Positions 1-64,000 of a stretch of 64,000 nucleotides of DNA are shown one piece after another. The notes beneath the pieces are model-generated. The model ran no database searches. It saw nothing but the letters and a program-made list of their open reading frames with translations, and was not told where the DNA came from. A program made the position numbers and the translations under genes. How positions within the stretch are numbered: position 1 is the stretch's first letter; every line of letters starts with the position of its first letter. The DNA comes from Polynucleobacter sp. MWH-UH2A (GTDB lineage: Bacteria > Pseudomonadota > Gammaproteobacteria > Burkholderiales > Burkholderiaceae). The stretch covers positions 1,860,001-1,924,000 of the forward strand of contig NZ_CP061321.1 of the NCBI RefSeq assembly GCF_018687195.1. Direction: 5' to 3'.

Positions 1-1771
1 AGGGCAAAGCGCTCTTTTTGAGGAAGGATTCGAGGCCATCTAAAACCTGAAGCTTGTTCTTCAGAGAGAGTTCAATATTGATTCGATCGATGCCATCGGT
101 GTACTCACCCATACGTGGCAACGGAATCACTACATCTTCATTGATTTTGAATGCATTGGTATGGCGAGCAATCGCTGCTGTACGAGCACGATCCAACCAA
201 AACTTCTTACGCGCATCTGCACTGACTGCTACAAAGCCTTCTCCAACACGTAAGTTAGCCATGCGCACCACTTCGCTCGTTGCAGCCGCAACCGCTTCCT
301 CATCATCACCAGCAATATCACCAATCAACACCATCTTTGGCAAACTATTGCGCTTGGACTTTGTCGAATAGCCAACTGCACGCAAGTAACGGTCATCCAA
401 ATGCTCAAGACCAGCCAATATTGGGCCACCTTGCTTGCTTAAGGTTTCGAGGTAAGCCTTGATCTCCACAATGCTAGGAATCGCTTCACGGGCCTGACCG
501 AAAAACTCGAGGCAAACCGTGCGCATGAATTTAGGCATACGATGTAGAACCCAGGTTGCGCTTGTAATCAAGCCATCGCAACCTTCTTTTTGCACGCCAG
601 GCAAGCCCGCTAAAAACTTATCGGTAACGTCTTTACCGAGACCTTCTTTACGGAAACGCTTCCCTTCTACCTCTAATATTTCTGTCTTCAAAATACGTTG
701 GCCAGGCTCACTATTGCCATCAGACCAAGTCAGCTGAAAGCGAACTTTCTCAACATCATGAATCTTGCCAAGATTGTGCTCAAGGCGCTCTACATCAAGC
801 CAATTTCCCTCTGGGTCTACCATGCGCCAGCTGGCCAAGTTATCTAGGGCAGTGCCCCACAAAACCGCTTTCTTACCGCCAGCATTCATCGCGATGTTGC
901 CGCCAATACAGCTTGCATCTGCTGAAGTAGGATCAACCGCAAATACAAGGCCAGCATGCTCAGCAGCATCAGATACACGACGCGTTACAACACCAGCACC
1001 AGTGAAGATGGTTGAAACTTCATGATCAACACCTGGTAAGCGTTTATTTTTTACACCATCAATTTGTTGTAGCTTCTCAGTATTAATCACCGCAGACATC
1101 GCATACAAAGGAATGGCGCCGCCTGTATAGCCCGTGCCACCTCCACGCGGAATGATGGTCAAACCCAATTCAACGCAGGCTTTAACCAATCCAGGAATCT
1201 CGGATTCATAATCGGGTTTGAGAACGACTAAGGGGAACTCAACACGCCAGTCCGTTGCATCGGTAACATGCGCAGCACGAGAAACACCGTCAAAACAAAT
1301 GTTGTCACTTGCAGTGTGACGACCTAATTCTTTTCGAGCACGTTTCCGAATTTGCTCAACTTCTTTAAAGCCATTTTCAAAATTTTCAATCGCGCGATAA
1401 GCGGCATTCAACAAAACCTCTACCTGCTCAGCAGAGTCGCCATTGTTTCGCTTTTTCACTTCGCCTAAGCGGTGCCACAAGGCATCAATTAATTGCTGTC
1501 GACGATTAGGGTTATCAAGCAAGTCATCTTGCAAGAAAGGATTGCGCTGTACGACCCAAATATCGCCCAGGATTTCGAACAACATACGTGCTGAGCGACC
1601 AGTCCTGCGAACACCACGCAAATCATTTAAAACGCGCCATGACTCCTCGCCCAAGAGGCGAATCACAATCTCACGATCAGAAAAAGAGGTGTAGTTGTAG
1701 GGAATTTCGCGAAGTCGGGGAGAATCCGCCTCAAAATCCTGCAACTGGTTCAAAGCCAACGGTGCGTTCAT
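1..1771 (-). CDS. FAD/FMN-containing dehydrogenase with N-terminal DUF3683 domain (partial, runs off the left edge)
   Basis: About 590 residues are visible from the ATG at 1771; the frame stays open to base 1. The N-terminal ~130 residues resemble the DUF3683 region of large betaproteobacterial FAD-linked oxidases. An FAD_binding_4 (PCMH-type) domain follows, with a glycine-rich [15 protein letters not shown] stretch near residue 195 and [14 protein letters not shown] further on. Family members are ~1,200-1,300 residues and end in a FAD-oxidase C domain and an iron-sulfur cysteine-rich domain, both expected outside the window. They are thought to oxidise a 2-hydroxy acid such as lactate or glycolate; the substrate here is unknown. 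The gene is divergent from ilvA across 134 bases. No strong ribosome site precedes the ATG, so the start is moderately certain. Confidence 0.85.
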
Positions 1772-1905
1772 ATCGACATATTTGGTAAATATGCATTTTA
1801 ATTGAGCTACCTCGATACTGGCAGGAAACCGAGAAAGTTGCCGACCAAAGATATAAACCCCTGAAAATCTAAGGGCTTAGGGCTCATCCGTGGTACGCTC
1901 ATCGG

Positions 1906-3426
1906 ATGGCAACGAACTACCTAAAGAAAATTTTATCGGCTCGCGTCTATGACGTAGCGAGAGAAACTGAGCTTCAGCTCGCCCCAGAATTAAGCAAGCG
2001 TTTGGGCAACCAAGTTTTGCTCAAAAGGGAGGATAACCAACCCGTTTTCTCATTCAAACTCCGAGGCGCCTACAACAAAATGGCGCATTTGGCGCCAGAA
2101 GCCTTAAAGCGCGGGGTTATTGCTGCTTCAGCTGGCAACCATGCTCAAGGCGTAGCCTTGGCAGCAGCAAAAATGAAGTGCAAGGCTGTCATTGTGATGC
2201 CGGTTACCACGCCAAGCGTCAAAATTGATGCCGTTAAAGCCAGAGGCGGGTCCTGGGTAGAAATTATCCTGCACGGCGAATCCTATAGCGATGCTTTTAA
2301 GCATTCTGAAGTCGTGGCAAAAAAACGGGGTCTCACCTTTGTCCATCCTTTTGATGATCCCGATGTGATTGCAGGACAAGGCACGATCGCGCAAGAAATT
2401 TTTACTCAACATCCAGATCCTATCGACGCTGTCTTTGTTGCAATTGGTGGTGGTGGCTTGATTGCTGGTATTGGCGAATATGTAAAAGCCGTTAGCCCAA
2501 AAACAAAAGTCATCGGTGTTCAAGCATCTGACTCTGATGCAATGAATCAATCACTCAAAGCAAATAAACGCATTGAGATGAAAGATGTTGGATTATTTTC
2601 CGATGGTACGGCCGTTAAATTGGTTGGCAAAGAAACGTTTCGTATCTGCAAAAAAGTAGTTGATGAAATCGTTACGGTGGATACCGACGAAATCTGTGCA
2701 GCAATTAATGATGTTTTTACTGACACGCGCAGCATTCTTGAGCCCGCGGGCGCCTTAGCTATCGCCGGCGTGAAAAAGTATGTCGAGAAAAAACACCTCA
2801 AGAAGAAGACCCTAGTAGCAGTGGCCTGCGGTGCCAATATGAACTTCAGCCGCCTACGCTTTGTTGCAGAGCGTGCTGATGTGGGTGAATTCCGTGAAGC
2901 GGTATTTGCAGTAACCATTCCTGAAGAGCGTGGCTCGTTTAAACGCTTCTGCGAACTACTTGGCAAACGCAATGTGACGGAATTTAACTATCGTATTGGT
3001 GATCAAAAAGAAGCGCATATTTTTGTGGGCATCAGCACTCAAAAATCTGGCGATAGTGATGCGATTGCAAAACATTTCCGTAAAGCCAAATTTGCGACGA
3101 TTGATCTCACTCATGACGAATTAGCAAAATCCCATTTGCGCCATATGGTGGGCGGACACTCAGCATTGGCCAAAGATGAATTGCTGTACCGTTTCGAATT
3201 TCCTGAGCGCCCAGGCGCGTTGATGAAGTTCTTAACCAGCATGGCCCCGAACTGGAACATTAGCTTGTTCCACTATCGCAATCATGGCGCAGACTATGGT
3301 CGCATTTTGGTCGGCATTCAAGTTCCAAAAAATGAGCAGAAGAAATTCCAGAAATTCTTAGCCACTCTAGGCTATCCACATTGGGATGAAAGCAACAACC
3401 CTGCTTATCGCTTATTCTTGAAATAA
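1906..3426 (+). CDS. ilvA: Biosynthetic threonine ammonia-lyase (threonine deaminase)
   Basis: This PLP enzyme converts threonine to 2-oxobutanoate and ammonia, the first committed step of isoleucine synthesis. The 506 residues match the long biosynthetic form. The catalytic domain covers ~1-320, with the PLP lysine in SFKLRGAYNK (K51) and the phosphate-binding loop AIGGGGLIAGIG near residue 185. Two ACT-like regulatory domains follow (~330-410 and ~420-504), as expected for isoleucine feedback inhibition; the short catabolic TdcB form lacks them. The next gene starts 2 bases after the stop, so co-transcription with the nucleotidase and queF is likely. Confidence 0.96.
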   Translation: MATNYLKKILSARVYDVARETELQLAPELSKRLGNQVLLKREDNQPVFSFKLRGAYNKMAHLAPEALKRGVIAASAGNHAQGVALAAAKMKCKAVIVMPVTTPSVKIDAVKARGGSWVEIILHGESYSDAFKHSEVVAKKRGLTFVHPFDDPDVIAGQGTIAQEIFTQHPDPIDAVFVAIGGGGLIAGIGEYVKAVSPKTKVIGVQASDSDAMNQSLKANKRIEMKDVGLFSDGTAVKLVGKETFRICKKVVDEIVTVDTDEICAAINDVFTDTRSILEPAGALAIAGVKKYVEKKHLKKKTLVAVACGANMNFSRLRFVAERADVGEFREAVFAVTIPEERGSFKRFCELLGKRNVTEFNYRIGDQKEAHIFVGISTQKSGDSDAIAKHFRKAKFATIDLTHDELAKSHLRHMVGGHSALAKDELLYRFEFPERPGALMKFLTSMAPNWNISLFHYRNHGADYGRILVGIQVPKNEQKKFQKFLATLGYPHWDESNNPAYRLFLK

Positions 3427-3428
3427 CT

Positions 3429-4343
3429 ATGTCTTACACGCTCACCGGAAAACTTGTCGTTGCGATTTCATCGCGTGCCTTGTTTGATTTTGAAGAAGAA
3501 AATCGTATCTTCGAATCTACCGATGACAGCGCCTACATGAAGCTTCAGCTTGAACGTTTGGGGATAGCGGCGCAAACAGGCGTGGCCTTTCCACTTGTTA
3601 AAAAATTACTCGCCTTTAATGAGGCGGGCGAACAACGGGTTGAAGTGGTGATTCTCTCGCGCAATGATCCAGTGAGCGGCTTACGAGTATTCCGCTCTGC
3701 AGAACATCACGGCCTTCATCTAGAGCGCGGTGTCTTTACCAGAGGGCGCCCGCCATACCATTACCTGCGCTCTCTCCACGCCAACCTCTTCTTGTCAGCC
3801 AATGAAGATGATGTGAGAGCTACCATTGATGCCGGCTTTCCGGCGGCTCGCGTATTTCCAGAATCTAGCAAAATTGCCGAGTCTCACCCCAATGAAATTC
3901 GAATTGCATTTGACGGAGACGCAGTACTGTTTTCAGATGAAGCGGAACAAGTTTTCCAGAACAAAGGTCTTGAAGCATTTGTTGATCATGAGAGCAAAAA
4001 GGTGGATATCCCCCTGCCACCAGGTCCATTCAAGCCTTTGTTAGAAGCATTACATAGACTGCAACGCTCAACTAGTGAAAACGGTATGCGCATTCGTACC
4101 GCTTTAGTAACTGCTCGCTCAGCACCCGCCCATGAACGCGCCATTCGCACTCTAATGGCTTGGGGCATTGACGTGGATGAAGCGATGTTTCTTGGCGGCT
4201 TAACGAAGAGTGAATTTCTTCGAGAATTTGAACCAGACTTTTTCTTTGATGACCAAACAGGTCACTGCCAATCGGCGGCCTCTGTTGCACCCACTGGTCA
4301 CGTAGTATCTGGCGTCTCTAATCAGCCAAAAAACCCAAAGTAA
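3429..4343 (+). CDS. 5'-nucleotidase (PF06189-type)
   Basis: The 304-residue protein matches the cytosolic 5'-nucleotidase family PF06189. The opening LVVAISSRALFDFEEEN and the acidic motif IAFDGDAVLFSDEAE near residue 160 are characteristic, as is the late acidic PDFFFDDQTGHC motif near residue 275. The family hydrolyses nucleoside 5'-monophosphates by a HAD-like mechanism; the preferred nucleotide cannot be read from sequence. It sits between ilvA and queF with 2-base gaps on both sides, so it is almost certainly in the same operon, although no metabolic link is obvious. No signal peptide is present. Confidence 0.88.
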   Translation: MSYTLTGKLVVAISSRALFDFEEENRIFESTDDSAYMKLQLERLGIAAQTGVAFPLVKKLLAFNEAGEQRVEVVILSRNDPVSGLRVFRSAEHHGLHLERGVFTRGRPPYHYLRSLHANLFLSANEDDVRATIDAGFPAARVFPESSKIAESHPNEIRIAFDGDAVLFSDEAEQVFQNKGLEAFVDHESKKVDIPLPPGPFKPLLEALHRLQRSTSENGMRIRTALVTARSAPAHERAIRTLMAWGIDVDEAMFLGGLTKSEFLREFEPDFFFDDQTGHCQSAASVAPTGHVVSGVSNQPKNPK

Positions 4344-4345
4344 CC

Positions 4346-5173
4346 ATGGCGACACTCTCACTTGGGCAAACAACGCAATACCCAGATCAATATGATCCAA
4401 GTCTGCTATTCCCTATTCCAAGATCAGAGAATCGCACCAAGCTTGGATTAAAAGAAGGTCAAGCCTTGCCGTTTATTGGTGTAGATATTTGGAATGCCTT
4501 TGAACTCAGTTGGCTTAATAAAAAAGGGAAGCCTCAGATCGCACTCGCTGAATTTCAAATTCCAGCAGATTCACCCAACATGATTGAATCCAAGTCGTTC
4601 AAGCTCTATCTCAATAGCCTGAATAATGCGCGCTTTGAAGATGAAAATGAGTTGTGCGACTTACTCATCAATGATCTCTCCACTGTTGCAGGAAGCAAGA
4701 TCACAACACGCATTCAAGCAACTGAAGCTGTAGCTAAAAAAGGAATGCAGGAAATGGACGGCATTCTGATGGACAGACTCGATATTGAAGTCGACCCCAA
4801 TCTACCTGCAGACGCAAGCGTATTAGGCGTAAATGAATCATTCGGCCCTATTGAACAATGCTTGATTTCTCATTTACTGAAATCTAATTGCCCAGTTACA
4901 GGTCAACCTGATTGGGCTAGCGTTCAAATTCGATACCAAGGTCGACCCATTCTTGAAGAAGGTTTATTGCGTTACCTGATTGGCTTTAGACAATTAGGGG
5001 AATTTCATGAACACTGTGTTGAAACGATCTTTACTGATATCAAGCGGCAATGTAAGCCAGAAAAATTATCCGTTTATGCGCGCTACACTCGTCGCGGTGG
5101 TCTAGATATCAATCCATTTAGAACAGACTACAACTCACCTTGGCCAGACAACATTCGTCATGCTCGCCAATAA
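4346..5173 (+). CDS. queF: NADPH-dependent 7-cyano-7-deazaguanine reductase
   Basis: QueF reduces preQ0 to preQ1, a late step in queuosine synthesis for tRNA wobble modification. At 275 residues it is the long two-module type (E. coli YqcD-like). The nucleophilic cysteine that forms the thioimide with substrate is in SNCPVTGQPDW (C182). The N-terminal module holds FQIPADSPNMIESKSFKLYL (71-90) and the C-terminal module ends with YARYTRRGGLDINPFR. It is the last gene of the ilvA run and is followed within 10 bases by a strong hairpin. No preQ1 riboswitch is seen, consistent with its internal operon position. Confidence 0.97.
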   Translation: MATLSLGQTTQYPDQYDPSLLFPIPRSENRTKLGLKEGQALPFIGVDIWNAFELSWLNKKGKPQIALAEFQIPADSPNMIESKSFKLYLNSLNNARFEDENELCDLLINDLSTVAGSKITTRIQATEAVAKKGMQEMDGILMDRLDIEVDPNLPADASVLGVNESFGPIEQCLISHLLKSNCPVTGQPDWASVQIRYQGRPILEEGLLRYLIGFRQLGEFHEHCVETIFTDIKRQCKPEKLSVYARYTRRGGLDINPFRTDYNSPWPDNIRHARQ

Positions 5174-5178
5174 ATAAA

Positions 5179-5212
5179 AAACCCCTCTAGAATTTTCTGA
5201 GGGGTTTTTCTT
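5179..5212. terminator. Bidirectional rho-independent terminator between queF and ssb
   Basis: The hairpin has the arms AAAACCCCTC and GAGGGGTTTT around an A/T-rich loop. A run of T follows on the plus strand, and on the minus strand the same structure ends in TTTTTTATTT. It can therefore stop queF transcripts on one strand and ssb transcripts on the other. Confidence 0.9.
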
Positions 5213-5250
5213 AGCAGCCATCAATTACTTAAATGGCATGTTGTTACTAC

Positions 5251-5703
5251 TTAGAACGGAATATCATCATCCATTGCACCTAGTGATGCGGCACTGGAAG
5301 CTGCTGGAGCAGGCTGTTCAGCAGACTTAGAGCGACTGTAGCTCTCACCACCATCACCGCCACCAACTGGTTTACCGCCAAGCATTTGCATGGTTTCAGC
5401 AACGATTTCGGTTGAGTATTTTTCTTGACCACTTGCGTCAGTCCATTTACGTGTCCGTAAACGACCTTCTACGTAAACCTGTGAACCCTTTTTAAGATAT
5501 TGACCTGCGATCTCTGCAAGCTTTCCAAAGAATGCAACGCGATGCCATTCCGTGGTTTCTTTCATTTCACCTGTTTGCTTATCTTTGTAGCGATCTGAAG
5601 TTGCTACTGAAATATTGGTAACTGCGTCGCCACTTGGCATATAACGCGTTTCTGGATCGCGCCCGACATTACCTACGATGATGACCTTATTTACCGAAGC
5701 CAT
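5251..5703 (-). CDS. ssb: Single-stranded DNA-binding protein
   Basis: SSB coats single-stranded DNA during replication, recombination and repair and recruits partners through its C-terminal tip. The 150 residues show the OB fold (~1-110, starting [18 protein letters not shown]), a short Gly/Ser/Ala-rich linker, and the acidic tip MDDDIPF (144-150). It lies 71 bases downstream of the MFS gene on the same strand, close to uvrA as in many proteobacteria, though here the transporter gene separates the two. Confidence 0.97.
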
Positions 5704-5774
5704 GTTGTCTCCCGAAGAAAATACTGCTGTTATTGCTGCTTAAAAAGTTGCTTGTCTTAATGAAATCAATGTTG

Positions 5775-6956
5775 CTAAATCTTTGTAGCTTGGTCCTTTG
5801 AATCAACTGCTTTCGCAGGCATTTCACTCATCGACCAAGCAATTATAAGCCAGCATACCAAGAGCGCAGCACCCATCACAAAGACCGATAAATCACCATG
5901 GCTATCCATTAAATAGCCCCCTAGAGCTGCCCCTGAAAATAAACCAATTGACTGAGTGGTGTTGTAAACGCCCAGTGCAGTGCCTTTTGATTCTTTTGCA
6001 AAACGGGACACCAAAGAAGGTTGCAATGCTTCTAATAAGTTAAATCCTACAAAGTAAATCAAGAGAGCAATTGCAATTGAGATGACTGAAGAGGTTTTAG
6101 TGAACAAAATTTCTGCAAGCAATAACAATATGATTGCCAACAGCAAAATGGTGCGCATTTTTTGTTTCTTCTCACCAAAAATCAAAATGGGTGCCATCAA
6201 GAAGAATGACAACAACACAACGGGTAAATAAATTTCCCAATGGGAAGCTAAGGGTAGCCCCGCCTGAACAAGTAAGCGTGGCACAACCAAAAACATGGCT
6301 ACCTGTGTTGCATGCAGAACAAAGACGCCCAAATTTAAACGCATTAATTCAGGTCGTAAAAAAACCTCTTTTAGTGAGGCCTGAGCATTTACCTCGGGCT
6401 TATTGCTTGGCAAAACAAAGTATGTGACCATCATTGCAGCAACGCCCAAAATCGCAAGGACAATAAAAATTCCGCTGAGACTGATTAATCGATATATCGG
6501 CGCAGCAATCACCAAAGACAAAGCAAATGAGAGCGCGATACTGCCGCCGACCAAAGCCATCGCTCGTGTACGAACCTGCTCACGCGTCAGGTCAGCAACC
6601 CACGCAGAAATGGCAGCAGATACTGCGCCCGCACCCATTACTCCCCGACCGATTGCAATCCACAGCAAATCATCTTGAGCAGCACAAATGAGCGCGCCAG
6701 CTACAAATAAAGAAAGCCCCCAAAGTACCACTGGCTTCCGTCCAATACGGTCAGAAAGACGCCCCAAGGGGATATAAAAGCAAGCTTGAATAATATTAAA
6801 GATGCCGAGGGTCAAGCCCACCCAAAGCGCATGCTCGCCACCCGGCAAACCACGCGCATGAATGCTAAAGACTGGCAATAGCAAGAATAGGCCCAGCATT
6901 CGCAGGCCAAAAATGCCTGCTAAAGCGAGAGTGGAGCGAAGTTCAGAAGGATTCAT
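5775..6956 (-). CDS. MFS transporter
   Basis: The 393-residue hydrophobic protein has about 12 predicted membrane helices. It carries the MFS motif A between helices 2 and 3 (PLGRLSDRIGRKPVVLWG), which supports a proton-coupled antiporter of the drug/efflux class. The long N-terminal half, the charged loop PSNKPEVNAQASLKE near residue 185 and a second six-helix half fit the usual layout. The substrate is not determinable. Its start is 37 bases from the divergent uvrA start. The position between uvrA and ssb is common in Burkholderiales. Confidence 0.9.
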   Translation of the reverse strand: MNPSELRSTLALAGIFGLRMLGLFLLLPVFSIHARGLPGGEHALWVGLTLGIFNIIQACFYIPLGRLSDRIGRKPVVLWGLSLFVAGALICAAQDDLLWIAIGRGVMGAGAVSAAISAWVADLTREQVRTRAMALVGGSIALSFALSLVIAAPIYRLISLSGIFIVLAILGVAAMMVTYFVLPSNKPEVNAQASLKEVFLRPELMRLNLGVFVLHATQVAMFLVVPRLLVQAGLPLASHWEIYLPVVLLSFFLMAPILIFGEKKQKMRTILLLAIILLLLAEILFTKTSSVISIAIALLIYFVGFNLLEALQPSLVSRFAKESKGTALGVYNTTQSIGLFSGAALGGYLMDSHGDLSVFVMGAALLVCWLIIAWSMSEMPAKAVDSKDQATKI

Positions 6957-6993
6957 GAGAAAGAGCTATATTAACAAGTTACGCTAAAAAATC

Positions 6994-9882
6994 ATGAATA
7001 ACGAAATCAAGATCCGCGGTGCCCGCACCCACAACCTCAAAAACATCAATCTAGACATTCCTAGGGAGAAGCTGGTTGTATTAACCGGCTTGTCTGGCTC
7101 GGGAAAGAGCTCTCTTGCTTTTGACACGCTCTACGCAGAGGGTCAACGACGTTATGTAGAGTCATTATCGGCTTACGCCCGTCAATTTTTGCAATTAATG
7201 GAAAAACCGGACGTCGATACGATTGAAGGTCTCTCGCCAGCAATCTCCATTGAGCAAAAAGCAACTAGCCACAATCCGCGCTCGACTGTCGGCACCGTAA
7301 CAGAAATTCATGATTACCTGCGCCTCTTATTTGCACGCGCTGGAACACCGCATTGTCCAGACCACGATCTTCCATTAGAGGCGCAAAGCGTATCTCAAAT
7401 GGTGGACACAGTATTGGCAATGCCAGAAGACACCAAGCTCATGATTCTTGCTCCTGTAGTAAGTGAGCGTAAGGGTGAGTTTGTGGACTTCTTTCAAGAT
7501 CTGCAAGCCCAGGGTTTTGTGCGCTTTCGCGTCCGCTCTGGCGGAGGTACTGCGAATGCTGCTAAGGCGGAAATATTCGAAGTAGATCAATTACCTGCTC
7601 TAAAGAAGAATGACAAACACTCTATTGAAGTTGTAGTAGATCGCATTAAAGTTCGACCAGATATTCAACAACGTCTTGCTGAATCGTTTGAGACTGCACT
7701 GCGTCTTGCCGATGGTAAAGCAATGATTGTTGATATGGACACTGGTAAAGAGATGATTTTCTCGAGCAAGTTTGCTTGTCCAGTTTGCTCATACTCCCTT
7801 CAAGAATTAGAGCCACGTCTTTTCTCTTTCAATAATCCAATGGGTGCATGCCCTTCATGCGATGGACTGGGTCATCAGTCTTTCTTTGATCCTAAACGCA
7901 TTGTTGCGCATCCTGATTTATCACTAGCATCAGGTGCCATTAAGGGCTGGGATCGACGTAACCAGTTTTACTTCAAGCTACTACAAACTCTTGCTAAACA
8001 TGGTGGCTTTGATGTTGAAAAACCTTTTGAATCACTTACCAAGAAACAGCAAGACTTGATCTTATTGGGGTCTGGTGATGTCACCATACCCTTTGAATAC
8101 ATCAATGAGCGCGGTAAAAACACCATCCGCGAACATGCTTTTGAAGGTATCGTTGCCAACTTCGAGCGTCGCTATCGTGAAACAGATTCAGTTACTGTCC
8201 GCGAAGAGCTCTCTCGTTATCAGAACATTCAAACCTGCCCTGAATGCAGCGGTAGTCGTTTACGAAAAGAAGCGCGCTTCGTACGAGTGGGCGAGAAAAA
8301 GCAATCGCGCGCTATTTATGAAATCAGCGCGTTGCCATTAAAAGAAGCGAAAGAATATTTCGAGGCTCTTGAACTCAAAGGGGCTAAAAAAGAGATTGCA
8401 GACAAGATCATTAAAGAAATTAGCGCCCGTCTACGCTTCTTAAACGACGTTGGACTCGACTATCTTTCTCTCGAACGTAGTGCCGATACCCTTTCAGGCG
8501 GTGAAGCACAGCGTATCCGCCTGGCAAGCCAAATTGGTTCCGGGTTAACGGGTGTGATGTATGTGCTTGATGAACCATCGATTGGACTGCATCAACGTGA
8601 TAACGATCGATTGATTGGTACTCTCAAGCATTTACGCGACCTAGGTAACAGCGTTCTAGTCGTTGAACATGATGAAGATATGATCCGCGCATCAGACTGG
8701 GTCATTGATATTGGTCCAGGCGCTGGTGTTCATGGTGGTGAAATTGTTGCGCAAGGCACTCCTACAGAAGTAGAAGCTGACACCAAATCACTGACTGGCG
8801 CCTACCTTGCTGGACGCGAAGCAATAGAAGTTCCAGAAAAACGCATTCCCGTAAATGATCGTTTTCTAGAAATCATTGGCGCACGTGGAAATAATTTGCA
8901 ATCCGTACACGCGAAGATTCCTGTAGGTCTATTGACCTGCGTAACAGGTGTCTCAGGTTCGGGTAAATCAACCCTGATCAATGACACCCTGCATCATGCT
9001 GTTGCACAACATTTATATGGCTCAAGTGCTGAGCCAGCTGCGCACGATGCCATCAAGGGCCTAGAGCACTTCGACAAAGTGATCAGCGTAGATCAATCAC
9101 CAATTGGTCGTACGCCACGCTCCAATCCTGCTACTTATACCGGTCTTTTCACGCCCATTCGCGAGCTCTTTGCAGGTGTGCCTGCTGCGCGTGAACGTGG
9201 TTATGAAGCAGGTCGTTTCTCCTTTAACGTCAAAGGTGGTCGTTGTGATGCCTGTGAAGGCGATGGCGTTTTAAAAGTAGAGATGCACTTCTTGCCAGAT
9301 GTTTATGTGCCTTGCGATGTTTGCCATGGCAAACGCTATAACCGCGAAACTCTAGACATCCGCTACAAAGGAAAAAATATTCATGAAGTGCTCTCAATGA
9401 CGATTGAGCAAGCGCATGAATTCTTTGAAGCGGTTCCAGTTGTTAAACGAAAACTGAAGACATTGTTAGATGTTGGCTTAGGTTATGTAAAGCTTGGTCA
9501 AAGCGCCACAACCTTATCGGGGGGTGAGGCTCAGCGTGTAAAGCTTTCGCTGGAGCTTTCTAAGCGAGATACTGGTAGAACTCTTTATATCCTGGACGAA
9601 CCGACAACTGGCTTACATTTCCACGATATTCAATTGTTGTTAACCGTCATTCAAACCCTCAAGAAACAAGGCAACACCATTGTCATCATTGAGCACAATT
9701 TGGATGTTATTAAAACCGCCGACTGGATTATTGATTTAGGGCCTAAAGGTGGCGCAGGTGGCGGACAAATCATCGCGACCGGCACCCCTGAAGAAGTTGC
9801 CAAGAATGAAGTGAGTTTCACAGGTCATTATTTGGCGCCCTTGTTAACTCGCAAAACGACTACTAACAAAAAGAAAAGGTAG
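6994..9882 (+). CDS. uvrA: Excinuclease ABC subunit A
   Basis: UvrA is the damage-recognition ATPase of nucleotide excision repair and loads UvrB. The 962 residues have the full double-ABC layout. The first P-loop is [10 protein letters not shown] (31-40), followed by a CPVC...CPSC zinc module from ~263 and the first LSGGEAQR near 500. The second P-loop GVSGSGKST is near 652, the second zinc module CDACEGDG...CDVCHG spans ~751-778, and the second LSGGEAQR is near 841. The C-terminus is lysine-rich. No clear LexA box is visible in the 37-base divergent gap. Confidence 0.98.
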
Positions 9883-9903
9883 ATGGCGAACCTTCGCCAT
9901 CTA
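9880..9903 (-). terminator. Terminator of the antiporter gene, overlapping the uvrA stop
   Basis: An 11-bp perfect stem (TAGATGGCGAA and TTCGCCATCTA) with a 2-base loop begins at the uvrA stop codon. On the minus strand it is followed by CCTTTTCTTTTTG, a good U-tract for the antiporter transcript. On the plus strand no T-run follows, so it is weaker for uvrA. Confidence 0.75.
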
Positions 9904-9918
9904 CTAATGGCAGACATT

Positions 9919-11901
9919 TCAGAGTAATTTAGCCTCGGCTAAATCAATGGCCTCTGAATTACCGGAAATCACCAGAATGTCGTTTGCCTGAAGCAGTAAG
10001 TCCGCGGCCAAGGTCAACTTGCTGTAGTTTGCATTACGACCCTTGCGACGAACCGCCTGAATACTAACTCCGTCGATTTCTAGATGAAGCTGAGAAAGTG
10101 TTTTACCAACCGCCTGAGAATTAGGCAGCAAAGTGATGGAATGCAAACGCCAAGATTCATTCGAACCAAAGTCATCGTCACCCGCTCCACGGAAATATCC
10201 TCTTAATAAGCTATAACGCTCTTCACGCGCAGTCGTAATACGCCTGACCACCTTGCGCATCGGCACACCCATAATGAGCAAGACATGCGATGCAATCATC
10301 AAGCTGCCCTCAATTAACTCAGGCACCACCTCTGTAGCCCCTGCAGCCTGCAGCTTGGCAATATCAGCATCATCTTTTGTGCGAACTAAGACAGTCATGC
10401 CAGGACGTAAATGCTCAACCTGACGTAACACTCTTAAGCTTGCTGCAGTATCGGCATAGGTAATCACAACCGTCTTGGCTCTGGAGAGACCAGCAGCTAC
10501 CAAGTAATTTTCACGACTAGCATCCCCGTACACTACGTTGTCACCAGCAGCGGCAGCTTCTTTCACTCGATCGGGATCTAAATCCAAGGCAATGTAAGGA
10601 ATTTTTTCCTGATCAAGCATGCGAGCTAGGCTTTGACCAGATCGACCAAAGCCACAAATGATGACGTGATTTTCATTACGAACACTTTTCGCGGCAACCC
10701 GAGTTAATGCAAGGGATTGCAAAAGCCATTCGTTGCTCGAGAAGCGCATTGCGATACGGTCACTGTACTCAACCAGAAATGGGGCGCAAAACATCGAGAG
10801 CAGCATTGCCGCAAGAACGGCTTGACTTAAGGTTGGATCAATCAAATCTAAGCCATCGATTTGCGTAAGCAGAACAAAACCGAATTCACCGGCCTGAGCA
10901 AGGCATAGTCCTGTCCGTATTGAGATGCCGGCACTAGAGCCAAATGCCTTCGAGAGTAAGGCAATGAGCCCAAACTTAAACACCAATGGGCCGATTAATA
11001 AAGCCAATACCAACATCCACTGCTCACGAATGACATTGAAATCAAGCAGCATGCCAATCGTAATAAAGAAGAGCCCCAATAAAACATCGCGGAAGGGTTT
11101 AACATCTTCTTCAACCTGATGACGATAAGGTGTTTCAGAAATCAACATGCCGGCCAAGAATGCGCCGAGAGCCAGCGATAAACCAAAATGCTCAGTCAAG
11201 CCAGCCATGCCCAGCACAATTAATAACAAATTGAGCATGAACAATTCTTGTGAGCGTAATTTCGCAACCAACCTAAACCAATGGCTCATTAAGGTTTGGC
11301 CAATAAAGAAAATCAGGGTCAGAGCAACTGTGATTTTGATAGAGGCTGCGGTCAGCGCCACAAAAAGATCTTTAGGATTTTTTCCCAGGGACGGCAATAA
11401 GATCAATAAGAAAACCACAGCCAAATCTTGGAACAACAATATCCCGACAACATTGCGGCCGTGCTCTGTCTCTAACTCAGCACGGTCTGAAATGAGTTTG
11501 GTAACAATCGCTGTAGATGACATTGCTAGTGCTCCGCCTAGCGCAATTGCAGCCTGCCATGAAATCGGGTAAATCCAATTCATCAGTAAGCTGGCAGGTA
11601 CTGCCAGCACCATTGTCAAAATTACCTGACTACCACCCAAGCCAAATACGATATTTCGCATAGATCGGAGTTTGTGCAGATTAAATTCCAGACCAATGGA
11701 GAACATCAAAAAGACAACTCCAAATTTCGCTAAATACTTCACCGTGGCGGTATCACTGGCTAAGCCCAAGGCATTTGGCCCAATTAACACCCCAATAGCC
11801 AAATAGCCCAAAATAGGGGGTAAGCCAAAATAGCGGAAAATAACCACTCCAGCCACACCAGAGGCTAAGAGAATAAGAGTTAATTGAAGGACTGACGGCA
11901 T
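9919..11901 (-). CDS. Kef/YbaL-type monovalent cation:proton antiporter (CPA2) with RCK domains
   Basis: The 660-residue membrane protein begins with a CPA2 Na+/H+ exchanger-type domain of about 12-13 helices (~1-385). A TrkA-N (RCK) domain follows, with the nucleotide-binding motif VIICGFGRSGQSLARML near residue 410, then a TrkA-C domain (~575-658) ending EAIDLAEAKLL. This is the KefB/KefC/YbaL architecture, which exchanges K+ (or Na+) for H+ at the inner membrane under ligand control by the RCK domain. The ion and ligand are not proven by sequence. The ATG lies only 11 bases from the divergent kdsD ATG. Confidence 0.9.
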   Translation of the reverse strand: MPSVLQLTLILLASGVAGVVIFRYFGLPPILGYLAIGVLIGPNALGLASDTATVKYLAKFGVVFLMFSIGLEFNLHKLRSMRNIVFGLGGSQVILTMVLAVPASLLMNWIYPISWQAAIALGGALAMSSTAIVTKLISDRAELETEHGRNVVGILLFQDLAVVFLLILLPSLGKNPKDLFVALTAASIKITVALTLIFFIGQTLMSHWFRLVAKLRSQELFMLNLLLIVLGMAGLTEHFGLSLALGAFLAGMLISETPYRHQVEEDVKPFRDVLLGLFFITIGMLLDFNVIREQWMLVLALLIGPLVFKFGLIALLSKAFGSSAGISIRTGLCLAQAGEFGFVLLTQIDGLDLIDPTLSQAVLAAMLLSMFCAPFLVEYSDRIAMRFSSNEWLLQSLALTRVAAKSVRNENHVIICGFGRSGQSLARMLDQEKIPYIALDLDPDRVKEAAAAGDNVVYGDASRENYLVAAGLSRAKTVVITYADTAASLRVLRQVEHLRPGMTVLVRTKDDADIAKLQAAGATEVVPELIEGSLMIASHVLLIMGVPMRKVVRRITTAREERYSLLRGYFRGAGDDDFGSNESWRLHSITLLPNSQAVGKTLSQLHLEIDGVSIQAVRRKGRNANYSKLTLAADLLLQANDILVISGNSEAIDLAEAKLL

Positions 11902-11912
11902 ATACTTACTCG

Positions 11913-12905
11913 ATGATAGCTAAGACTCGTGAACGTACCCTAAAGCTTGCACGCGATACCCTCACTATTGAGGCTGCTGCACTGCAAACAATGCGCGATC
12001 GCCTTGAGGGCGCCAATGCAGATGCCCTAATCCACGCAGTGGAATTACTCCATGGTTGCAAAGGCAGAATTGTGGTCTCCGGCATTGGGAAGTCGGGGCA
12101 TATTGCCCGCAAGATTGCCGCCACCTTTGCTTCAACCGGTTCGCCTGCTTTTTTTGTTCACCCTGCCGAAGCCAGTCATGGCGATCTGGGCATGGTTACT
12201 CGTGAAGATGTTTTTGTGGCGTTATCCAATTCAGGTGAAACGGATGAATTACTGACAATCGTCCCCATCGTGAAGCGTACTGGAGCAAAACTCATTGCAC
12301 TCACCGGCGCACCGAATTCTTCTCTAGCCAAATTAGCAGATGCGCATCTAGACACTAGCGTAGAAAAAGAAGCATGCCCTCTCAATCTAGCGCCTACTAC
12401 TAGCACTACCGCAACGCTTGCTATGGGCGACGCACTCGCAGTTGCATTACTTGACGCTCGCGGTTTTCAAGCGGAAGATTTTCAACGCTCACATCCTGGT
12501 GGTCGCTTAGGTCGCAAGCAATTAATGCATGTCAGCGAAGTCATGAGAAGCTTTGAAGACACGCCAAAAATTTCGATTCAGGCCTCATTACAAGACGCTC
12601 TACTAGAGATGACTGCGAAACGCATGGGCATGGTCGTCACTCTTGATGAAAGCGATAAGGTGTTTGGCATTTTGACTGACGGTGATTTACGTCGTTTGCT
12701 CGAGAAGAGCCCCAACCTCAGCAACATCACCCTGAAAAACGCCACCACCTCCAGTCCTAGAACTATTCCGCCCGAACTATTGGCTGAAGAAGCGATTGAA
12801 ATGATGGAAAAACATCGGATTAATCATTTGGTAGTAACGGATAAAGCTGGTCTTTTGCTTGGCGCACTGAACTTACATGATTTGTTTGCGGCCAAAGTTA
12901 TTTAA
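11913..12905 (+). CDS. kdsD: Arabinose-5-phosphate isomerase (KpsF/GutQ family)
   Basis: KdsD interconverts ribulose 5-phosphate and arabinose 5-phosphate, the first step of Kdo synthesis for lipopolysaccharide. The 330 residues contain a SIS sugar-isomerase domain (~40-170, with VVSGIGKSGHIARKIAATFAS and SNSGETDELL) followed by two CBS repeats (~205-265 and ~272-330). It opens the kdsD-kdsC-lptC-lptA-lptB run; kdsC follows after 22 bases. Because only 11 bases separate it from the antiporter start, its promoter must overlap that coding region. Confidence 0.96.
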   Translation: MIAKTRERTLKLARDTLTIEAAALQTMRDRLEGANADALIHAVELLHGCKGRIVVSGIGKSGHIARKIAATFASTGSPAFFVHPAEASHGDLGMVTREDVFVALSNSGETDELLTIVPIVKRTGAKLIALTGAPNSSLAKLADAHLDTSVEKEACPLNLAPTTSTTATLAMGDALAVALLDARGFQAEDFQRSHPGGRLGRKQLMHVSEVMRSFEDTPKISIQASLQDALLEMTAKRMGMVVTLDESDKVFGILTDGDLRRLLEKSPNLSNITLKNATTSSPRTIPPELLAEEAIEMMEKHRINHLVVTDKAGLLLGALNLHDLFAAKVI

Positions 12906-12927
12906 CGTAGTCACCTAATTTCATTCC

Positions 12928-13500
12928 ATGCCGAGCGCTTTTAATACTCACAATACAAACCCTCTATCGAATTACCCGCAAGCCTGGGAACGCGCCAGCA
13001 AAATTAAGTTATTGGTTTTGGACGTAGATGGCGTATTAACAAATGGCCAGGTTTGGATTGATGCTGAAGGAAAAGAATGCTTAAAGGCATTTGATATTCA
13101 AGATGGTCTGGGCATCAAGCTATTAGAGCAATGCGGCATTGCGACTGCAATTATTACTGGCAGAAATTCCAAAATGGTATTGGCTCGCTGCGATGAACTT
13201 GGCATCAAACATGTACATATGGGCGTTGAGAATAAAGCACTTGCTCTTGAAGAAGTACTCAAAGCACTTGGATTCAAGACGAGTGATTGTGCTGTGATGG
13301 GTGATGACTGGCCTGATTTAGCCATGATGAAGCAAGCAGGCCTGCGCATTGCGCCAGCACAAGCACATGAAGCTGTTAAAGAATTCGCGCATTTTGTCAC
13401 CACACGAACTGGCGGCAATAGCGCAGTCAGAGAAGCGTGCGACCTGATTCTGAAATCTCAGAATCAGTATGAAGAGTTGCTCAACAAAGCACGCAATTAA
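12928..13500 (+). CDS. kdsC: 3-deoxy-D-manno-octulosonate 8-phosphate phosphatase
   Basis: KdsC removes phosphate from Kdo 8-phosphate. The 190-residue HAD-superfamily protein has the nucleophile motif LDVDGVLTNG (D32, D34), the second-motif region TAIITGRNS, and the metal motif VMGDDWPDLAMM. The compact form without a cap domain is typical of the tetrameric KdsC family. An extra ~20-residue N-terminal leader precedes the HAD core. It lies between kdsD and lptC with small gaps, so Kdo synthesis and LPS export are co-expressed. Confidence 0.95.
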   Translation: MPSAFNTHNTNPLSNYPQAWERASKIKLLVLDVDGVLTNGQVWIDAEGKECLKAFDIQDGLGIKLLEQCGIATAIITGRNSKMVLARCDELGIKHVHMGVENKALALEEVLKALGFKTSDCAVMGDDWPDLAMMKQAGLRIAPAQAHEAVKEFAHFVTTRTGGNSAVREACDLILKSQNQYEELLNKARN

Positions 13501-13517
13501 GATTAGCCAATCGAGCA

Positions 13518-14159
13518 ATGTTATTCAATTCCCAACAAATCAAATTTAGCATTGGCCGTACCGTATTACGTCTGATGCCTTTGATATTGATGGGCCTGCT
13601 AACTTTAGTCACCTTTTGGTTGGTGAGAAAAAATAATCCAGCTGAACACTCTGGACTAGAGCGAGTGCGCCTTCATGAGCCTGACTACATTATTCAACAT
13701 GGCACGCTATCTGCATTAAATGAACAAGGCAATACGAAGTACCGCATTCTGGGCGACAAGGTGACTCACTATGATGACGATGCTTCAATCGATATTGACT
13801 TGCCTCGCATGCGACTCTTTCAGCCAGATAAAGCACCTGTTACCGTTAAATCCAATACAGGTCATCTTGATGGTGACCTGACGATTTTGGAGTTATTTGA
13901 TAACGCAACAATCTACAGACCACCTCAGCCCGCTACCGCCACTGAGCCAGCAACCCTCAGGATGTTAGCTTCATCAAGCTATTACAAAGTGCTGATTAAC
14001 GATGACATCGTTCAAACAGATAAACCAATTACGCTTGAACAAGGGATGTCGGTAATGCATTCAACGGATGGTGGCACCTTTGACAATATTCAGCAAAGCA
14101 TGACTCTGTCAGGGCAAGTAAAAGGTCGAATTGAACGCGCTCCGCGTAATGGTCAATAA
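13518..14159 (+). CDS. lptC: LPS export system periplasmic protein LptC
   Basis: LptC is the single-helix inner-membrane protein that passes LPS from LptB2FG to LptA. The 213 residues have one N-terminal membrane helix (~17-36, LMPLILMGLLTLVTFWLV) and a periplasmic beta-jellyroll domain (PF06835). Family signatures include the opening LHEPDYIIQHGTLSALNEQG and the LPRMRLFQPDK segment. Sequence conservation in LptC is low, so the call also rests on its place between kdsC and lptA. Confidence 0.93.
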   Translation: MLFNSQQIKFSIGRTVLRLMPLILMGLLTLVTFWLVRKNNPAEHSGLERVRLHEPDYIIQHGTLSALNEQGNTKYRILGDKVTHYDDDASIDIDLPRMRLFQPDKAPVTVKSNTGHLDGDLTILELFDNATIYRPPQPATATEPATLRMLASSSYYKVLINDDIVQTDKPITLEQGMSVMHSTDGGTFDNIQQSMTLSGQVKGRIERAPRNGQ

Positions 14160-14168
14160 AATACCCTC

Positions 14169-14720
14169 ATGATTCGACTCTTCACTCTTTGGATTTCGTT
14201 TTGCTTGCTTGTGTGCACGAGTCTTGCCTATGCAGAAAAAGCTGATCAAGATAAACCCGTCATCCTTGAGGCTGAAAGTGTTTCAGTAAATGATGTGCAG
14301 CAGATATACGATCTCAAAGGTCAAATTCTATTAATCAAAGGCAGCATAGTTGTGACTGGAGACGATGGTCATATTCAAGTCGATCCTGAAGGCTATGAAT
14401 TTGTGGATGTCAAAGGAACTACTGATACAGCGGCAAGTTTTAGACAAAGAAGAGAAGGTCTAGCCGATGAATTTATGCAGGGTCATGGCACTCAGGTCTC
14501 CTACAATGCAAAAACAGAGTTGCTAACCATCACAGGCGACGCCAGATTAAAACGCTTACTGAACATGCAAATGCTTGATCAACTACAAGGCTGGAAAATT
14601 GAGTACGATGACATTACTGAACGTTATCGTGTAACACCACCACCCAACGCAAAATCTGAGGACCTTCCTTTAGCAAGAGCAGTTCTCTCACCAAGACGAA
14701 AAGCCACATTAGAAAAATGA
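14169..14720 (+). CDS. lptA: LPS transport periplasmic protein LptA
   Basis: LptA forms the periplasmic bridge that carries LPS to the outer-membrane LptDE complex. The 183-residue protein has a signal peptide (1-22, cleavage after SLAYA) and an OstA-type domain. Recognisable segments are [39 protein letters not shown] and [12 protein letters not shown]. Its last codons overlap the lptB start by 4 bases, indicating coupled translation. Confidence 0.95.
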
Positions 14721-15484
14721 CTACGGACCTCGCTCAAGCCAAATCAAGCGCAACACTCAGTGCCCATAAACTACAAAAGCGTTATGGCTCAAGAACAGTA
14801 GTGCGAGATGTATCCGTAGAAGTGAAATGCGGTGAAGTGGTTGGCCTTTTAGGCCCTAATGGCGCCGGCAAAACTACCTCCTTCTACATGATTGTTGGAC
14901 TGGTTCCATTGGATGGTGGTCAAATTGTGCTTGATGGTAAAGACATCACCCATTTGCCCATCCATGAGCGTGCCCGCATGGGACTCTCTTACTTACCTCA
15001 AGAAGCTTCCGTATTCAGAAAATTGAATGTGGCTGAAAACATTCAGGCCGTTCTAGAGCTCCAAGTTCAGGGTGGTAAGCCATTAAGCAAAGCAGAAATT
15101 GCCAATCGATTGGATGAGCTCTTAGGAGAACTGCAAATCGGTCACCTGCGCAATAACCCAGCACTCTCACTTTCAGGCGGTGAGCGTAGGCGAGTGGAAA
15201 TCGCTCGCGCCTTAGCATCCCAACCTAAATTCATTTTGCTGGATGAACCCTTTGCAGGGGTTGACCCCATTGCTGTTGGGGAAATTCAGCGAATTGTTCG
15301 CTTCTTAAGGGATCGACAAATCGGTGTTCTGATTACCGACCATAATGTTCGGGAAACCCTTGGTATTTGCGATCATGCTTACATCATCAGTGAAGGCAGC
15401 GTTCTAGCGGAAGGCCAACCAGATCAAATTATTCAGAATGATGCGGTCCGTCGGGTCTACTTAGGCGAGAACTTCCGGATGTAA
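14717..15484 (+). CDS. lptB: LPS export ABC transporter ATP-binding protein
   Basis: LptB is the cytoplasmic ATPase that drives LPS extraction from the inner membrane with LptFG. The 255 residues contain the Walker A motif GPNGAGKTT (46-54), the signature [15 protein letters not shown] (~152 onward), Walker [14 protein letters not shown] and the switch histidine in ITDHNVRE. In most proteobacteria rpoN follows directly. Here the next ORF of size is hpf, about 200 bases downstream. Confidence 0.97.
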
Positions 15485-15587
15485 TTCCCCAGTCTTGTGC
15501 AAGGCATCAGGCTTCTATCCGTATAAGTAAGAAAAAATCTCTTTTCCCTCTTGGTTTTCAGCAAATTCGCTGATACGCTGGAGGTTC

Positions 15588-15701
15588 ATGCATTACTTCT
15601 CAAAAAAAACAGCTCAAATTCCACAGGGGCATGCTGCGCACCCCGGATATAGCCATGCGCAGACTTTGATACAAGGAGTTGCTAATGAATTTAAAAATTA
15701 A
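15588..15701 (+). other. Possible 37-codon leader ORF upstream of hpf
   Basis: An ATG at 15588 is preceded by GGAGG (15580-15584), although the spacing is short (3 bases). It opens a 37-codon frame beginning MHYFSKKTAQIPQGH that ends 17 bases inside hpf in another frame. The rest of this 200-base gap shows only a weak extended -10-like TGATACGCT (15571-15579). I do not recognise the peptide. It may be a translated leader or chance. Confidence 0.25.
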
Positions 15702-16008
15702 TAGCCGTCATGTTGAAGTTACCCCCGCCATGCGTACCCACTTGGAGGCCGGCTTAGCAAAAATTCGAAAGCACTTCGACCACGTCATTGATGCCTCAGC
15801 CTTTTTGGTGGTTGATAACGCCAAGGAAAAAGATTTGCGCCAAAGCGCGGAGATCACCATCCACCTCAAGGGCAAAGAATTATTTGCCGAGGCTCATAAT
15901 GCGGATCTTTACCATGCCATGGACGCCGTTGTTGACAAACTGGAGCGCCAAGTAGTGAAACACAAGGAAAAGATTCAAGATCATCATCACGAAAAGCGTT
16001 TTGAGTGA
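15685..16008 (+). CDS. hpf: Ribosome hibernation promoting factor
   Basis: HPF binds the small ribosomal subunit and promotes inactive dimers in stationary phase. The 107-residue protein is the short form, comprising only the S30AE/YfiA domain (MNLKINSRHVEVTPAMRTHLE...DLYHAMDAVVDKLERQV) with a basic, His-rich tail. The ATG at 15685 is chosen because AAGGAG (15673-15678) lies 6 bases upstream; an in-frame TTG at 15679 is less likely. In relatives the gene lies in an lptB-rpoN-hpf-ptsN order, here without rpoN. Confidence 0.95.
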   Translation: MNLKINSRHVEVTPAMRTHLEAGLAKIRKHFDHVIDASAFLVVDNAKEKDLRQSAEITIHLKGKELFAEAHNADLYHAMDAVVDKLERQVVKHKEKIQDHHHEKRFE

Positions 16009-16041
16009 TACCCAGCGTCAGGACACCTATAATCATTTCTA

Positions 16042-16503
16042 ATGAATGCCCTGACCAATCTTTTCACCCCCGACTGCATTGCATTAGACAATCCTGCCAA
16101 AAACAGAGCTGATGCGTTTGCAGCCGCCGGGAATCTATTTGCCAAGCAAGTTGGAATCGATGCAAGCTCAGTTGTCGAGTTTTTGAATGCTCGTGAAGAA
16201 TTAGGCTCTACAGCCCTTGGTGCAGGTGTTGCAATACCGCACGGTAGAGTTAAGGGATTAAAGCAACCAGCTGCCGCTTTAATCCGCCTTAAAGATCCCA
16301 TTGAATTTGCCGCGCCCGATGGCGAACCTGTTAAGACCCTCATATTCTTGCTAGTGCCCGAGAAGGCAACACAGCAGCACCTAGAAATCTTGTCCTCCAT
16401 AGCCCAACTACTTTCGGATGCAGATGTTCGTGAGACCTTAAGCACTTCTACAGATGCATTAAAAGTTTGTGAACTATTGCAACATTGGGGCAATACAAAA
16501 TGA
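16042..16503 (+). CDS. ptsN: PTS IIA-like nitrogen regulatory protein (EIIA-Ntr)
   Basis: PtsN accepts phosphate from an HPr-type protein and regulates targets such as potassium transport and sensor kinases rather than carrying sugar. The 153 residues form the EIIA fructose/mannitol-type domain, with the phosphorylated histidine in [11 protein letters not shown] (H67). The stop overlaps the hprK start as ATGA. Its partners HPr, EI and HPr kinase are all encoded in this window. Confidence 0.95.
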
Positions 16504-17486
16504 CGCAGCCATTACTCCTGGATGGAGTAACTGCCCAGCAGATTTTTGACGACAATGTCTCTGATCTCAAGCTCTCTTGGATCGGCGGCCTTGAAGGCGC
16601 TGACCGAACTTTTCCGCCTGAAGCTGTTAAAGCAGCGGCAGCCAGCTCTGACCTTGTGGGCCACTTAAACCTCATTCACCCAAGCCGGATTCAAATTTTT
16701 GGTGAGCAAGAAGTGGATTACCACGCAGCCTTAGATCCCAAACAGAAACAAGAGCAAATTGCGAGCTTGATTTCAAAAACGCCACCTTGCGTGATTGTGG
16801 CCGATGGAAAATCCGCTGATCCCGATTTGCAATTGTTTTGTCAGCGCTCTTCCACGCCATTATTTACAACACAAATTTCTGCAGCAGAGGTAATTGATCA
16901 TCTGCGCACTTACCTCACCAAAATTGGTGCCCCACAAATTACGATGCATGGCGTCTTCATGGACATCTTGGGATTGGGTGTCTTACTCACTGGTGAATCC
17001 GGCCTCGGCAAAAGCGAATTAGGCCTTGAGCTGATTTCACGTGGCCATGGCCTAGTGGCTGATGACGCAGTTGATTTTGCTCGACTAGGCCCAGATTACA
17101 TTGAAGGTCGCTGCCCAGCCATCCTCAGGAATCTTCTCGAAGTACGCGGTCTTGGCTTGCTCGATATTCGTACTATTTTTGGCGAAACTGCTGTCCGCCG
17201 CAAATTAAAGCTTCGCCTTATTGTTCAACTCGTTCGTAGAACTGATGGGGAGTTTGAGCGTCTTCCATTAGAAGCCCAACACATTGATGTATTGGGCATA
17301 CCGATTCGTACTGTAAAAATTCAAGTGGCCGCAGGTCGAAACTTAGCCGTTCTTGTTGAAGCAGCAGTACGCAATACTATTTTGCAACTGCGCGGTATTG
17401 ATACCCTAAAAGAATTTATTGAGCGCCAGCGCATTCAAATGAATACTGAAGCAGATTCCGTCAAGTCTCAAGGACGCCTACTGTAA
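16500..17486 (+). CDS. hprK: HPr kinase/phosphorylase
   Basis: HprK phosphorylates and dephosphorylates HPr on a serine, using ATP or pyrophosphate and inorganic phosphate. The 328 residues have an N-terminal HprK domain (~1-135) and a C-terminal kinase domain with the P-loop GESGLGKS (165-172) and the family signature [10 protein letters not shown] (~213-222). The ATG at 16500 overlaps the ptsN stop and is preferred over an upstream in-frame GTG at 16485. The HPr at 49617-49886 has the matching Ser46. rapZ follows after 3 bases. Confidence 0.96.
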
Positions 17487-17489
17487 GTC

Positions 17490-18380
17490 ATGCAAATTAA
17501 TCTGATTACCGGAATCTCAGGCTCAGGTAAATCAGTTGCCCTGAGGGCATTTGAGGATGCTGGATACGACTGTGTCGATAACCTTCCAGTGTCGTTGTTG
17601 GAAAATTTAATTGATACCCTCTCAAAAGAAAATAGTGAACGGGTAGCTGTAGCAATAGATGCGCGTCGCGGTCAATCAATTGCTGAGCTTCCCTCAATTC
17701 TAGACACACTCAAGCGCAAGCATCAAGTCAGGGTTGTTTTCTTAAATGCCGACACCAATACCTTGGTGCAACGTTTCTCAGAAACGCGGCGTCGGCATCC
17801 TTTATCTAGTGATGCTAAACAATCACAATCAGCCACCTTGATTGAGGCCATTGATAAAGAACGCAATCTGCTTGAACCATTGCGTGCCCAAGCCCACAGC
17901 ATCGACACGAGCAATCTTCCTGCTCATGCCCTGCGCTCATGGATTCAAGATCTCCTGAAAGATAAGCCGGTTGGGCTCACCGTCATTTTTGAATCTTTTG
18001 GATTTAAAAAAGGCATCCCTAGTGAAGCCGATCTCGTTTTTGACGTACGCTGCCTCCCCAATCCTCACTATGACAAGGTGTTAAGACCACTTACGGGTAA
18101 CGATAAGCCCGTGAAAGAGTTCTTGGAAAAAATTCCTGAGGTGGTGAGCATGGAAAACGACATTACTCAATTTATTGAGAAATGGTTACCGCATTACATT
18201 GCAGATGGTCGTAGCTATCTAACAATAGGAATAGGCTGCACTGGTGGGCAACATCGCTCAGTCTATTTAGTCAATCGCATCAGCGAGCATTTCCGCGCTC
18301 AAAAAGATCTTACGGATTTACAACTTAATTTTTTAGATCGTCATCGCGAACTAGACTCAATCCCTGCAACAAAATCTTGA
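17490..18380 (+). CDS. rapZ: RNase adapter / nucleotide-binding protein RapZ
   Basis: The 296-residue protein belongs to the YvcJ/RapZ P-loop family, with GISGSGKS at residues 8-15. It has the characteristic C-terminal half (FESFGFKKGIPSEADLVFDVRCLPNPHY...IGIGCTGGQHRSVYLVNRI). In E. coli RapZ binds glmZ sRNA and controls amino-sugar synthesis; in betaproteobacteria the role is mostly inferred. It closes the lpt-hpf-ptsN-hprK run. Its 3' end overlaps the convergent mutY 3' end by 56 bases. Confidence 0.94.
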   Translation: MQINLITGISGSGKSVALRAFEDAGYDCVDNLPVSLLENLIDTLSKENSERVAVAIDARRGQSIAELPSILDTLKRKHQVRVVFLNADTNTLVQRFSETRRRHPLSSDAKQSQSATLIEAIDKERNLLEPLRAQAHSIDTSNLPAHALRSWIQDLLKDKPVGLTVIFESFGFKKGIPSEADLVFDVRCLPNPHYDKVLRPLTGNDKPVKEFLEKIPEVVSMENDITQFIEKWLPHYIADGRSYLTIGIGCTGGQHRSVYLVNRISEHFRAQKDLTDLQLNFLDRHRELDSIPATKS

Positions 18381-19467
18381 TGGGCTGTGGAAGGCCATAA
18401 CGGCCTAACTGACTTAAAGGCACCCACTGTAAATCCTCACCTTTTGGCCCCAAAGGTCGAGAAGCGGTAACTTCCCAAATCTGCATCCATAAGCGTCGAT
18501 GAGTAAAGACATGTTTAATCTGGGGGCCCAGAGTAGCGCCTTTGCAAGCCTTCAGCCATGGGGCTGCATTCTCGCTTGGCAAAGCCTCCTCAAATATATT
18601 CTTGAACGCCGGTAGTTTTCTTTTTTTATCAGACTTTGCGACCCAAGCTGTTTCTGGAAGAGACCACAATCCACCCCAAATGGCTTTGCTCGGACGTTTT
18701 TGCAAAAGAATGGAATTACCCGATCGAATCAGCAACATATCGCAGTCAAATTCAGGTGACTTTGCTTTCACCGTCTTATGGGGGAAGGCAAGCACTTGAT
18801 TACTTAGACTAGCTTGGCACTCTTTCTCAAAAGGGCACTTTTTATCGTTACCCATACAGACTGGCTTACGAGAAGTGCACCAAGTAGCACCAAAATCCAT
18901 TAAAGCCTGGGTGTACACAGGCATATCCGAGGAATTCTTTGGCAACAATTGTGCTGCCAAACTCCACAATCCATCATTCACAAGCTTATTTTGCAGCGGT
19001 CCTTCTACTGCAAATAGGCGAGCCAGTATGCGTTTAACGTTAGCATCCAGAATGGGTGCTCTTACATGAAAAGCAAATGCAGCAATTGCACCTGCTGTTG
19101 AGCGCCCTATCCCTTTTAATTTTTCAAGCAAAGCAGGATCACTTGGAAATTTTCCATTGAACTCATTCACTACTTGCTGTGCACACGCATGTAAATTGCG
19201 AGCACGAGAGTAATACCCCAAACCAGCCCACTCTGCTAGTACTTCATCAATATGCGCGGTAGCCAGTTTTTTGACCGTGGGGAAACGCTTCATAAAACGG
19301 GGGTAACGCTCTAAGACAGTGGCAACTTGTGTTTGCTGCAACATGATCTCCGAAACCCAAACGGCGTAGGGGTCACGAATACCTTGCCACGGCAAGCCAG
19401 AGCGGCCATGATGAGAATGCCAGGCGATCAGCTTCTGCGAAAAAAGATCCGTTAGCGTTTTTGACAT
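18325..19467 (-). CDS. mutY: A/G-specific adenine glycosylase
   Basis: MutY removes adenine mispaired with 8-oxoguanine. The 380 residues show the HhH-GPD fold with the catalytic glutamate in SEIMLQQTQV (~40) and the aspartate in PILDANVKRIL (~140). The iron-sulfur loop is CTSRKPVCMGNDKKCPFEKEC, and a C-terminal NUDIX-like domain (~235-380) reads 8-oxoG. The cysteine spacing here is C-x6-C-x6-C-x5-C, against the usual C-x6-C-x2-C-x5-C. The ATG at 19467 lies inside the end of mutM, suggesting coupling; a TTG at 19476 is less likely. Confidence 0.94.
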   Translation of the reverse strand: MSKTLTDLFSQKLIAWHSHHGRSGLPWQGIRDPYAVWVSEIMLQQTQVATVLERYPRFMKRFPTVKKLATAHIDEVLAEWAGLGYYSRARNLHACAQQVVNEFNGKFPSDPALLEKLKGIGRSTAGAIAAFAFHVRAPILDANVKRILARLFAVEGPLQNKLVNDGLWSLAAQLLPKNSSDMPVYTQALMDFGATWCTSRKPVCMGNDKKCPFEKECQASLSNQVLAFPHKTVKAKSPEFDCDMLLIRSGNSILLQKRPSKAIWGGLWSLPETAWVAKSDKKRKLPAFKNIFEEALPSENAAPWLKACKGATLGPQIKHVFTHRRLWMQIWEVTASRPLGPKGEDLQWVPLSQLGRYGLPQPIKILLQGLSLVRDDDLKN

Positions 19468-20288
19468 GTAGGACAAAAATAAGTAGACCGTTGCCCCTGC
19501 ACGATTTGTTTAATCGGCGTTTTACAAACTTTACACGGCTGATCTTTGCGATCGTAGACTTTGGTTTGCACCATGAAATGGCCAGGATCTCCATCGCTAT
19601 TCACAAAATCTTTGAGGCTACTACCACCAGCGGCAATCGCCTTTTTCAAAATGACTCGCACTGCCTCAGCCAATCTCGAGCATTGAGGGCGCGTTAATTT
19701 ACCAGCTGGCTTGGCGGGATGAATGCCTGCCTTAAACAAACTTTCAGAACAGTAAATATTGCCAACCCCAACAACCGCTTGTCCTGCCAACAGAAATTGC
19801 TTTACAGCGACACTGCGATTACGCGAAGTCTCAAATAACAGTTCGGCACCAAGCTCACCTTCAAACTCTTGCGAAAAAGGTTCAACCCCTAGCTTCTGTA
19901 ACAACAAGTTTTGCTCTATAGGACCTTTTGATTTGGCATGCCACAAAACGGCTCCAAATTTTCTGGGGTCATGAAGTCGTAGGCTTAAGTTTCCGAATTC
20001 TAGAATCACCCGATCATGCAATTTCAGGGGTTCTTTAAGAGGAAGCACTCGTAAGGTTCCGGTCATACCCAAATGAATCAATAGGTGGCCTGTTGCAAAT
20101 TCAATTAATAGATACTTCCCACGTCGTTGAATGCCCCTCACTTTTTGACCAAGCAAGATCTTAGGGAGATTTTTGGGAACTGGCCAACGCAAACGACCAT
20201 CCAAAATTTGAACGGCAGTAACAGCTCGCCCCTGTAAATGAGGGGCAATTCCTAATCTAGTGACCTCTACTTCTGGAAGTTCTGGCAT
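19452..20288 (-). CDS. mutM: Formamidopyrimidine-DNA glycosylase
   Basis: MutM (Fpg) excises 8-oxoguanine and formamidopyrimidines and cleaves the abasic site. The 278-residue protein starts MPELPEVEV, so Pro2 and Glu3, the catalytic residues, are in place. The conserved RRGKYLLIEF strand carries the catalytic lysine. The C-terminus has the zinc finger CKVCKTPI...CPTC. It overlaps mutY, which acts on the same lesion, so the two GO-system repair enzymes are co-expressed. Confidence 0.97.
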   Translation of the reverse strand: MPELPEVEVTRLGIAPHLQGRAVTAVQILDGRLRWPVPKNLPKILLGQKVRGIQRRGKYLLIEFATGHLLIHLGMTGTLRVLPLKEPLKLHDRVILEFGNLSLRLHDPRKFGAVLWHAKSKGPIEQNLLLQKLGVEPFSQEFEGELGAELLFETSRNRSVAVKQFLLAGQAVVGVGNIYCSESLFKAGIHPAKPAGKLTRPQCSRLAEAVRVILKKAIAAGGSSLKDFVNSDGDPGHFMVQTKVYDRKDQPCKVCKTPIKQIVQGQRSTYFCPTCQKR

Positions 20289-20323
20289 AAGTGGATTGTA
20301 GATTCGCAGATTAGAATGTGCTT

Positions 20324-21793
20324 ATGAGCAAATTGTTACTTTTCATCCTAGCCACCCTAACTGGTGGGACTTTGTTGCTGGGATCGGCTCAGGCTCAAAC
20401 AGATGAGACCTCAACTGGGCAAGCCGTCTTTGAAGTCTTAGCCTCTGAAATTGCGCTACAGCGGGGAGAAGCAGGTCTTGCCTACAACACCTATTTGGAG
20501 ATGGCTCGGCAATACAAAGACCCTCGCCTAGCTCAACGAGCGATGGAAATTGGGATAGCAGGCGGCTCGCCTGAGCTCGCATTACAGGCCGCGAAAGTTT
20601 GGGATAGCCTAGCGCCTGCTTCCGATACCAAACCTAAAGAAGTATTTATCACCCTTCTAATTCTCAATAATCGCTGGTCTGATGCTGTAAAGCCTGCAGT
20701 TTCGCTACTACGCCAACAGACGCCTGCTCAACAAGAAAACACACTGTTACAACTACAAGCATTGCTAAGCAAAGCCAAGGACGAATCCGAGGCTTTACGC
20801 GCTTTCTATGAAATCACATCGAACGGAAGAGCAAGCCCCAAAAATTTAAGTTTGCTCTATACCTATGCCATGTCAGCAGAGAAAGCGGGTCGAGTGGATG
20901 TTATGGAAAAAACTTTGCGAGAAATTTTGCGCAAAAGTCCTAATGATGTGAATGCTCTCAATGCACTCGGTTACTCTCTTGCTGATCGCAATACCAAATT
21001 ACCAGAAGCATTTGCCCTCATCAGCAAAGCGCATCAACTTTCACCACAAGATGCTTTCATATTAGATAGCTTAGGCTGGGTTAATTTTCGCCTTGGTAAA
21101 AATGCACTTGCTTTAGAACAGTTGCAGCAAGCATTTCGCATGAAACCCGAAGCGGATATTGCTGCACATACTGGTGAAGTGCTCTGGTCAATGGGACGAC
21201 AGGCTGAAGCAGAGGCTATGTGGCAAGAGGGGCAGAAATTAGATGCCAACAATGCCACTCTTCAAGAAACGTTAAAACGACTAAAGCCTGACTGGTCAAG
21301 CCCAACTCAAGCTCTCAAGGGCTCATGGGATGGACGATTTGCCGTCAAAGTTACTGGCCTGACTGATGCCCAAAATCAAGGGGGCTCTGGTGGTTTTACG
21401 CTTGTTCAAGACAATCTCAAAGATACTCTCGAGATTCGCAACCCTGTCGGCGGCGCGATTGCAAAAATTACCATCACTCCCGGAGAAGCCACTCTAGAGC
21501 GCGACGGTCAAATCACAAGCGCAATTGATGCAGACACCTTAGTGCAAAACACATTAGGACTCCCATTGCCAGCAAGAGGTTTATCTAATTGGCTAAGAGG
21601 AGAAACCCGGCCAGGCAGCGAAGCAAGTGTTGAGAGAAACAACAAGGGGCAAGTCAGCGAAATTCGTCAAGATGGATGGAATTTACGTTATAGCTGGAGT
21701 GATCAAAATCGCCTGGATAAATTAACAATGACCCGCAGCTCTAACATTGGATCGATTGATATTCGACTTGTGTTTGATCAAGCAAATGAGTGA
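20324..21793 (+). CDS. TPR protein fused to a C-terminal LolB domain
   Basis: The 489-residue protein has a cleavable signal peptide (~1-23, ending GSAQAQ), a helical TPR region (~30-320, e.g. NALNALGYSLADRNTKLPEAFA), and a C-terminal LolB domain (~335-489). The LolB part shows the ARGLSNWLRGETRPG and QDGWNLRYSW signatures. LolB inserts lipoproteins into the outer membrane and is normally a lipoprotein itself. In relatives the TPR protein and lolB are, as I recall, separate adjacent genes before ispE; here they are one frame. The whole protein has no cysteine, so it cannot be lipidated. The ATG at 20324 is preferred over a GTG at 20318. The last 8 bases overlap ispE. Confidence 0.9.
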   Translation: MSKLLLFILATLTGGTLLLGSAQAQTDETSTGQAVFEVLASEIALQRGEAGLAYNTYLEMARQYKDPRLAQRAMEIGIAGGSPELALQAAKVWDSLAPASDTKPKEVFITLLILNNRWSDAVKPAVSLLRQQTPAQQENTLLQLQALLSKAKDESEALRAFYEITSNGRASPKNLSLLYTYAMSAEKAGRVDVMEKTLREILRKSPNDVNALNALGYSLADRNTKLPEAFALISKAHQLSPQDAFILDSLGWVNFRLGKNALALEQLQQAFRMKPEADIAAHTGEVLWSMGRQAEAEAMWQEGQKLDANNATLQETLKRLKPDWSSPTQALKGSWDGRFAVKVTGLTDAQNQGGSGGFTLVQDNLKDTLEIRNPVGGAIAKITITPGEATLERDGQITSAIDADTLVQNTLGLPLPARGLSNWLRGETRPGSEASVERNNKGQVSEIRQDGWNLRYSWSDQNRLDKLTMTRSSNIGSIDIRLVFDQANE

Positions 21794-22670
21794 ACTCATT
21801 CACAACAAGTTAACGCTGCGATCGCCTGCCAAACTCAATTTGTTTTTACATATTGTGGGTCGCAGATCCGATGGATATCACTTACTGCAATCAGCCTTTC
21901 AACTAATCGACTGGTGTGACACGATTACGCTCAAGCGAATTGCTGAAAACGAGATTCGCCACACTAATCCAATCCCAGGCGTTCTACCAGAACACGATCT
22001 TGTGGTGCGCGCAGCAAAACTCTTGAAAGATTTTTGCCAGATCAAAGCTGGGGTAGAAATTCATCTCCAAAAAGAAATCCCAATGGGCGCTGGTTTAGGC
22101 GGAGGATCATCCGATGCTGCTACTATCTTAATTGGCTTAAACGCCCTTTGGAACCTTCAGCTTGACACCAATACGCTCTGTAAATTGGGTCTTCAACTTG
22201 GGGCAGATGTGCCATTCTTCCTCTTCGGGAAAAACGCCTTTGTTGAGGGGATTGGCGAGCAGATGCAAGAAATCAGCCTTGATCAGCGGGATTTTTTGGT
22301 TATCTTCCCCAATCAAGGAATTCCGACTATCCGCATTTTCCAAGACCCCGAATTGACCCGAGATCACGGTCAGATTACAATAGAAGGCTTTCTTGCATCG
22401 CCATGGTCTAGTCTTTCGAATGATTGCCAGGCAGTAGCGATGCGGATATGTCCTGAAGTGAAGCAAGCATTGGATTGGATTAGTCAGGCAATACCGGGTT
22501 CTGAACCCCGTATGTCGGGCTCCGGCAGTAGCGTTTTTGCCATCTTAGACCCTAAGATAGGACGCGAAAAACTGCAAAATCTTCTGCAAAATCTTCCTAA
22601 AGGGTGGAAAGGTCGGGTTGTTCGGGGGCTAAACAAAAATCCCGCTTACAATTTGATTTCTTCAGATTGA
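21786..22670 (+). CDS. ispE: 4-diphosphocytidyl-2-C-methyl-D-erythritol kinase
   Basis: IspE phosphorylates CDP-methylerythritol in the non-mevalonate isoprenoid pathway. The 294-residue GHMP kinase starts MSELIHNKLTLRSPAKLNLFL, has the ATP-binding motif PMGAGLGGGSSDAATIL (~99-115) and the late motif MSGSGSSVFAI. The ATG at 21786 is chosen because homology begins there; an in-frame ATG at 21747 would lie deep in the upstream gene. The tRNA-Gln gene begins 5 bases after its stop. Confidence 0.96.
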   Translation: MSELIHNKLTLRSPAKLNLFLHIVGRRSDGYHLLQSAFQLIDWCDTITLKRIAENEIRHTNPIPGVLPEHDLVVRAAKLLKDFCQIKAGVEIHLQKEIPMGAGLGGGSSDAATILIGLNALWNLQLDTNTLCKLGLQLGADVPFFLFGKNAFVEGIGEQMQEISLDQRDFLVIFPNQGIPTIRIFQDPELTRDHGQITIEGFLASPWSSLSNDCQAVAMRICPEVKQALDWISQAIPGSEPRMSGSGSSVFAILDPKIGREKLQNLLQNLPKGWKGRVVRGLNKNPAYNLISSD

Positions 22671-22675
22671 GCTGT

Positions 22676-22752
22676 AGGGGAATCGCCAAGCTGGTTAAGG
22701 CACTGGATTTTGATTCCAGCATGCGAAGGTTCGAATCCTTCTTCCCCTGCCA
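22676..22752 (+). tRNA. tRNA-Gln (anticodon TTG)
   Basis: The 77-base gene folds as a full cloverleaf. The acceptor arms are AGGGGAA and TTCCCCT with discriminator G and an encoded CCA (22750-22752). The anticodon stem is CTGGA/TCCAG around TTTTGAT, placing anticodon TTG at 22710-22712, and the T-arm contains GGTTCGAATCC. A tRNA-Gln between ispE and prs is a conserved betaproteobacterial arrangement. Confidence 0.97.
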
Positions 22753-22806
22753 AATACTGTAGAAATGACAAAGATAATCTTTTGACCCTACAAAATCCCT
22801 AAAACT

Positions 22807-23772
22807 ATGTCCTCCACCAGCTCAGATTTATTGACTTTATTTACAGGAAACGCAAATCCGATTTTGGCGCAGGCTGTAGCCAAGGAATTAAAGTTACCAC
22901 TGGGCAAAGCTTTTGTTGGCCGTTTTTCTGACGGTGAAATTCAAGTTGAGATTCAAGAAAACGTGCGCGGCAAAAATGTCGTCGTCATTCAATCTACCTG
23001 CGCTCCAACAAACGATAGCTTGATGGAGCTCATGATCATGATTGACGCACTCAAACGCGCCTCTGCAAGTCGTATCACTGCAGTCATTCCCTATTTTGGA
23101 TACGCTCGCCAAGATCGTCGTCCGCGCTCTGCTCGTGTAGCCATCTCCGCTCGTATCGTAGCGAATATGCTCCAATCCGTTGCAGGCATTGAGCGTGTAC
23201 TCACAATGGATCTACATGCCGACCAGATCCAGGGCTTCTTTGATATCCCTGTAGACAATATTTATGCTTCACCTGTCTTATTGGCAGATTTGCAAGCCCA
23301 AAAAACACAGAAAGATTTAATCGTTGTATCTCCAGATATCGGCGGCGTTGTTCGTGCTCGCGCAATGGCCAAACAACTAGGCACTGACTTAGCGATTATT
23401 GATAAGCGTCGCCCTAAAGCAAACGTTTCTGAAGTCATGCATTTGATTGGCGAAGTAGAAGGTCGTCATTGCGTAATCATGGATGACATCATCGATACTG
23501 GCGGCACACTTTGTAAGGCGGCAGAAGCACTCAAAGAACGTGGCGCAAAAGGCGTTACTGCTTACTGTACTCACGCAGTTCTCTCAGGTGGTGCAGTGGC
23601 TCGTATCGCTGCCTCCGAGTTGGATGAGCTGGTTGTAACCGACACCATCCCTCTGACAGCCGAAGCCTCAAAAGTCAGCAAAATTCGCCAATTGTCTGTA
23701 GCCCCATTGCTTGCCGAGACCCTGTCTCGTATCAGCAAGGGTGACTCAGTCATGTCCATGTTCGCCGAATAA
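22807..23772 (+). CDS. prs: Ribose-phosphate pyrophosphokinase
   Basis: Prs makes PRPP from ribose 5-phosphate and ATP for nucleotide, histidine and tryptophan synthesis. The 321 residues match the class I family, with the opening [20 protein letters not shown], the divalent-ion site [17 protein letters not shown] and the PRPP-binding loop [20 protein letters not shown]. It starts 54 bases after the tRNA gene, and a shared transcript is likely. rplY follows after 143 bases with its own apparent -10 element. Confidence 0.97.
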
Positions 23773-23854
23773 GCGAAAAAGGCTTTTTTACCCCTTTTTT
23801 GGCAGTTTCTGGGTGTTTTTTGCCATTTATAGATGAAAAACACCGTTCCCACGA

Positions 23855-23860
23855 TATAAT
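23855..23860 (+). promoter_or_regulatory. Probable -10 element of the rplY promoter
   Basis: A perfect TATAAT lies 55 bases upstream of the rplY ATG in the 143-base gap after prs. No good -35 hexamer is present at 17 bases (GATGAA is the match there). The element is plausible but unproven. Confidence 0.4.
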
Positions 23861-23915
23861 CGAAGGCTTTTCTGTTTGGTCGCGAACGGAAATTAACCTT
23901 AAAAGGGAATTTAAT

Positions 23916-24566
23916 ATGAAAGTTGTCGCCTTTGAAAGAAGCGTACAGGGAACGGGTGCGAGCCGCCGTCTGCGCAATTCTGGAAAAACTCCAGGAATCG
24001 TTTACGGTAGTAAAGAACCAGCCTTGGTTATCGAGTTAGATCACAACGCTTTATTCCATGCTCTCCGTAAAGAAGCATTTCACTCATCCATTTTGGATTT
24101 GGAAATTTCTGGCAAAACACAAAAAGTGTTGCTACGTGATTACCAAATGCATCCATTCAAGCCATTGGTTTTGCACATTGACTTCCAGCGCGTTTCTGCG
24201 ACTGAGAAAGTTCACATGCGCGTTCCATTGCACTTCACTAATGCGGAAACTTCAGCTGCAGTGAAATTGCAAGGCGCTGTTGTAAGCCATATTCTCAATG
24301 ACATCGAAGTTTCTTGCTTACCAGCAGACTTGCCAGAGTTCATTGAAGTGGACTTGAGCAAGATTGAAGTAGGTCACTCTGTTCATGCAAAAGACGTTCC
24401 ATTGCCAAAAGGTGTTTCATTGGTATTGCACGTTGAGCAAGAAAACCCAGTGATTGCAAACGCACGTATTCCAGCTGTTAAAGCCGCTGAGACTGAAGAA
24501 GCTGCTCCAGCAGCCGCCGCAGCTCCAGCAGCCGCGCCTGCTGCCGATGCTAAGGACAAAGCTTAA
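23916..24566 (+). CDS. rplY: 50S ribosomal protein L25/general stress protein Ctc
   Basis: L25 binds 5S rRNA. At 216 residues this is the long CTC form: an L25 domain (~1-95, [20 protein letters not shown]) plus the C-terminal TL5/CTC beta domain (~96-185), ending in an alanine/proline-rich tail ([14 protein letters not shown]). The ATG at 23916 is chosen because AAAAGGGA precedes it and homology begins there; the longer open frame upstream reads through the promoter. A strong terminator follows. Confidence 0.96.
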
Positions 24567-24591
24567 TAAATTAAGCCTTATCTATGTATCC

Positions 24592-24621
24592 AAAGCCCGC
24601 GCAAGCGGGCTTTATTTTTTT
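24592..24621 (+). terminator. Rho-independent terminator after rplY
   Basis: The stem AAAGCCCGC / GCGGGCTTT with a GCAA tetraloop is followed by ATTTTTTT. It separates rplY from pth, which starts at 24682. Confidence 0.93.
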
Positions 24622-24681
24622 CCAGAACTCCTTTACTTAGATTTTTTGCTCGAAACCGTTTTATATCTTTAAACTCTCATC

Positions 24682-25272
24682 ATGAGCAAATTAATTGTTG
24701 GCCTTGGTAATCCTGGCGATGAGCACGAAGAAGATCGGCACAACGCCGGTTTCTGGTTTGTCGACGTCCTCGCAAAACAATTAAATACCCGCTTTGAAAC
24801 CGAGAAGCGCTTTCATGGCAAAGTAGCTAAAGCAAAGTGGGATGGGGATGATCTTTTTCTCCTCAAACCAACTACCTATATGAATCTCAGCGGGCAAGCA
24901 GTTGGCGCTCTGTGCCGTTTTCATAAAATCAATACTGAAGATATTTTGGTAGTTCAGGATGAGTTGGATTTAAAACCAGGGACTGCCCGCCTCAAACTGG
25001 GGGGCGGCACTGGCGGCCACAATGGCTTAAAAGATATCCAGTCCCACCTTGGAACTCCTCAATATTGGCGTTTACGTCTTGGCATAGGTCATCCACGAGA
25101 TTTGGCTGGCGATGGTCGCGCAATGGACGTGGCTGATTATGTTTTGCGCAGGCCCCAATTGACCGAACAGAAACTCATTGATGCGAGCATTGAAAACGGT
25201 TTGCAAATATTGCCACTGTTTTTAAAGGGCGACCCCCAAACCGCCATGCTAGAGCTTCACTCCAAAGCATAG
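24682..25272 (+). CDS. pth: Peptidyl-tRNA hydrolase
   Basis: Pth cleaves peptidyl-tRNA released by stalled ribosomes. The 196 residues carry the family motifs LIVGLGNPGDEHEEDRHNAGF, with the catalytic histidine in RHNAGF near residue 21, TYMNLSGQAVG and GGTGGHNGLKDI. The ATG lies 61 bases beyond the rplY terminator, so pth likely has its own promoter in the intervening AT-rich stretch. Confidence 0.96.
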   Translation: MSKLIVGLGNPGDEHEEDRHNAGFWFVDVLAKQLNTRFETEKRFHGKVAKAKWDGDDLFLLKPTTYMNLSGQAVGALCRFHKINTEDILVVQDELDLKPGTARLKLGGGTGGHNGLKDIQSHLGTPQYWRLRLGIGHPRDLAGDGRAMDVADYVLRRPQLTEQKLIDASIENGLQILPLFLKGDPQTAMLELHSKA

Positions 25273-25290
25273 CTCTAATATTCTGCGATC

Positions 25291-25566
<276 letters not shown>

Positions 25567-25570
25567 CTAC

Positions 25571-26083
<513 letters not shown>

Positions 26084-26104
26084 TTATCGGCTACAGGCAA
26101 GAGT

Positions 26105-26740
26105 TTAGCCTCTTCCACTCCGAAATAGGCAGGCTTTTACCTGTCCAGCCTCTAAGTACTTTCCACAATGCCATGATGGCAATAGTGACTCTACCTCTTC
26201 ACGGGAACGATTCGCAGGAAATTCCATATAAATCCCCCCTCCCAAAGCGTCATCACATACTCTCGCCGCCTCAAGCACCGCGCGATTAAATAAGTCCGTG
26301 TCTTGAAATGGGGGATCAATCAATATTAAGTTGGCAGATCGATCAGCTTGTCGCCTAAGAAATTCTATGCAGTCTCCCTGCAGAATTTCTACTGAACCTG
26401 TCGCAGGAGATGAATTTAATAGCTGCAAATTTTTCAATAAATTTGCGTGGGCTTTTTTATCTTTCTCCAACAAAATAACCGCGCTTGCTCCACGTGATGC
26501 CGCCTCAAATCCAAGAGCCCCAGTACCAGCAAATAAATCCAAGCATTTGAGCCCGGTTAAATCCTGCCCCAACCAATTAAATACAGTTTCACGAATACGA
26601 TCAGTTGTGGGACGTAAGCCCGGCAAGTCTATTACCGTGAGCAAGCGACTTCGCCAATTTCCACCAATAATTCGGACCTTCTTTGGTGGTTCACCCTTCA
26701 CGGATTTAGACTTATTTATTTTGAGCTCCCAGAAGAACAA
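26105..26740 (-). CDS. rsmD: 16S rRNA (guanine966-N2)-methyltransferase
   Basis: RsmD methylates G966 of 16S rRNA. The 211 residues hold the SAM-binding motif CLDLFAGTGALGFEAASRGA and the catalytic DPPF motif (LILIDPPFQD). The RIIGGNWRSR opening near residue 23 is the usual family start. The ATG at 26740 adds ~20 lysine-rich residues and overlaps the upstream peptidase gene by 29 bases; an internal GTG is possible, so the start is uncertain. Confidence 0.93.
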   Translation of the reverse strand: MFFWELKINKSKSVKGEPPKKVRIIGGNWRSRLLTVIDLPGLRPTTDRIRETVFNWLGQDLTGLKCLDLFAGTGALGFEAASRGASAVILLEKDKKAHANLLKNLQLLNSSPATGSVEILQGDCIEFLRRQADRSANLILIDPPFQDTDLFNRAVLEAARVCDDALGGGIYMEFPANRSREEVESLLPSWHCGKYLEAGQVKACLFRSGRG

Positions 26741-28049
26741 TCTTCATGCGATCCATTGCCAAATACTTCTGAAAGGCGGCCGTCACCTGATCTAAAGTAA
26801 CTGCCTCAACTTGTTTGGTCCAAATTTCCATCGTATCCAATGGAAGATCATTCCAAGCAATTGAAGAAACGTTATCTAATAATTTTCGATTGTTGTCGAT
26901 TCTCAATGGGTAACCATTGATTAAATTTGCCTTAGCAGCAGTCAGCTCAGAGACTGTTGGGCCGTTACCAATGAACTTCGCAATCGTCTCACTCATCACC
27001 TCAAGAGCCAAAGACCCCTGATCACTCTTGGTCTGCAGGCCCGCCTGAAAAATACCAACATCTTTCCCAGGGGAAAAATAACTAAAGACGCTATAGGCTA
27101 AACCCCGTTTTTCCCGAACTTCTGCCATTAAACGCGATACAAAGCCGCCACCACCCAAAATGTAATTACCCACCAATAATGGGAAGTAATCTGGATTGTT
27201 GCGGGTAACCGCAGTCATCCCCATGGCAATATGCGCCTGTTGAGAATCAAATGGAATTGTCACCTCACGCTCAGCTAATGGCTCCACAGGAGATCGCTGC
27301 AATTGCGGAAGCGCAGGAATGCTCGACCCTGATTGAGGAATCCTTTTCAGTAGGCCTTGAACAATCTCTTTTGCCTGACTCTGATCTACATCTCCAACAA
27401 TACTCACAATCATGCGATCGCCTCGATAAAAGCGCTTGTGAAACTGTGTGAGCTCACCGGGTGTGATTGAAGAAACTGATTTAACCGATGGACTCTCCGC
27501 CAAAGGATATTTACCGTAAACCATGGACTTAAAACGTCGCTCGAGAACATACTCTGGCTTTGTCTCTGCCTCAAGTAAGCTAGTAATGGTTCGCTGTTTC
27601 TCACGCGCAACAATATTGGCATCGTAGGTTGGTGCACTCAACATGGCAGCGGCAAGTTGCACCGCTCGATCACGTAAGTCTTTTCTACTCAAGCTACGGA
27701 TACGTAAAATAGCACGCTCGCCACTGACCGACAAGCCAATATTCGCGCCAAGATCAGCAATCTCATCAGCGATTTGCGCTTCACTTAAGAGACCCTTTTC
27801 ACCTCGAGCGCCATAAGTCATTAAGCTTGCCGTTAAATCAGCCAGACCACTCTTGCCGGCAGGGTCGTAGCGATCTCCAGCATCAATGCTGACCTCAATA
27901 TCCACCATAGGCAAAGACTTCGTTTGCACAAGATATGCCCTTGCACCCTGAAAGGACTCTAATTTTTCAATAGGCAAGGTCGCATGAGCATTAGTCAGCA
28001 AGCCGAAAATAGACAAAAGAAGAATAGAGATCTGCTGAAGGAATCTCAT
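26712..28049 (-). CDS. M16 family peptidase-like protein, non-catalytic partner
   Basis: The 445-residue protein has a signal peptide (1-23, ending NAHA) and the two-domain M16 fold. The zinc motif HxxEH is absent: the aligned segment reads GKSGLADLTASLM. It retains the downstream substrate-binding segment GGGGFVSRLMAEVREKRGLAYSVFS, with Arg and Tyr, that active subunits often lack. It is the expected second subunit of a heterodimeric periplasmic peptidase with the gene just upstream, which it overlaps by 4 bases. Confidence 0.88.
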   Translation of the reverse strand: MRFLQQISILLLSIFGLLTNAHATLPIEKLESFQGARAYLVQTKSLPMVDIEVSIDAGDRYDPAGKSGLADLTASLMTYGARGEKGLLSEAQIADEIADLGANIGLSVSGERAILRIRSLSRKDLRDRAVQLAAAMLSAPTYDANIVAREKQRTITSLLEAETKPEYVLERRFKSMVYGKYPLAESPSVKSVSSITPGELTQFHKRFYRGDRMIVSIVGDVDQSQAKEIVQGLLKRIPQSGSSIPALPQLQRSPVEPLAEREVTIPFDSQQAHIAMGMTAVTRNNPDYFPLLVGNYILGGGGFVSRLMAEVREKRGLAYSVFSYFSPGKDVGIFQAGLQTKSDQGSLALEVMSETIAKFIGNGPTVSELTAAKANLINGYPLRIDNNRKLLDNVSSIAWNDLPLDTMEIWTKQVEAVTLDQVTAAFQKYLAMDRMKIVLLGAQNK

Positions 28050-29413
28050 GGCTTACTCCCTTTATCGCCTGATTTACGAGCCTGCGGGTCTAATGTAGCA
28101 ATTGTTAATTGATCTTCTGCTAAATATTTTTTAGCAACGGCTTGCACTTGCTCAGGGGTAATTGACTGCATTCTTTCCAGCATGTAGTCGATATCTCTCC
28201 AAGAGAATCCAGCCATCTCGGTTCCACCAATTTCCATTGCCTGACCAAAAATAGAGTCACGCTTATAAATTTGATCAGAAAGAATCCGAACTTTAATACG
28301 CTTGAGTTCAGACTCCAAAATACCGTTTTTCTTAATCTCATTAAGCGCTTTGCGAATGCTCGATTGCGCTTGCTCTATCGTCTTACCCTTAGCAAGAGTG
28401 GCACTAATAACAAATAACGCTGGGCCTCGAGAAATCATGTCATACCCAACCCCAACATCATTCACTACTTTTTCTTGCTTTACTAAACTTCGATTGAGGC
28501 GCGCATTGTCATAGCCGTCCAAGACTGCCGTTAGTAACTCAAGCGCATAGGGATCAGGTTCATCAAGCTTACCTGGCTCAAGTCGGGGAACCTTCCAAGC
28601 CATAGTGAACTGGGCGTTATCAGCCGGAGCTTTGACTTGAACTTCCTTTACACCCCTTTGGGCTGGCTCAATTTGTGGCTTACGAACGGGAAGCTCTTTG
28701 GCAGATACTGCACCGTAATATTTTTCAACAATCGCCAACACTTGCTGAGCATCCACATCACCAGTAATGACAACTGTCGCATTATTTGGCTTGTACCAAC
28801 TACGATACCAATCTCGTGCATCTGACGCAGTCATGTTTTGCAAATCATTCATCCAACCAACTACTGGATGACGATAAGGAGAGCTCATAAAGGCCGTTGC
28901 CATTAATGCTTCATTGAGCAAGCTACTTGGGTTATCTTCCGTTCTAAGACGACGCTCCTCCATCACCACTTGGATTTCTTTTAAGAATTCCGCATCATCA
29001 AAATTTAAGTTGGACATGCGATCAGCCTCCAACTTAATCACCTCTTCTAATTTTGATTTCTCTACCTGCTGAAAATAGGCGGTGTAGTCACGCGAGGTAA
29101 AAGCATTCTCGCGTCCGCCAACTGCCGCAACTAACCGTGAAAACTCTCCTGCCTTTACCTTATCCGTGCCTTTGAACATCATGTGCTCAAGAACATGGGC
29201 AACCCCCGTTCTGCCATTTGTCTCATCCATAGATCCTGCGCGATACCAAACCATGTGCGCCACCGTTGGCGCACGATGGTCTTCACGCACAATCAACTTG
29301 AGACCGTTATTTAATAGAAACTCCTGGGTATCGGATGGATTTTTACCTGCTGCCCAAGAAAATTGGGTAAACAGCAAGAATAGGAAAGAAATTCGGAGTA
29401 AATTGGAACGCAT
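28046..29413 (-). CDS. M16 family zinc peptidase, catalytic subunit
   Basis: The 455-residue protein has a signal peptide (~1-21) and the inverted zinc motif HVLEH (73-77), with the third ligand in KLEADRM (E129). It is a pitrilysin/processing-peptidase-like enzyme, probably periplasmic. The Arg/Tyr segment near the C-terminus is less conserved here than in the partner subunit, which fits division of labour in a heterodimer. The physiological substrate is unknown. It is divergent from ftsY across 63 bases. Confidence 0.92.
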   Translation of the reverse strand: MRSNLLRISFLFLLFTQFSWAAGKNPSDTQEFLLNNGLKLIVREDHRAPTVAHMVWYRAGSMDETNGRTGVAHVLEHMMFKGTDKVKAGEFSRLVAAVGGRENAFTSRDYTAYFQQVEKSKLEEVIKLEADRMSNLNFDDAEFLKEIQVVMEERRLRTEDNPSSLLNEALMATAFMSSPYRHPVVGWMNDLQNMTASDARDWYRSWYKPNNATVVITGDVDAQQVLAIVEKYYGAVSAKELPVRKPQIEPAQRGVKEVQVKAPADNAQFTMAWKVPRLEPGKLDEPDPYALELLTAVLDGYDNARLNRSLVKQEKVVNDVGVGYDMISRGPALFVISATLAKGKTIEQAQSSIRKALNEIKKNGILESELKRIKVRILSDQIYKRDSIFGQAMEIGGTEMAGFSWRDIDYMLERMQSITPEQVQAVAKKYLAEDQLTIATLDPQARKSGDKGSKP

Positions 29414-29476
29414 CTGCTAAATCACCATATCCCAAGAATTAAATTGATAAGATGCAAGGATTAAATTGTATCGATT

Positions 29477-30367
29477 ATGTTTGGATTACGTAAAACCCTA
29501 GGATCTCTATTTAAATCAAGCAAAACGGATGATGCTTGGTTTGATCATTTAGAAGAATCACTGATTCAGAGTGATGTGGGTTTACCCACGACTGAACAAT
29601 TGATGGCGAAGCTACGCAAGGCTGCTAAATCAGAAAAAGCATCCAGCGCCGAAGAACTACAGGCCTTGCTCATCCAAGAGGTTACAGGCCTATTACAAAG
29701 CCTTGAGCCCAACCCCAACCCATTGTTTGCCAGCACTTCAAGCCATATTCCTGAAGTGTGGCTAGTGGTTGGCGTCAATGGCGCGGGCAAAACAACCACC
29801 ATTGGCAAGCTTTGCAAGCTCTTTCAATCTCAAGGCAAATCGGTATTGTTGGCAGCAGGCGACACCTTTAGGGCAGCCGCACGCAATCAATTGCAAGAAT
29901 GGGGTGGTCGCAACCAAGTAGATGTGATTACCCAAGAGGGTGGGGATGCAGCCGCTGTTGCACACGATGCAATTCACTCTGCAATCTCTCGCAAAAATGA
30001 TGTTCTGATTATCGATACCGCGGGTCGCCTTGCCACTCAAGACCATCTGATGGAAGAGCTCAAGAAAGTTAAAAGAGTGATTGGCAAAGCCCTTCCTGGA
30101 GCGCCTCACCATACCCTCTTGGTACTAGATGGCAATACCGGACAAAATGGCTTAAGCCAAGTAAAGGCGTTTCATGCTGCTTTGGGCCTCACCGCAATCA
30201 TTGTTACCAAACTTGATGGTACTGCTAAAGGGGGTGTAATTTGCGCCCTGGCCCATACCCTCAAAGAGGGACCCAAGCCGGCAATTTTGGCTCTAGGTAA
30301 AGGCGAAAAAATTGATGATTTAGCCCCATTCACGGCAGGGCAATATTCCTCTGAATTATTCAATTAA
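29477..30367 (+). CDS. ftsY: Signal recognition particle receptor FtsY
   Basis: FtsY is the SRP-receptor GTPase that delivers ribosome-nascent-chain complexes to the inner membrane. The 296 residues consist almost wholly of the NG domain, with the G1 loop GVNGAGKTT (99-107), DTAGR near residue 179 and TKLDGTAKGG. The long acidic A domain of E. coli FtsY is missing and only a short basic N-terminus (MFGLRKTLGSLFKSSK) remains as a potential membrane contact. ftsY next to rpoH is a conserved arrangement. Confidence 0.96.
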   Translation: MFGLRKTLGSLFKSSKTDDAWFDHLEESLIQSDVGLPTTEQLMAKLRKAAKSEKASSAEELQALLIQEVTGLLQSLEPNPNPLFASTSSHIPEVWLVVGVNGAGKTTTIGKLCKLFQSQGKSVLLAAGDTFRAAARNQLQEWGGRNQVDVITQEGGDAAAVAHDAIHSAISRKNDVLIIDTAGRLATQDHLMEELKKVKRVIGKALPGAPHHTLLVLDGNTGQNGLSQVKAFHAALGLTAIIVTKLDGTAKGGVICALAHTLKEGPKPAILALGKGEKIDDLAPFTAGQYSSELFN

Positions 30368-30395
30368 TTCAATAACTTACATTCAATAGAAACCA

Positions 30396-30422
30396 TTAGC
30401 ACTCTCTTGACAAGAGTGCTAA
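30396..30422 (+). promoter_or_regulatory. CIRCE operator (HrcA-binding site) upstream of rpoH
   Basis: The inverted repeat TTAGCACTC-N9-GAGTGCTAA is an exact match to the CIRCE consensus. The spacer contains TTGACA (30407-30412), so the operator encloses the -35 hexamer of the presumed rpoH promoter. The position predicts repression of rpoH by HrcA, with release on heat shock. hrcA itself is not in this window. Confidence 0.95.
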
Positions 30423-30436
30423 AATAGAACTCTATT
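30407..30436 (+). promoter_or_regulatory. Sigma-70 promoter of rpoH
   Basis: A perfect -35 TTGACA (30407-30412) is followed after 18 bases by TCTATT (30431-30436), a 4/6 match to TATAAT. The -35 is buried in the CIRCE operator. The ATG of rpoH is 25 bases beyond the -10, which allows only a short leader. Confidence 0.65.
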
Positions 30437-30461
30437 AACACCTCATATTTATAAAAAGAAA

Positions 30462-31385
30462 ATGGTTCAAAAGAAATCTGACAAACCGAATTTGCAAAGG
30501 CTGCCTGTAGCGCAGGCTGCAGCGGCGTCCGCATTTCCAATGCTGCCATCCCTTGGGGTTGGCACACTCGATTCTTACATCGCGTACGTAAACCGCGTAC
30601 CGATGCTCAGCGCTGCGGAAGAGTTACATCTTGCGCAGGAGTTTCGTCGCACTGAAAATGTAGACGCTGCAAAAACTTTAGTGCTATCGCATTTGCGTTT
30701 AGTTGTTTCAGTTGCTCGTCAATATCTTGGCTATGGCATTCCACATGCTGACCTTATTCAAGAGGGCAATGTTGGCCTTATGAAAGCGGTGAAGCGTTAC
30801 GACCCAAGCAATGGCGCTCGCCTAGTGTCTTATGCAATTCACTGGATCAAAGCGGAAATTCATGAGTACATTCTCAAAAATTGGCGCTTGGTAAAAACAG
30901 CAACCACTAAAGCGCAACGTAAATTGTTCTTTAACTTACGTAGCAATAAGCCCACATTAAATTCGTTAACTACAGCGGAAGTGGATGCACTCGCAAAAGC
31001 CCTCGACGTAAAAGGCTCTGATGTTAAAGAAATGGAAATGCGTCTGGCTGGTGGTGATGTTGCACTTGAAGGCGATGACAGTGACGATGAGACGGCCTAT
31101 GCCCCAATTCAGTGGCTAGCAGACAATAGTCAAGAGCCAACTGAGCGTATTGCTAATGCCCAGGCAGAGGCTTTACAAGGTCCGAAACTTGATCAGGCTC
31201 TCATGGCATTGGATGAGCGCAGTCGCAATATTGTGCAATCTCGCTGGCTAGCAATGGATGCGGATGGTAACGGCACAAAAACTCTGCATGATCTTGCAGA
31301 GGAATACGGCATCTCTGCAGAGCGTGTCCGCCAAATTGAAACAGCAGCGCTCAAAAAGATGCGCGGCTTGCTTCAAGCGGCCTAA
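30462..31385 (+). CDS. rpoH: RNA polymerase heat-shock sigma factor (sigma-32)
   Basis: RpoH directs transcription of heat-shock genes. The 307 residues have sigma region 1.2 (NRVPMLSAAEELHLAQEFR), region 2 (LRLVVSVARQYLGYGIPHADLIQEGNVGLMKAVKRYDP), the RpoH box region (KAQRKLFFNLRSNK) and region 4 (LAEEYGISAERVRQIETAALKKMR). Upstream lie a perfect CIRCE element and a TTGACA promoter, so HrcA control is expected in addition to any control by protein stability. A bidirectional terminator follows. Confidence 0.97.
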   Translation: MVQKKSDKPNLQRLPVAQAAAASAFPMLPSLGVGTLDSYIAYVNRVPMLSAAEELHLAQEFRRTENVDAAKTLVLSHLRLVVSVARQYLGYGIPHADLIQEGNVGLMKAVKRYDPSNGARLVSYAIHWIKAEIHEYILKNWRLVKTATTKAQRKLFFNLRSNKPTLNSLTTAEVDALAKALDVKGSDVKEMEMRLAGGDVALEGDDSDDETAYAPIQWLADNSQEPTERIANAQAEALQGPKLDQALMALDERSRNIVQSRWLAMDADGNGTKTLHDLAEEYGISAERVRQIETAALKKMRGLLQAA

Positions 31386-31386
31386 T

Positions 31387-31412
31387 AAAAAGGGTTCGAT
31401 TCAGAACCCTTT
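31387..31412. terminator. Bidirectional terminator between rpoH and sco
   Basis: The stem AAAAGGGTTC / GAACCCTTTT encloses a 6-base loop (GATTCA). TTTTCTTTATTT follows on the plus strand and TTTTTATTAG on the minus strand, so it can serve both convergent genes. Confidence 0.92.
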
Positions 31413-31415
31413 TCT

Positions 31416-32006
31416 TTATTTCATTAATTCTTTTAAGTCATGCGCTAAGGTCTCCGGGCCTTGCGCGTGTTTGATATAGAGACGTAAGCGTCCCTGCGGA
31501 TCGAAGGCGTAACTGCCAGCCGCATGATCCATCGTGTACGAGCCTGGACTCTTTCCCGGCACCTTCTTGTAATAAATTTTAAAGTCCTTCGCCACCTTTT
31601 CTAAAGCAGCCTCATCTGCAGGACGCAAACCTAAGAATCGAGGGTCAAAGGACGGCACGTACTGCTTCAAAATCGCAGCTGTATCTCGCTCTGGATCAAC
31701 AGTAACAAATAAGACCTGTACCTTATCGGACTGTGGACCCAATAAAGTCATCACCTGTTGCATCTCCGTTAAAGTCGTAGGGCAGATATCGGGGCATTGC
31801 GTATACCCAAAGAACATCACCACAACTTTGCCCTTGAAGTCAGCCAGACTTCTAACGTTTCCATCAGGATCTTGCAAACTGAAGTCTTTTCCAAATGCAG
31901 TGCTGCCAGTGATATCAATATTCTTAAATTCTGGCTTGGGGCTACACGCAACCAACAGAATGGCTAATGCGGCAATCAACAATCTACGCAATTTGGAAAT
32001 ATTCAT
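31416..32006 (-). CDS. SCO1/SenC family copper chaperone lipoprotein
   Basis: Sco proteins deliver copper to the CuA centre of cytochrome c oxidase. The 196 residues start with a lipoprotein signal whose lipobox LVAC gives Cys21. A thioredoxin-like fold follows, with the copper ligands CPDIC in GYTQCPDICPTTL and the histidine in YTMDHAAGSYAFD. It is the last gene of the oxidase assembly run, 10 bases after ctaB. Confidence 0.95.
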   Translation of the reverse strand: MNISKLRRLLIAALAILLVACSPKPEFKNIDITGSTAFGKDFSLQDPDGNVRSLADFKGKVVVMFFGYTQCPDICPTTLTEMQQVMTLLGPQSDKVQVLFVTVDPERDTAAILKQYVPSFDPRFLGLRPADEAALEKVAKDFKIYYKKVPGKSPGSYTMDHAAGSYAFDPQGRLRLYIKHAQGPETLAHDLKELMK

Positions 32007-32016
32007 TTAAACCATC

Positions 32017-32910
32017 TCAAAGAAAATAGTGGTCTATTAGCAATGCTGCAAAGAGCAAAGATAAATAGGTAATCGAAAAACGAAATGTCTTTTTGGCTAA
32101 AGCATCGCTATATGAAATAAATAGAGCGATCACATATCCCAAAAATATCAGTCCTAAAATAATTGCAGATAGCAAATAAACCACGCCGCTCATCCCGTAG
32201 ATATAAGGCAGTAAGGTTGCTGCAATCAAAATCAGGGTATAGAGCAAAATATTCAACAAAGTAAATCGCTCGCCATGTGTCACGGGTAGCATTGGCAGAC
32301 CCGATTGCACATAATCATCGCGACGATATAAAGCCAGCGCCCAAAAATGCGGTGGGGTCCAAACGAAAATAATTAATACCAAAAGCCAGGCTTCAGCCGA
32401 GAGGCCATTGGTAACGGCTGCCCAACCCAATGCCGGTGGCATTGCTCCTGAGAGCCCCCCAATCACAATATTTTGTGGGGTTGCGGGCTTTAGCAACCAG
32501 GTATAAATCACAGCGTAACCAACAAACGTTGCCAAAGTCAGCCACATCGTCAGAGGATTACAGAAATTCCACAAAATAATCATTCCGAGTGAACCAAGAA
32601 TGATCGAAAACAGAACGATATGAAATGGCGTGACTTCACCGGTTGCTGAAGGGCGCCATGAAGTGCGTTTCATTTTGGCGTCTACTGCCTGCTCTATTAA
32701 GCAATTCATAGCAAATGCTGCGCCCGCCAATAACCAAATGCCAACTGCACCGCCAATGAGAATGGGGTAGGGCACCATTCCAGGTGTAGCCAAGAACATA
32801 CCAATTACGGCACAAAAAACAGCGAGTTGAGTCACTCTGGGTTTAGTTAAAACCCAGTATTGACGCCAACGCGGCATAGCCTGTTGCTCGCTCACATTTG
32901 TTGTACTCAT
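32017..32910 (-). CDS. ctaB: Protoheme IX farnesyltransferase (heme O synthase)
   Basis: CtaB attaches a farnesyl group to heme B to make heme O. The 297-residue UbiA-family protein has about eight to nine membrane helices and the prenyl-diphosphate motif [20 protein letters not shown] second polar motif, [19 protein letters not shown], also binds the substrate. The ATG at 32910 overlaps the ctaA stop as ATGA; the longer open frame runs back into ctaA and is not used. Confidence 0.96.
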
Positions 32911-34010
32911 AGGCGCTTCCAAGAAGTCCAATAACTTATTCTGACCATGCAGAATACCAAAGCAGCAGACCCTGCGGTATGCAACAAGGCAGCCACTAAG
33001 GGCCACTGGAAAACCACATTAGAAACTCCGGTAATAATCTGCAAGACAAGCAAGCCCAACAAAAGTCTAGCGAAACGATGAAGACCCTCTGTTGCAGCGC
33101 TAGATTGCCGCAAGACTTTCCAAGATAAAAAAGAAAGTATCAATAAGGCCAGGCATGCAAAAAGACGGTGTGTCCAATGAATGGTTTGTAATGCTACAGG
33201 TGATATATATTCACCTTGGGCATTTAGCCCCAGTTGTCGCCATAAGGTAAAACCTTCTTGCCAGTTGGTTTCAGGCCAAGCCGAACCGAGACAGGTCGGG
33301 AAATCAGGACAAGCTAAAACTGCGTAATTTGTACTAACCCATGCCCCTAAAAATATTTGGCAGAAGAGAGTTGCAAAAGCGAATAGCCATAAGCAACCAG
33401 AAACAGGTCTTACTCGTAGCGTGCGAACTGTTGAATTTTTTTCCACCCAAACTTGTTGTGCGTAAGCAGTTAAAGCTGCCAATAAAAACAGGGCTAAGAT
33501 CAAATGAAGACTAACAATAATGGGTTGCAATTTCAGGGTTACTGTCCAAGCACCAAAAGCCCCTTGAACGCAAACCAATAACAGCAACCCTAGGCTGCCC
33601 AATAGCGGGCCTCTACCTAAAGACTTTAGTTTAGAAAAGGCGACTCCCACCTGCACCAAAATGAGCATGCCAACCGTCATTGCCAAATAACGGTGAATCA
33701 TTTCTATCCATGCCTTCATCACTGTCACTGGGCCATCAGGCAAAAGATGTTCAGCCTGCTTAATATCGACAAGCGCATGTAAGGGGTTGGAGTTGCCGTA
33801 GCAACCGGGCCAATCAGGGCAACCCAGGCCAGAGTCAGTCAAACGTGTGAATGCACCGAACACAATTAAGTCGAAGGTCATAAATACTAAGACCCAATTG
33901 AGCCTTTGAAAGAAGCTATAACCAGGTCTCGTCCACAGGTATGCGAGTGGCAGCCCTGCGAATACGATCGCAATCAGCGCTAATTCCAAAAGCAAGATAA
34001 AGCTGGGCAT
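32907..34010 (-). CDS. ctaA: Heme A synthase (COX15/CtaA)
   Basis: CtaA oxidises heme O to heme A for cytochrome aa3. The 367-residue protein has eight predicted helices. Family motifs include [22 protein letters not shown] near residue 50, [12 protein letters not shown] with a heme-ligand histidine, [19 protein letters not shown] in the second half and [10 protein letters not shown]. Its ATG overlaps the stop of the preceding small gene by one base (TAATG). Confidence 0.95.
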
Positions 34011-34666
34011 TACAAATTCTCACCCTTGTGATTAAGACGTAGCAGCTTCTCCAAGTCTTTTTTAATCGCTGCAAACTCTTTTGGAGAATTAGTCACTGGA
34101 ATGGTCATCATCTTGGCAGGACTTGGATCAATCAATTGGATCTGATCACCAGCATCCTCTTTATTCAACCAGCTCATAAATTCATCACGCAACTTAGCAT
34201 CTACTGGCAAGGTAACGACTTTGAAGCCGGCAACTTTTTCATCGTAAGCCTGCGCTACAACTGGATCAACTGGCTTGCCATCCATATTGACCCATAAAAG
34301 TTGAACACGGCTACCCTCCCTGCCAGCTGCCACTTTTGATTGTCGCATCAGAAAAAGCGCTTCAATACATTTTTTATCTTCAATATGGCACTCGCCTGCG
34401 GGACGAGCAATCAACAGTGTCCATTTACCCTGCAAGGGAACATCGAACCATCCTGAATTTGCTGCTTGAGCGGGGTAGACCAAGGTGCCGAAGTTGGTTT
34501 TCCCACCCTCTGGCTTAATCACATAATATGCAAAATAAGAGGCAATCACTGGCGCTGCGCATGCAAGCAACAAAAACAACATTTGTATACGGCCTCGACG
34601 GGTTTGCGCATTAATTGCGGAAGAATCCGTCTGTGATGCTGGTATCAGCAAATCTTTATCGCTCAC
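34010..34666 (-). CDS. Membrane-anchored protein of the oxidase cluster, unknown function
   Basis: The 218-residue protein has one N-terminal membrane helix (~25-45, MLFLLLACAAPVIASYFAYYVI) and a mostly polar exported domain. A gene of this kind is found between SURF1 and ctaA in many betaproteobacterial oxidase clusters. I see VLLWV-like and VTLPVDAKLRDEFMSWL segments suggesting a thioredoxin-type fold, but no CxxC pair. The GTG at 34666 is chosen: GGGG lies 7 bases before it, and it begins 2 bases after the SURF1 stop. An assembly role is inferred from position only. Confidence 0.75.
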   Translation of the reverse strand: MSDKDLLIPASQTDSSAINAQTRRGRIQMLFLLLACAAPVIASYFAYYVIKPEGGKTNFGTLVYPAQAANSGWFDVPLQGKWTLLIARPAGECHIEDKKCIEALFLMRQSKVAAGREGSRVQLLWVNMDGKPVDPVVAQAYDEKVAGFKVVTLPVDAKLRDEFMSWLNKEDAGDQIQLIDPSPAKMMTIPVTNSPKEFAAIKKDLEKLLRLNHKGENL

Positions 34667-34668
34667 TC

Positions 34669-35463
34669 TCAATCCCCATGTGCAGCACTTTGTCGCCAAT
34701 ATTGACGCAAACCACCAGCCAACCAAAATACAAAACCTGCAAATGCCAAAGCAAACCACTGAAAGGCATAAGCATAATGGCGATCGACACCCGTTGTCAG
34801 CGGAGTCCACTCTCGGACTAGGCCATCGACAATCCCCACCTCCTCCAAACGCAAAATAAAGGGTGCTTGTGTCCAGCCATGAAGTTGACCCTCTCGCACT
34901 AAATCAAAATTTTGCGCAATACGGGGTTTATTGACATCCACATTCCGATCTTCAGAGCCCAATGCATATAACTTACCAGGGTGAGCAAAAACAATACCTT
35001 CAATATTTACCGTACCAGCTGAGGTCTCTATGTTTGGCAGCAATTCTCGGTTCTCACGATTACGCGGCGCCCACCCTCGATTGACCCAAAGGATTTCGTC
35101 ACGACTCTCCAAGCGAAACGGCATCATCAAATAGAAACCCGCTTGCGCGGTTGCACCAGCCCCTCCCGAGGGAACCGGTTGTGGGCGGTTATCTAGCCAA
35201 ATGGCAGCCTCAGGAAGATATCTACCGCGAGCAATCATGCGACGCTCACTAGCCTCTTGAAGAGTCCATGTATTAGCGTTCGCATTCAATATCGGCATCT
35301 GTTGACGCGCCAACAAATTAGCAGCTAAAGCGATCTTGCCATGCGCCCTGCTAACTTGCCAAATTCCAGCCCCGCAACCTATGGCAATCACCAATAAGGC
35401 TGATACAGTAGCAACTGCACGCTTTGCTATCAAGGTATCGAAGAGGCTATTTTTAAGATTCAA
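34669..35463 (-). CDS. SURF1 family cytochrome oxidase assembly protein
   Basis: SURF1 assists heme A insertion into subunit I. The 264 residues have the expected two membrane helices at the ends (~15-35 and ~236-255) and a central periplasmic domain with WVNRGWAPRNRENRELLP and the late HYAYAFQWFALAFAGFVFWL motif. It is divergent from the small DUF2909 gene, 14 bases away, and transcribed with the downstream genes to sco. Confidence 0.93.
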   Translation of the reverse strand: MNLKNSLFDTLIAKRAVATVSALLVIAIGCGAGIWQVSRAHGKIALAANLLARQQMPILNANANTWTLQEASERRMIARGRYLPEAAIWLDNRPQPVPSGGAGATAQAGFYLMMPFRLESRDEILWVNRGWAPRNRENRELLPNIETSAGTVNIEGIVFAHPGKLYALGSEDRNVDVNKPRIAQNFDLVREGQLHGWTQAPFILRLEEVGIVDGLVREWTPLTTGVDRHYAYAFQWFALAFAGFVFWLAGGLRQYWRQSAAHGD

Positions 35464-35477
35464 GATAAGGGTTTGAA

Positions 35478-35690
35478 ATGAAGTGGATTATTCCCGTTGT
35501 GCTACTCATGATTGTGATCAGTTTGGGCTCAGCCCTGTATTTCATGATGAAAGATCGTGGCAATAGCTCTCGAATGGTTCACTCACTGATTTTACGTATT
35601 GGCCTATCAATTGCCCTGTTCCTGGGAATTTTGCTTGCGCACTACTTTGGGCTAATCGAAGCAACTGGAATCAAAGTGGGCACCAACTAA
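35478..35690 (+). CDS. Twin transmembrane helix small protein (DUF2909)
   Basis: This 70-residue protein has two hydrophobic helices (~3-24 and ~38-60) joined by the charged loop MKDRGNSSRM. It matches the DUF2909 family found beside ctaE and SURF1 in many oxidase clusters. It is the only plus-strand gene inside the cluster and begins 14 bases from the divergent SURF1 start. Function is unknown; a part in complex IV assembly or stability is inferred from position. Confidence 0.85.
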   Translation: MKWIIPVVLLMIVISLGSALYFMMKDRGNSSRMVHSLILRIGLSIALFLGILLAHYFGLIEATGIKVGTN

Positions 35691-35732
35691 GTCTCCAAAG
35701 CACAAGAGCAAAACTAAAGCGCTTAAAACTGA

Positions 35733-35754
35733 ATCGGGGCTTTCAAGCCCCGAT
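35733..35754. terminator. Bidirectional terminator between DUF2909 gene and ctaE
   Basis: A 10-bp stem ATCGGGGCTT / AAGCCCCGAT with a 2-base loop is followed by TTTTATTT on the plus strand. It separates the ctaC-to-ctaE block from the SURF1-to-sco block, so the two halves of the oxidase cluster are likely separate transcripts. Confidence 0.9.
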
Positions 35755-35765
35755 TTTTATTTGTC

Positions 35766-36620
35766 TTACATCCAGTAAACAGCGATGTATAGACCAAGCC
35801 ATACGACATCAACGAAGTGCCAATACCAGGCAGCACCTTCAAACGCAAAGTGATGCTTAGCTGTAAAGTCGCCACGAATCATACGACGCAAAACAATTGC
35901 CAACATGGTGCCACCAAGGAATACGTGGAAGCCATGGAAGCCAGTCAACATAAAGAATGTTGAGCCGTAAATGCCTGAAGTCAACTTCAAGTTCAGGGCA
36001 TGGTATGCATGGTAGTACTCATAAGCCTGGAAACCTAAGAAGATCGCGCCCAAAGCAACAGTCGCTGCCAAGAAGTTAACGGCCTTCTTCATATGGTTTT
36101 CTACTAAAGCATGGTGAGCGATCGTGATCGTTACACCAGAGCTCAACAACAACAAAGTATTGATGGTTGGAATTGGCCATGGGCCCATTGTGGTGAACTT
36201 CTCAACCAAACCAGCAGGACCATCATTAGGCCAAACTGCTTGAAAATCAGGCCAAATCAATTTGCTCTCGACATCGCCCATCCAAGGCATCGCAATATTA
36301 CGAGCATAGAAAAGCGCTGCAAAGAATGCGCCGAAGAACATAATCTCAGAGAAAATGAACCATGCCATAGACCAGCGATAAGAAATATCTACATTCACGC
36401 CGTTCTTGCCAGCATTTGATTCAGCGATAGTGTCACCGAACCAGTTGTACAGAACAAATAAAACCCAAGCTACGCCAACTAGAGTAAGCGCGCCGCCCCA
36501 AGAAGTATGGTTCACCCAGCCAGTCATGCCATAGCCGAAGGCAATTAAGCCAGCTGCTGCCATAGCAGGATGACGAGACAATCCTGGGACGAAATAGTAA
36601 GGGGTTGAATTGGATGACAT
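35766..36620 (-). CDS. ctaE: Cytochrome c oxidase subunit III
   Basis: Subunit III stabilises the aa3-type oxidase. The 284-residue protein has about seven helices and the family motifs RWSMAWFIFSEIMFFGAFF, SSGVTITIAHHALVENH, TGFHGFHVFLGG and WYWHFVDVVWLGLYIAVYW at the C-terminus. The ATG at 36620 follows AGAGAGAA at a good distance; an upstream in-frame TTG is less likely. It ends the first oxidase block, just before the terminator. Confidence 0.97.
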   Translation of the reverse strand: MSSNSTPYYFVPGLSRHPAMAAAGLIAFGYGMTGWVNHTSWGGALTLVGVAWVLFVLYNWFGDTIAESNAGKNGVNVDISYRWSMAWFIFSEIMFFGAFFAALFYARNIAMPWMGDVESKLIWPDFQAVWPNDGPAGLVEKFTTMGPWPIPTINTLLLLSSGVTITIAHHALVENHMKKAVNFLAATVALGAIFLGFQAYEYYHAYHALNLKLTSGIYGSTFFMLTGFHGFHVFLGGTMLAIVLRRMIRGDFTAKHHFAFEGAAWYWHFVDVVWLGLYIAVYWM

Positions 36621-36649
36621 CGTATTCTCTCTATTCAATCAAAAAATAA

Positions 36650-36850
36650 TCAATGGGATACAACTGCTTTCACTATCAAGAGCAGGATGGCCATAAAAAT
36701 CAAGGCCCCAACAACACCCGCAATGATAATGTGCACAAAACTTAATGTAGCTACATCTTCCTGCAAACCAGATTTTTTACGCACACCCAAGAAGCCCCAC
36801 ATCACGGCTTTCATAGACTGCATAAAAGTACTTTTCTTTTTCTCCATCAT
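36650..36850 (-). CDS. DUF2970 small membrane protein
   Basis: The 66-residue protein has one strong C-terminal helix (~38-62). The basic N-terminal half includes MKAVMWGFLGVRKKSG, the DUF2970 hallmark. It lies between ctaG and ctaE as in most Burkholderiales oxidase clusters. The start overlaps the ctaG stop (ATGA); two consecutive ATG codons make the exact start ambiguous by one residue. The function is not established. Confidence 0.88.
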   Translation of the reverse strand: MMEKKKSTFMQSMKAVMWGFLGVRKKSGLQEDVATLSFVHIIIAGVVGALIFMAILLLIVKAVVSH

Positions 36851-37437
36851 GCGCCTTTAGACTTTGGAGTTGTAGAGCCAGCAGGTGGCACGCCAACACC
36901 TAATTCAAAGAAGGTATATGACAAAGTGATTGTTTTGACATCTTGCGGCAACCCTGCATCGATCACAAAAACAACCGGCATCTTTTTCATTTCATGAGCA
37001 GCCAAGGTTTGCTGCTGAAAACAAAAACACTCTAACTTGGTAAAAAACTCAGTCGCGCTCTTTGGCGCATAACTTGGAATTGCCTGCGCCTCTACAGTTC
37101 GCCCTAAGTTATTGGTGACCTCATAAACAATCTCAGTCATCTCACCAGGATGAACCTCTAAAAAGTTTTTCAGCGGCTTAAACGTAAACGGTCCGCGACT
37201 ATTTGAGTCAAACTCGATCGTTACCTTACGTGAGTAATCAACTTGAGTATTACCAACCTTGTTTGGACTATATGCTCTGACTCCGTAATCATTCTTGCTG
37301 GTCACTACATTGATGCCGGTCACCTTACATAAGGCTTGATACATCGGCACGAGTGCGTAACCAAAGCCAAACATCATTACTGAGGCGATCAATAGCTTCA
37401 GTAAGATTTGACGGTTTGCAGACTGATTGGCTGTCAT
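36847..37437 (-). CDS. ctaG: Cytochrome c oxidase assembly protein CtaG (Cox11)
   Basis: Cox11-type CtaG delivers copper to the CuB site. The 196 residues have one N-terminal membrane helix (~13-33) and a periplasmic Ig-like domain. The copper-binding CxC is in KLECFCFQQQTL, and further family motifs are YALVPMYQALCKVTGIN and FKPLKNFLEVHPGE. The ATG at 37437 is chosen because it begins the conserved region; 11 bases separate it from the small upstream gene. Confidence 0.95.
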   Translation of the reverse strand: MTANQSANRQILLKLLIASVMMFGFGYALVPMYQALCKVTGINVVTSKNDYGVRAYSPNKVGNTQVDYSRKVTIEFDSNSRGPFTFKPLKNFLEVHPGEMTEIVYEVTNNLGRTVEAQAIPSYAPKSATEFFTKLECFCFQQQTLAAHEMKKMPVVFVIDAGLPQDVKTITLSYTFFELGVGVPPAGSTTPKSKGA

Positions 37438-37448
37438 ATGAAAAGCAC

Positions 37449-37580
37449 TTAACCCAAAACGCTCCACTTCATCACAATGCCGATAAAGAATACGATGACA
37501 ATGCTCAAAAGAATCAGCCCTAAGCGGCGATTATTCGCAGCCAGGGCCTGATTGGAAGACGATTTAAATTCCTGCTTCAC
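37449..37580 (-). CDS. Small cytochrome oxidase assembly-type membrane protein
   Basis: A GTG at 37580 opens a 43-residue frame, MKQEFKSSSNQALAANNRRL followed by one strong helix (GLILLSIVIVFFIGIVMKW). It overlaps the ctaD stop by 17 bases. Short one-helix proteins with NNR-type basic starts lie between ctaD and ctaG in many Burkholderiales and are annotated as cytochrome oxidase small assembly proteins. No other standard start codon is available downstream. The gene is easily missed because of its size. Confidence 0.72.
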   Translation of the reverse strand: MKQEFKSSSNQALAANNRRLGLILLSIVIVFFIGIVMKWSVLG

Positions 37581-39183
37581 GCAACTGCTCAGCGCTTGGA
37601 GGAGTTTCAAAAGTGTGATGTGGTGCTGGTGAAGGCACTGTCCACTCAAGACCTTTTGCACCTTCCCATGGTTTAGCTGGAGCCTTCTCGCCATGTCCGC
37701 GATAAGCAGGCAATGCTACGCAGAACAAGAAGTAAACCTGAGCTAAACCGAAGCCTAAAGCACCAATCGAAGCGATCATGTTGAAGTCAGCAAACTGTGT
37801 TGGGTAGTCTGCATAACGACGTGGCATTCCTGCTAAACCCAAGAAATGCATTGGGAAGAAGGTGATGTTAAAGAAAATCATGGAAGCCCAGAAATGGATC
37901 TTGCCACGAGTTTCGCTAGCCATACGACCTGTCCACTTAGGACACCAATAGTAGAAACCTGCAAACATCGCAAACAATGAACCCGCCACTAACACGTAAT
38001 GGAAGTGAGCAACGATGTAATAAGTATCTTGAATACCGATATCAATTGGTGCCATCGCACAAATCAAACCAGTAAAGCCACCCATCGTAAATACGAAAAT
38101 AAAACCAACAGACCACAACATTGGAGTTTCAAAGGTCATTGAACCTTTCCACATTGTTGCTACCCAGTTAAAAATCTTCACGCCGGTTGGAACAGCAATC
38201 AACATCGTTGCGTACATGAAGAACAGTTGACCAGTTACTGGCATGCCTGTTGCAAACATGTGGTGAGCCCAAACGATGAATGACAAGATCGCAATCGATG
38301 CAGTTGCATACACCATAGAGCTGTAGCCGAACAATGTCTTTCTGGAGAAAGCAGGCACGATTTCACTAATGATGCCGAACGCAGGCAAGATCATGATGTA
38401 AACCTCTGGGTGACCAAAGAACCAGAAAATATGCTGGAACATAATTGGGTCGCCACCGCCAACAGCAGAAAAGAATGATGTGCCGAAATGGCGGTCAGTC
38501 AACACCATGGTGATCGCGCCAGCCAATACAGGCATTACAGCGATCAACAAGTAAGCAGTAATCAACCAAGTCCAGCAGAACATTGGCATCTTCATCAATG
38601 TCATGCCAGGAGCGCGCATATTCAAGATGGTTACGATGATGTTGATCGAACCCATGATTGAAGAAGCGCCCAATAAGTGAAGCGCAAAGATACCCATGTC
38701 TAAACCTGGGCCCATCTGTGATGTCAAAGGCGCATAAATTGTCCAGCCACCAGAAGGCGCACCGCCTGGAGCAAGGAATGAACTCAACAATAAAGTTGCC
38801 GCAACTGGAAGAATCCAGAAGCTAAAGTTATTCATACGAGCAAACGCCATATCAGATGCGCCAATTTGCAAAGGCACCATCCAGTTCGCAAAACCTACGA
38901 ACGCTGGCATGATCGCACCGAACACCATCACGAGACCGTGCATAGTGGTGAGCTGATTGAAGAACTCAGGGCGCAAGAACTGCAAACCTGGCTGGAACAA
39001 TTCCAAGCGAATTCCCAAAGCCATTACGCCACCTGCCAACAAACTGACAAATGAGAAGATCAAATACATCGTACCGATGTCTTTGTGGTTGGTTGCGAAC
39101 AACCAACGACGCCAGCCGTGTGGCGTGTGATCATCATGCGCGTGGTCGTGTGCGTGATCGTGGGTAGTAGAGACTGTGCTCAT
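37564..39183 (-). CDS. ctaD: Cytochrome c oxidase subunit I
   Basis: This is the catalytic subunit that binds heme a and the heme a3-CuB site and pumps protons. The 539 residues have 12 helices, with the low-spin heme ligand in MHGLVMVFG, the CuB histidine and tyrosine in GHPEVYIMILPAFG, the CuB pair in WAHHMFATG and the heme ligands in VAHFHYVLVAGS. A His/Asp-rich N-terminus (STTHDHAHDHAHDDHTPHGW) precedes helix 1. ctaC lies 42 bases upstream. Confidence 0.98.
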   Translation of the reverse strand: MSTVSTTHDHAHDHAHDDHTPHGWRRWLFATNHKDIGTMYLIFSFVSLLAGGVMALGIRLELFQPGLQFLRPEFFNQLTTMHGLVMVFGAIMPAFVGFANWMVPLQIGASDMAFARMNNFSFWILPVAATLLLSSFLAPGGAPSGGWTIYAPLTSQMGPGLDMGIFALHLLGASSIMGSINIIVTILNMRAPGMTLMKMPMFCWTWLITAYLLIAVMPVLAGAITMVLTDRHFGTSFFSAVGGGDPIMFQHIFWFFGHPEVYIMILPAFGIISEIVPAFSRKTLFGYSSMVYATASIAILSFIVWAHHMFATGMPVTGQLFFMYATMLIAVPTGVKIFNWVATMWKGSMTFETPMLWSVGFIFVFTMGGFTGLICAMAPIDIGIQDTYYIVAHFHYVLVAGSLFAMFAGFYYWCPKWTGRMASETRGKIHFWASMIFFNITFFPMHFLGLAGMPRRYADYPTQFADFNMIASIGALGFGLAQVYFLFCVALPAYRGHGEKAPAKPWEGAKGLEWTVPSPAPHHTFETPPSAEQLREAGI

Positions 39184-39225
39184 GGATTACTCCGGTTTCG
39201 TTTTATCTGTATTAGTTAATCTGGA

Positions 39226-40383
39226 TTAGTTGCCACCGCGTGCGGTAATAATTTCTTGAGTCTGAATGACTTCACCTGTCTTATTACCCCATGAGTTACG
39301 GGTGTAAGTAATAACAGCAGCGATATCACCATCAGAAATTACGCCAGCCCACTTCGGCATTGCATTTTTACCGTTCAACAAAATATTGAATTGACCAGCT
39401 TTTGGACCGTTCACTACTTTGCTGCCGTCCAGGGCTGGGAATGCACCAGCGCCCTTACCGTTAGGCTGGTGGCATGCAGCACAGTTAGCGGCATACACTT
39501 TTGCTCCGCGCTCTTTTTGCTCTTCCAAGGTGTAGACCTTAGAAGGGTCATCGCCGGCAGCGCCCATTTCTTTTTTCTTCTGAGCAACCCAAGCGGTGTA
39601 GTCATCTTGTGAAACTACTTTAACTACGATCGGCATAAACGCATGCTCGGCACCACACAACTCAGAGCACTGACCGCGGAATGTGCCGATTGTTTCAGCC
39701 TTGAACCAAGTGTCACGAACAAATCCTGGAATCGCATCTTGCTTAACGCCAAATGCTGGAATAGTCCACGCATGGATAACGTCATTTGCTGTAGTGATCA
39801 AACGAATCTTCTTGCCAACAGGCACAACCATTTCGTTATCCACTTCCATCAAATATGTATTTGATTTAGGCGCGAGGTTATTAATGGCTTCACGTGAAGT
39901 TGAAAGCGTTGACAAGAAGCTAATGCCCTCACCTTCACCCTTAATGTAGTCGTAACCCCATTTCCACTGGTAGCCAGTAGTTTTAATGGTGATATCAGAA
40001 TTCGTGGTGTCTTTCATTGCCACAACGGTTTTCGTTGCGGGCAATGCCATACCAATCACAATTAACAATGGAATCACAGTCCAAATGATTTCCACTAATG
40101 TGCTCTCGTGGAAAGATGCTGACTTATGTCCAAGTGATTTGCGATGCTTCAAAATCGAATAGAACATCACGCCAAATACACCCACAAAAATCAATGCGCA
40201 AATGACGAGCATCATCCAATGTAACCAGTGGATTTCTTGCATGATTTTGGTTGCTGGGGCAGCGAAATTCAGCTGGTTTACAGCCGGGCCGCCTGGCATG
40301 TTTTCTGTTGCGTAAGCAAAAGCAGAGCCGAAGGCTGCTACTAAATAGAGCGATGCCCTAGTGACTTTTCCAAATAAATTCAT
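39226..40383 (-). CDS. ctaC: Cytochrome c oxidase subunit II with fused cytochrome c domain
   Basis: The 385-residue protein has a signal peptide (~1-25), two membrane helices (~55-77 and ~97-117), and the cupredoxin CuA domain with GQCSELCGAEHAFM. A C-terminal class I cytochrome c domain (~300-385) follows, with the heme motif CAACH and a methionine ligand in NAMPKWAG. The fusion marks a caa3-type layout in which the subunit carries its own electron-donor heme. It opens the oxidase operon behind a promoter with a perfect -10. Confidence 0.96.
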   Translation of the reverse strand: MNLFGKVTRASLYLVAAFGSAFAYATENMPGGPAVNQLNFAAPATKIMQEIHWLHWMMLVICALIFVGVFGVMFYSILKHRKSLGHKSASFHESTLVEIIWTVIPLLIVIGMALPATKTVVAMKDTTNSDITIKTTGYQWKWGYDYIKGEGEGISFLSTLSTSREAINNLAPKSNTYLMEVDNEMVVPVGKKIRLITTANDVIHAWTIPAFGVKQDAIPGFVRDTWFKAETIGTFRGQCSELCGAEHAFMPIVVKVVSQDDYTAWVAQKKKEMGAAGDDPSKVYTLEEQKERGAKVYAANCAACHQPNGKGAGAFPALDGSKVVNGPKAGQFNILLNGKNAMPKWAGVISDGDIAAVITYTRNSWGNKTGEVIQTQEIITARGGN

Positions 40384-40472
40384 CTTATTCTCTGTTTATT
40401 GTCGCGAGCACAGCAGCAAAAAACGCCACACAATGCTCAAAATGCGGTCTCAAGCCAATACATCCAGCGGTG

Positions 40473-40478
40473 ATTATA
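40473..40478 (-). promoter_or_regulatory. -10 element of the oxidase operon promoter
   Basis: On the minus strand a perfect TATAAT lies 90 bases upstream of the ctaC ATG. A weak TTGTTG is placed 17 bases before it. The rest of the 180-base gap between ctaC and the methyltransferase gene holds no recognisable gene; its left part contains short direct GCAGCA repeats. Confidence 0.5.
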
Positions 40479-40563
40479 GGGTTAATTAGACGCAACAACA
40501 AACAGGGATAACCCCCCTCCACCCAATCTTGGTCGAGCTTAAAATGATAGTAAGCACTTACAC

Positions 40564-41370
40564 TTAATGAGAATCTGTCCTAGTCTTGCGTCCAATTTGA
40601 TTTACGTCAATATAGGCTACGTTGTCCTGCGATTTGGCGAGGTGTTTTCCGAGGGCCCAGGCATGTCCATAAACAATTTCTAGGGTCAATTTTTTGGGCA
40701 AATCGCCGATTTCAGCATCTAAATGGGGATTTTTATTCGCCAACTTCAACGCCTCAACATCGTTCAATAAAAGTCTAGGCCGTTCATAGTCAAGCGTGAG
40801 GTATTCCATATCCATTACCGGATCTGCAAACTGCTCCGCCATCAATGCATCCCCTAAATCATGCATATCCCAGGGGCTCAATAGATTCTTCAGCTGCAAA
40901 ATGCCGCTCTCGCTCTGTATGGCGCGCAATTCTTTTCCAGTATCTGGCCCCAAGTAGCTAAAAACAACCAAACCCCCTTCTTGTAAAACACGCCAACACT
41001 CCCGCAAAAACAACTTGGGATCAGTCAGATCTTGCAGCAATAAATTGCTAAAAATTAAATCTACAGAATTGTCAGGAATATCAAATTTATTAGTGCTGCG
41101 AAGATGTGTCAGTGAACTTGTTTTTCCACCGCCAAATATTGAACGCCAATTCGCGCGAGTTTTAGCAATCCACAATTGAAGTTTTGATGAATTGTCTTCA
41201 AGAACGCTATGAATATGCGCACGTGGAAAACGCTTTGCCAACGCCGCATGATGATTGCCAGGAAAGTCTGGGATCACCAAAATATCTCGGACATCGAGCT
41301 TTACGATATCGAGCTTTTGCAGCATGCGATCTGCAATTTCATCTTGTAACCATCTGATCGGTTGGGTCAT
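40564..41370 (-). CDS. BioC-like SAM-dependent methyltransferase
   Basis: The 268-residue protein has a class I methyltransferase core: LDVRDILVIPDFPGNHH as a diverged motif I, SVDLIFSNLLLQDL and REGWRVL-like LRECWRVLQEGGLVVFSYLGPDTGKEL. The last segment resembles BioC, the malonyl-ACP O-methyltransferase that starts pimelate synthesis for biotin. Motif I is poorly conserved, so a different substrate is possible. A BioC-like gene beside comF is usual in Burkholderiales. It is divergent from comF. Confidence 0.75.
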   Translation of the reverse strand: MTQPIRWLQDEIADRMLQKLDIVKLDVRDILVIPDFPGNHHAALAKRFPRAHIHSVLEDNSSKLQLWIAKTRANWRSIFGGGKTSSLTHLRSTNKFDIPDNSVDLIFSNLLLQDLTDPKLFLRECWRVLQEGGLVVFSYLGPDTGKELRAIQSESGILQLKNLLSPWDMHDLGDALMAEQFADPVMDMEYLTLDYERPRLLLNDVEALKLANKNPHLDAEIGDLPKKLTLEIVYGHAWALGKHLAKSQDNVAYIDVNQIGRKTRTDSH

Positions 41371-41393
41371 TGGCTCAGTATACTCAGCGCCCC

Positions 41394-42140
41394 ATGCGAT
41401 TTCTAGAGAATCTTATTCAGTCAATCAGTGCGCAAGTGTTACCCACTGCATGCATCATCTGCCAAGAATTTCAGTCTGCAAGCATTTGTTCGCATTGCCT
41501 GCCAATGCTTTACCACGAAAGTCTTTTGCATTATGAATGTTGCTATCAATGCGGAATCCCTCTGCAGGCAGCAGAACTTCACTCCATTCAATGTCATGCT
41601 TGCAGTACACAAGTGCCCGCTTTTGATCAAACGATCTGCCTTGATCGTTATGATGGACTCCTTCAAGCAGCACTACATCAATTCAAATACCAGAAACGTC
41701 TTGCATATGCATTTGGACTCAGTGATGCTTGGAATTCTATATTGGCAAACGACATAGATGATCAATCGATTGATTACCTACTACCCGTTCCATTGAGTCA
41801 GAAAAAATTACTTGCTCGCGGATTCAATCAAAGCTGGGAGATTGCAAAAAGAATTCGATGTGGAAGCCACATTCAAAAACTACCTTCCACTCTGAAACGA
41901 TTTCATGACATAGAGCATCAGGCGGGGAAAAACTTCTCAGAACGAAAACATGACATACGTCAGATGTTTTATGTTGATGCAAAAGACATCGAATCGCTTA
42001 AAGGTAAATCTGTTGTCATCTTTGATGATGTCATGACTAGTGGGGCAACATTAAATGAGATTGCCCGCACCCTCAAAATAATTGGTGTTGTCTGGGTTAG
42101 TAATTGGGTATTGTTAAGAACCACTAAACTAAACCCATAA
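41394..42140 (+). CDS. comF: ComF family phosphoribosyltransferase-like protein
   Basis: ComF-family proteins act in DNA uptake and processing in competent bacteria; the biochemical activity is not settled. The 248 residues have an N-terminal zinc-ribbon region with four Cys pairs (CIIC, CSHC, CCYQC, CHAC). A phosphoribosyltransferase-type domain follows, ending in the PRPP loop VVIFDDVMTSGATLNE. The ATG at 41394 is preferred over a TTG at 41370 that would overlap the divergent gene's start. Confidence 0.88.
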   Translation: MRFLENLIQSISAQVLPTACIICQEFQSASICSHCLPMLYHESLLHYECCYQCGIPLQAAELHSIQCHACSTQVPAFDQTICLDRYDGLLQAALHQFKYQKRLAYAFGLSDAWNSILANDIDDQSIDYLLPVPLSQKKLLARGFNQSWEIAKRIRCGSHIQKLPSTLKRFHDIEHQAGKNFSERKHDIRQMFYVDAKDIESLKGKSVVIFDDVMTSGATLNEIARTLKIIGVVWVSNWVLLRTTKLNP

Positions 42141-42177
42141 ACTGAGCGCCATGAGTTGCATAAAGTAAAGAATTCAT

Positions 42178-42648
42178 ATGTTTAATATTGTTTTATTCGA
42201 GCCAGAAATCCCCCCAAACACAGGCAACATCATTCGCCTATGCGCCAACACAGGTGCAAAACTACATCTGATAGAGCCCCTAGGCTTTCCAATGGAAGAT
42301 GCAAAGTTGAGACGGGCTGGCTTGGACTATCACGAGTTTGCAAGCATTAAGATTCACCAAAGCTGGTCGGAGTTCCTCAAAAACGAATCCCCTCAACCAC
42401 AACGTCTCTTTGCCCTAACCACCAAAGGCAGCGGCAAGTTTCATGAGAGTAAATTTCAAGCGAATGACTATTTTGTTTTCGGCTCTGAAACAAAAGGCAT
42501 AAGCGATGAGGTGCGCAATTCCATTCCGACCAACAACCAATTAAGACTAGCGATGAAAGACAATAGTCGTAGCCTTAACCTGTCGAACACTGTAGCAATT
42601 GTTGCTTATGAAGCTTGGCGCCAGAATGAATTTATAGGTGGTAAGTAA
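42178..42648 (+). CDS. trmL: tRNA (cytidine/uridine34-2'-O)-methyltransferase
   Basis: TrmL methylates the wobble ribose of certain leucine tRNAs. The 156-residue SPOUT (TrmH-family) protein starts MFNIVLFEPEIPPNTGNIIRLC, and shows the knot motifs FGSETKGISDEV and LRLAMKDNSRSLNLSNTVAIV. At this size it is the short YibK form with only the SPOUT domain. It is convergent with gpsA across 11 bases; no hairpin terminator is visible between them. Confidence 0.95.
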   Translation: MFNIVLFEPEIPPNTGNIIRLCANTGAKLHLIEPLGFPMEDAKLRRAGLDYHEFASIKIHQSWSEFLKNESPQPQRLFALTTKGSGKFHESKFQANDYFVFGSETKGISDEVRNSIPTNNQLRLAMKDNSRSLNLSNTVAIVAYEAWRQNEFIGGK

Positions 42649-42659
42649 ACGAAGTCAAA

Positions 42660-43682
42660 TTACGATTCAATTTTGGGATCACGTCCCATCAATTTTTTGA
42701 CTGCATCTTGCGCTTGAAGCTTACCTGATAGGACATCGCCCATCATGGCGGTGATAGGCATCTCGACATTCAATCGCTTGGCAAGATCTCCTACCGCAGC
42801 AGCGCATAAAACACCCTCTGCAACATGCCCTAAATTTTCCAATATTTCATTTAGAGATTTGCCAGATGCTAACTCGAGGCCCACCCGACGATTACGAGAG
42901 AGATTACCGGTGGCCGTCAGAATTAAATCTCCCACTCCAGTTAATCCCATACAGGTCTCGGATTTGCCACCTGCAGCTTTTACCAAGCGCATCATTTCGG
43001 CCAAGCCACGAGTTAATACAGCAGCACGAGCATTTAAGCCAAGATCTAAGCCATCACCAATGCCGGCAGCAATGGCTAAAACGTTCTTAACGGCGCCGCC
43101 CAACTCAACACCAATCAAATCATCGCTTGAGTAAACGCGCATATTGCCATGATGAAATGCCGCTTGCACAATTTTGCAAAGACGCTCGGATGAACTAGCA
43201 ATCGTTAATGCACAAGGCATTCCAGAGCCGACTTCCTGAGCAAAACTGGGGCCAGATAAGGCGCCGTATGCATGCTGGATGCCATGACTATGTAGTCGAT
43301 CTTCACGCTCAACTACTTGATGCGGCAACAGAGCTGTTGCAGGCTCTAAGCCCTTACAGAGCCAAACAATATTCAATGAATGATCAGCCAAATCCAGAAC
43401 CCGCGCAATCATTTCTGATAAGCCTGACATCGGGGTTGCAATCACTAGCAAATCATCAACACCCAGCCTTTTTACAGCTGCAACAAAGTCACTCTCAAGA
43501 TGAAGATTCTTCGACAAAGAAATGCCAGGAAGATAGGCTTGGTTTTCGCCGCTCTGGGAAATTGCCTTTAATTGATCTGCGCTACGAGACCACAAACAAA
43601 CATCTTCTTCACGTAGTTGACGGGCCGCCTGGGAGGCCATTGCAGTCCCCCATGCGCCAGCACCGAGCAATGTCACTTTCAT
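42660..43682 (-). CDS. gpsA: Glycerol-3-phosphate dehydrogenase [NAD(P)+]
   Basis: GpsA makes sn-glycerol 3-phosphate from dihydroxyacetone phosphate for phospholipid synthesis. The 340 residues have the N-terminal dinucleotide-binding motif LLGAGAWGTAMA and the catalytic segment GVELGGAVKNVLAIAAGIGDGL with its lysine. The GLTGVGDLILTATGNLSRNRRVG motif also fits. It lies in the conserved grxC-secB-gpsA order. Confidence 0.96.
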   Translation of the reverse strand: MKVTLLGAGAWGTAMASQAARQLREEDVCLWSRSADQLKAISQSGENQAYLPGISLSKNLHLESDFVAAVKRLGVDDLLVIATPMSGLSEMIARVLDLADHSLNIVWLCKGLEPATALLPHQVVEREDRLHSHGIQHAYGALSGPSFAQEVGSGMPCALTIASSSERLCKIVQAAFHHGNMRVYSSDDLIGVELGGAVKNVLAIAAGIGDGLDLGLNARAAVLTRGLAEMMRLVKAAGGKSETCMGLTGVGDLILTATGNLSRNRRVGLELASGKSLNEILENLGHVAEGVLCAAAVGDLAKRLNVEMPITAMMGDVLSGKLQAQDAVKKLMGRDPKIES

Positions 43683-43706
43683 AATGAGTGACTCAGCCTA
43701 GGAAAT

Positions 43707-44231
43707 TTAATTCGGGAGAATAATTTTGCTCTCATCAGCACCATCATTATCAGAGCTCGTTGCAGTCTGTTGTGCCTGCATCAATCTATGCTCGTACATG
43801 CCGTGGAAATTAATTTCATTTAAGTGAATTGGCTGGAAGCCAGCACGACTGATCACATCAGCCATATTTGAACGCAAGTATGGATACAAAATAGTTGGGC
43901 AAGTAATACCTAACATCGGATCCACTTGTTCTGCGGGGATATTATTGAATTCAAAAATACCAGCCTGATTAGCCTCAACCAAAAACAACACTTTGCCCTC
44001 AACTCGCGCTGTCAGAGTAGAACTCAAAGAAACCTCAAACAGTTCATCATTGATTCGCTTTACCGCAATGTCCACTTCCACTTGTACTTGTGGTTCTGCG
44101 ACTACCAAGAAAATCTCAGGAGCATTAGGTTGCTCAAGAGATAAGTCTTTTAAATAAATACGCTGTATGCGAAAAGATGGGTCTTTTGCTTCAGAATTTG
44201 TAGCACTAGGTGCAGAAGATTGTTCAGTCAT
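43707..44231 (-). CDS. secB: Protein-export chaperone SecB
   Basis: SecB keeps precursor proteins unfolded and hands them to SecA. The 174-residue protein has the SecB core from [22 protein letters not shown] to the [28 protein letters not shown] motif, an Asp/Glu-bearing surface, and an extended acidic C-terminal tail. The start is preceded by the grxC gene 26 bases upstream. Confidence 0.96.
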
Positions 44232-44257
44232 TACAAACTTTCTTAATGTTGTATCTA

Positions 44258-44512
44258 TTAAACCAATAATGGATCGAGTTTGCCAGCACGATCCAAGGCT
44301 ACCAAATCATCATATCCACCAACATGGATATCACCGATATAAATTTGAGGCACTGTCCGACGCCCTGTTCTTGTCATCATGGTTTCACGCTGGGCTGGAT
44401 CACGATCAATCAGAATCTTTTCTAAATTATTTACACCCTTTTTTACCAAGAGCTTTTCAGCCATCACACAGTATGGGCAAACTTGAGTGCTGTACATTGT
44501 TACTTGTGGCAT
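44258..44512 (-). CDS. grxC: Glutaredoxin 3
   Basis: The 84-residue dithiol glutaredoxin has the active site CPYC (12-15) in [15 protein letters not shown] and the GSH-binding [18 protein letters not shown]. It reduces protein disulfides and mixed disulfides with glutathione, whose synthesis genes are also in this window. It follows the rhodanese gene with a one-base gap. Confidence 0.97.
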
Positions 44513-44513
44513 A

Positions 44514-44939
44514 TCACTTACCTTGTTTCACCAAAGGCAGTGCGGCAACCTTCCATGCCTGTACACCGCCTTCCAAAATGCCGACTTCAGAAAATCCAAG
44601 ACCTTTCACTTCAGCAATGGCTTTGCGTGAGTGCGCACCAGTGTCACACACCAAAACTACTGGGTGTTTGCGATCTAGCTTCATCCCCTCAATCGCGGCA
44701 GTTAGACCAGAAGCATTGGCGGATTTTGCGCCTGGTAAATGACCAGCTTTATAGGCGTCCTCAGAACGTAAATCCAAAACATACGCCTTACGACGATTAA
44801 TCCAAATAGTGGCCTCAGTAGGCGATAAGCCTTTACCGCTAATAAGCGTAGATAATGTAGGCAGGAAAAGCGCAGCGCCCGATACCAACAACAGGGCTAT
44901 AAGCGCTAAATTATCAATTTGCGTGAGAAAGTTCATCAT
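44514..44939 (-). CDS. Membrane-anchored rhodanese-like protein
   Basis: The 141-residue protein has an N-terminal membrane helix (~10-32) and one rhodanese domain with the active-site Cys98 in VVLVCDTGAHSRKA and the entry motif VLDLRSEDAYKAGHLPGA. Proteins of this form precede grxC and secB in many proteobacteria (YibN type). The sulfur acceptor is unknown. It starts 19 bases from the divergent gpmA. Confidence 0.92.
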   Translation of the reverse strand: MMNFLTQIDNLALIALLLVSGAALFLPTLSTLISGKGLSPTEATIWINRRKAYVLDLRSEDAYKAGHLPGAKSANASGLTAAIEGMKLDRKHPVVLVCDTGAHSRKAIAEVKGLGFSEVGILEGGVQAWKVAALPLVKQGK

Positions 44940-44958
44940 CAGATTATAGAATGGCTCT

Positions 44959-45648
44959 ATGAAACAACTTGTCCTTATTCGTCATGGCGAATCCGCCTGG
45001 AACCTTGAAAACCGCTTCACTGGCTGGGCGGATGTTGACTTAACCCCAAAAGGCACCGAACAAGCGCTGGCTGCGGGTGAAAATCTTCGAAAAGCGGGCT
45101 ATGAATTTGATATCGCCTACACCTCAGTTTTAAGACGCGCCATTCGCACCCTTTGGCATGTTCAAGACACTATGGACCTCATGTGGATTCCAGTAGTACA
45201 TAGCTGGAGATTAAATGAACGACATTACGGCGCACTAACAGGTTTGAACAAAGCTGAAACCGCTGCTAAATATGGTGACGAACAAGTTCACATATGGCGA
45301 CGTTCATATGATGTGCGCCCACCGCTTCTTGAAATGGATGATGAGCGTAATCCAAAAAATGATACGCGTTACTCCAAACTCAATCCTTCTGATATTCCTC
45401 TGGGTGAGTGTCTCAAAGATAACGTTGAGCGTGTATTACCGCTTTGGAATGAATCGATTGCTCCCGCACTGAAAGCAAACAAGCGGGTATTACTTGTCGC
45501 ACATGGCAATAGCATTCGCTCCTTGATTAAATACCTTGACCAAATGTCGGATGAAGCCATCATGGAAGTCAACGTACCGAATGGCGTACCGCTAGTTTAT
45601 GAACTAGACGATAACCTCAAGCCAATACAACACTTCTACTTAGATTAA
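44959..45648 (+). CDS. gpmA: 2,3-bisphosphoglycerate-dependent phosphoglycerate mutase
   Basis: GpmA interconverts 3- and 2-phosphoglycerate in glycolysis and gluconeogenesis. The 229 residues show the phosphohistidine motif [20 protein letters not shown] (His9), the [18 protein letters not shown] segment and the second histidine in [13 protein letters not shown]. The length is typical of the dependent enzyme. The S41 protease gene follows after 13 bases. Confidence 0.97.
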
Positions 45649-45661
45649 GTCCTAAAAAAAT

Positions 45662-47095
45662 ATGCGTAAATTTCTGAAGAACTTTGCACTGATTGCCATT
45701 GGTTTGATTGCCGGCGTAGCCGCTACCATTCAGCTATCCGCAACTGCGCAACAAGGTGGACAGCTGCCTTTAGATGAGCTGCGCACACTCTCTAATGTGT
45801 TTGCTCAAATCAAACGTGAATACGTAGAGCCTATTGAAGATAAGCAGCTCTTAACAGATGCAGTCAAAGGCATGGTCAGCAGTCTTGATCCACACTCCAC
45901 TTTCTTGGATAAAAAAGACTTTGCAGAGATGCAAGAGCAAACCTCTGGGAAATTCGCAGGACTCGGAATTGAAATCACTTCCGAAGATGGCGTAGTAAAA
46001 GTACTCAATCCAATTGAAGATAGTCCAGCTGCACGCGCAGGCTTGCAAGCGGGAGATTTAATCACTCGCTTAGATGACAAACCTGTTCGTGGCATGTCTC
46101 TTGATAAAGCAGTGCGCACTATGCGTGGTACCCCTGGTACAAAAATCACCTTAACGGTTTATCGCAAAAGTGAGGAACGTAGCTTTCCAGTAACGATTAC
46201 TCGCGCTGAAATCAAAGTGCAATCCGTCAAAGCCAAAATTCTTGACAACGACATCGCTTGGGTTCGCATTACTAGCTTTCAAGAACGTACGGTTCCAGAT
46301 CTTGCTAAAAAGCTGACCGATCTCGCCAATCAAGATCCAAAATTGAAGGGCATTATTTTGGATCTGCGCAATAACGGTGGCGGCCTATTACAAGGTGCCG
46401 TTGGGGTTGCCGCAGCATTCTTGCCTGCAGACTCTGTGATTGTCTCTACCAAGGGTCAGGCCCCTGATTCCAAGCAGGTCTTTAACGCCACTCCGGCAAT
46501 GTACCGCCTCAGTGAACCAGGTGATCCATTGGCAAGCGTTCCTCCCATCTTCAAGAAATTGCCGATGGTCGTTCTCGTCAATGCGTATTCAGCATCAGCC
46601 TCTGAAATTGTTGCCGGTGCCTTACAAGATTACAAACGGGCAACCATTATTGGCAAAACCACTTTTGGTAAAGGCTCTGTACAAACTGTTCGTCCATTAA
46701 CAAATGACTCGGCCCTCAAAATCACAACCGCCTATTACTACACACCAAGTGGCAAGTCTATTCAGGCGTTTGGCATTAAACCAGATATTCCAGTTGATCA
46801 AAATAAAGATGGCGATCCTGATGATGTGTTGACTACGCGCGAGATTGATAGCGAAAAACACTTACGCAATAAGCAATCTGCCGAAGATAAGTTAATTAAA
46901 GATCGCGAAGAACGACGTCTTCAGGAACTTCAGCGCATTGAAGATAAGAATGCTAAGAAAACTCCTGAGGAAAAAGAAAAGGATAAAAACAAGAAGCCTG
47001 TTGAATTGGGCAGCGCTGACGATTTCATGCTAACGCAAGCAGTGGCATTTATTAATGGTCAACCCGTTAAACGCTCGTCATCTAAGCTTGAATAG
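45662..47095 (+). CDS. Carboxy-terminal processing peptidase (S41)
   Basis: The 477-residue protein has an N-terminal signal/anchor helix (~9-28), a PDZ domain (~90-170, KFAGLGIEITSEDG...SPAARAGLQAGDLI) and an S41 catalytic domain. The Ser/Lys dyad is in NAYSASASEIVAGAL and GKTTFGKGSVQT. The Lys/Glu-rich region (~400-455, many EEKEKDKNKK-type residues) is charged and likely disordered. It is a periplasmic CtpA/Prc-type protease; the substrate is not known. Confidence 0.95.
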   Translation: MRKFLKNFALIAIGLIAGVAATIQLSATAQQGGQLPLDELRTLSNVFAQIKREYVEPIEDKQLLTDAVKGMVSSLDPHSTFLDKKDFAEMQEQTSGKFAGLGIEITSEDGVVKVLNPIEDSPAARAGLQAGDLITRLDDKPVRGMSLDKAVRTMRGTPGTKITLTVYRKSEERSFPVTITRAEIKVQSVKAKILDNDIAWVRITSFQERTVPDLAKKLTDLANQDPKLKGIILDLRNNGGGLLQGAVGVAAAFLPADSVIVSTKGQAPDSKQVFNATPAMYRLSEPGDPLASVPPIFKKLPMVVLVNAYSASASEIVAGALQDYKRATIIGKTTFGKGSVQTVRPLTNDSALKITTAYYYTPSGKSIQAFGIKPDIPVDQNKDGDPDDVLTTREIDSEKHLRNKQSAEDKLIKDREERRLQELQRIEDKNAKKTPEEKEKDKNKKPVELGSADDFMLTQAVAFINGQPVKRSSSKLE

Positions 47096-47107
47096 CATTC
47101 AGAAAAT

Positions 47108-47866
47108 ATGAATGATGAGCAGTTACTTCGCTACTCAAGACATTTATTGCTTGAGGATATCGATGTTGAGGGTCAAGAAAAGTTATTACGCAGCCATGCC
47201 TTAATCATTGGCGCCGGGGGTCTAGGTAGCGCAGCTGCACCCTACTTGGCGGCTGCGGGCATTGGCAAAATCACGCTCGTTGATCATGATGTAGTGGAGC
47301 TAACCAATCTCCAACGACAAATCATGCATACCGAACAGATGGTTGGCAAAAGCAAAGTAGGCTCAGGTGAGAATTTTTTAGCTCAACTGAACTCAAGCAT
47401 TCAAGTTGATAGCATTCAAGAGAAAATTACCGCCACTCTTCTAGCTAAACTTTTACCTACAGTTGATGTTGTTTTAGATTGCACTGACAACTTTAAAACT
47501 AGGCAGCTCATCAATGCATCCTGCGTTCAACATCAAACACCACTAGTTTCAGGCTCTGCACTGCGCTTTGATGGGCAAGTTTCCGTATTTAATCCTCGAA
47601 TTGAAGCCTCCCCTTGCTATGCTTGTATCTTCTCCCCCGATGAAAACTTCGAAGAAGTTAGTTGCTCTAGCATGGGCATTTTTTCTCCGCTCGTTGGCAT
47701 CATTGGCACCATTCAAGCTGCGCAAGCACTTCAGGTCATCATTGGTTTTGGTGAGTCGCTAGTCGGGCGTATGTTGCTTTGGAATGCTCGCACCACACAA
47801 GTAGATCAAATCAAAATAGCCCGCAACCCTGACTGCCCAGTTTGCGGAAAACATCACTCTAGTTAA
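47108..47866 (+). CDS. HesA/MoeB/ThiF family adenylyltransferase
   Basis: The 252-residue E1-like protein adenylates the C-terminus of a ubiquitin-like sulfur carrier (MoaD or ThiS). It has RYSRHLLLEDIDVEGQEKL, the nucleotide motif GAGGLGSAAAPYLAAAGIG, and RQIMH, plus zinc-binding CYAC and CPVC pairs. A catalytic-type cysteine is in CSSMGIFSPLVG. MoeB and ThiF cannot be told apart here because no moa or thi gene is adjacent. Its stop codon overlaps the stop of convergent ptsI by two bases. Confidence 0.92.
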   Translation: MNDEQLLRYSRHLLLEDIDVEGQEKLLRSHALIIGAGGLGSAAAPYLAAAGIGKITLVDHDVVELTNLQRQIMHTEQMVGKSKVGSGENFLAQLNSSIQVDSIQEKITATLLAKLLPTVDVVLDCTDNFKTRQLINASCVQHQTPLVSGSALRFDGQVSVFNPRIEASPCYACIFSPDENFEEVSCSSMGIFSPLVGIIGTIQAAQALQVIIGFGESLVGRMLLWNARTTQVDQIKIARNPDCPVCGKHHSS

Positions 47867-49614
47867 GAGGAGAACAAACGCTCCAAGGCTTTTGCTTGAG
47901 CCTCAGGCTCGTAAGCTTTTAGAACGCGTGGGAAGCGAGCCTTTAAGATGCCCGCATTAGCCTGCAGAATTTCCCGCTTCACTAACAACAGCTGACTGAA
48001 GTGCATTGAAAAATCAGTTAAGCCCATCGCAAGCAACAACTTCGTTAAGCTGGGATCGCCCGCCATCTCGCCACAGACTGCCACTGGCACACCCGCACGC
48101 TTTGCTTGCTCAATGATGTTGGCAATTAAATTGAGAATTGCAGGATGCAATGGATCGTATAGATGCGCCACTGCATGATCTGCACGATCAATCGCCAGGG
48201 TGTACTGAATTAAGTCATTAGTGCCGATTGATAAAAAATCAAATCGGTCAATAAATAAAGGAAGTACTAGTGCAGCCGCAGGAATTTCAATCATCGCGCC
48301 CACTTGAATATTGGGATTAAATGACTGCCCACGCTGTAGCAACTGCTGTTTCGCTTTTTCAATCAAGCGAAATGTTTCATCAATTTCTTTTGCATGAGCA
48401 AGCATTGGAATCATGATGCGTGCTTGACCGTGGGCAGATGCTCGCAATATTGCTCTTAGCTGAGTGAGAAAAATTTCTGGCTCAGTTAAGGACCAACGAA
48501 TTGCTCGCAAACCCAATGGTGATGTGCCAGTTTGCGAAACTTCGGCTCCACCCATGCCTAATGCCTTATCAGCACCAACGTCAATCGTTCGAATGTTAAC
48601 TGGCAAGCCATGCATCAAGTCAATGACCCGACGGTATTCCTGGTATTGCTGTTCTTCATCCGGCAAGGCTTGCTTGCGATCCATGAATAAAAACTCAGAA
48701 CGGAATAGGCCAACACCAACTGCGCCTAACTTCACTGCTTGTATAGCATCTTCAGGTAACTCAATATTGGCAAAAAGCTCAATATCAACACGATCTAAAG
48801 TTTCCGTTTTTGCGTGTTTTAACTGTTGAAGTTTTCGCGCATCTTTTGCAGCCTGTGTTTGTAGCTTGCGATATTCGGCCAATAATTGCTCATCAGGAGC
48901 AACAACGACCATACCTTGCTCGCCATCCAAAATGAGCCAGTCACCATGACGAATCATTTCGCTAGCATGTCGTACACCAACTACCGCTGGAATCTCCATG
49001 CTTCGCGCAACAATCGCAGTGTGAGAAGTTTTTCCACCAAGATCTGTTACGAAACCAGTAAATGCATGATCTTTGAAGCGCAACATGTCATGCGGAGCAA
49101 TATCATGGGCAACAATGATGGACTCGACACCTACATCGCTCGATGGCAAGAACTCAGTTTCCAGAGTATCTTTTTGTGAATTAATCGCCTTAATGACGCG
49201 CTCTGCAACTTGACGAATATCATTCGCGCGCTCTTTTAAATAGGGATCCTCAATTTCCGCAAACTGTTCTAACAGATCGTTGAGCTCCGTAGTCAAGGCC
49301 CAAGCAGCATTGAGTCGCTGGGTACGAATCAATTTAAGCGGCTTTTCTGCAAGAGCGGGATCGACCAAGATCATGCCATGTACATCTAAAAATGCCGCCA
49401 TCTCCTGCGGAGCATCCTTGGGCAATCCTTGACGCAATTGATCCAACTCCAAACGCACTTGATCAAACGCATCTAATAATTTTTTGGCCTCAGTCTCTTC
49501 TTTACCCGGCTCAACTAAATAATGACTTACTTCTAATGCCGCGCGCGAAATCAGTACGGCCTTGCCAATCGCAATGCCTTTTGATACTGGAATTCCGTGC
49601 AATGCAAATGTCAT
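47863..49614 (-). CDS. ptsI: Phosphoenolpyruvate-protein phosphotransferase (Enzyme I)
   Basis: EI takes phosphate from PEP and passes it to HPr. The 583-residue protein has the full three-part layout: an HPr-binding domain, the phosphohistidine in GGKTSHTAIVARSMEIPAVVG (~190) and the PEP-binding barrel with LFRSEFLFMDR and the CGEMAGDPSLTKLLLAMG motif. It lacks the GAF domain of EI-Ntr. It is 2 bases after ptsH. No sugar EIIB or EIIC gene is seen, so its role is probably regulatory. Confidence 0.96.
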   Translation of the reverse strand: MTFALHGIPVSKGIAIGKAVLISRAALEVSHYLVEPGKEETEAKKLLDAFDQVRLELDQLRQGLPKDAPQEMAAFLDVHGMILVDPALAEKPLKLIRTQRLNAAWALTTELNDLLEQFAEIEDPYLKERANDIRQVAERVIKAINSQKDTLETEFLPSSDVGVESIIVAHDIAPHDMLRFKDHAFTGFVTDLGGKTSHTAIVARSMEIPAVVGVRHASEMIRHGDWLILDGEQGMVVVAPDEQLLAEYRKLQTQAAKDARKLQQLKHAKTETLDRVDIELFANIELPEDAIQAVKLGAVGVGLFRSEFLFMDRKQALPDEEQQYQEYRRVIDLMHGLPVNIRTIDVGADKALGMGGAEVSQTGTSPLGLRAIRWSLTEPEIFLTQLRAILRASAHGQARIMIPMLAHAKEIDETFRLIEKAKQQLLQRGQSFNPNIQVGAMIEIPAAALVLPLFIDRFDFLSIGTNDLIQYTLAIDRADHAVAHLYDPLHPAILNLIANIIEQAKRAGVPVAVCGEMAGDPSLTKLLLAMGLTDFSMHFSQLLLVKREILQANAGILKARFPRVLKAYEPEAQAKALERLFSS

Positions 49615-49616
49615 GC

Positions 49617-49886
49617 TTATTCGCCTTCTCCAAAGCGATCATTAATTAATGCTGTGAGAGCTTCCATAGCCTCATCCGCCTTCTCGCCAACAGTCTCCAA
49701 CGTAACCGTGCTACCAATACCCGCTGCCAACATCATCACGCCCATAATGCTCTTTGCATTAATTTGACGCCCGTTACGTGACAACAATATTTCACAAGGA
49801 AACTGCGCAGCTAACTGCGAGAGCTTGGCTGAAGCCCTTGCATGCAAACCCAATTTGTTGATAATCTCAATTTCAGCAACAGGCAT
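49617..49886 (-). CDS. ptsH: Phosphocarrier protein HPr
   Basis: The 89-residue HPr has the EI-dependent site His15 in KLGLHARAS and Ser46 in AKSIMGVMML, the target of HPr kinase. Both sites are intact, and the kinase gene hprK lies at 16500-17486. HPr feeds phosphate to EIIA-Man next door and possibly to EIIA-Ntr. It is in the gshA-gshB-EIIA-HPr-EI run. Confidence 0.97.
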   Translation of the reverse strand: MPVAEIEIINKLGLHARASAKLSQLAAQFPCEILLSRNGRQINAKSIMGVMMLAAGIGSTVTLETVGEKADEAMEALTALINDRFGEGE

Positions 49887-49904
49887 ATTCCGCTTCTCTC
49901 CTAT

Positions 49905-50327
49905 TTACACTTGGCTTACTTTTGCACCTAAGCGCAAAATGCCATTCTGACCACCAGCTAAAGCCTTTTTGGCCAACTCTTCAAGATCCTCGGTGCGATG
50001 TGAAATACAACGCATCAACATCGGCAGATTTAAACCCGCTAAAACAATGACGGGGGTATTCAGGCCTGATAGCGGACCCAAACCCTCTAACTTAGAAGCC
50101 ACGTTTGCAGGTGTCGCACCCATCACATCCGTCAAAATCAGAATGCCGTTACCCGAATTCACGCCGTAAGCAGCTTTTAGAACACGATCGAAACTGGCTT
50201 TAATATCTTCGTGAGGTGGAATATCCACGGCTCGAATTCGTTCAGGTAATGCGCCAAATGTATGCTCAACAAATCCTAGCATTGCGCTAGCTACCGGGGT
50301 ATGCGCAACAATTACGATTCCTGCCAT
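49905..50327 (-). CDS. PTS mannose-family EIIA protein
   Basis: The 140-residue protein is a lone EIIA-Man domain, with the phosphohistidine His9 in GIVIVAHTPVASAM and ILILTDVMGATPANVASKL. No EIIB, EIIC or EIID is fused or adjacent. In betaproteobacteria such proteins belong to a regulatory PTS. The ATG at 50327 is chosen; it lies 1 base after the gshB stop. A longer in-frame start at 50348 would overlap gshB. Confidence 0.93.
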   Translation of the reverse strand: MAGIVIVAHTPVASAMLGFVEHTFGALPERIRAVDIPPHEDIKASFDRVLKAAYGVNSGNGILILTDVMGATPANVASKLEGLGPLSGLNTPVIVLAGLNLPMLMRCISHRTEDLEELAKKALAGGQNGILRLGAKVSQV

Positions 50328-50328
50328 G

Positions 50329-51270
50329 TTATGACACCGCCCTTTCAAGCGCCTTTAACCAAAATTGGGGTACATCAAACTGGGTTTGATCTGTTATTTC
50401 AACAAAACAGGTCGGACTAGTCACATTAATTTCAGTAAGACGACCGCCGATCAAATCCAATCCCACTAAGAATAAACCTCGTTGATTCAAAATAGGAGCT
50501 AACTTCTCTGCAACCTGCTTTTCAGCATCCGTTAATGGCATTGCAACACCTTTACCGCCAGCAGCCAAATTGCCCCGAATTTCGGAACCCTGAGGGATGC
50601 GGGCTAAAGCAAATGGCACTACCTCCCCACCAATTAGCAATACACGCTTATCGCCTTGGGCAATCTCCGGCAGAAAACGCTGAACCATTAATGTTCTTGC
50701 ACCGTTCTCACCCAGAGTTTCTACGATGCTAGCTAAATTTAAACCATCAGCGCCCACCCTAAATACACCCATCCCACCCATACCATCAAGAGGCTTAATG
50801 ACGATGTCACGATGTTGCCGATGAAACTCTTCAACCGCTCTTAACTCGCGAGTGACTAATGTTGGGGGAATTAGTTCAGGGAACTCAGTAATGGAAAGTT
50901 TTTCAGAATGGTCACGAACGGCACTTGGATTATTAAAAACTTTTGCGCCTTGTCTTTCCGCGGCAGAAAGCAACCAAGTGGTGTTGAGATACTCAATATC
51001 AAATGGAGGATCTGTTCTCATGAGCACTGCTGAGAAAGTATTTAGAGAACGTGATTCGAGCGCACCCAATTCAAACCAGGATGTCGAGGCAGGCTTAATC
51101 TGCAAGCTCTGACAATCTGCAACAATTAAATTATCTTTCCATAAGATATTGCGACTTTGGCAAAACCATAAATGATGCCCCGCCTCTTGAGCCACACGCA
51201 TCATTGCCAAAGTGGAATCTTTTTTAATCTTGAAAGATTCTAGGGGGTCGGCAATAAATAAAAGATCCAT
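50329..51270 (-). CDS. gshB: Glutathione synthetase
   Basis: GshB joins gamma-glutamylcysteine and glycine. The 313-residue ATP-grasp protein opens MDLLFIADPLESFKIKKDST, has the ATP-binding IVIKPLDGMGGMGVFRV and the metal/substrate motif DLIGGRLTEINVTSPTCF. gshA is 26 bases upstream on the same strand, so the full glutathione pathway is one unit with the PTS genes behind it. Confidence 0.97.
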   Translation of the reverse strand: MDLLFIADPLESFKIKKDSTLAMMRVAQEAGHHLWFCQSRNILWKDNLIVADCQSLQIKPASTSWFELGALESRSLNTFSAVLMRTDPPFDIEYLNTTWLLSAAERQGAKVFNNPSAVRDHSEKLSITEFPELIPPTLVTRELRAVEEFHRQHRDIVIKPLDGMGGMGVFRVGADGLNLASIVETLGENGARTLMVQRFLPEIAQGDKRVLLIGGEVVPFALARIPQGSEIRGNLAAGGKGVAMPLTDAEKQVAEKLAPILNQRGLFLVGLDLIGGRLTEINVTSPTCFVEITDQTQFDVPQFWLKALERAVS

Positions 51271-51296
51271 ATTTTCTGTAGCCCTCAGAGCAGGAC

Positions 51297-52595
51297 TTAT
51301 GCCACTTCCATATCGGGATCGGTTCTCTCTAATTCGAGTGAGGCAGCCAACAAAGCCAATCGAGCAACAACACCGTATAGATAGAATCGATTGGGGGCCG
51401 CACTGCCCGGTTTAGCGGCTAGGTCTGGCATCGAGTTTTGCTCAAATGCAAGCGGAACAAAATGCATGCCTGGCGCATTGAGATTTTCATCAGGGCCACG
51501 ATCAGTGTGAACGCGATAGAAACCGCCAATCACATATCGATCAATCATATAAACAACCGGCTCGGCGACAGCTTCATTGACTTTCTCAAAGGTATAAACC
51601 CCCTCCTGAATCAATACATCGCTAACTTCAAGACCTTCTTTTACAACGCTCATCTTGTTTCGGTCTTTGCGGTTCAAGCCTTTGAGTTGTGCCGGATCAT
51701 TCACCACCATCACGCCCATACCGTAGGTACCAGCATCAGCCTTCACCACAACATAAGGCTTATCTTTAATTCCGTATTCACGATATTTCTTTGCAGTCTT
51801 TTTGAGCACCTGCTCTACTGCGGCTTGAAGCTCATCCTCACCTTTACGCTCATGAAAATTAATATTTGAGCAACTTGTAAAGTACGGATTAATCATCCAC
51901 GGATCAATATCAACTACTTTTGCAAACTTCTTCGCCACTTCTTCATACGCGGCAAAGTGATTAGACTTACGACGTACATGCCATCCAGCATGCAGACCTG
52001 GCAATAAATATTGCTCGTATATGTTCTCCAAAATAGGTGGAATACCAGCAGACAAGTCATTGTTCAATAAAATAGAACAAGGATCAAAGTCCTTCAAACC
52101 CAAGCGTTGTTTCTTCAAACCCAAACGCGATAAAGGTTCCATAAGAAGTCGATTGCCATCTGGTAATTCAATCCAGGTTGGCTTCTTAATCTCTTCAGAA
52201 AAAGTTCCTAAGCGAACATTCAATCCTGCTTGACGCAGAATTGAAGACAGGCGAGCAATATTCTGTAAATAGAAAGTATTACGAGTATGACGCTCAGGTA
52301 TCAACAATAAATTTTTTGCTTCTGGACAAATCTTCTCGATCGCAGCCATTGCAGCCTGAACTGCTAAAGGCAACATTTGCGGAGAGAGGTTATTGAATCC
52401 TCCAGGAAACAAATTGGTATCAACTGGGGCGAGCTTGAAACCTGAATTTCGTAAATCAACCGAACAATAGAATGGCGGCGTGTGCTCTTGCCACTCAAGC
52501 CTGAACCAGCGCTCAATGGTTGGGGTTGCTTCAAGCACCTTTGACTCGAGTTCGAGTAAAGGGCCACTTAGGGCAGTAATGAGATGTGGAACCAT
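51297..52595 (-). CDS. gshA: Glutamate-cysteine ligase (proteobacterial T. ferrooxidans-type)
   Basis: GshA makes gamma-glutamylcysteine. The 432 residues match the TIGR02049-type family found in many betaproteobacteria rather than the E. coli enzyme. Seen are FYCSVDLRNSGFKLAPVDTNLFPGGFNNL, VVKADAGTYGMGVMVV and a C-terminal region with FYLYGVVARLALLAASLELE. It starts the gshA-gshB-EIIA-HPr-EI run, on the same strand as amtB but behind a hairpin terminator. Confidence 0.92.
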   Translation of the reverse strand: MVPHLITALSGPLLELESKVLEATPTIERWFRLEWQEHTPPFYCSVDLRNSGFKLAPVDTNLFPGGFNNLSPQMLPLAVQAAMAAIEKICPEAKNLLLIPERHTRNTFYLQNIARLSSILRQAGLNVRLGTFSEEIKKPTWIELPDGNRLLMEPLSRLGLKKQRLGLKDFDPCSILLNNDLSAGIPPILENIYEQYLLPGLHAGWHVRRKSNHFAAYEEVAKKFAKVVDIDPWMINPYFTSCSNINFHERKGEDELQAAVEQVLKKTAKKYREYGIKDKPYVVVKADAGTYGMGVMVVNDPAQLKGLNRKDRNKMSVVKEGLEVSDVLIQEGVYTFEKVNEAVAEPVVYMIDRYVIGGFYRVHTDRGPDENLNAPGMHFVPLAFEQNSMPDLAAKPGSAAPNRFYLYGVVARLALLAASLELERTDPDMEVA

Positions 52596-52625
52596 TCCAC
52601 CATTGTAAGATTTTTAAAAGAAAGA

Positions 52626-52647
52626 CGCGGGATCCTAGGATCCCGCG
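52626..52647 (-). terminator. Perfect 22-base palindrome, probable amtB terminator
   Basis: Each half reads CGCGGGATCCT (5'-3' on both strands), giving a self-complementary 22-mer with no separate loop. On the minus strand it is followed by TCTTTCTTTTAAAAA, so an RNA hairpin plus U-rich tail is expected after amtB. A BamHI-like GGATCC occurs twice in it. Confidence 0.7.
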
Positions 52648-52698
52648 CTTAAAGTACCGAACAGCCCTTAAAAGCCGTCCGGCGAGGGGTAAAACAGA

Positions 52699-54180
52699 TT
52701 AAGACTCGTAGGCAGACTCACCATGTGAGCTGATATCCAAGCCTTCGCGCTCTTCTTCTTCCTTCACACGCAAACCGATCACGATATCGATCAATTTGAA
52801 AGCGATGTAAGAAACTACGCCAGACCAAATCACAGTAGTAATTACGCCTTGTGCCTGAATCCATAATTGGCTAGCGATTGAGTAATCAGGAGCAACAGCA
52901 TTTGCTACGTAATCCCAAATGCCTGAGCCACCCAAAGCAGGGTCAGCAAATACGCCGGTCAATAAAGCACCAGTGATACCGCCTACGCCGTGAACACCAA
53001 AAACGTCCAAGCTGTCATCAGAGCCCAAGATTTTCTTGAGACCAGTAACACCCCAAAGGCAAACTACGCCAGCGATTAAGCCAATAACGATTGAGCCCAT
53101 TGGACCAGCAAAACCAGCTGCAGGAGTAATCGCTACTAGACCTGCTACGCAACCAGATGCAGCGCCCAACATGGAAGGCTTACCTTTGAGAACCCATTCA
53201 GCAACAGACCAGCCCAATACAGCAGCAGCGGTTGCCAAGTAAGTATTTACGAATGCCAATGCAGCGCTACCGTTTGCTTCAAGTGCAGAACCTGCATTGA
53301 AACCAAACCAACCGAACCACAAGAGTGCAGCACCAGTCATTACATAAACAAGGTTATGTGGTTTCATTGCTTCTTTACCGTAACCAATACGTTTGCCGAT
53401 CACAAACGAACCCACCAAACCAGCGATCGCGGCATTGATGTGAACAACGGTACCGCCAGCAAAGTCGAGAACACCTTTCTGCCACAACCAACCAGCACGG
53501 GCTGTAATAGCCTCGAGAGAAGCAGCATCTTTAATGTCATCTGGACCAGGCCAGAACCAAACCATGTGAGCGATAGGCAAGTAGCTGAATGTGAACCAAA
53601 TGATCATGAACACTAGGATTGCAGAAAACTTAGCGCGTTCTGCAAAAGAACCAATGATCAAGCAGCATGTAATCGTTGCAAACACTGCTTGGAAAGCCAT
53701 AAATACATATTCAGGAATCACAACACCCTTACTAAAGGTTGCTGCTACTGAATCTGGATTCATGCCACCCAAGAACAGGCGATCAAGTCCACCTAAAAAT
53801 GCCCCACCTTCTGTAAATGCAAAGCTATAGCCATAAATAGACCAGAGCACTGTAATCAAAGAGAAGACCATGAAGCATTGCATGCAAATGGAGAGGATAT
53901 TTTTGCTACGAGTTAAGCCACCGTAGAACAAAGCCAAGCCTGGAAGTGTCATCAATAACACCAATGCAGTGGATACCATCATCCATGCTGTATCAGCCTT
54001 ATTACACTTCTCAGAACAAAGCACGGGCGCAGGTTCTGCAGCTGGAGTTGCGGCAGGTGCAGTTACTGCTGGCTTTTTAACTTCATCAGCATGGGCTGGC
54101 GAAGTCACCATTACGCCAGTAGCGCCAATGGCCAAGGCCATCGCACCGCCAGCAACAAGTCGTTTCATCCAAGTTAACAT
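52699..54180 (-). CDS. amtB: Ammonium transporter
   Basis: AmtB conducts ammonium across the inner membrane and is blocked by PII when nitrogen is ample. The 493 residues have an N-terminal signal sequence (~1-31, ending SPAHA), an Ala/Pro-rich periplasmic stretch, and 11 membrane helices with ITCCLIIGSFAERAKFSAIL and GGTVVHINAAIAGLVGSFVIG. The pore histidines are in VVHIN and in FGVHGVGGITGAL. The ATG at 54180 is preceded by AGAGAGG. It follows glnK by 13 bases. Confidence 0.96.
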   Translation of the reverse strand: MLTWMKRLVAGGAMALAIGATGVMVTSPAHADEVKKPAVTAPAATPAAEPAPVLCSEKCNKADTAWMMVSTALVLLMTLPGLALFYGGLTRSKNILSICMQCFMVFSLITVLWSIYGYSFAFTEGGAFLGGLDRLFLGGMNPDSVAATFSKGVVIPEYVFMAFQAVFATITCCLIIGSFAERAKFSAILVFMIIWFTFSYLPIAHMVWFWPGPDDIKDAASLEAITARAGWLWQKGVLDFAGGTVVHINAAIAGLVGSFVIGKRIGYGKEAMKPHNLVYVMTGAALLWFGWFGFNAGSALEANGSAALAFVNTYLATAAAVLGWSVAEWVLKGKPSMLGAASGCVAGLVAITPAAGFAGPMGSIVIGLIAGVVCLWGVTGLKKILGSDDSLDVFGVHGVGGITGALLTGVFADPALGGSGIWDYVANAVAPDYSIASQLWIQAQGVITTVIWSGVVSYIAFKLIDIVIGLRVKEEEEREGLDISSHGESAYES

Positions 54181-54193
54181 TTTGAACCTCTCT

Positions 54194-54544
<351 letters not shown>

Positions 54545-54557
54545 TCAGAGGTGGAAA

Positions 54558-55481
54558 TTAGAAAGTCTTGGTTAAGGAAATTAAGCCGCCGGCTTGACCC
54601 AAGTTCTTGCCTGAGGGGCTTGTGTAGGAGTAAGCACCTTTATACGTTGGAGCATTTGTACCAACGTATGCTAGAGCGCCTGATAAGCCACCACCGAAGT
54701 CTTTTGTTACGCCAAGTTTCCAGTCTGTGTAGGAGTAAAGGGAGCTATTTGAAGTTCCATTTGGCACTGTGTTGTTTACCCAGTTGTTAGGTGAGCTATT
54801 TTTCACATTACCAGCAACATATTGGTAGCCTACGTGGCCATTAAGCGTCAGACCCCATACGCCAGTATCGTAATTCAAAGTCAAATCAGGGTAATAAGAT
54901 CCAGTTGAATTTACTGTTCCAAATAACGTTGAGACAGCATAGGACACTTTAGCGAATCCAGTAATTGGGCCAAACACAAAGTTTTGCGCTGCATAAATTT
55001 CTGTTGTATTCGGATTAGCGGTGTAACCACTTGTGTTAGGAATTCCAGATGTTGGGTAGTAGTACTGTAGAACACCGAAATCAGATGCGAACCCTTCCCC
55101 TAAAAATTCTTTCTTAAAGCCCGCATAAAAATCCATTTCGATCTGAGAAGATACACCAGCCGAAGAAGAATTTCCTTTGCCGTTCCAGCCGCCACTTGGT
55201 CCATAGTAGTCACTGATCCAGCTAATCGAGCTGTTCCAGTTGCCAATGTAGAAACCGCTCTCATGAGCGTAATCAAAGCCACCTTGAATCGCTGGCTTAA
55301 AGTTTGATTGGCTGATACCACGATACCGATAGTCGTTAACGATTGTTACGTTTGCAGCGATGGGACTACCAGCATCTTCTGGATCGGTTGGTGTATCAGC
55401 AGCGAATGCTGAAGAACACGCCAAACCTGATAGCAACGCAACTGCTGCTGCAGAAATTGCTCTCTTGTGTAAAGTTTTCAT
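54558..55481 (-). CDS. TorF family putative porin
   Basis: The 307-residue protein has a signal peptide (~1-27, SAFAAD) and a beta-rich sequence with the TorF/TIGR02001 features VTIVNDYRYRGISQSNFKPAIQGGFDYAH and GFYIGNWNSSISW. Aromatic residues alternate through the strands. It is predicted to be an outer-membrane porin; the solute is unknown. It opens the porin-glnK-amtB run, so ammonium or amino-nitrogen uptake is a reasonable guess. AAGGAG (12 bases to ATG) is present. Confidence 0.85.
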   Translation of the reverse strand: MKTLHKRAISAAAVALLSGLACSSAFAADTPTDPEDAGSPIAANVTIVNDYRYRGISQSNFKPAIQGGFDYAHESGFYIGNWNSSISWISDYYGPSGGWNGKGNSSSAGVSSQIEMDFYAGFKKEFLGEGFASDFGVLQYYYPTSGIPNTSGYTANPNTTEIYAAQNFVFGPITGFAKVSYAVSTLFGTVNSTGSYYPDLTLNYDTGVWGLTLNGHVGYQYVAGNVKNSSPNNWVNNTVPNGTSNSSLYSYTDWKLGVTKDFGGGLSGALAYVGTNAPTYKGAYSYTSPSGKNLGQAGGLISLTKTF

Positions 55482-55593
55482 GTATTACTCCTTACTGTTT
55501 GTATTCAAAAAAGGGATTAATGCTTATTGCATGTGGTGATGATGAGGGGCTGACCCCTTTTGAATTCCCAGTCATTCCCCTTATTAATGCCAA

Positions 55594-55622
55594 TGCACTT
55601 TTTTGGTGCTTTATATTGCACC
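55594..55622. promoter_or_regulatory. NtrC-type operator upstream of porin-glnK-amtB
   Basis: TGCACT-N5-GGTGCT (55594-55610) matches the NtrC consensus TGCACC-N5-GGTGCA at 10 of 12 arm positions. A further half-site TGCACC lies at 55617-55622. It is 113 bases upstream of the porin ATG, a typical enhancer distance. No GG-N10-GC sigma-54 promoter is seen below it. The rest of this 262-base gap holds an inverted repeat AGGGGCTGACCCCT (55544-55557) and AT-rich sequence. Confidence 0.7.
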
Positions 55623-55743
55623 TATTATGTGAATTTCTTCAGTTTTTAGGCTTTTTTAACGTTTTTCCCCATTTTTGGTGCCTCAAATTAAAATATCAAT
55701 CTGTGTGTTTTACGCAACCACTAATCCCAATAAAGAACCCATC

Positions 55744-56001
55744 ATGCAAAAACCTGGCGAAATCCTCGAGCAAATTCAGCGCATTGCCAACGACATGCAA
55801 AACAAAGTAGGTGAGGCTATTCGCAATTCACCAGCACAAGAGATCGAAAAAAATGTACGAGCCATGATGAACCAAGGCTTCCAAAAGATGGATTTGGTTA
55901 CTCGCGAAGAATTTGAATTGCAAACCAAGGTTCTTGCAAAAACTAGAGAAAAATTAGAAGTGCTTGAAGCAAAAGTAGCTGCCCTTGAGCAAGGGAAATA
56001 A
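55744..56001 (+). CDS. ubiK: Ubiquinone biosynthesis accessory factor UbiK (BMFP domain)
   Basis: UbiK (YqiC) is a small coiled-coil factor that supports ubiquinone synthesis in a lipid-associated complex with UbiJ. The 85-residue protein reads MQKPGEILEQIQRIANDMQN, followed by the BMFP region REEFELQTKVLAKTREKLEVLEAKVAALE, which is predicted trimeric coiled coil. The ATG at 55744 is chosen because homology begins there; the open frame upstream extends into the divergent promoter region. Confidence 0.9.
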   Translation: MQKPGEILEQIQRIANDMQNKVGEAIRNSPAQEIEKNVRAMMNQGFQKMDLVTREEFELQTKVLAKTREKLEVLEAKVAALEQGK

Positions 56002-56033
56002 TTTCTCTCGGTAATTTCTTTGTTCCAGAATTT

Positions 56034-56636
56034 TTACTCTAGAACAAATTCATTAAAAAAGTTTGCGTATTCTTCTTTAGATAAAAGCGCTTTTGCATCA
56101 TTGGTATTTGCATTAGAGTGCAACACCGATATTTGATATACCCACACACTCTTATTCTCACCTGTTCGAGTAATCCACCGAACTCGCATAGCTTGCTGAG
56201 CTTTGCTGGGTTGATTAAAGACAATGTAATAGTCGGTTGTTGCAATACGTTGATGTTGACTATTTTGAAAATTGGCTACTTCAGTAGCAACAGATCCACC
56301 AGAAGCTTTCGCCCTATCTAACAAATTACTTTGCAACTGCGCAGTAATTTTCTTGATCGAATCAGAATCGGCTTGTTGTGCTGGTATTTCAATAGTGCTG
56401 ATGGAGTAAATATCGTCATCAATCTTGACAGCCTCTAGGGCCTGATGAAACTCTTGATCGCCAAATGGAATCTGACGCTCTAACTTATCTGGTTTACCAG
56501 GAAATAAGGCTGTATATCTTTGTTCCGGTGATTGCACTGTTCGCCAATTGAGCTTTGGGCTACAAGCAACTAATAGGAGAAAAAAGGTTGCCAGCAGGCA
56601 AGGCCGAACAAGGCCTTTAGACAACACCCGCTCCAT
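56034..56636 (-). CDS. Hypothetical lipoprotein
   Basis: The 200-residue protein has a lipoprotein signal with lipobox LVAC (Cys25) followed by SPKLNW. The mature part contains a [23 protein letters not shown] segment common to a family of small periplasmic or lipid-anchored proteins, but I do not recognise a function. It overlaps the end of lipA by 20 bases, so co-expression is likely. The ATG at 56636 is chosen; an earlier start would place it deeper in lipA. Confidence 0.75.
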
Positions 56637-57627
56637 GTGCCTGCTGATCAGCGTGATAGCTGGAGCGCACCATAGCACCTACTGCCGCATGAGAAAAGCC
56701 CATTTCATAAGCTTTTTCTTCAAACATCTTGAATACATCTGGATGTACATAGCGTGTCACGGGTAAGTGATGACCTGAAGGTGCAAGATATTGTCCAATG
56801 GTCAACATATCAATGTTGTGCTCGCGCATATCACGCATGACTTCCAGTATTTCTTCATCAGTCTCACCAAGTCCGACCATCAATCCACTCTTAGTTGGAA
56901 TATGTGGAAAGCGCTCTTTGAACTCTTTCAATAACTTTAAAGAATGCAAATAGTCTGCGCCTGGACGAGCCTGTTTATACAAACGCGGGACTGTTTCTAA
57001 ATTGTGATTCATCACATCCGGTAAACCGCTGGGGGCATGCTCGGCAAAAATATCCAATGCCTTGTCTAGGCGCCCACGGAAATCTGGCACCAACACCTCT
57101 ATGCGAGTGGATGGCGAAAGTTCACGAGACTGCGTAATGCAGTCTACGTAATGCATAGCGCCACCGTCACGCAGATCATCGCGGTCGACGCTAGTAATAA
57201 CTACGTAGTTCAGTTTTAAGGCTGCAATAGTGCGAGCCAAATTGGCGGGCTCTTTTTGATCAAGCGGATCAGGTCTTCCATGGCCTACATCGCAAAACGG
57301 GCAACGCCTTGTGCACTTATCACCCATGATCATGAATGTCGCAGTTCCTTTACCAAAACATTCACCGATATTTGGACAGCTTGCCTCTTCGCAAACAGTC
57401 ACCAGTTCGTTTTCACGAAGAATCTTTTTGATTTCAGCAAATCGAGAATTTCCAGAGGCCGCTTTCACCCGAATCCAATCAGGTTTTTTTAGCACCTCTT
57501 CAAGAGGAACAATTTTGATCGGAATACGAGCAGTCTTCTCACTCGATTTTTGTTTTCGAGTGGCATCGTATTGAAGATCTTGACGCTCTTCAATCGTCTG
57601 CTTGGGATCGGATTTATTCATTGTCAT
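56617..57627 (-). CDS. lipA: Lipoyl synthase
   Basis: LipA inserts two sulfurs into octanoyl groups on lipoate-dependent enzymes. The 336-residue radical-SAM protein has the auxiliary cluster motif [12 protein letters not shown] and the SAM cluster motif CTRRCPFC, with RSSYHADQQ at the C-terminus. It forms a ybeD-lipB-lipA run with lipB 10 bases upstream. Confidence 0.97.
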
Positions 57628-57637
57628 TCAGAGTTAT

Positions 57638-58294
57638 CTAGCTCTCTAGCCCATCTAACATTAGCTGCTTTTGCAAATGCTTCAAAAGCACTTGGCTAAT
57701 CATGCCTATATTGTCCTTGATCCCGAGGGTTTGCATATCTACCGTCTTTAAGCCCTGATATCCACAGGGGTGGATACGTCCAAATGCCTCCAAATCGGTG
57801 GCTACATTTAGCGCCAGGCCATGATAGGAGCAACTTTTAGAGACTTTCAATCCAAGGGCGGCCACCTTAGACCCAACCCACTCGTTAGGCACTCCGCCCT
57901 GTTCAGAAACATAAATTCCAGGGGCGCCAGATTTTCTCTCTGCTTGGATCCCAAAGTCTGACAAAGTATCAATTAATGCTTGCTCAATTCGAAAAACCAA
58001 CTCTTTAACGTAGATTCCTAAGCGCTTTAAATCCAACAATAGATAGACCACAAGCTGCCCTGGACCATGATAGGTAATCTCACCACCTCGGTCTACTTGA
58101 ACCATCGGAATCTGATTGCTTGGTGAGTGCAAATTGCCAGCGTCACCCGCCAACCCCAAAGTAAATACTGGAGGGTGCTCTAGCACCCAGATCTCATCTG
58201 AAGTATTTGCAGCACGCTCTTTAGTAAACACCTGCATTGCCTCATACGTTTTAGCGTAATCAGCTACTCCAAGATGTTTAATTAAAACCCTCAT
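57638..58294 (-). CDS. lipB: Octanoyl-[acyl-carrier protein]-protein N-octanoyltransferase
   Basis: LipB moves octanoate from ACP to lipoyl domains. The 218 residues have [26 protein letters not shown], the catalytic lysine in [11 protein letters not shown] and the catalytic cysteine in [14 protein letters not shown]. It lies between the DUF493 gene and lipA and provides the substrate for LipA. Confidence 0.96.
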
Positions 58295-58300
58295 AAAGCT

Positions 58301-58567
58301 TTAAAGAACTATGCTCACGAGGGGATGGGTAGAGAGCGTGCGATAGAGCTCATCTAATTGCTCACGACTGGTTGCAGTAATTGGCAATGTAATACCTAAA
58401 TAATTTCCATCTTTTGAAGGTCGCTGCTCTACCTTGCTTTCATCAAAGGTCGGGTCAAGCTGTTTTGCAATGTGCACAATCGCTGGCAAATATTCAGGAA
58501 TATTTTTTCCCATCACCTTAATAGGGAATAAAGAAGGGTATTCAATTAACGATTTTTCTTCAGCCAT
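58301..58567 (-). CDS. YbeD-like DUF493 family protein
   Basis: The 88-residue protein matches DUF493/YbeD: YPSLFPIKVMGKNIPEYLPAIVHIAKQ and DGNYLGITLPITATSREQLDELYRTLSTHPLVSIVL, with an ACT-like alternation of strands and helices. Its role in lipoate metabolism is inferred only from the conserved ybeD-lipB-lipA order. Confidence 0.9.
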   Translation of the reverse strand: MAEEKSLIEYPSLFPIKVMGKNIPEYLPAIVHIAKQLDPTFDESKVEQRPSKDGNYLGITLPITATSREQLDELYRTLSTHPLVSIVL

Positions 58568-58603
58568 AGTGATGTTCTTTGTTCTTGTTCTGTTCTTTAG
58601 GTT

Positions 58604-59320
58604 TTATTGTTTGCGGTGATCTGGCATTCCCAGCCAAGCACCAGTAATGATATTGCGAATGCAATGTAATCTGCGATGGAAAAAATGATCAGCTCCAGGA
58701 ACTACTTGAACCGTTAGTTCTTGAGGGCGGGCCCAGTCAAGCACATCAATCAATGGAATCGTTTCATCCAATTCACCATGAATCAAGATGGTGTCAGCAG
58801 GAACTTGCGCTAAGGTCCATTTGCCCGCAGCACTTCCCACCATCACCAATCTTTCAGCAGGTCGACCTAACTCAGCCAATCGCTGAACCAGATGGCTACC
58901 AACAAAGCTACCAAATGAAAATCCAGAAACTACTAAAGGTAAGGTATTGGCCGAGTTAACCCAAGGCTGATTAGATGTCGCTTCAAACTGAGACCAGCTA
59001 GATGGAGTTTGCATCCACTCAGTGACATGCAATAAATCTTCTAACTCACCAACGCCATCATCATGCACACCAGCCGTTCCACCAACACCCCGAAAATTAG
59101 GGCGCACGCTGACATAGCCCAATTGGTTGAATGAACGGGCCATTGTTTGGGCAACCTTGTTATCCATTGTTCCACCCATCAGCGGATGAGGATGAGCTAC
59201 TAAAGCAAGGCCGCGCACTTGAAAGGTTGGATCACTCTTCAACTCATCAGGGAGATCAATCGACATTTCGATTGGACCAACAATTCCATCAATCTGAATT
59301 AATTTAGTGCGACTATTCAT
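58604..59320 (-). CDS. Alpha/beta hydrolase
   Basis: The 238-residue protein has the nucleophile elbow GFSFG (Ser135), an oxyanion-like HPHPLMGGTMDNKV segment, an Asp in LDETIPLIDVLDW and a His in PGADHFFHRRL. This is the small dienelactone-hydrolase-like group often annotated as YsgA/alpha-beta hydrolase of about 220 residues. The substrate is unknown. The ATG at 59320 is preferred over an earlier one at 59338. Confidence 0.88.
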   Translation of the reverse strand: MNSRTKLIQIDGIVGPIEMSIDLPDELKSDPTFQVRGLALVAHPHPLMGGTMDNKVAQTMARSFNQLGYVSVRPNFRGVGGTAGVHDDGVGELEDLLHVTEWMQTPSSWSQFEATSNQPWVNSANTLPLVVSGFSFGSFVGSHLVQRLAELGRPAERLVMVGSAAGKWTLAQVPADTILIHGELDETIPLIDVLDWARPQELTVQVVPGADHFFHRRLHCIRNIITGAWLGMPDHRKQ

Positions 59321-59357
59321 ACAAAATACTTTCAACAATAAAAATGATCATTGCAAC

Positions 59358-59666
59358 TTAGGTAAGTTGCAAACGAGCAACGGGGATGCCTTTAATTAAA
59401 TGGGATTGAATGATCTCTTCTACATCCTCTTGATCAATCAAGGTATACCAAATACCCTCTGGATACACAACCATTACCGGACCATCAGCGCAACGGTCTA
59501 AGCAGCCCGCTTTATTGACCCGAATTTTTCCAGGGCCTGCAAGACCTAATTCTTTGACCCTATTTTTTGCATACTCAAATAAAGCAAATGCATTATGACG
59601 ATCACAGCAATCTTCACCGTTACTACGTTGATTTAAACAAAAAAATAAGTGATGAGAAAAAGCCAT
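59358..59666 (-). CDS. (2Fe-2S) thioredoxin-like ferredoxin
   Basis: The 102-residue protein has cysteines at 10, 20, 21, 55 and 59, with the GCLDRCADGPVMVVYPEGIWY motif of the thioredoxin-fold 2Fe-2S ferredoxins (PF01257-like). The length suits a free electron carrier rather than a Complex I subunit. It lies 37 bases upstream of the hydrolase gene. The redox partner is not apparent. Confidence 0.9.
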   Translation of the reverse strand: MAFSHHLFFCLNQRSNGEDCCDRHNAFALFEYAKNRVKELGLAGPGKIRVNKAGCLDRCADGPVMVVYPEGIWYTLIDQEDVEEIIQSHLIKGIPVARLQLT

Positions 59667-59678
59667 AAGTAAATTTAT

Positions 59679-60779
59679 TTAGTATTGGGAGTGTGGTTGA
59701 GGACGAAACGCATTCCGAATCATCCAAACAATAGCCATGGGTAGCCATATCACTGAAACCCACTGCATCAATTCATTAAAGTGCAATAACCGTCCTTGAT
59801 TCCAATGCCTTAAAGTCAAAATGAAATAGGGATTATCGGGCATTATGTTAATCACGACAGTAACGCCAATCAAACAAGAGATTGCTAAAAACCATTTAGT
59901 CCTCTGAGGCAAGCCTAAGGCCCAGCGTAGAGCGATAGTTGATAAAAACATTCCCCAAAATGCACCCGTAGTCAGCCAAATAAAACTGAACTCAACACCA
60001 AATTGCAAGGCCGTAAATAAGGTCTTCAGAACAACTGTGAAACAGAGTAAGCCATTTAAGATCTGCCACTGCGGAGCTTTGGCACGCATACCTAAAGAAA
60101 GAAGCAAAGCTACACCAAGCCAACAAAAGCCGGTGATGAACATCTCTTGCGCAACTTGATTGACTACGAGAGTGCCCCAATCAATTGAACCAAAAATGAC
60201 ATGCCCCCAGACACCAACGCCTAGCCATGAGCTTTGAGGGTAAATTTGCGACCACGGGAAAAGCAGGAAGAGTGCACACACAGCCCAATTCAGACCAAAC
60301 CACTGATCAAATCTTCGCCGTAATGCGCTGCCCGATAACCACTGGGGGCCTAGAGGAATAGCTAACAACGCACCTAAGAAACATCCGAATACATTGGCCC
60401 ACCAATCCATCAGACTGGGGATGCGTGTTGGCAGCCATGACTGTAGTGTTTCCACAGTAAGCGCAAGCACTGCACTTAAGCCAATAGCTATACCTAATGC
60501 CACAAAATTTTGCCAACGAGGATATGCAGCAAAAACCAATAAAAATCCAAAAGGGATGTACGCCAGAATATTGACTGAAACATCGAAAAGCGTAATAAAC
60601 CGAGGCAACGGGGCATCAATCCAAGCATATGCGCTAATGCCATTATGAAAGTCAAAATCAAATGGGTTTAAGCTCATATAGACAATCAACAAGACATAGA
60701 TCAGACTCATTGCACGTGCGAGTGGCATTGCCTGTAATGGCCAAAGCAACTTCCGGGGGCGGTGATCTTTTGCATGCAT
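59679..60779 (-). CDS. VanZ family membrane protein
   Basis: The 366-residue protein has roughly eight to nine predicted helices. The N-terminal part carries the VanZ signature YMSLNPFDF...FITLFDVSVNILAYIPFGFLLV with SWLPTRIPSLMDWWANVFGCFLGAL. VanZ-domain proteins are of varied function; only some act in teicoplanin resistance, and that should not be assumed here. The gene starts 37 bases from the divergent birA start. Confidence 0.85.
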   Translation of the reverse strand: MHAKDHRPRKLLWPLQAMPLARAMSLIYVLLIVYMSLNPFDFDFHNGISAYAWIDAPLPRFITLFDVSVNILAYIPFGFLLVFAAYPRWQNFVALGIAIGLSAVLALTVETLQSWLPTRIPSLMDWWANVFGCFLGALLAIPLGPQWLSGSALRRRFDQWFGLNWAVCALFLLFPWSQIYPQSSWLGVGVWGHVIFGSIDWGTLVVNQVAQEMFITGFCWLGVALLLSLGMRAKAPQWQILNGLLCFTVVLKTLFTALQFGVEFSFIWLTTGAFWGMFLSTIALRWALGLPQRTKWFLAISCLIGVTVVINIMPDNPYFILTLRHWNQGRLLHFNELMQWVSVIWLPMAIVWMIRNAFRPQPHSQY

Positions 60780-60816
60780 TCCACAATTCTAGGTCAGACC
60801 TTTCTACAATGGCGAA

Positions 60817-61614
60817 ATGACTGCTAATTGCATCCTTGAACGTGTTGCCGAGACCAAATCCACCAATGATGACCTATTGGAGCGCTGGCGCTCGGGTCAA
60901 CTGATAGACCCTGTAGCCAGAATTGCCCATAGACAAACTGCCGGAAAAGGGAGGGCTGGTCGCGCTTGGTTATCAAATCCAGATGACTCCATCTGCTTTT
61001 CCGTTGCCTACCCCTTCAAGAGAAGCCCTGCTCAATTAGCAGGTCTTAGTCTATTAGTGGGCTTAGCGGTAATTGAAGGCATTGCGAGAGCTTGCAATCT
61101 AAATAAGTCGCTGCTGTTGCAATCTGGCCTACGTCTCAAATGGCCAAATGATTTACTGTTAAACAACGCCAAACTTGGCGGAATTTTGATTGAGGGTGGG
61201 CAAGCAAAACCGACCGACCCAAGTTGGATGATTGTTGGTATTGGCCTCAATTTACGCAACGCAAGTTCAATAGAAAAAAATCTTCATGAGGTCGGCGCAA
61301 AAGTTAGTGCAATTGAAGATCTGCTGTCAAAAGATTCAACGCTGCCAGATGCAGAATATCTTTGGTTAAGCTTGCTTGACTCCCTGGAGCAATACTTTCA
61401 GAATTTTGATGCTCAAGGATTTGCCCCATATCAGCAGGAATGGAGCACATGGGATGCTTATGCAAACCAAACTGTTTGCCTTTCTGGGGCTGGTAAAGAA
61501 CCTATATATGGGTTAGCAAAAGGCATCGGCATGGATGGCGCACTCTTGCTTGAGCAAGAAGGAAGAATGATTTCTATTTATGCAGGTGATGTTTCCTTAA
61601 GAGTCCAGCCATGA
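60817..61614 (+). CDS. birA: Biotin-[acetyl-CoA-carboxylase] ligase
   Basis: BirA activates biotin and attaches it to the carboxyl carrier protein. The 265 residues contain the catalytic domain with TAGKGRAGRAWLSNPDDSICFSVAYPF and the LRLKWPNDLLLNNAKLGGILIEG motif, plus a small C-terminal SH3-like domain. The DNA-binding N-terminal HTH of E. coli BirA is missing, so it is a ligase only. The last bases overlap coaX. Confidence 0.95.
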   Translation: MTANCILERVAETKSTNDDLLERWRSGQLIDPVARIAHRQTAGKGRAGRAWLSNPDDSICFSVAYPFKRSPAQLAGLSLLVGLAVIEGIARACNLNKSLLLQSGLRLKWPNDLLLNNAKLGGILIEGGQAKPTDPSWMIVGIGLNLRNASSIEKNLHEVGAKVSAIEDLLSKDSTLPDAEYLWLSLLDSLEQYFQNFDAQGFAPYQQEWSTWDAYANQTVCLSGAGKEPIYGLAKGIGMDGALLLEQEGRMISIYAGDVSLRVQP

Positions 61615-62423
61615 GCCTATATTTAATTTTTGATGTTGGTAACACCCGCCTCAAATGGGCTGCTGTCGAGTCAAGCAAGCAACCATCCGATCAACAAAAA
61701 AAATTGTGGGATTACTCTGGTTCGATTAGCACCCAATCACTAAAGTCAGCCGAACATCGAGCAGAGTTAGCTGATTACATTTCTAAAACATTGCCAAAGC
61801 CTGATGCAATTGCATTTAGCTGTGTTGCTGGTACAGAGGCAATCCAACAACTCCAGTCTTTATTTCCACAATGGCAAGATATTCAATGGAAACAACTTAG
61901 TGGTGATGACGCCTTTGATGGAGTGCGCACACTTTATCAAGACCCAAGCAAATTGGGATCTGATCGCTGGAGTGCCATTATTGGCGCACGTTCACTAACA
62001 AAAGCAAACTCACTCATCATCAATGCCGGCACTGCAACCACCATTGATTTGTTAGGCTCAAATGGAGTGCACTATGGTGGTTGGATTCTGCCTGGGCTTG
62101 GATTAATGCATCAAAGTCTTGAAACGAATACTGCGCAACTACCGCTTGCTGTACGTGATGCATCTGAGCAGGGATTTGGAACGTCTACGAATGAAGCCAT
62201 CATCGGCGGTTGTGATGCCGCACAAATTGGTGCAATTCAATATGCACTAGACCTGGCTAAACAAATGAATTTACCAATAGAAAAAATTTGGCTTGATGGT
62301 GGCAATGCAAAGACGCTTATGAATCAAATTCAGCAGGCGAATCTACTAAGCACCCAGAAGATTGAAGTCAGTGAAGGCCTGGTGTTACGTGGTGTTTGGG
62401 CTTGGCTTTTAAAAAATATCTAA
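61611..62423 (+). CDS. coaX: Type III pantothenate kinase
   Basis: CoaX phosphorylates pantothenate, the first CoA step. The 270-residue protein has LIFDVGNTRLKWA, KLGSDRWSAIIGAR, NAGTATTIDLL and GGWILPGLGLMHQSL, all typical of type III enzymes that are not inhibited by CoA. It overlaps birA by 4 bases, giving the common birA-coaX pair. Confidence 0.96.
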   Translation: MSLYLIFDVGNTRLKWAAVESSKQPSDQQKKLWDYSGSISTQSLKSAEHRAELADYISKTLPKPDAIAFSCVAGTEAIQQLQSLFPQWQDIQWKQLSGDDAFDGVRTLYQDPSKLGSDRWSAIIGARSLTKANSLIINAGTATTIDLLGSNGVHYGGWILPGLGLMHQSLETNTAQLPLAVRDASEQGFGTSTNEAIIGGCDAAQIGAIQYALDLAKQMNLPIEKIWLDGGNAKTLMNQIQQANLLSTQKIEVSEGLVLRGVWAWLLKNI

Positions 62424-62452
62424 AAACTAAGTGAACCAAAGCAATCCAAACT

Positions 62453-62941
62453 CTACGAGCGTATTTTTCCTAGCAAGCTTGTAGTGGAGCGCTCGTATAA
62501 GAATGGGATTGCGACAGCTTTGCCCCCCCAAGTCTTTACGAGCTTAGTCTCTGCCAGGGTATCGATTTCATAATCTCCGCCCTTGACGTAAATATCTGGA
62601 CGAATTTGTTCAATCAAATTCACAGGCGTTTGCTCAGAAAATATCACGACTAAATCAACGCTCTCTAGGGCTGCTAGCAATGCTTGGCGATCAGCTTCAG
62701 AATTGATTGGCCTATCATCACCTTTACCCAACATTTTGACTGAGGCATCTGAATTAACTCCGACTACCAGGCTGGCACCCAGTGCACGTGCCTGAGCGAG
62801 ATAGCTGGCATGCCCACGATGCAAAATATCAAAGACACCATTGGTAAAAACAAGGGGTCTTGGTAATTTTGAAATACGCTCTTGAAGTTGTGCCGGGGTG
62901 CAAACTTTAGACTCAAAAGAGGGCGAAGAATATGTACTCAT
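62453..62941 (-). CDS. rfaE2: D-glycero-beta-D-manno-heptose 1-phosphate adenylyltransferase
   Basis: The 162-residue protein is the stand-alone adenylyltransferase half of HldE. It activates heptose for the LPS core. The motif VFTNGVFDILHRGHASYLAQARALG carries the HxGH-like RGHA element, and VKGGDYEIDTL follows. The separate kinase (hldA/rfaE1) is not in the window. The gene is convergent with coaX across 29 bases. Confidence 0.95.
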   Translation of the reverse strand: MSTYSSPSFESKVCTPAQLQERISKLPRPLVFTNGVFDILHRGHASYLAQARALGASLVVGVNSDASVKMLGKGDDRPINSEADRQALLAALESVDLVVIFSEQTPVNLIEQIRPDIYVKGGDYEIDTLAETKLVKTWGGKAVAIPFLYERSTTSLLGKIRS

Positions 62942-63031
62942 ATTGCAATATTAATAGCTTTGAGTCTTACCCTGCGATATTCATCAGAATGTCTTAGACT
63001 TGGCAGGCAAAACAAGAAGAATGGAGACCTT

Positions 63032-63613
63032 ATGAACCCTATAGTAAATCGCCGCTTGACCGTTTGGCTCTTCCTGTTTTTTATTGGATTTTCCCTGTTT
63101 AACACCGCACAAGCTGCATCTAGCTGCAGCCCCCTGTTATCCCATACCTTCCCTCGTCTACAAGATGATGCGCCCCAAAACCTCTGCCAATATCAAGGCA
63201 AGGTCATTTTGGCGGTGAATACTGCTAGCTTTTGCGGCTTTACAAGCCAATACCAAGGGCTAGAAAAGATTTACGCACAATACAAAGATAAAGGTTTTGT
63301 AGTTCTAGGATTTCCTTCAAATGATTTTGGCCAGCAAGAGCCTGGTAGCAATAAAGAAATTGCTGATTTCTGCAAAAACACCTATGACGTGAAATTTCCG
63401 ATGTTTGCAAAAAGCAGTGTTTCAGGAAGCAATCCCAATCCCTTTTTTAAAATGCTGATTGCAAAAACAGGCACCACCCCTAAATGGAATTTTTACAAAT
63501 ACTTAATTGACCGTAAAGGCAATGTTGTCGATTCTTTTGGCAGCGTCACCAAACCAACTAGTAGCTCAATTACAGAGCAGATCGAAAAACTGTTAGAGGA
63601 AAAAGCGCAGTGA
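63032..63613 (+). CDS. Exported glutathione peroxidase family protein
   Basis: The 193-residue protein has a signal peptide (~1-28, ending AQAAS) and a GPx domain with the peroxidatic cysteine in NTASFCGFTSQYQGL. The second motif reads GFPSNDFGQQEPG instead of the usual FPCNQFGxQEPG, so the resolving-type Cys is Ser and the catalytic Gln is Asp. The WN pair is retained (TPKWNFYKYL). The ATG at 63032 follows GGAG. Its stop overlaps the next gene as GTGA. Confidence 0.9.
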   Translation: MNPIVNRRLTVWLFLFFIGFSLFNTAQAASSCSPLLSHTFPRLQDDAPQNLCQYQGKVILAVNTASFCGFTSQYQGLEKIYAQYKDKGFVVLGFPSNDFGQQEPGSNKEIADFCKNTYDVKFPMFAKSSVSGSNPNPFFKMLIAKTGTTPKWNFYKYLIDRKGNVVDSFGSVTKPTSSSITEQIEKLLEEKAQ

Positions 63614-64000
63614 TTAAAAAAAGAATTGCCATCATTGGCGCTGGCATTTCTGGCTTAGGATGCGCATATACACTTCGCCAGCAACCCAATATAGAGCTTA
63701 CCTTGTATGAGGGCGGAAACCACATTGGCGGGCACAGCAATACTGTCGATTTTACTTATAAGCATACTGGCAAACAATTGTCTTATGGCGTCGATACTGG
63801 CTTTTTAGTTTTCAATCGCAAAACTTATCCGCGCTTAGTGAGACTATTTGAAGAGATTCAGGCCCCAATAGCACCTTCTGAAATGTCTTTTTCAGTTTCA
63901 ATCGATACATCCGAGAAAAATCCAGCGCACCCTAAACTCGAATGGGCTGGCAATGACATCAACTCATTATTTGGTCAACGAGCCAATTTGCTATCCCTCT
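63610..64000 (+). CDS. FAD-dependent oxidoreductase (partial, runs off the right edge)
   Basis: A GTG at 63610 opens a frame that remains open to the window end (130 codons). It begins VIKKRIAIIGAGISGLGCAY, a dinucleotide-binding GxGxxG motif, then ELTLYEGGNHIGGHSNTVD and GVDTGFLVFNRKTYPRLVRLFEE. This is the amine-oxidase/NAD(P)-binding flavoprotein type found at the head of the DUF1365 and cyclopropane-fatty-acid synthase cluster in many proteobacteria. The neighbours needed to confirm that are outside the window. Confidence 0.85.
   Translation, partial: MIKKRIAIIGAGISGLGCAYTLRQQPNIELTLYEGGNHIGGHSNTVDFTYKHTGKQLSYGVDTGFLVFNRKTYPRLVRLFEEIQAPIAPSEMSFSVSIDTSEKNPAHPKLEWAGNDINSLFGQRANLLSL

Follow-up and report, generated by a model that had tools for sequence, protein, structure and literature searches.

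Whether LolB can work without a lipid anchor, when carried at the C-terminal end of another protein, is the question raised by the gene at positions 20324-21793 of the window, the 64,000-nucleotide stretch of Polynucleobacter sp. MWH-UH2A DNA analysed here. LolB accepts the lipoproteins that LolA hands over and inserts them into the outer membrane, while LbcA is the adaptor of the periplasmic protease CtpA. LolB is itself a lipoprotein, and a review argues that its anchor secures one-way delivery to the right membrane (PMC11784454). The gene is a genuine LbcA-LolB fusion that occurs throughout Polynucleobacter, a genus of freshwater bacteria. Its product holds the domains of both families yet is not a lipoprotein, which the definitions of both require, and for that reason it is counted as a member of neither.

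One open reading frame with two domains

The host genome is one closed contig of 2,021,093 bases. According to the ORF list and to reading of the sequence, the gene is a single uninterrupted frame on the + strand, running from the ATG at 20324 to a stop codon that ends at 21793 and encoding 489 residues. An in-frame GTG lies two codons 5' of this ATG, at 20318. The features referred to below are the following.

20324..21793, + strand: lbcA-lolB fusion gene, 489 aa plus stop, one open frame
20324..20395, + strand: type I-like signal peptide, residues 1-24, cysteine-free, cut likely after SAQA (read from the sequence)
20414..20611, + strand: N-terminal helices, residues 31-96, matching the part of LbcA responsible for CtpA binding and activation
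20630..21283, + strand: shortened LbcA TPR superhelix, residues 103-320
21290..21322, + strand: fast-changing linker, residues 323-333, in place of the LolB signal peptide, cysteine and tether
21323..21784, + strand: LolB domain without N-terminal cysteine, residues 334-487
21446..21448, + strand: codon of Val375, which aligns with Leu68 of E. coli LolB, the tip residue of the protruding loop
21786..22670, + strand: ispE, overlapping the end of the fusion gene
45662..47095, + strand: ctpA, probable partner protease, 477 aa

The first-pass annotation of this DNA had described a LolB domain at about residues 335-489, behind a TPR region in the same frame, with the signatures SNWLRG and QDGWNLRYSW and a place just upstream of ispE. 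All of this was borne out. PF03550 aligned with residues 336-486 at 91.8 bits (cut-off 23.7), several Pfam TPR models matched N-terminal of it, both signatures were found in the ORF, and the ispE ATG, read from the sequence at 21786, comes directly after. The NCBIfam lolB equivalog TIGR00548 scored 43.5 bits on the fusion, below its cut-off of 59.6. An AlphaFold2 model built from an alignment of 45 genus members (mean pLDDT 86.2, pTM 0.75) is helical from about residue 31 to 320, with a beta fold at 332-484.

Distribution of the fusion

PF03550 matched 144 of the 151 Polynucleobacter genomes, once in each; the seven genomes without a match are 66-85% complete, and all 117 genomes with at least 90% completeness and at most 5% contamination have exactly one. 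Nearly all matches (140/144) lie in open frames of 455-546 aa. Among the four shorter frames, three begin at a contig end yet keep LbcA sequence in frame, and one is cut inside LolB. Eighty of the 144 loci were read, the window's own included. LbcA and LolB share one ORF in 79 of them, and the 80th (L131) has LolB alone, at a contig end. The comparison across the genus that the first-pass annotation had proposed thus yielded the same arrangement wherever both domains could be read. That the gene is an assembly or frameshift artefact is of negligible probability, and sequencing error is ruled out with it, because the 79 fused loci come from different genomes, closed as well as draft.

Outside the genus, 40 loci were read, 20 belonging to the same family and the other 20 to different families within the order. 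Both genes are present in 39, always as two ORFs on the same strand, while L065 has no LbcA match. Gap distances between the genes were left unused, the start-codon guess being plainly wrong for some GC-rich frames. A profile made from the fusion alignment was searched in 249 genomes of the family, 399 of the order and 276 of the class, and among the matches listed none outside the genus spans both domains. Fused proteins rank first among the listed matches, and the furthest that any match outside the genus extends, read through stops, is position 379 of 496; a remote fusion that is weakly similar to LbcA could rank below the matches listed.

The first-pass annotation had also asked for a second lolB. 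The host genome has a single PF03550 match, and in the genus as a whole none of the 144 genomes that match has a second one. A very divergent second LolB may nevertheless occur in Polynucleobacter, since PF03550 misses the divergent LolB of the family that we label f17. Two genomes of other genera in the same family (G168 and G178, 95-99% complete) have a match somewhere along the fusion profile and no PF03550 match, and either a divergent LolB as in f17 or a true loss is possible there. Two genomes of genus g8 (G157 and G216, 1.1-1.2 Mb, 99% complete) have neither match.

Loss of the lipid anchor

The 489 residues of the window's protein contain no cysteine, so that, as the first-pass annotation had stated, lipidation of this protein is impossible; its reading of a type I-like signal peptide also agrees with ours. 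To describe the genus we counted over 76 fusion proteins, leaving out three of the 79 fused loci (L130, L135 and L136) whose N-terminus is lost at contig ends; L096, whose last residues are cut off by a contig end, was kept. A loose test finds a type I-like motif at the expected place in every one of the 76. Thirty-nine are cysteine-free, L096 among them, and a looser earlier parse of 73 proteins likewise gave 39. A lipobox-like tetrapeptide occurs within the first 70 residues of seven of the 76 and is not conserved, and four of the 76 have a cysteine beyond residue 45. Lipidation is thus absent as a genus trait but may be possible in a few species.

Every LolB of the 40 loci outside the genus has a lipobox, 38 of them found by script and two (L059 and L060) with LAGC further upstream. 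The situation of LbcA is different. Of 19 LbcA ORFs from other genera of the same family, one was marked by the filtered script as having a lipobox (L064, in sequence upstream of the gene), and the unfiltered pattern flagged also those of L057 and L068, which we judged unconvincing; LbcA is therefore mostly unlipidated in this family. In the other families, a lipobox was flagged in 9 of 20 loci, one of which (L092) is doubtful. Across Burkholderiales (L055-L094) the LbcA lipobox is patchy, even though the name of the protein designates it a lipoprotein.

The first-pass annotation had offered, as one option, that the TPR part anchors LolB. This gains little from the sequences, given the scarcity of LbcA lipoboxes in the family. 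A protein tether is a related alternative, in which the LbcA half would bind a partner protein at the outer membrane and so tether LolB there without lipid. TPR superhelices do bind proteins, and LbcA of Pseudomonas aeruginosa recruits CtpA to the outer membrane (PMC6050968). The tether in that species, however, is described as LbcA's own lipid (PMC8764530), which is absent here, and convincing lipoboxes are also wanting in LbcA of the family's other genera. We regard such a tether as possible but doubtful; it would refine the explanation that we prefer, an unanchored working LolB, and does not exclude it.

The LolB half

Structural searches with the model placed LolB chains at the top: 8cm1 (Z 18.9, rmsd 2.4, 162 residues aligned), 8orn (Z 18.8) and 1iwm (Z 18.4, rmsd 2.5, 163 residues aligned). 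Both halves of the fusion are under strong purifying selection, with a median dN/dS of 0.036 for LolB and 0.040 for LbcA (40 pairs, dS 0.2-1.2). Mean pairwise identity among the 76 proteins is 0.61 and 0.62 in the two domains and 0.25 in the linker.

In E. coli, the LolB loop with Leu68 at its tip is reported to be needed for delivery, a hydrophobic tip not being universal, as the LolB of Xanthomonas has Arg there (PMC10368991). Alignments with E. coli LolB, and with 1iwm and its L68 variants, place Val375 at this position, which is V, M, I, L or F in all 76 fusion proteins. The equivalent of E. coli Trp117 is Trp in all 76 as well. The equivalent of Trp52 is Leu in every one of them and Trp in 35 of the 40 LolBs of other genera; the W52P variant of E. 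coli LolB is impaired in lipid receptor activity (PMC10368991). This change tells against an unaltered LolB.

Other parts of the pathway are in place. LolA was found in 31/31 genus genomes examined, a LolC/E-type protein above cut-off in 20/21 and BamD in 21/21. The BamD of the host genome has the lipobox LGGC, and with BamD present and so equipped, outer-membrane lipoproteins remain to be delivered. They could in principle be delivered by something else. The fused domain might no longer be an insertase and might, for example, present lipoproteins to CtpA, while a bifunctional LolA, as in Caulobacter, or a divergent LolB does the delivery. The uniform loss of the Trp52 equivalent would fit such a change, bifunctional LolA is known to exist (PMC11784454), and real LolBs escaped PF03550 in 4/4 f17 genomes, so that a second one could be hidden. 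Selection on the LolB half, however, is as strong as that on LbcA, the hydrophobic tip and Trp117 are kept without exception, and none of the 144 genomes shows a second PF03550 match. We consider this alternative unlikely. The LolB half probably still acts like a LolB.

The LbcA half and CtpA

What the first-pass annotation missed is the identity of the TPR part; its reading held as to the fusion, the absence of lipidation and of a second PF03550 LolB, and the place of the gene. In a phmmer search against the PDB, residues 89-321 matched P. aeruginosa LbcA, PA4667 (8sxe and 7rqf), with an E-value of about 6e-47; in 8sxe_C the match covers residues 311-540 at 146 bits. A second, weaker stretch (21 bits) runs from residue 33 onward and aligns with the N-terminal helices of LbcA in 8sxe, which are helical in the model too. 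By these matches the TPR half is LbcA. Structure comparison of LbcA 7rqf with the fusion model gave Z 18.6 (rmsd 9.7, 290 residues), but unrelated TPR proteins reach Z 16-17 in the same list, so the identification rests on sequence. As lbcA adjoins lolB in the other loci read, the fusion joins two neighbouring genes.

Taken together, the two phmmer stretches suggest the absence of about 235 middle-TPR residues relative to P. aeruginosa LbcA, and the model has about six helix pairs against 11 TPRs in that protein. With about half of the TPRs gone, adaptor function is uncertain. The N-terminal region bears on this point. CtpA binding in P. aeruginosa requires the first helix of LbcA (PMC8764530), and charged changes at Leu57 or Val87 abolish CtpA activity (PMC11021448). 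The equivalent of Leu57 is Leu39 in 76/76 fusion proteins and that of Val87 is residue 69, which is L, I, V or M in 76/76, the offset having been deduced from requiring both to match. An S41 protease is present in 31/31 genus genomes examined. That of the window, at 45662-47095, has P. aeruginosa CtpA as its best PDB match (chain 7rpq, E 2.7e-109). CtpA residue Ala50, at the LbcA interface, is apparently Ser in this protease, with numbering deduced from spacing.

The linker raises a further alternative, that periplasmic cleavage of the chain, whether by CtpA or by some other protease, yields a separate LbcA and a soluble LolB. A fast-changing linker is compatible with this, as is the slow degradation of LbcA reported in the presence of wild-type CtpA (PMC11021448). 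The same stretch, however, is too poorly conserved to suggest that a cut site has been kept, and we think cleavage very unlikely.

Family f17 and the order of events

Loss of LolB from f17, for which the lack of PF03550 matches (0/4 genomes) might be taken, was ruled out. In nine of the ten f17 loci read (L240-L242 and L244-L249, the tenth being L243), lbcA is followed by a separate, divergent LolB homologue and then by ispE. In hhalign comparisons the f17 LolB set gave probabilities of 97.6% with LolB of other genera, 85.9% with Polynucleobacter LolB and 0.1% with an LbcA control. Eight of nine f17 LolBs have the lipobox pattern, and the ninth (L242) reads GFGC. Claims of LolB absence based on Pfam would therefore be wrong in such small Burkholderiales genomes.

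The LbcA of f17 is similarly short to the LbcA half in Polynucleobacter. Among its nine visible signal peptides, seven have no lipobox-like stretch, and the other two read LMAC (L244) and ALSC (L248), each followed by more hydrophobic residues; that of L246 is cut. In a midpoint-rooted LbcA tree of 67 sequences, the 15 Polynucleobacter and 10 f17 sequences are sister groups with support of 0.966. The f17 arrangement, a short LbcA mostly without lipobox next to a separate LolB with one, looks like the pre-fusion state, in which a short unlipidated LbcA would have stood beside a lipidated LolB. The IspE tree dates nothing, because it holds only 32 sequences and f17 is not one clade in it.

Short LbcAs also occur elsewhere. 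Those of L047, L051, L052 and L061-L063 (genera g21 and g22) are ORFs of 313-396 aa, far below the length of about 600 aa that is usual in the rest of the order. In the LbcA tree they branch separately from both Polynucleobacter and f17, which suggests repeated shortening.

A LolB probably at work without its own anchor

The explanation that we favour, with a probability of about 0.7, is that the protein is a working LolB without a lipid anchor, exported within the chain of a CtpA adaptor. In the ancestor of Polynucleobacter, LbcA would have lost its stop codon, and LolB its signal peptide together with the lipidated cysteine, probably in one deletion, which would have brought about the fusion and the loss of the anchor together. 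LbcA, which in related bacteria mostly has a type I-like signal peptide, would thereby have become the front half, and the product would reach the periplasm by export, with no lipid to anchor it. In that compartment the LolB domain would still take lipoproteins from LolA and insert them by means of its hydrophobic loop, and the LbcA half would still bind CtpA. Export, insertase activity, cell location, CtpA binding and the origin in a single deletion are what we infer from the sequence comparisons above.

A bolder proposal, which we put forward tentatively and hold to be rather improbable, is that the two halves form a coupled unit, an anchorless insertase within the CtpA adaptor, where newly arriving outer-membrane lipoproteins would, at one and the same site, be either inserted or passed on to the protease. 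If so, its cargo would include peptidoglycan hydrolases of the kind that CtpA degrades in P. aeruginosa. Lipoprotein delivery would then be linked with the turnover of cell-wall hydrolases, and direction towards the outer membrane would be independent of an anchored LolB. In P. aeruginosa, lbcA lies in an operon with lolB and ipk (PMC6050968), and the two genes are also adjacent in 39 of the 40 Burkholderiales loci read outside the genus. With this adjacency, the fusion hints that a functional link between lipoprotein insertion and CtpA-controlled wall turnover may extend beyond Polynucleobacter.

Comparison with known systems

The surprise of a LolB without anchor is tempered by earlier reports on engineered proteins. 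The lipid anchor of E. coli LolB is described as not required, and LolB1 of Flavobacterium johnsoniae with C17G as giving full complementation (PMC11885536). A review notes that several lipoproteins function when engineered to be soluble, with a LolB study as its first citation, and that these forms rely on multicopy plasmids (PMC11784454). Among the open PMC papers listed in our searches, none describes, by title or abstract, an LbcA-LolB or LolB-TPR fusion or a natural, genus-wide anchorless LolB. The novelty is thus a natural LolB of this kind, found throughout a genus, function of anchorless LolB having already been reported for engineered forms. A genus with many cultured strains that keeps LolB under strong selection without an anchor makes the need for the anchor testable outside plasmid expression.

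Four systems can be set beside the fusion. With E. coli LolB (b1209; PF03550; 1iwm) it shares the fold, the hydrophobic loop tip, Trp117 and the place of the gene before ispE; it differs in having no lipobox, lipidated cysteine or free N-terminus, in its position C-terminal on LbcA and in the change of Trp52 to Leu. With LbcA/PA4667 (7rqf and 8sxe) it shares, by sequence, the N-terminal adaptor helices and the C-terminal TPRs, as well as the place before lolB and the presence of CtpA in the genome, whereas about 235 middle-TPR residues are apparently missing, the lipidation cysteine is absent and LolB occupies the C-terminus.

The bifunctional LolA of Caulobacter and an engineered LolA-LolB chimera, as presented in a review (PMC11784454), likewise deliver lipoproteins without an anchored LolB. 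There, however, LolA does both jobs, while Polynucleobacter has a separate lolA and keeps its LolB domain in another protein. The fourth system is the engineered soluble LolB of E. coli and the C17G form of F. johnsoniae LolB1, which share with the fusion a LolB without lipid (PMC11885536). Those are laboratory mutants, expressed in trans in F. johnsoniae (PMC11885536), whereas the Polynucleobacter case is natural, stands at the lolB locus itself and extends across the genus.
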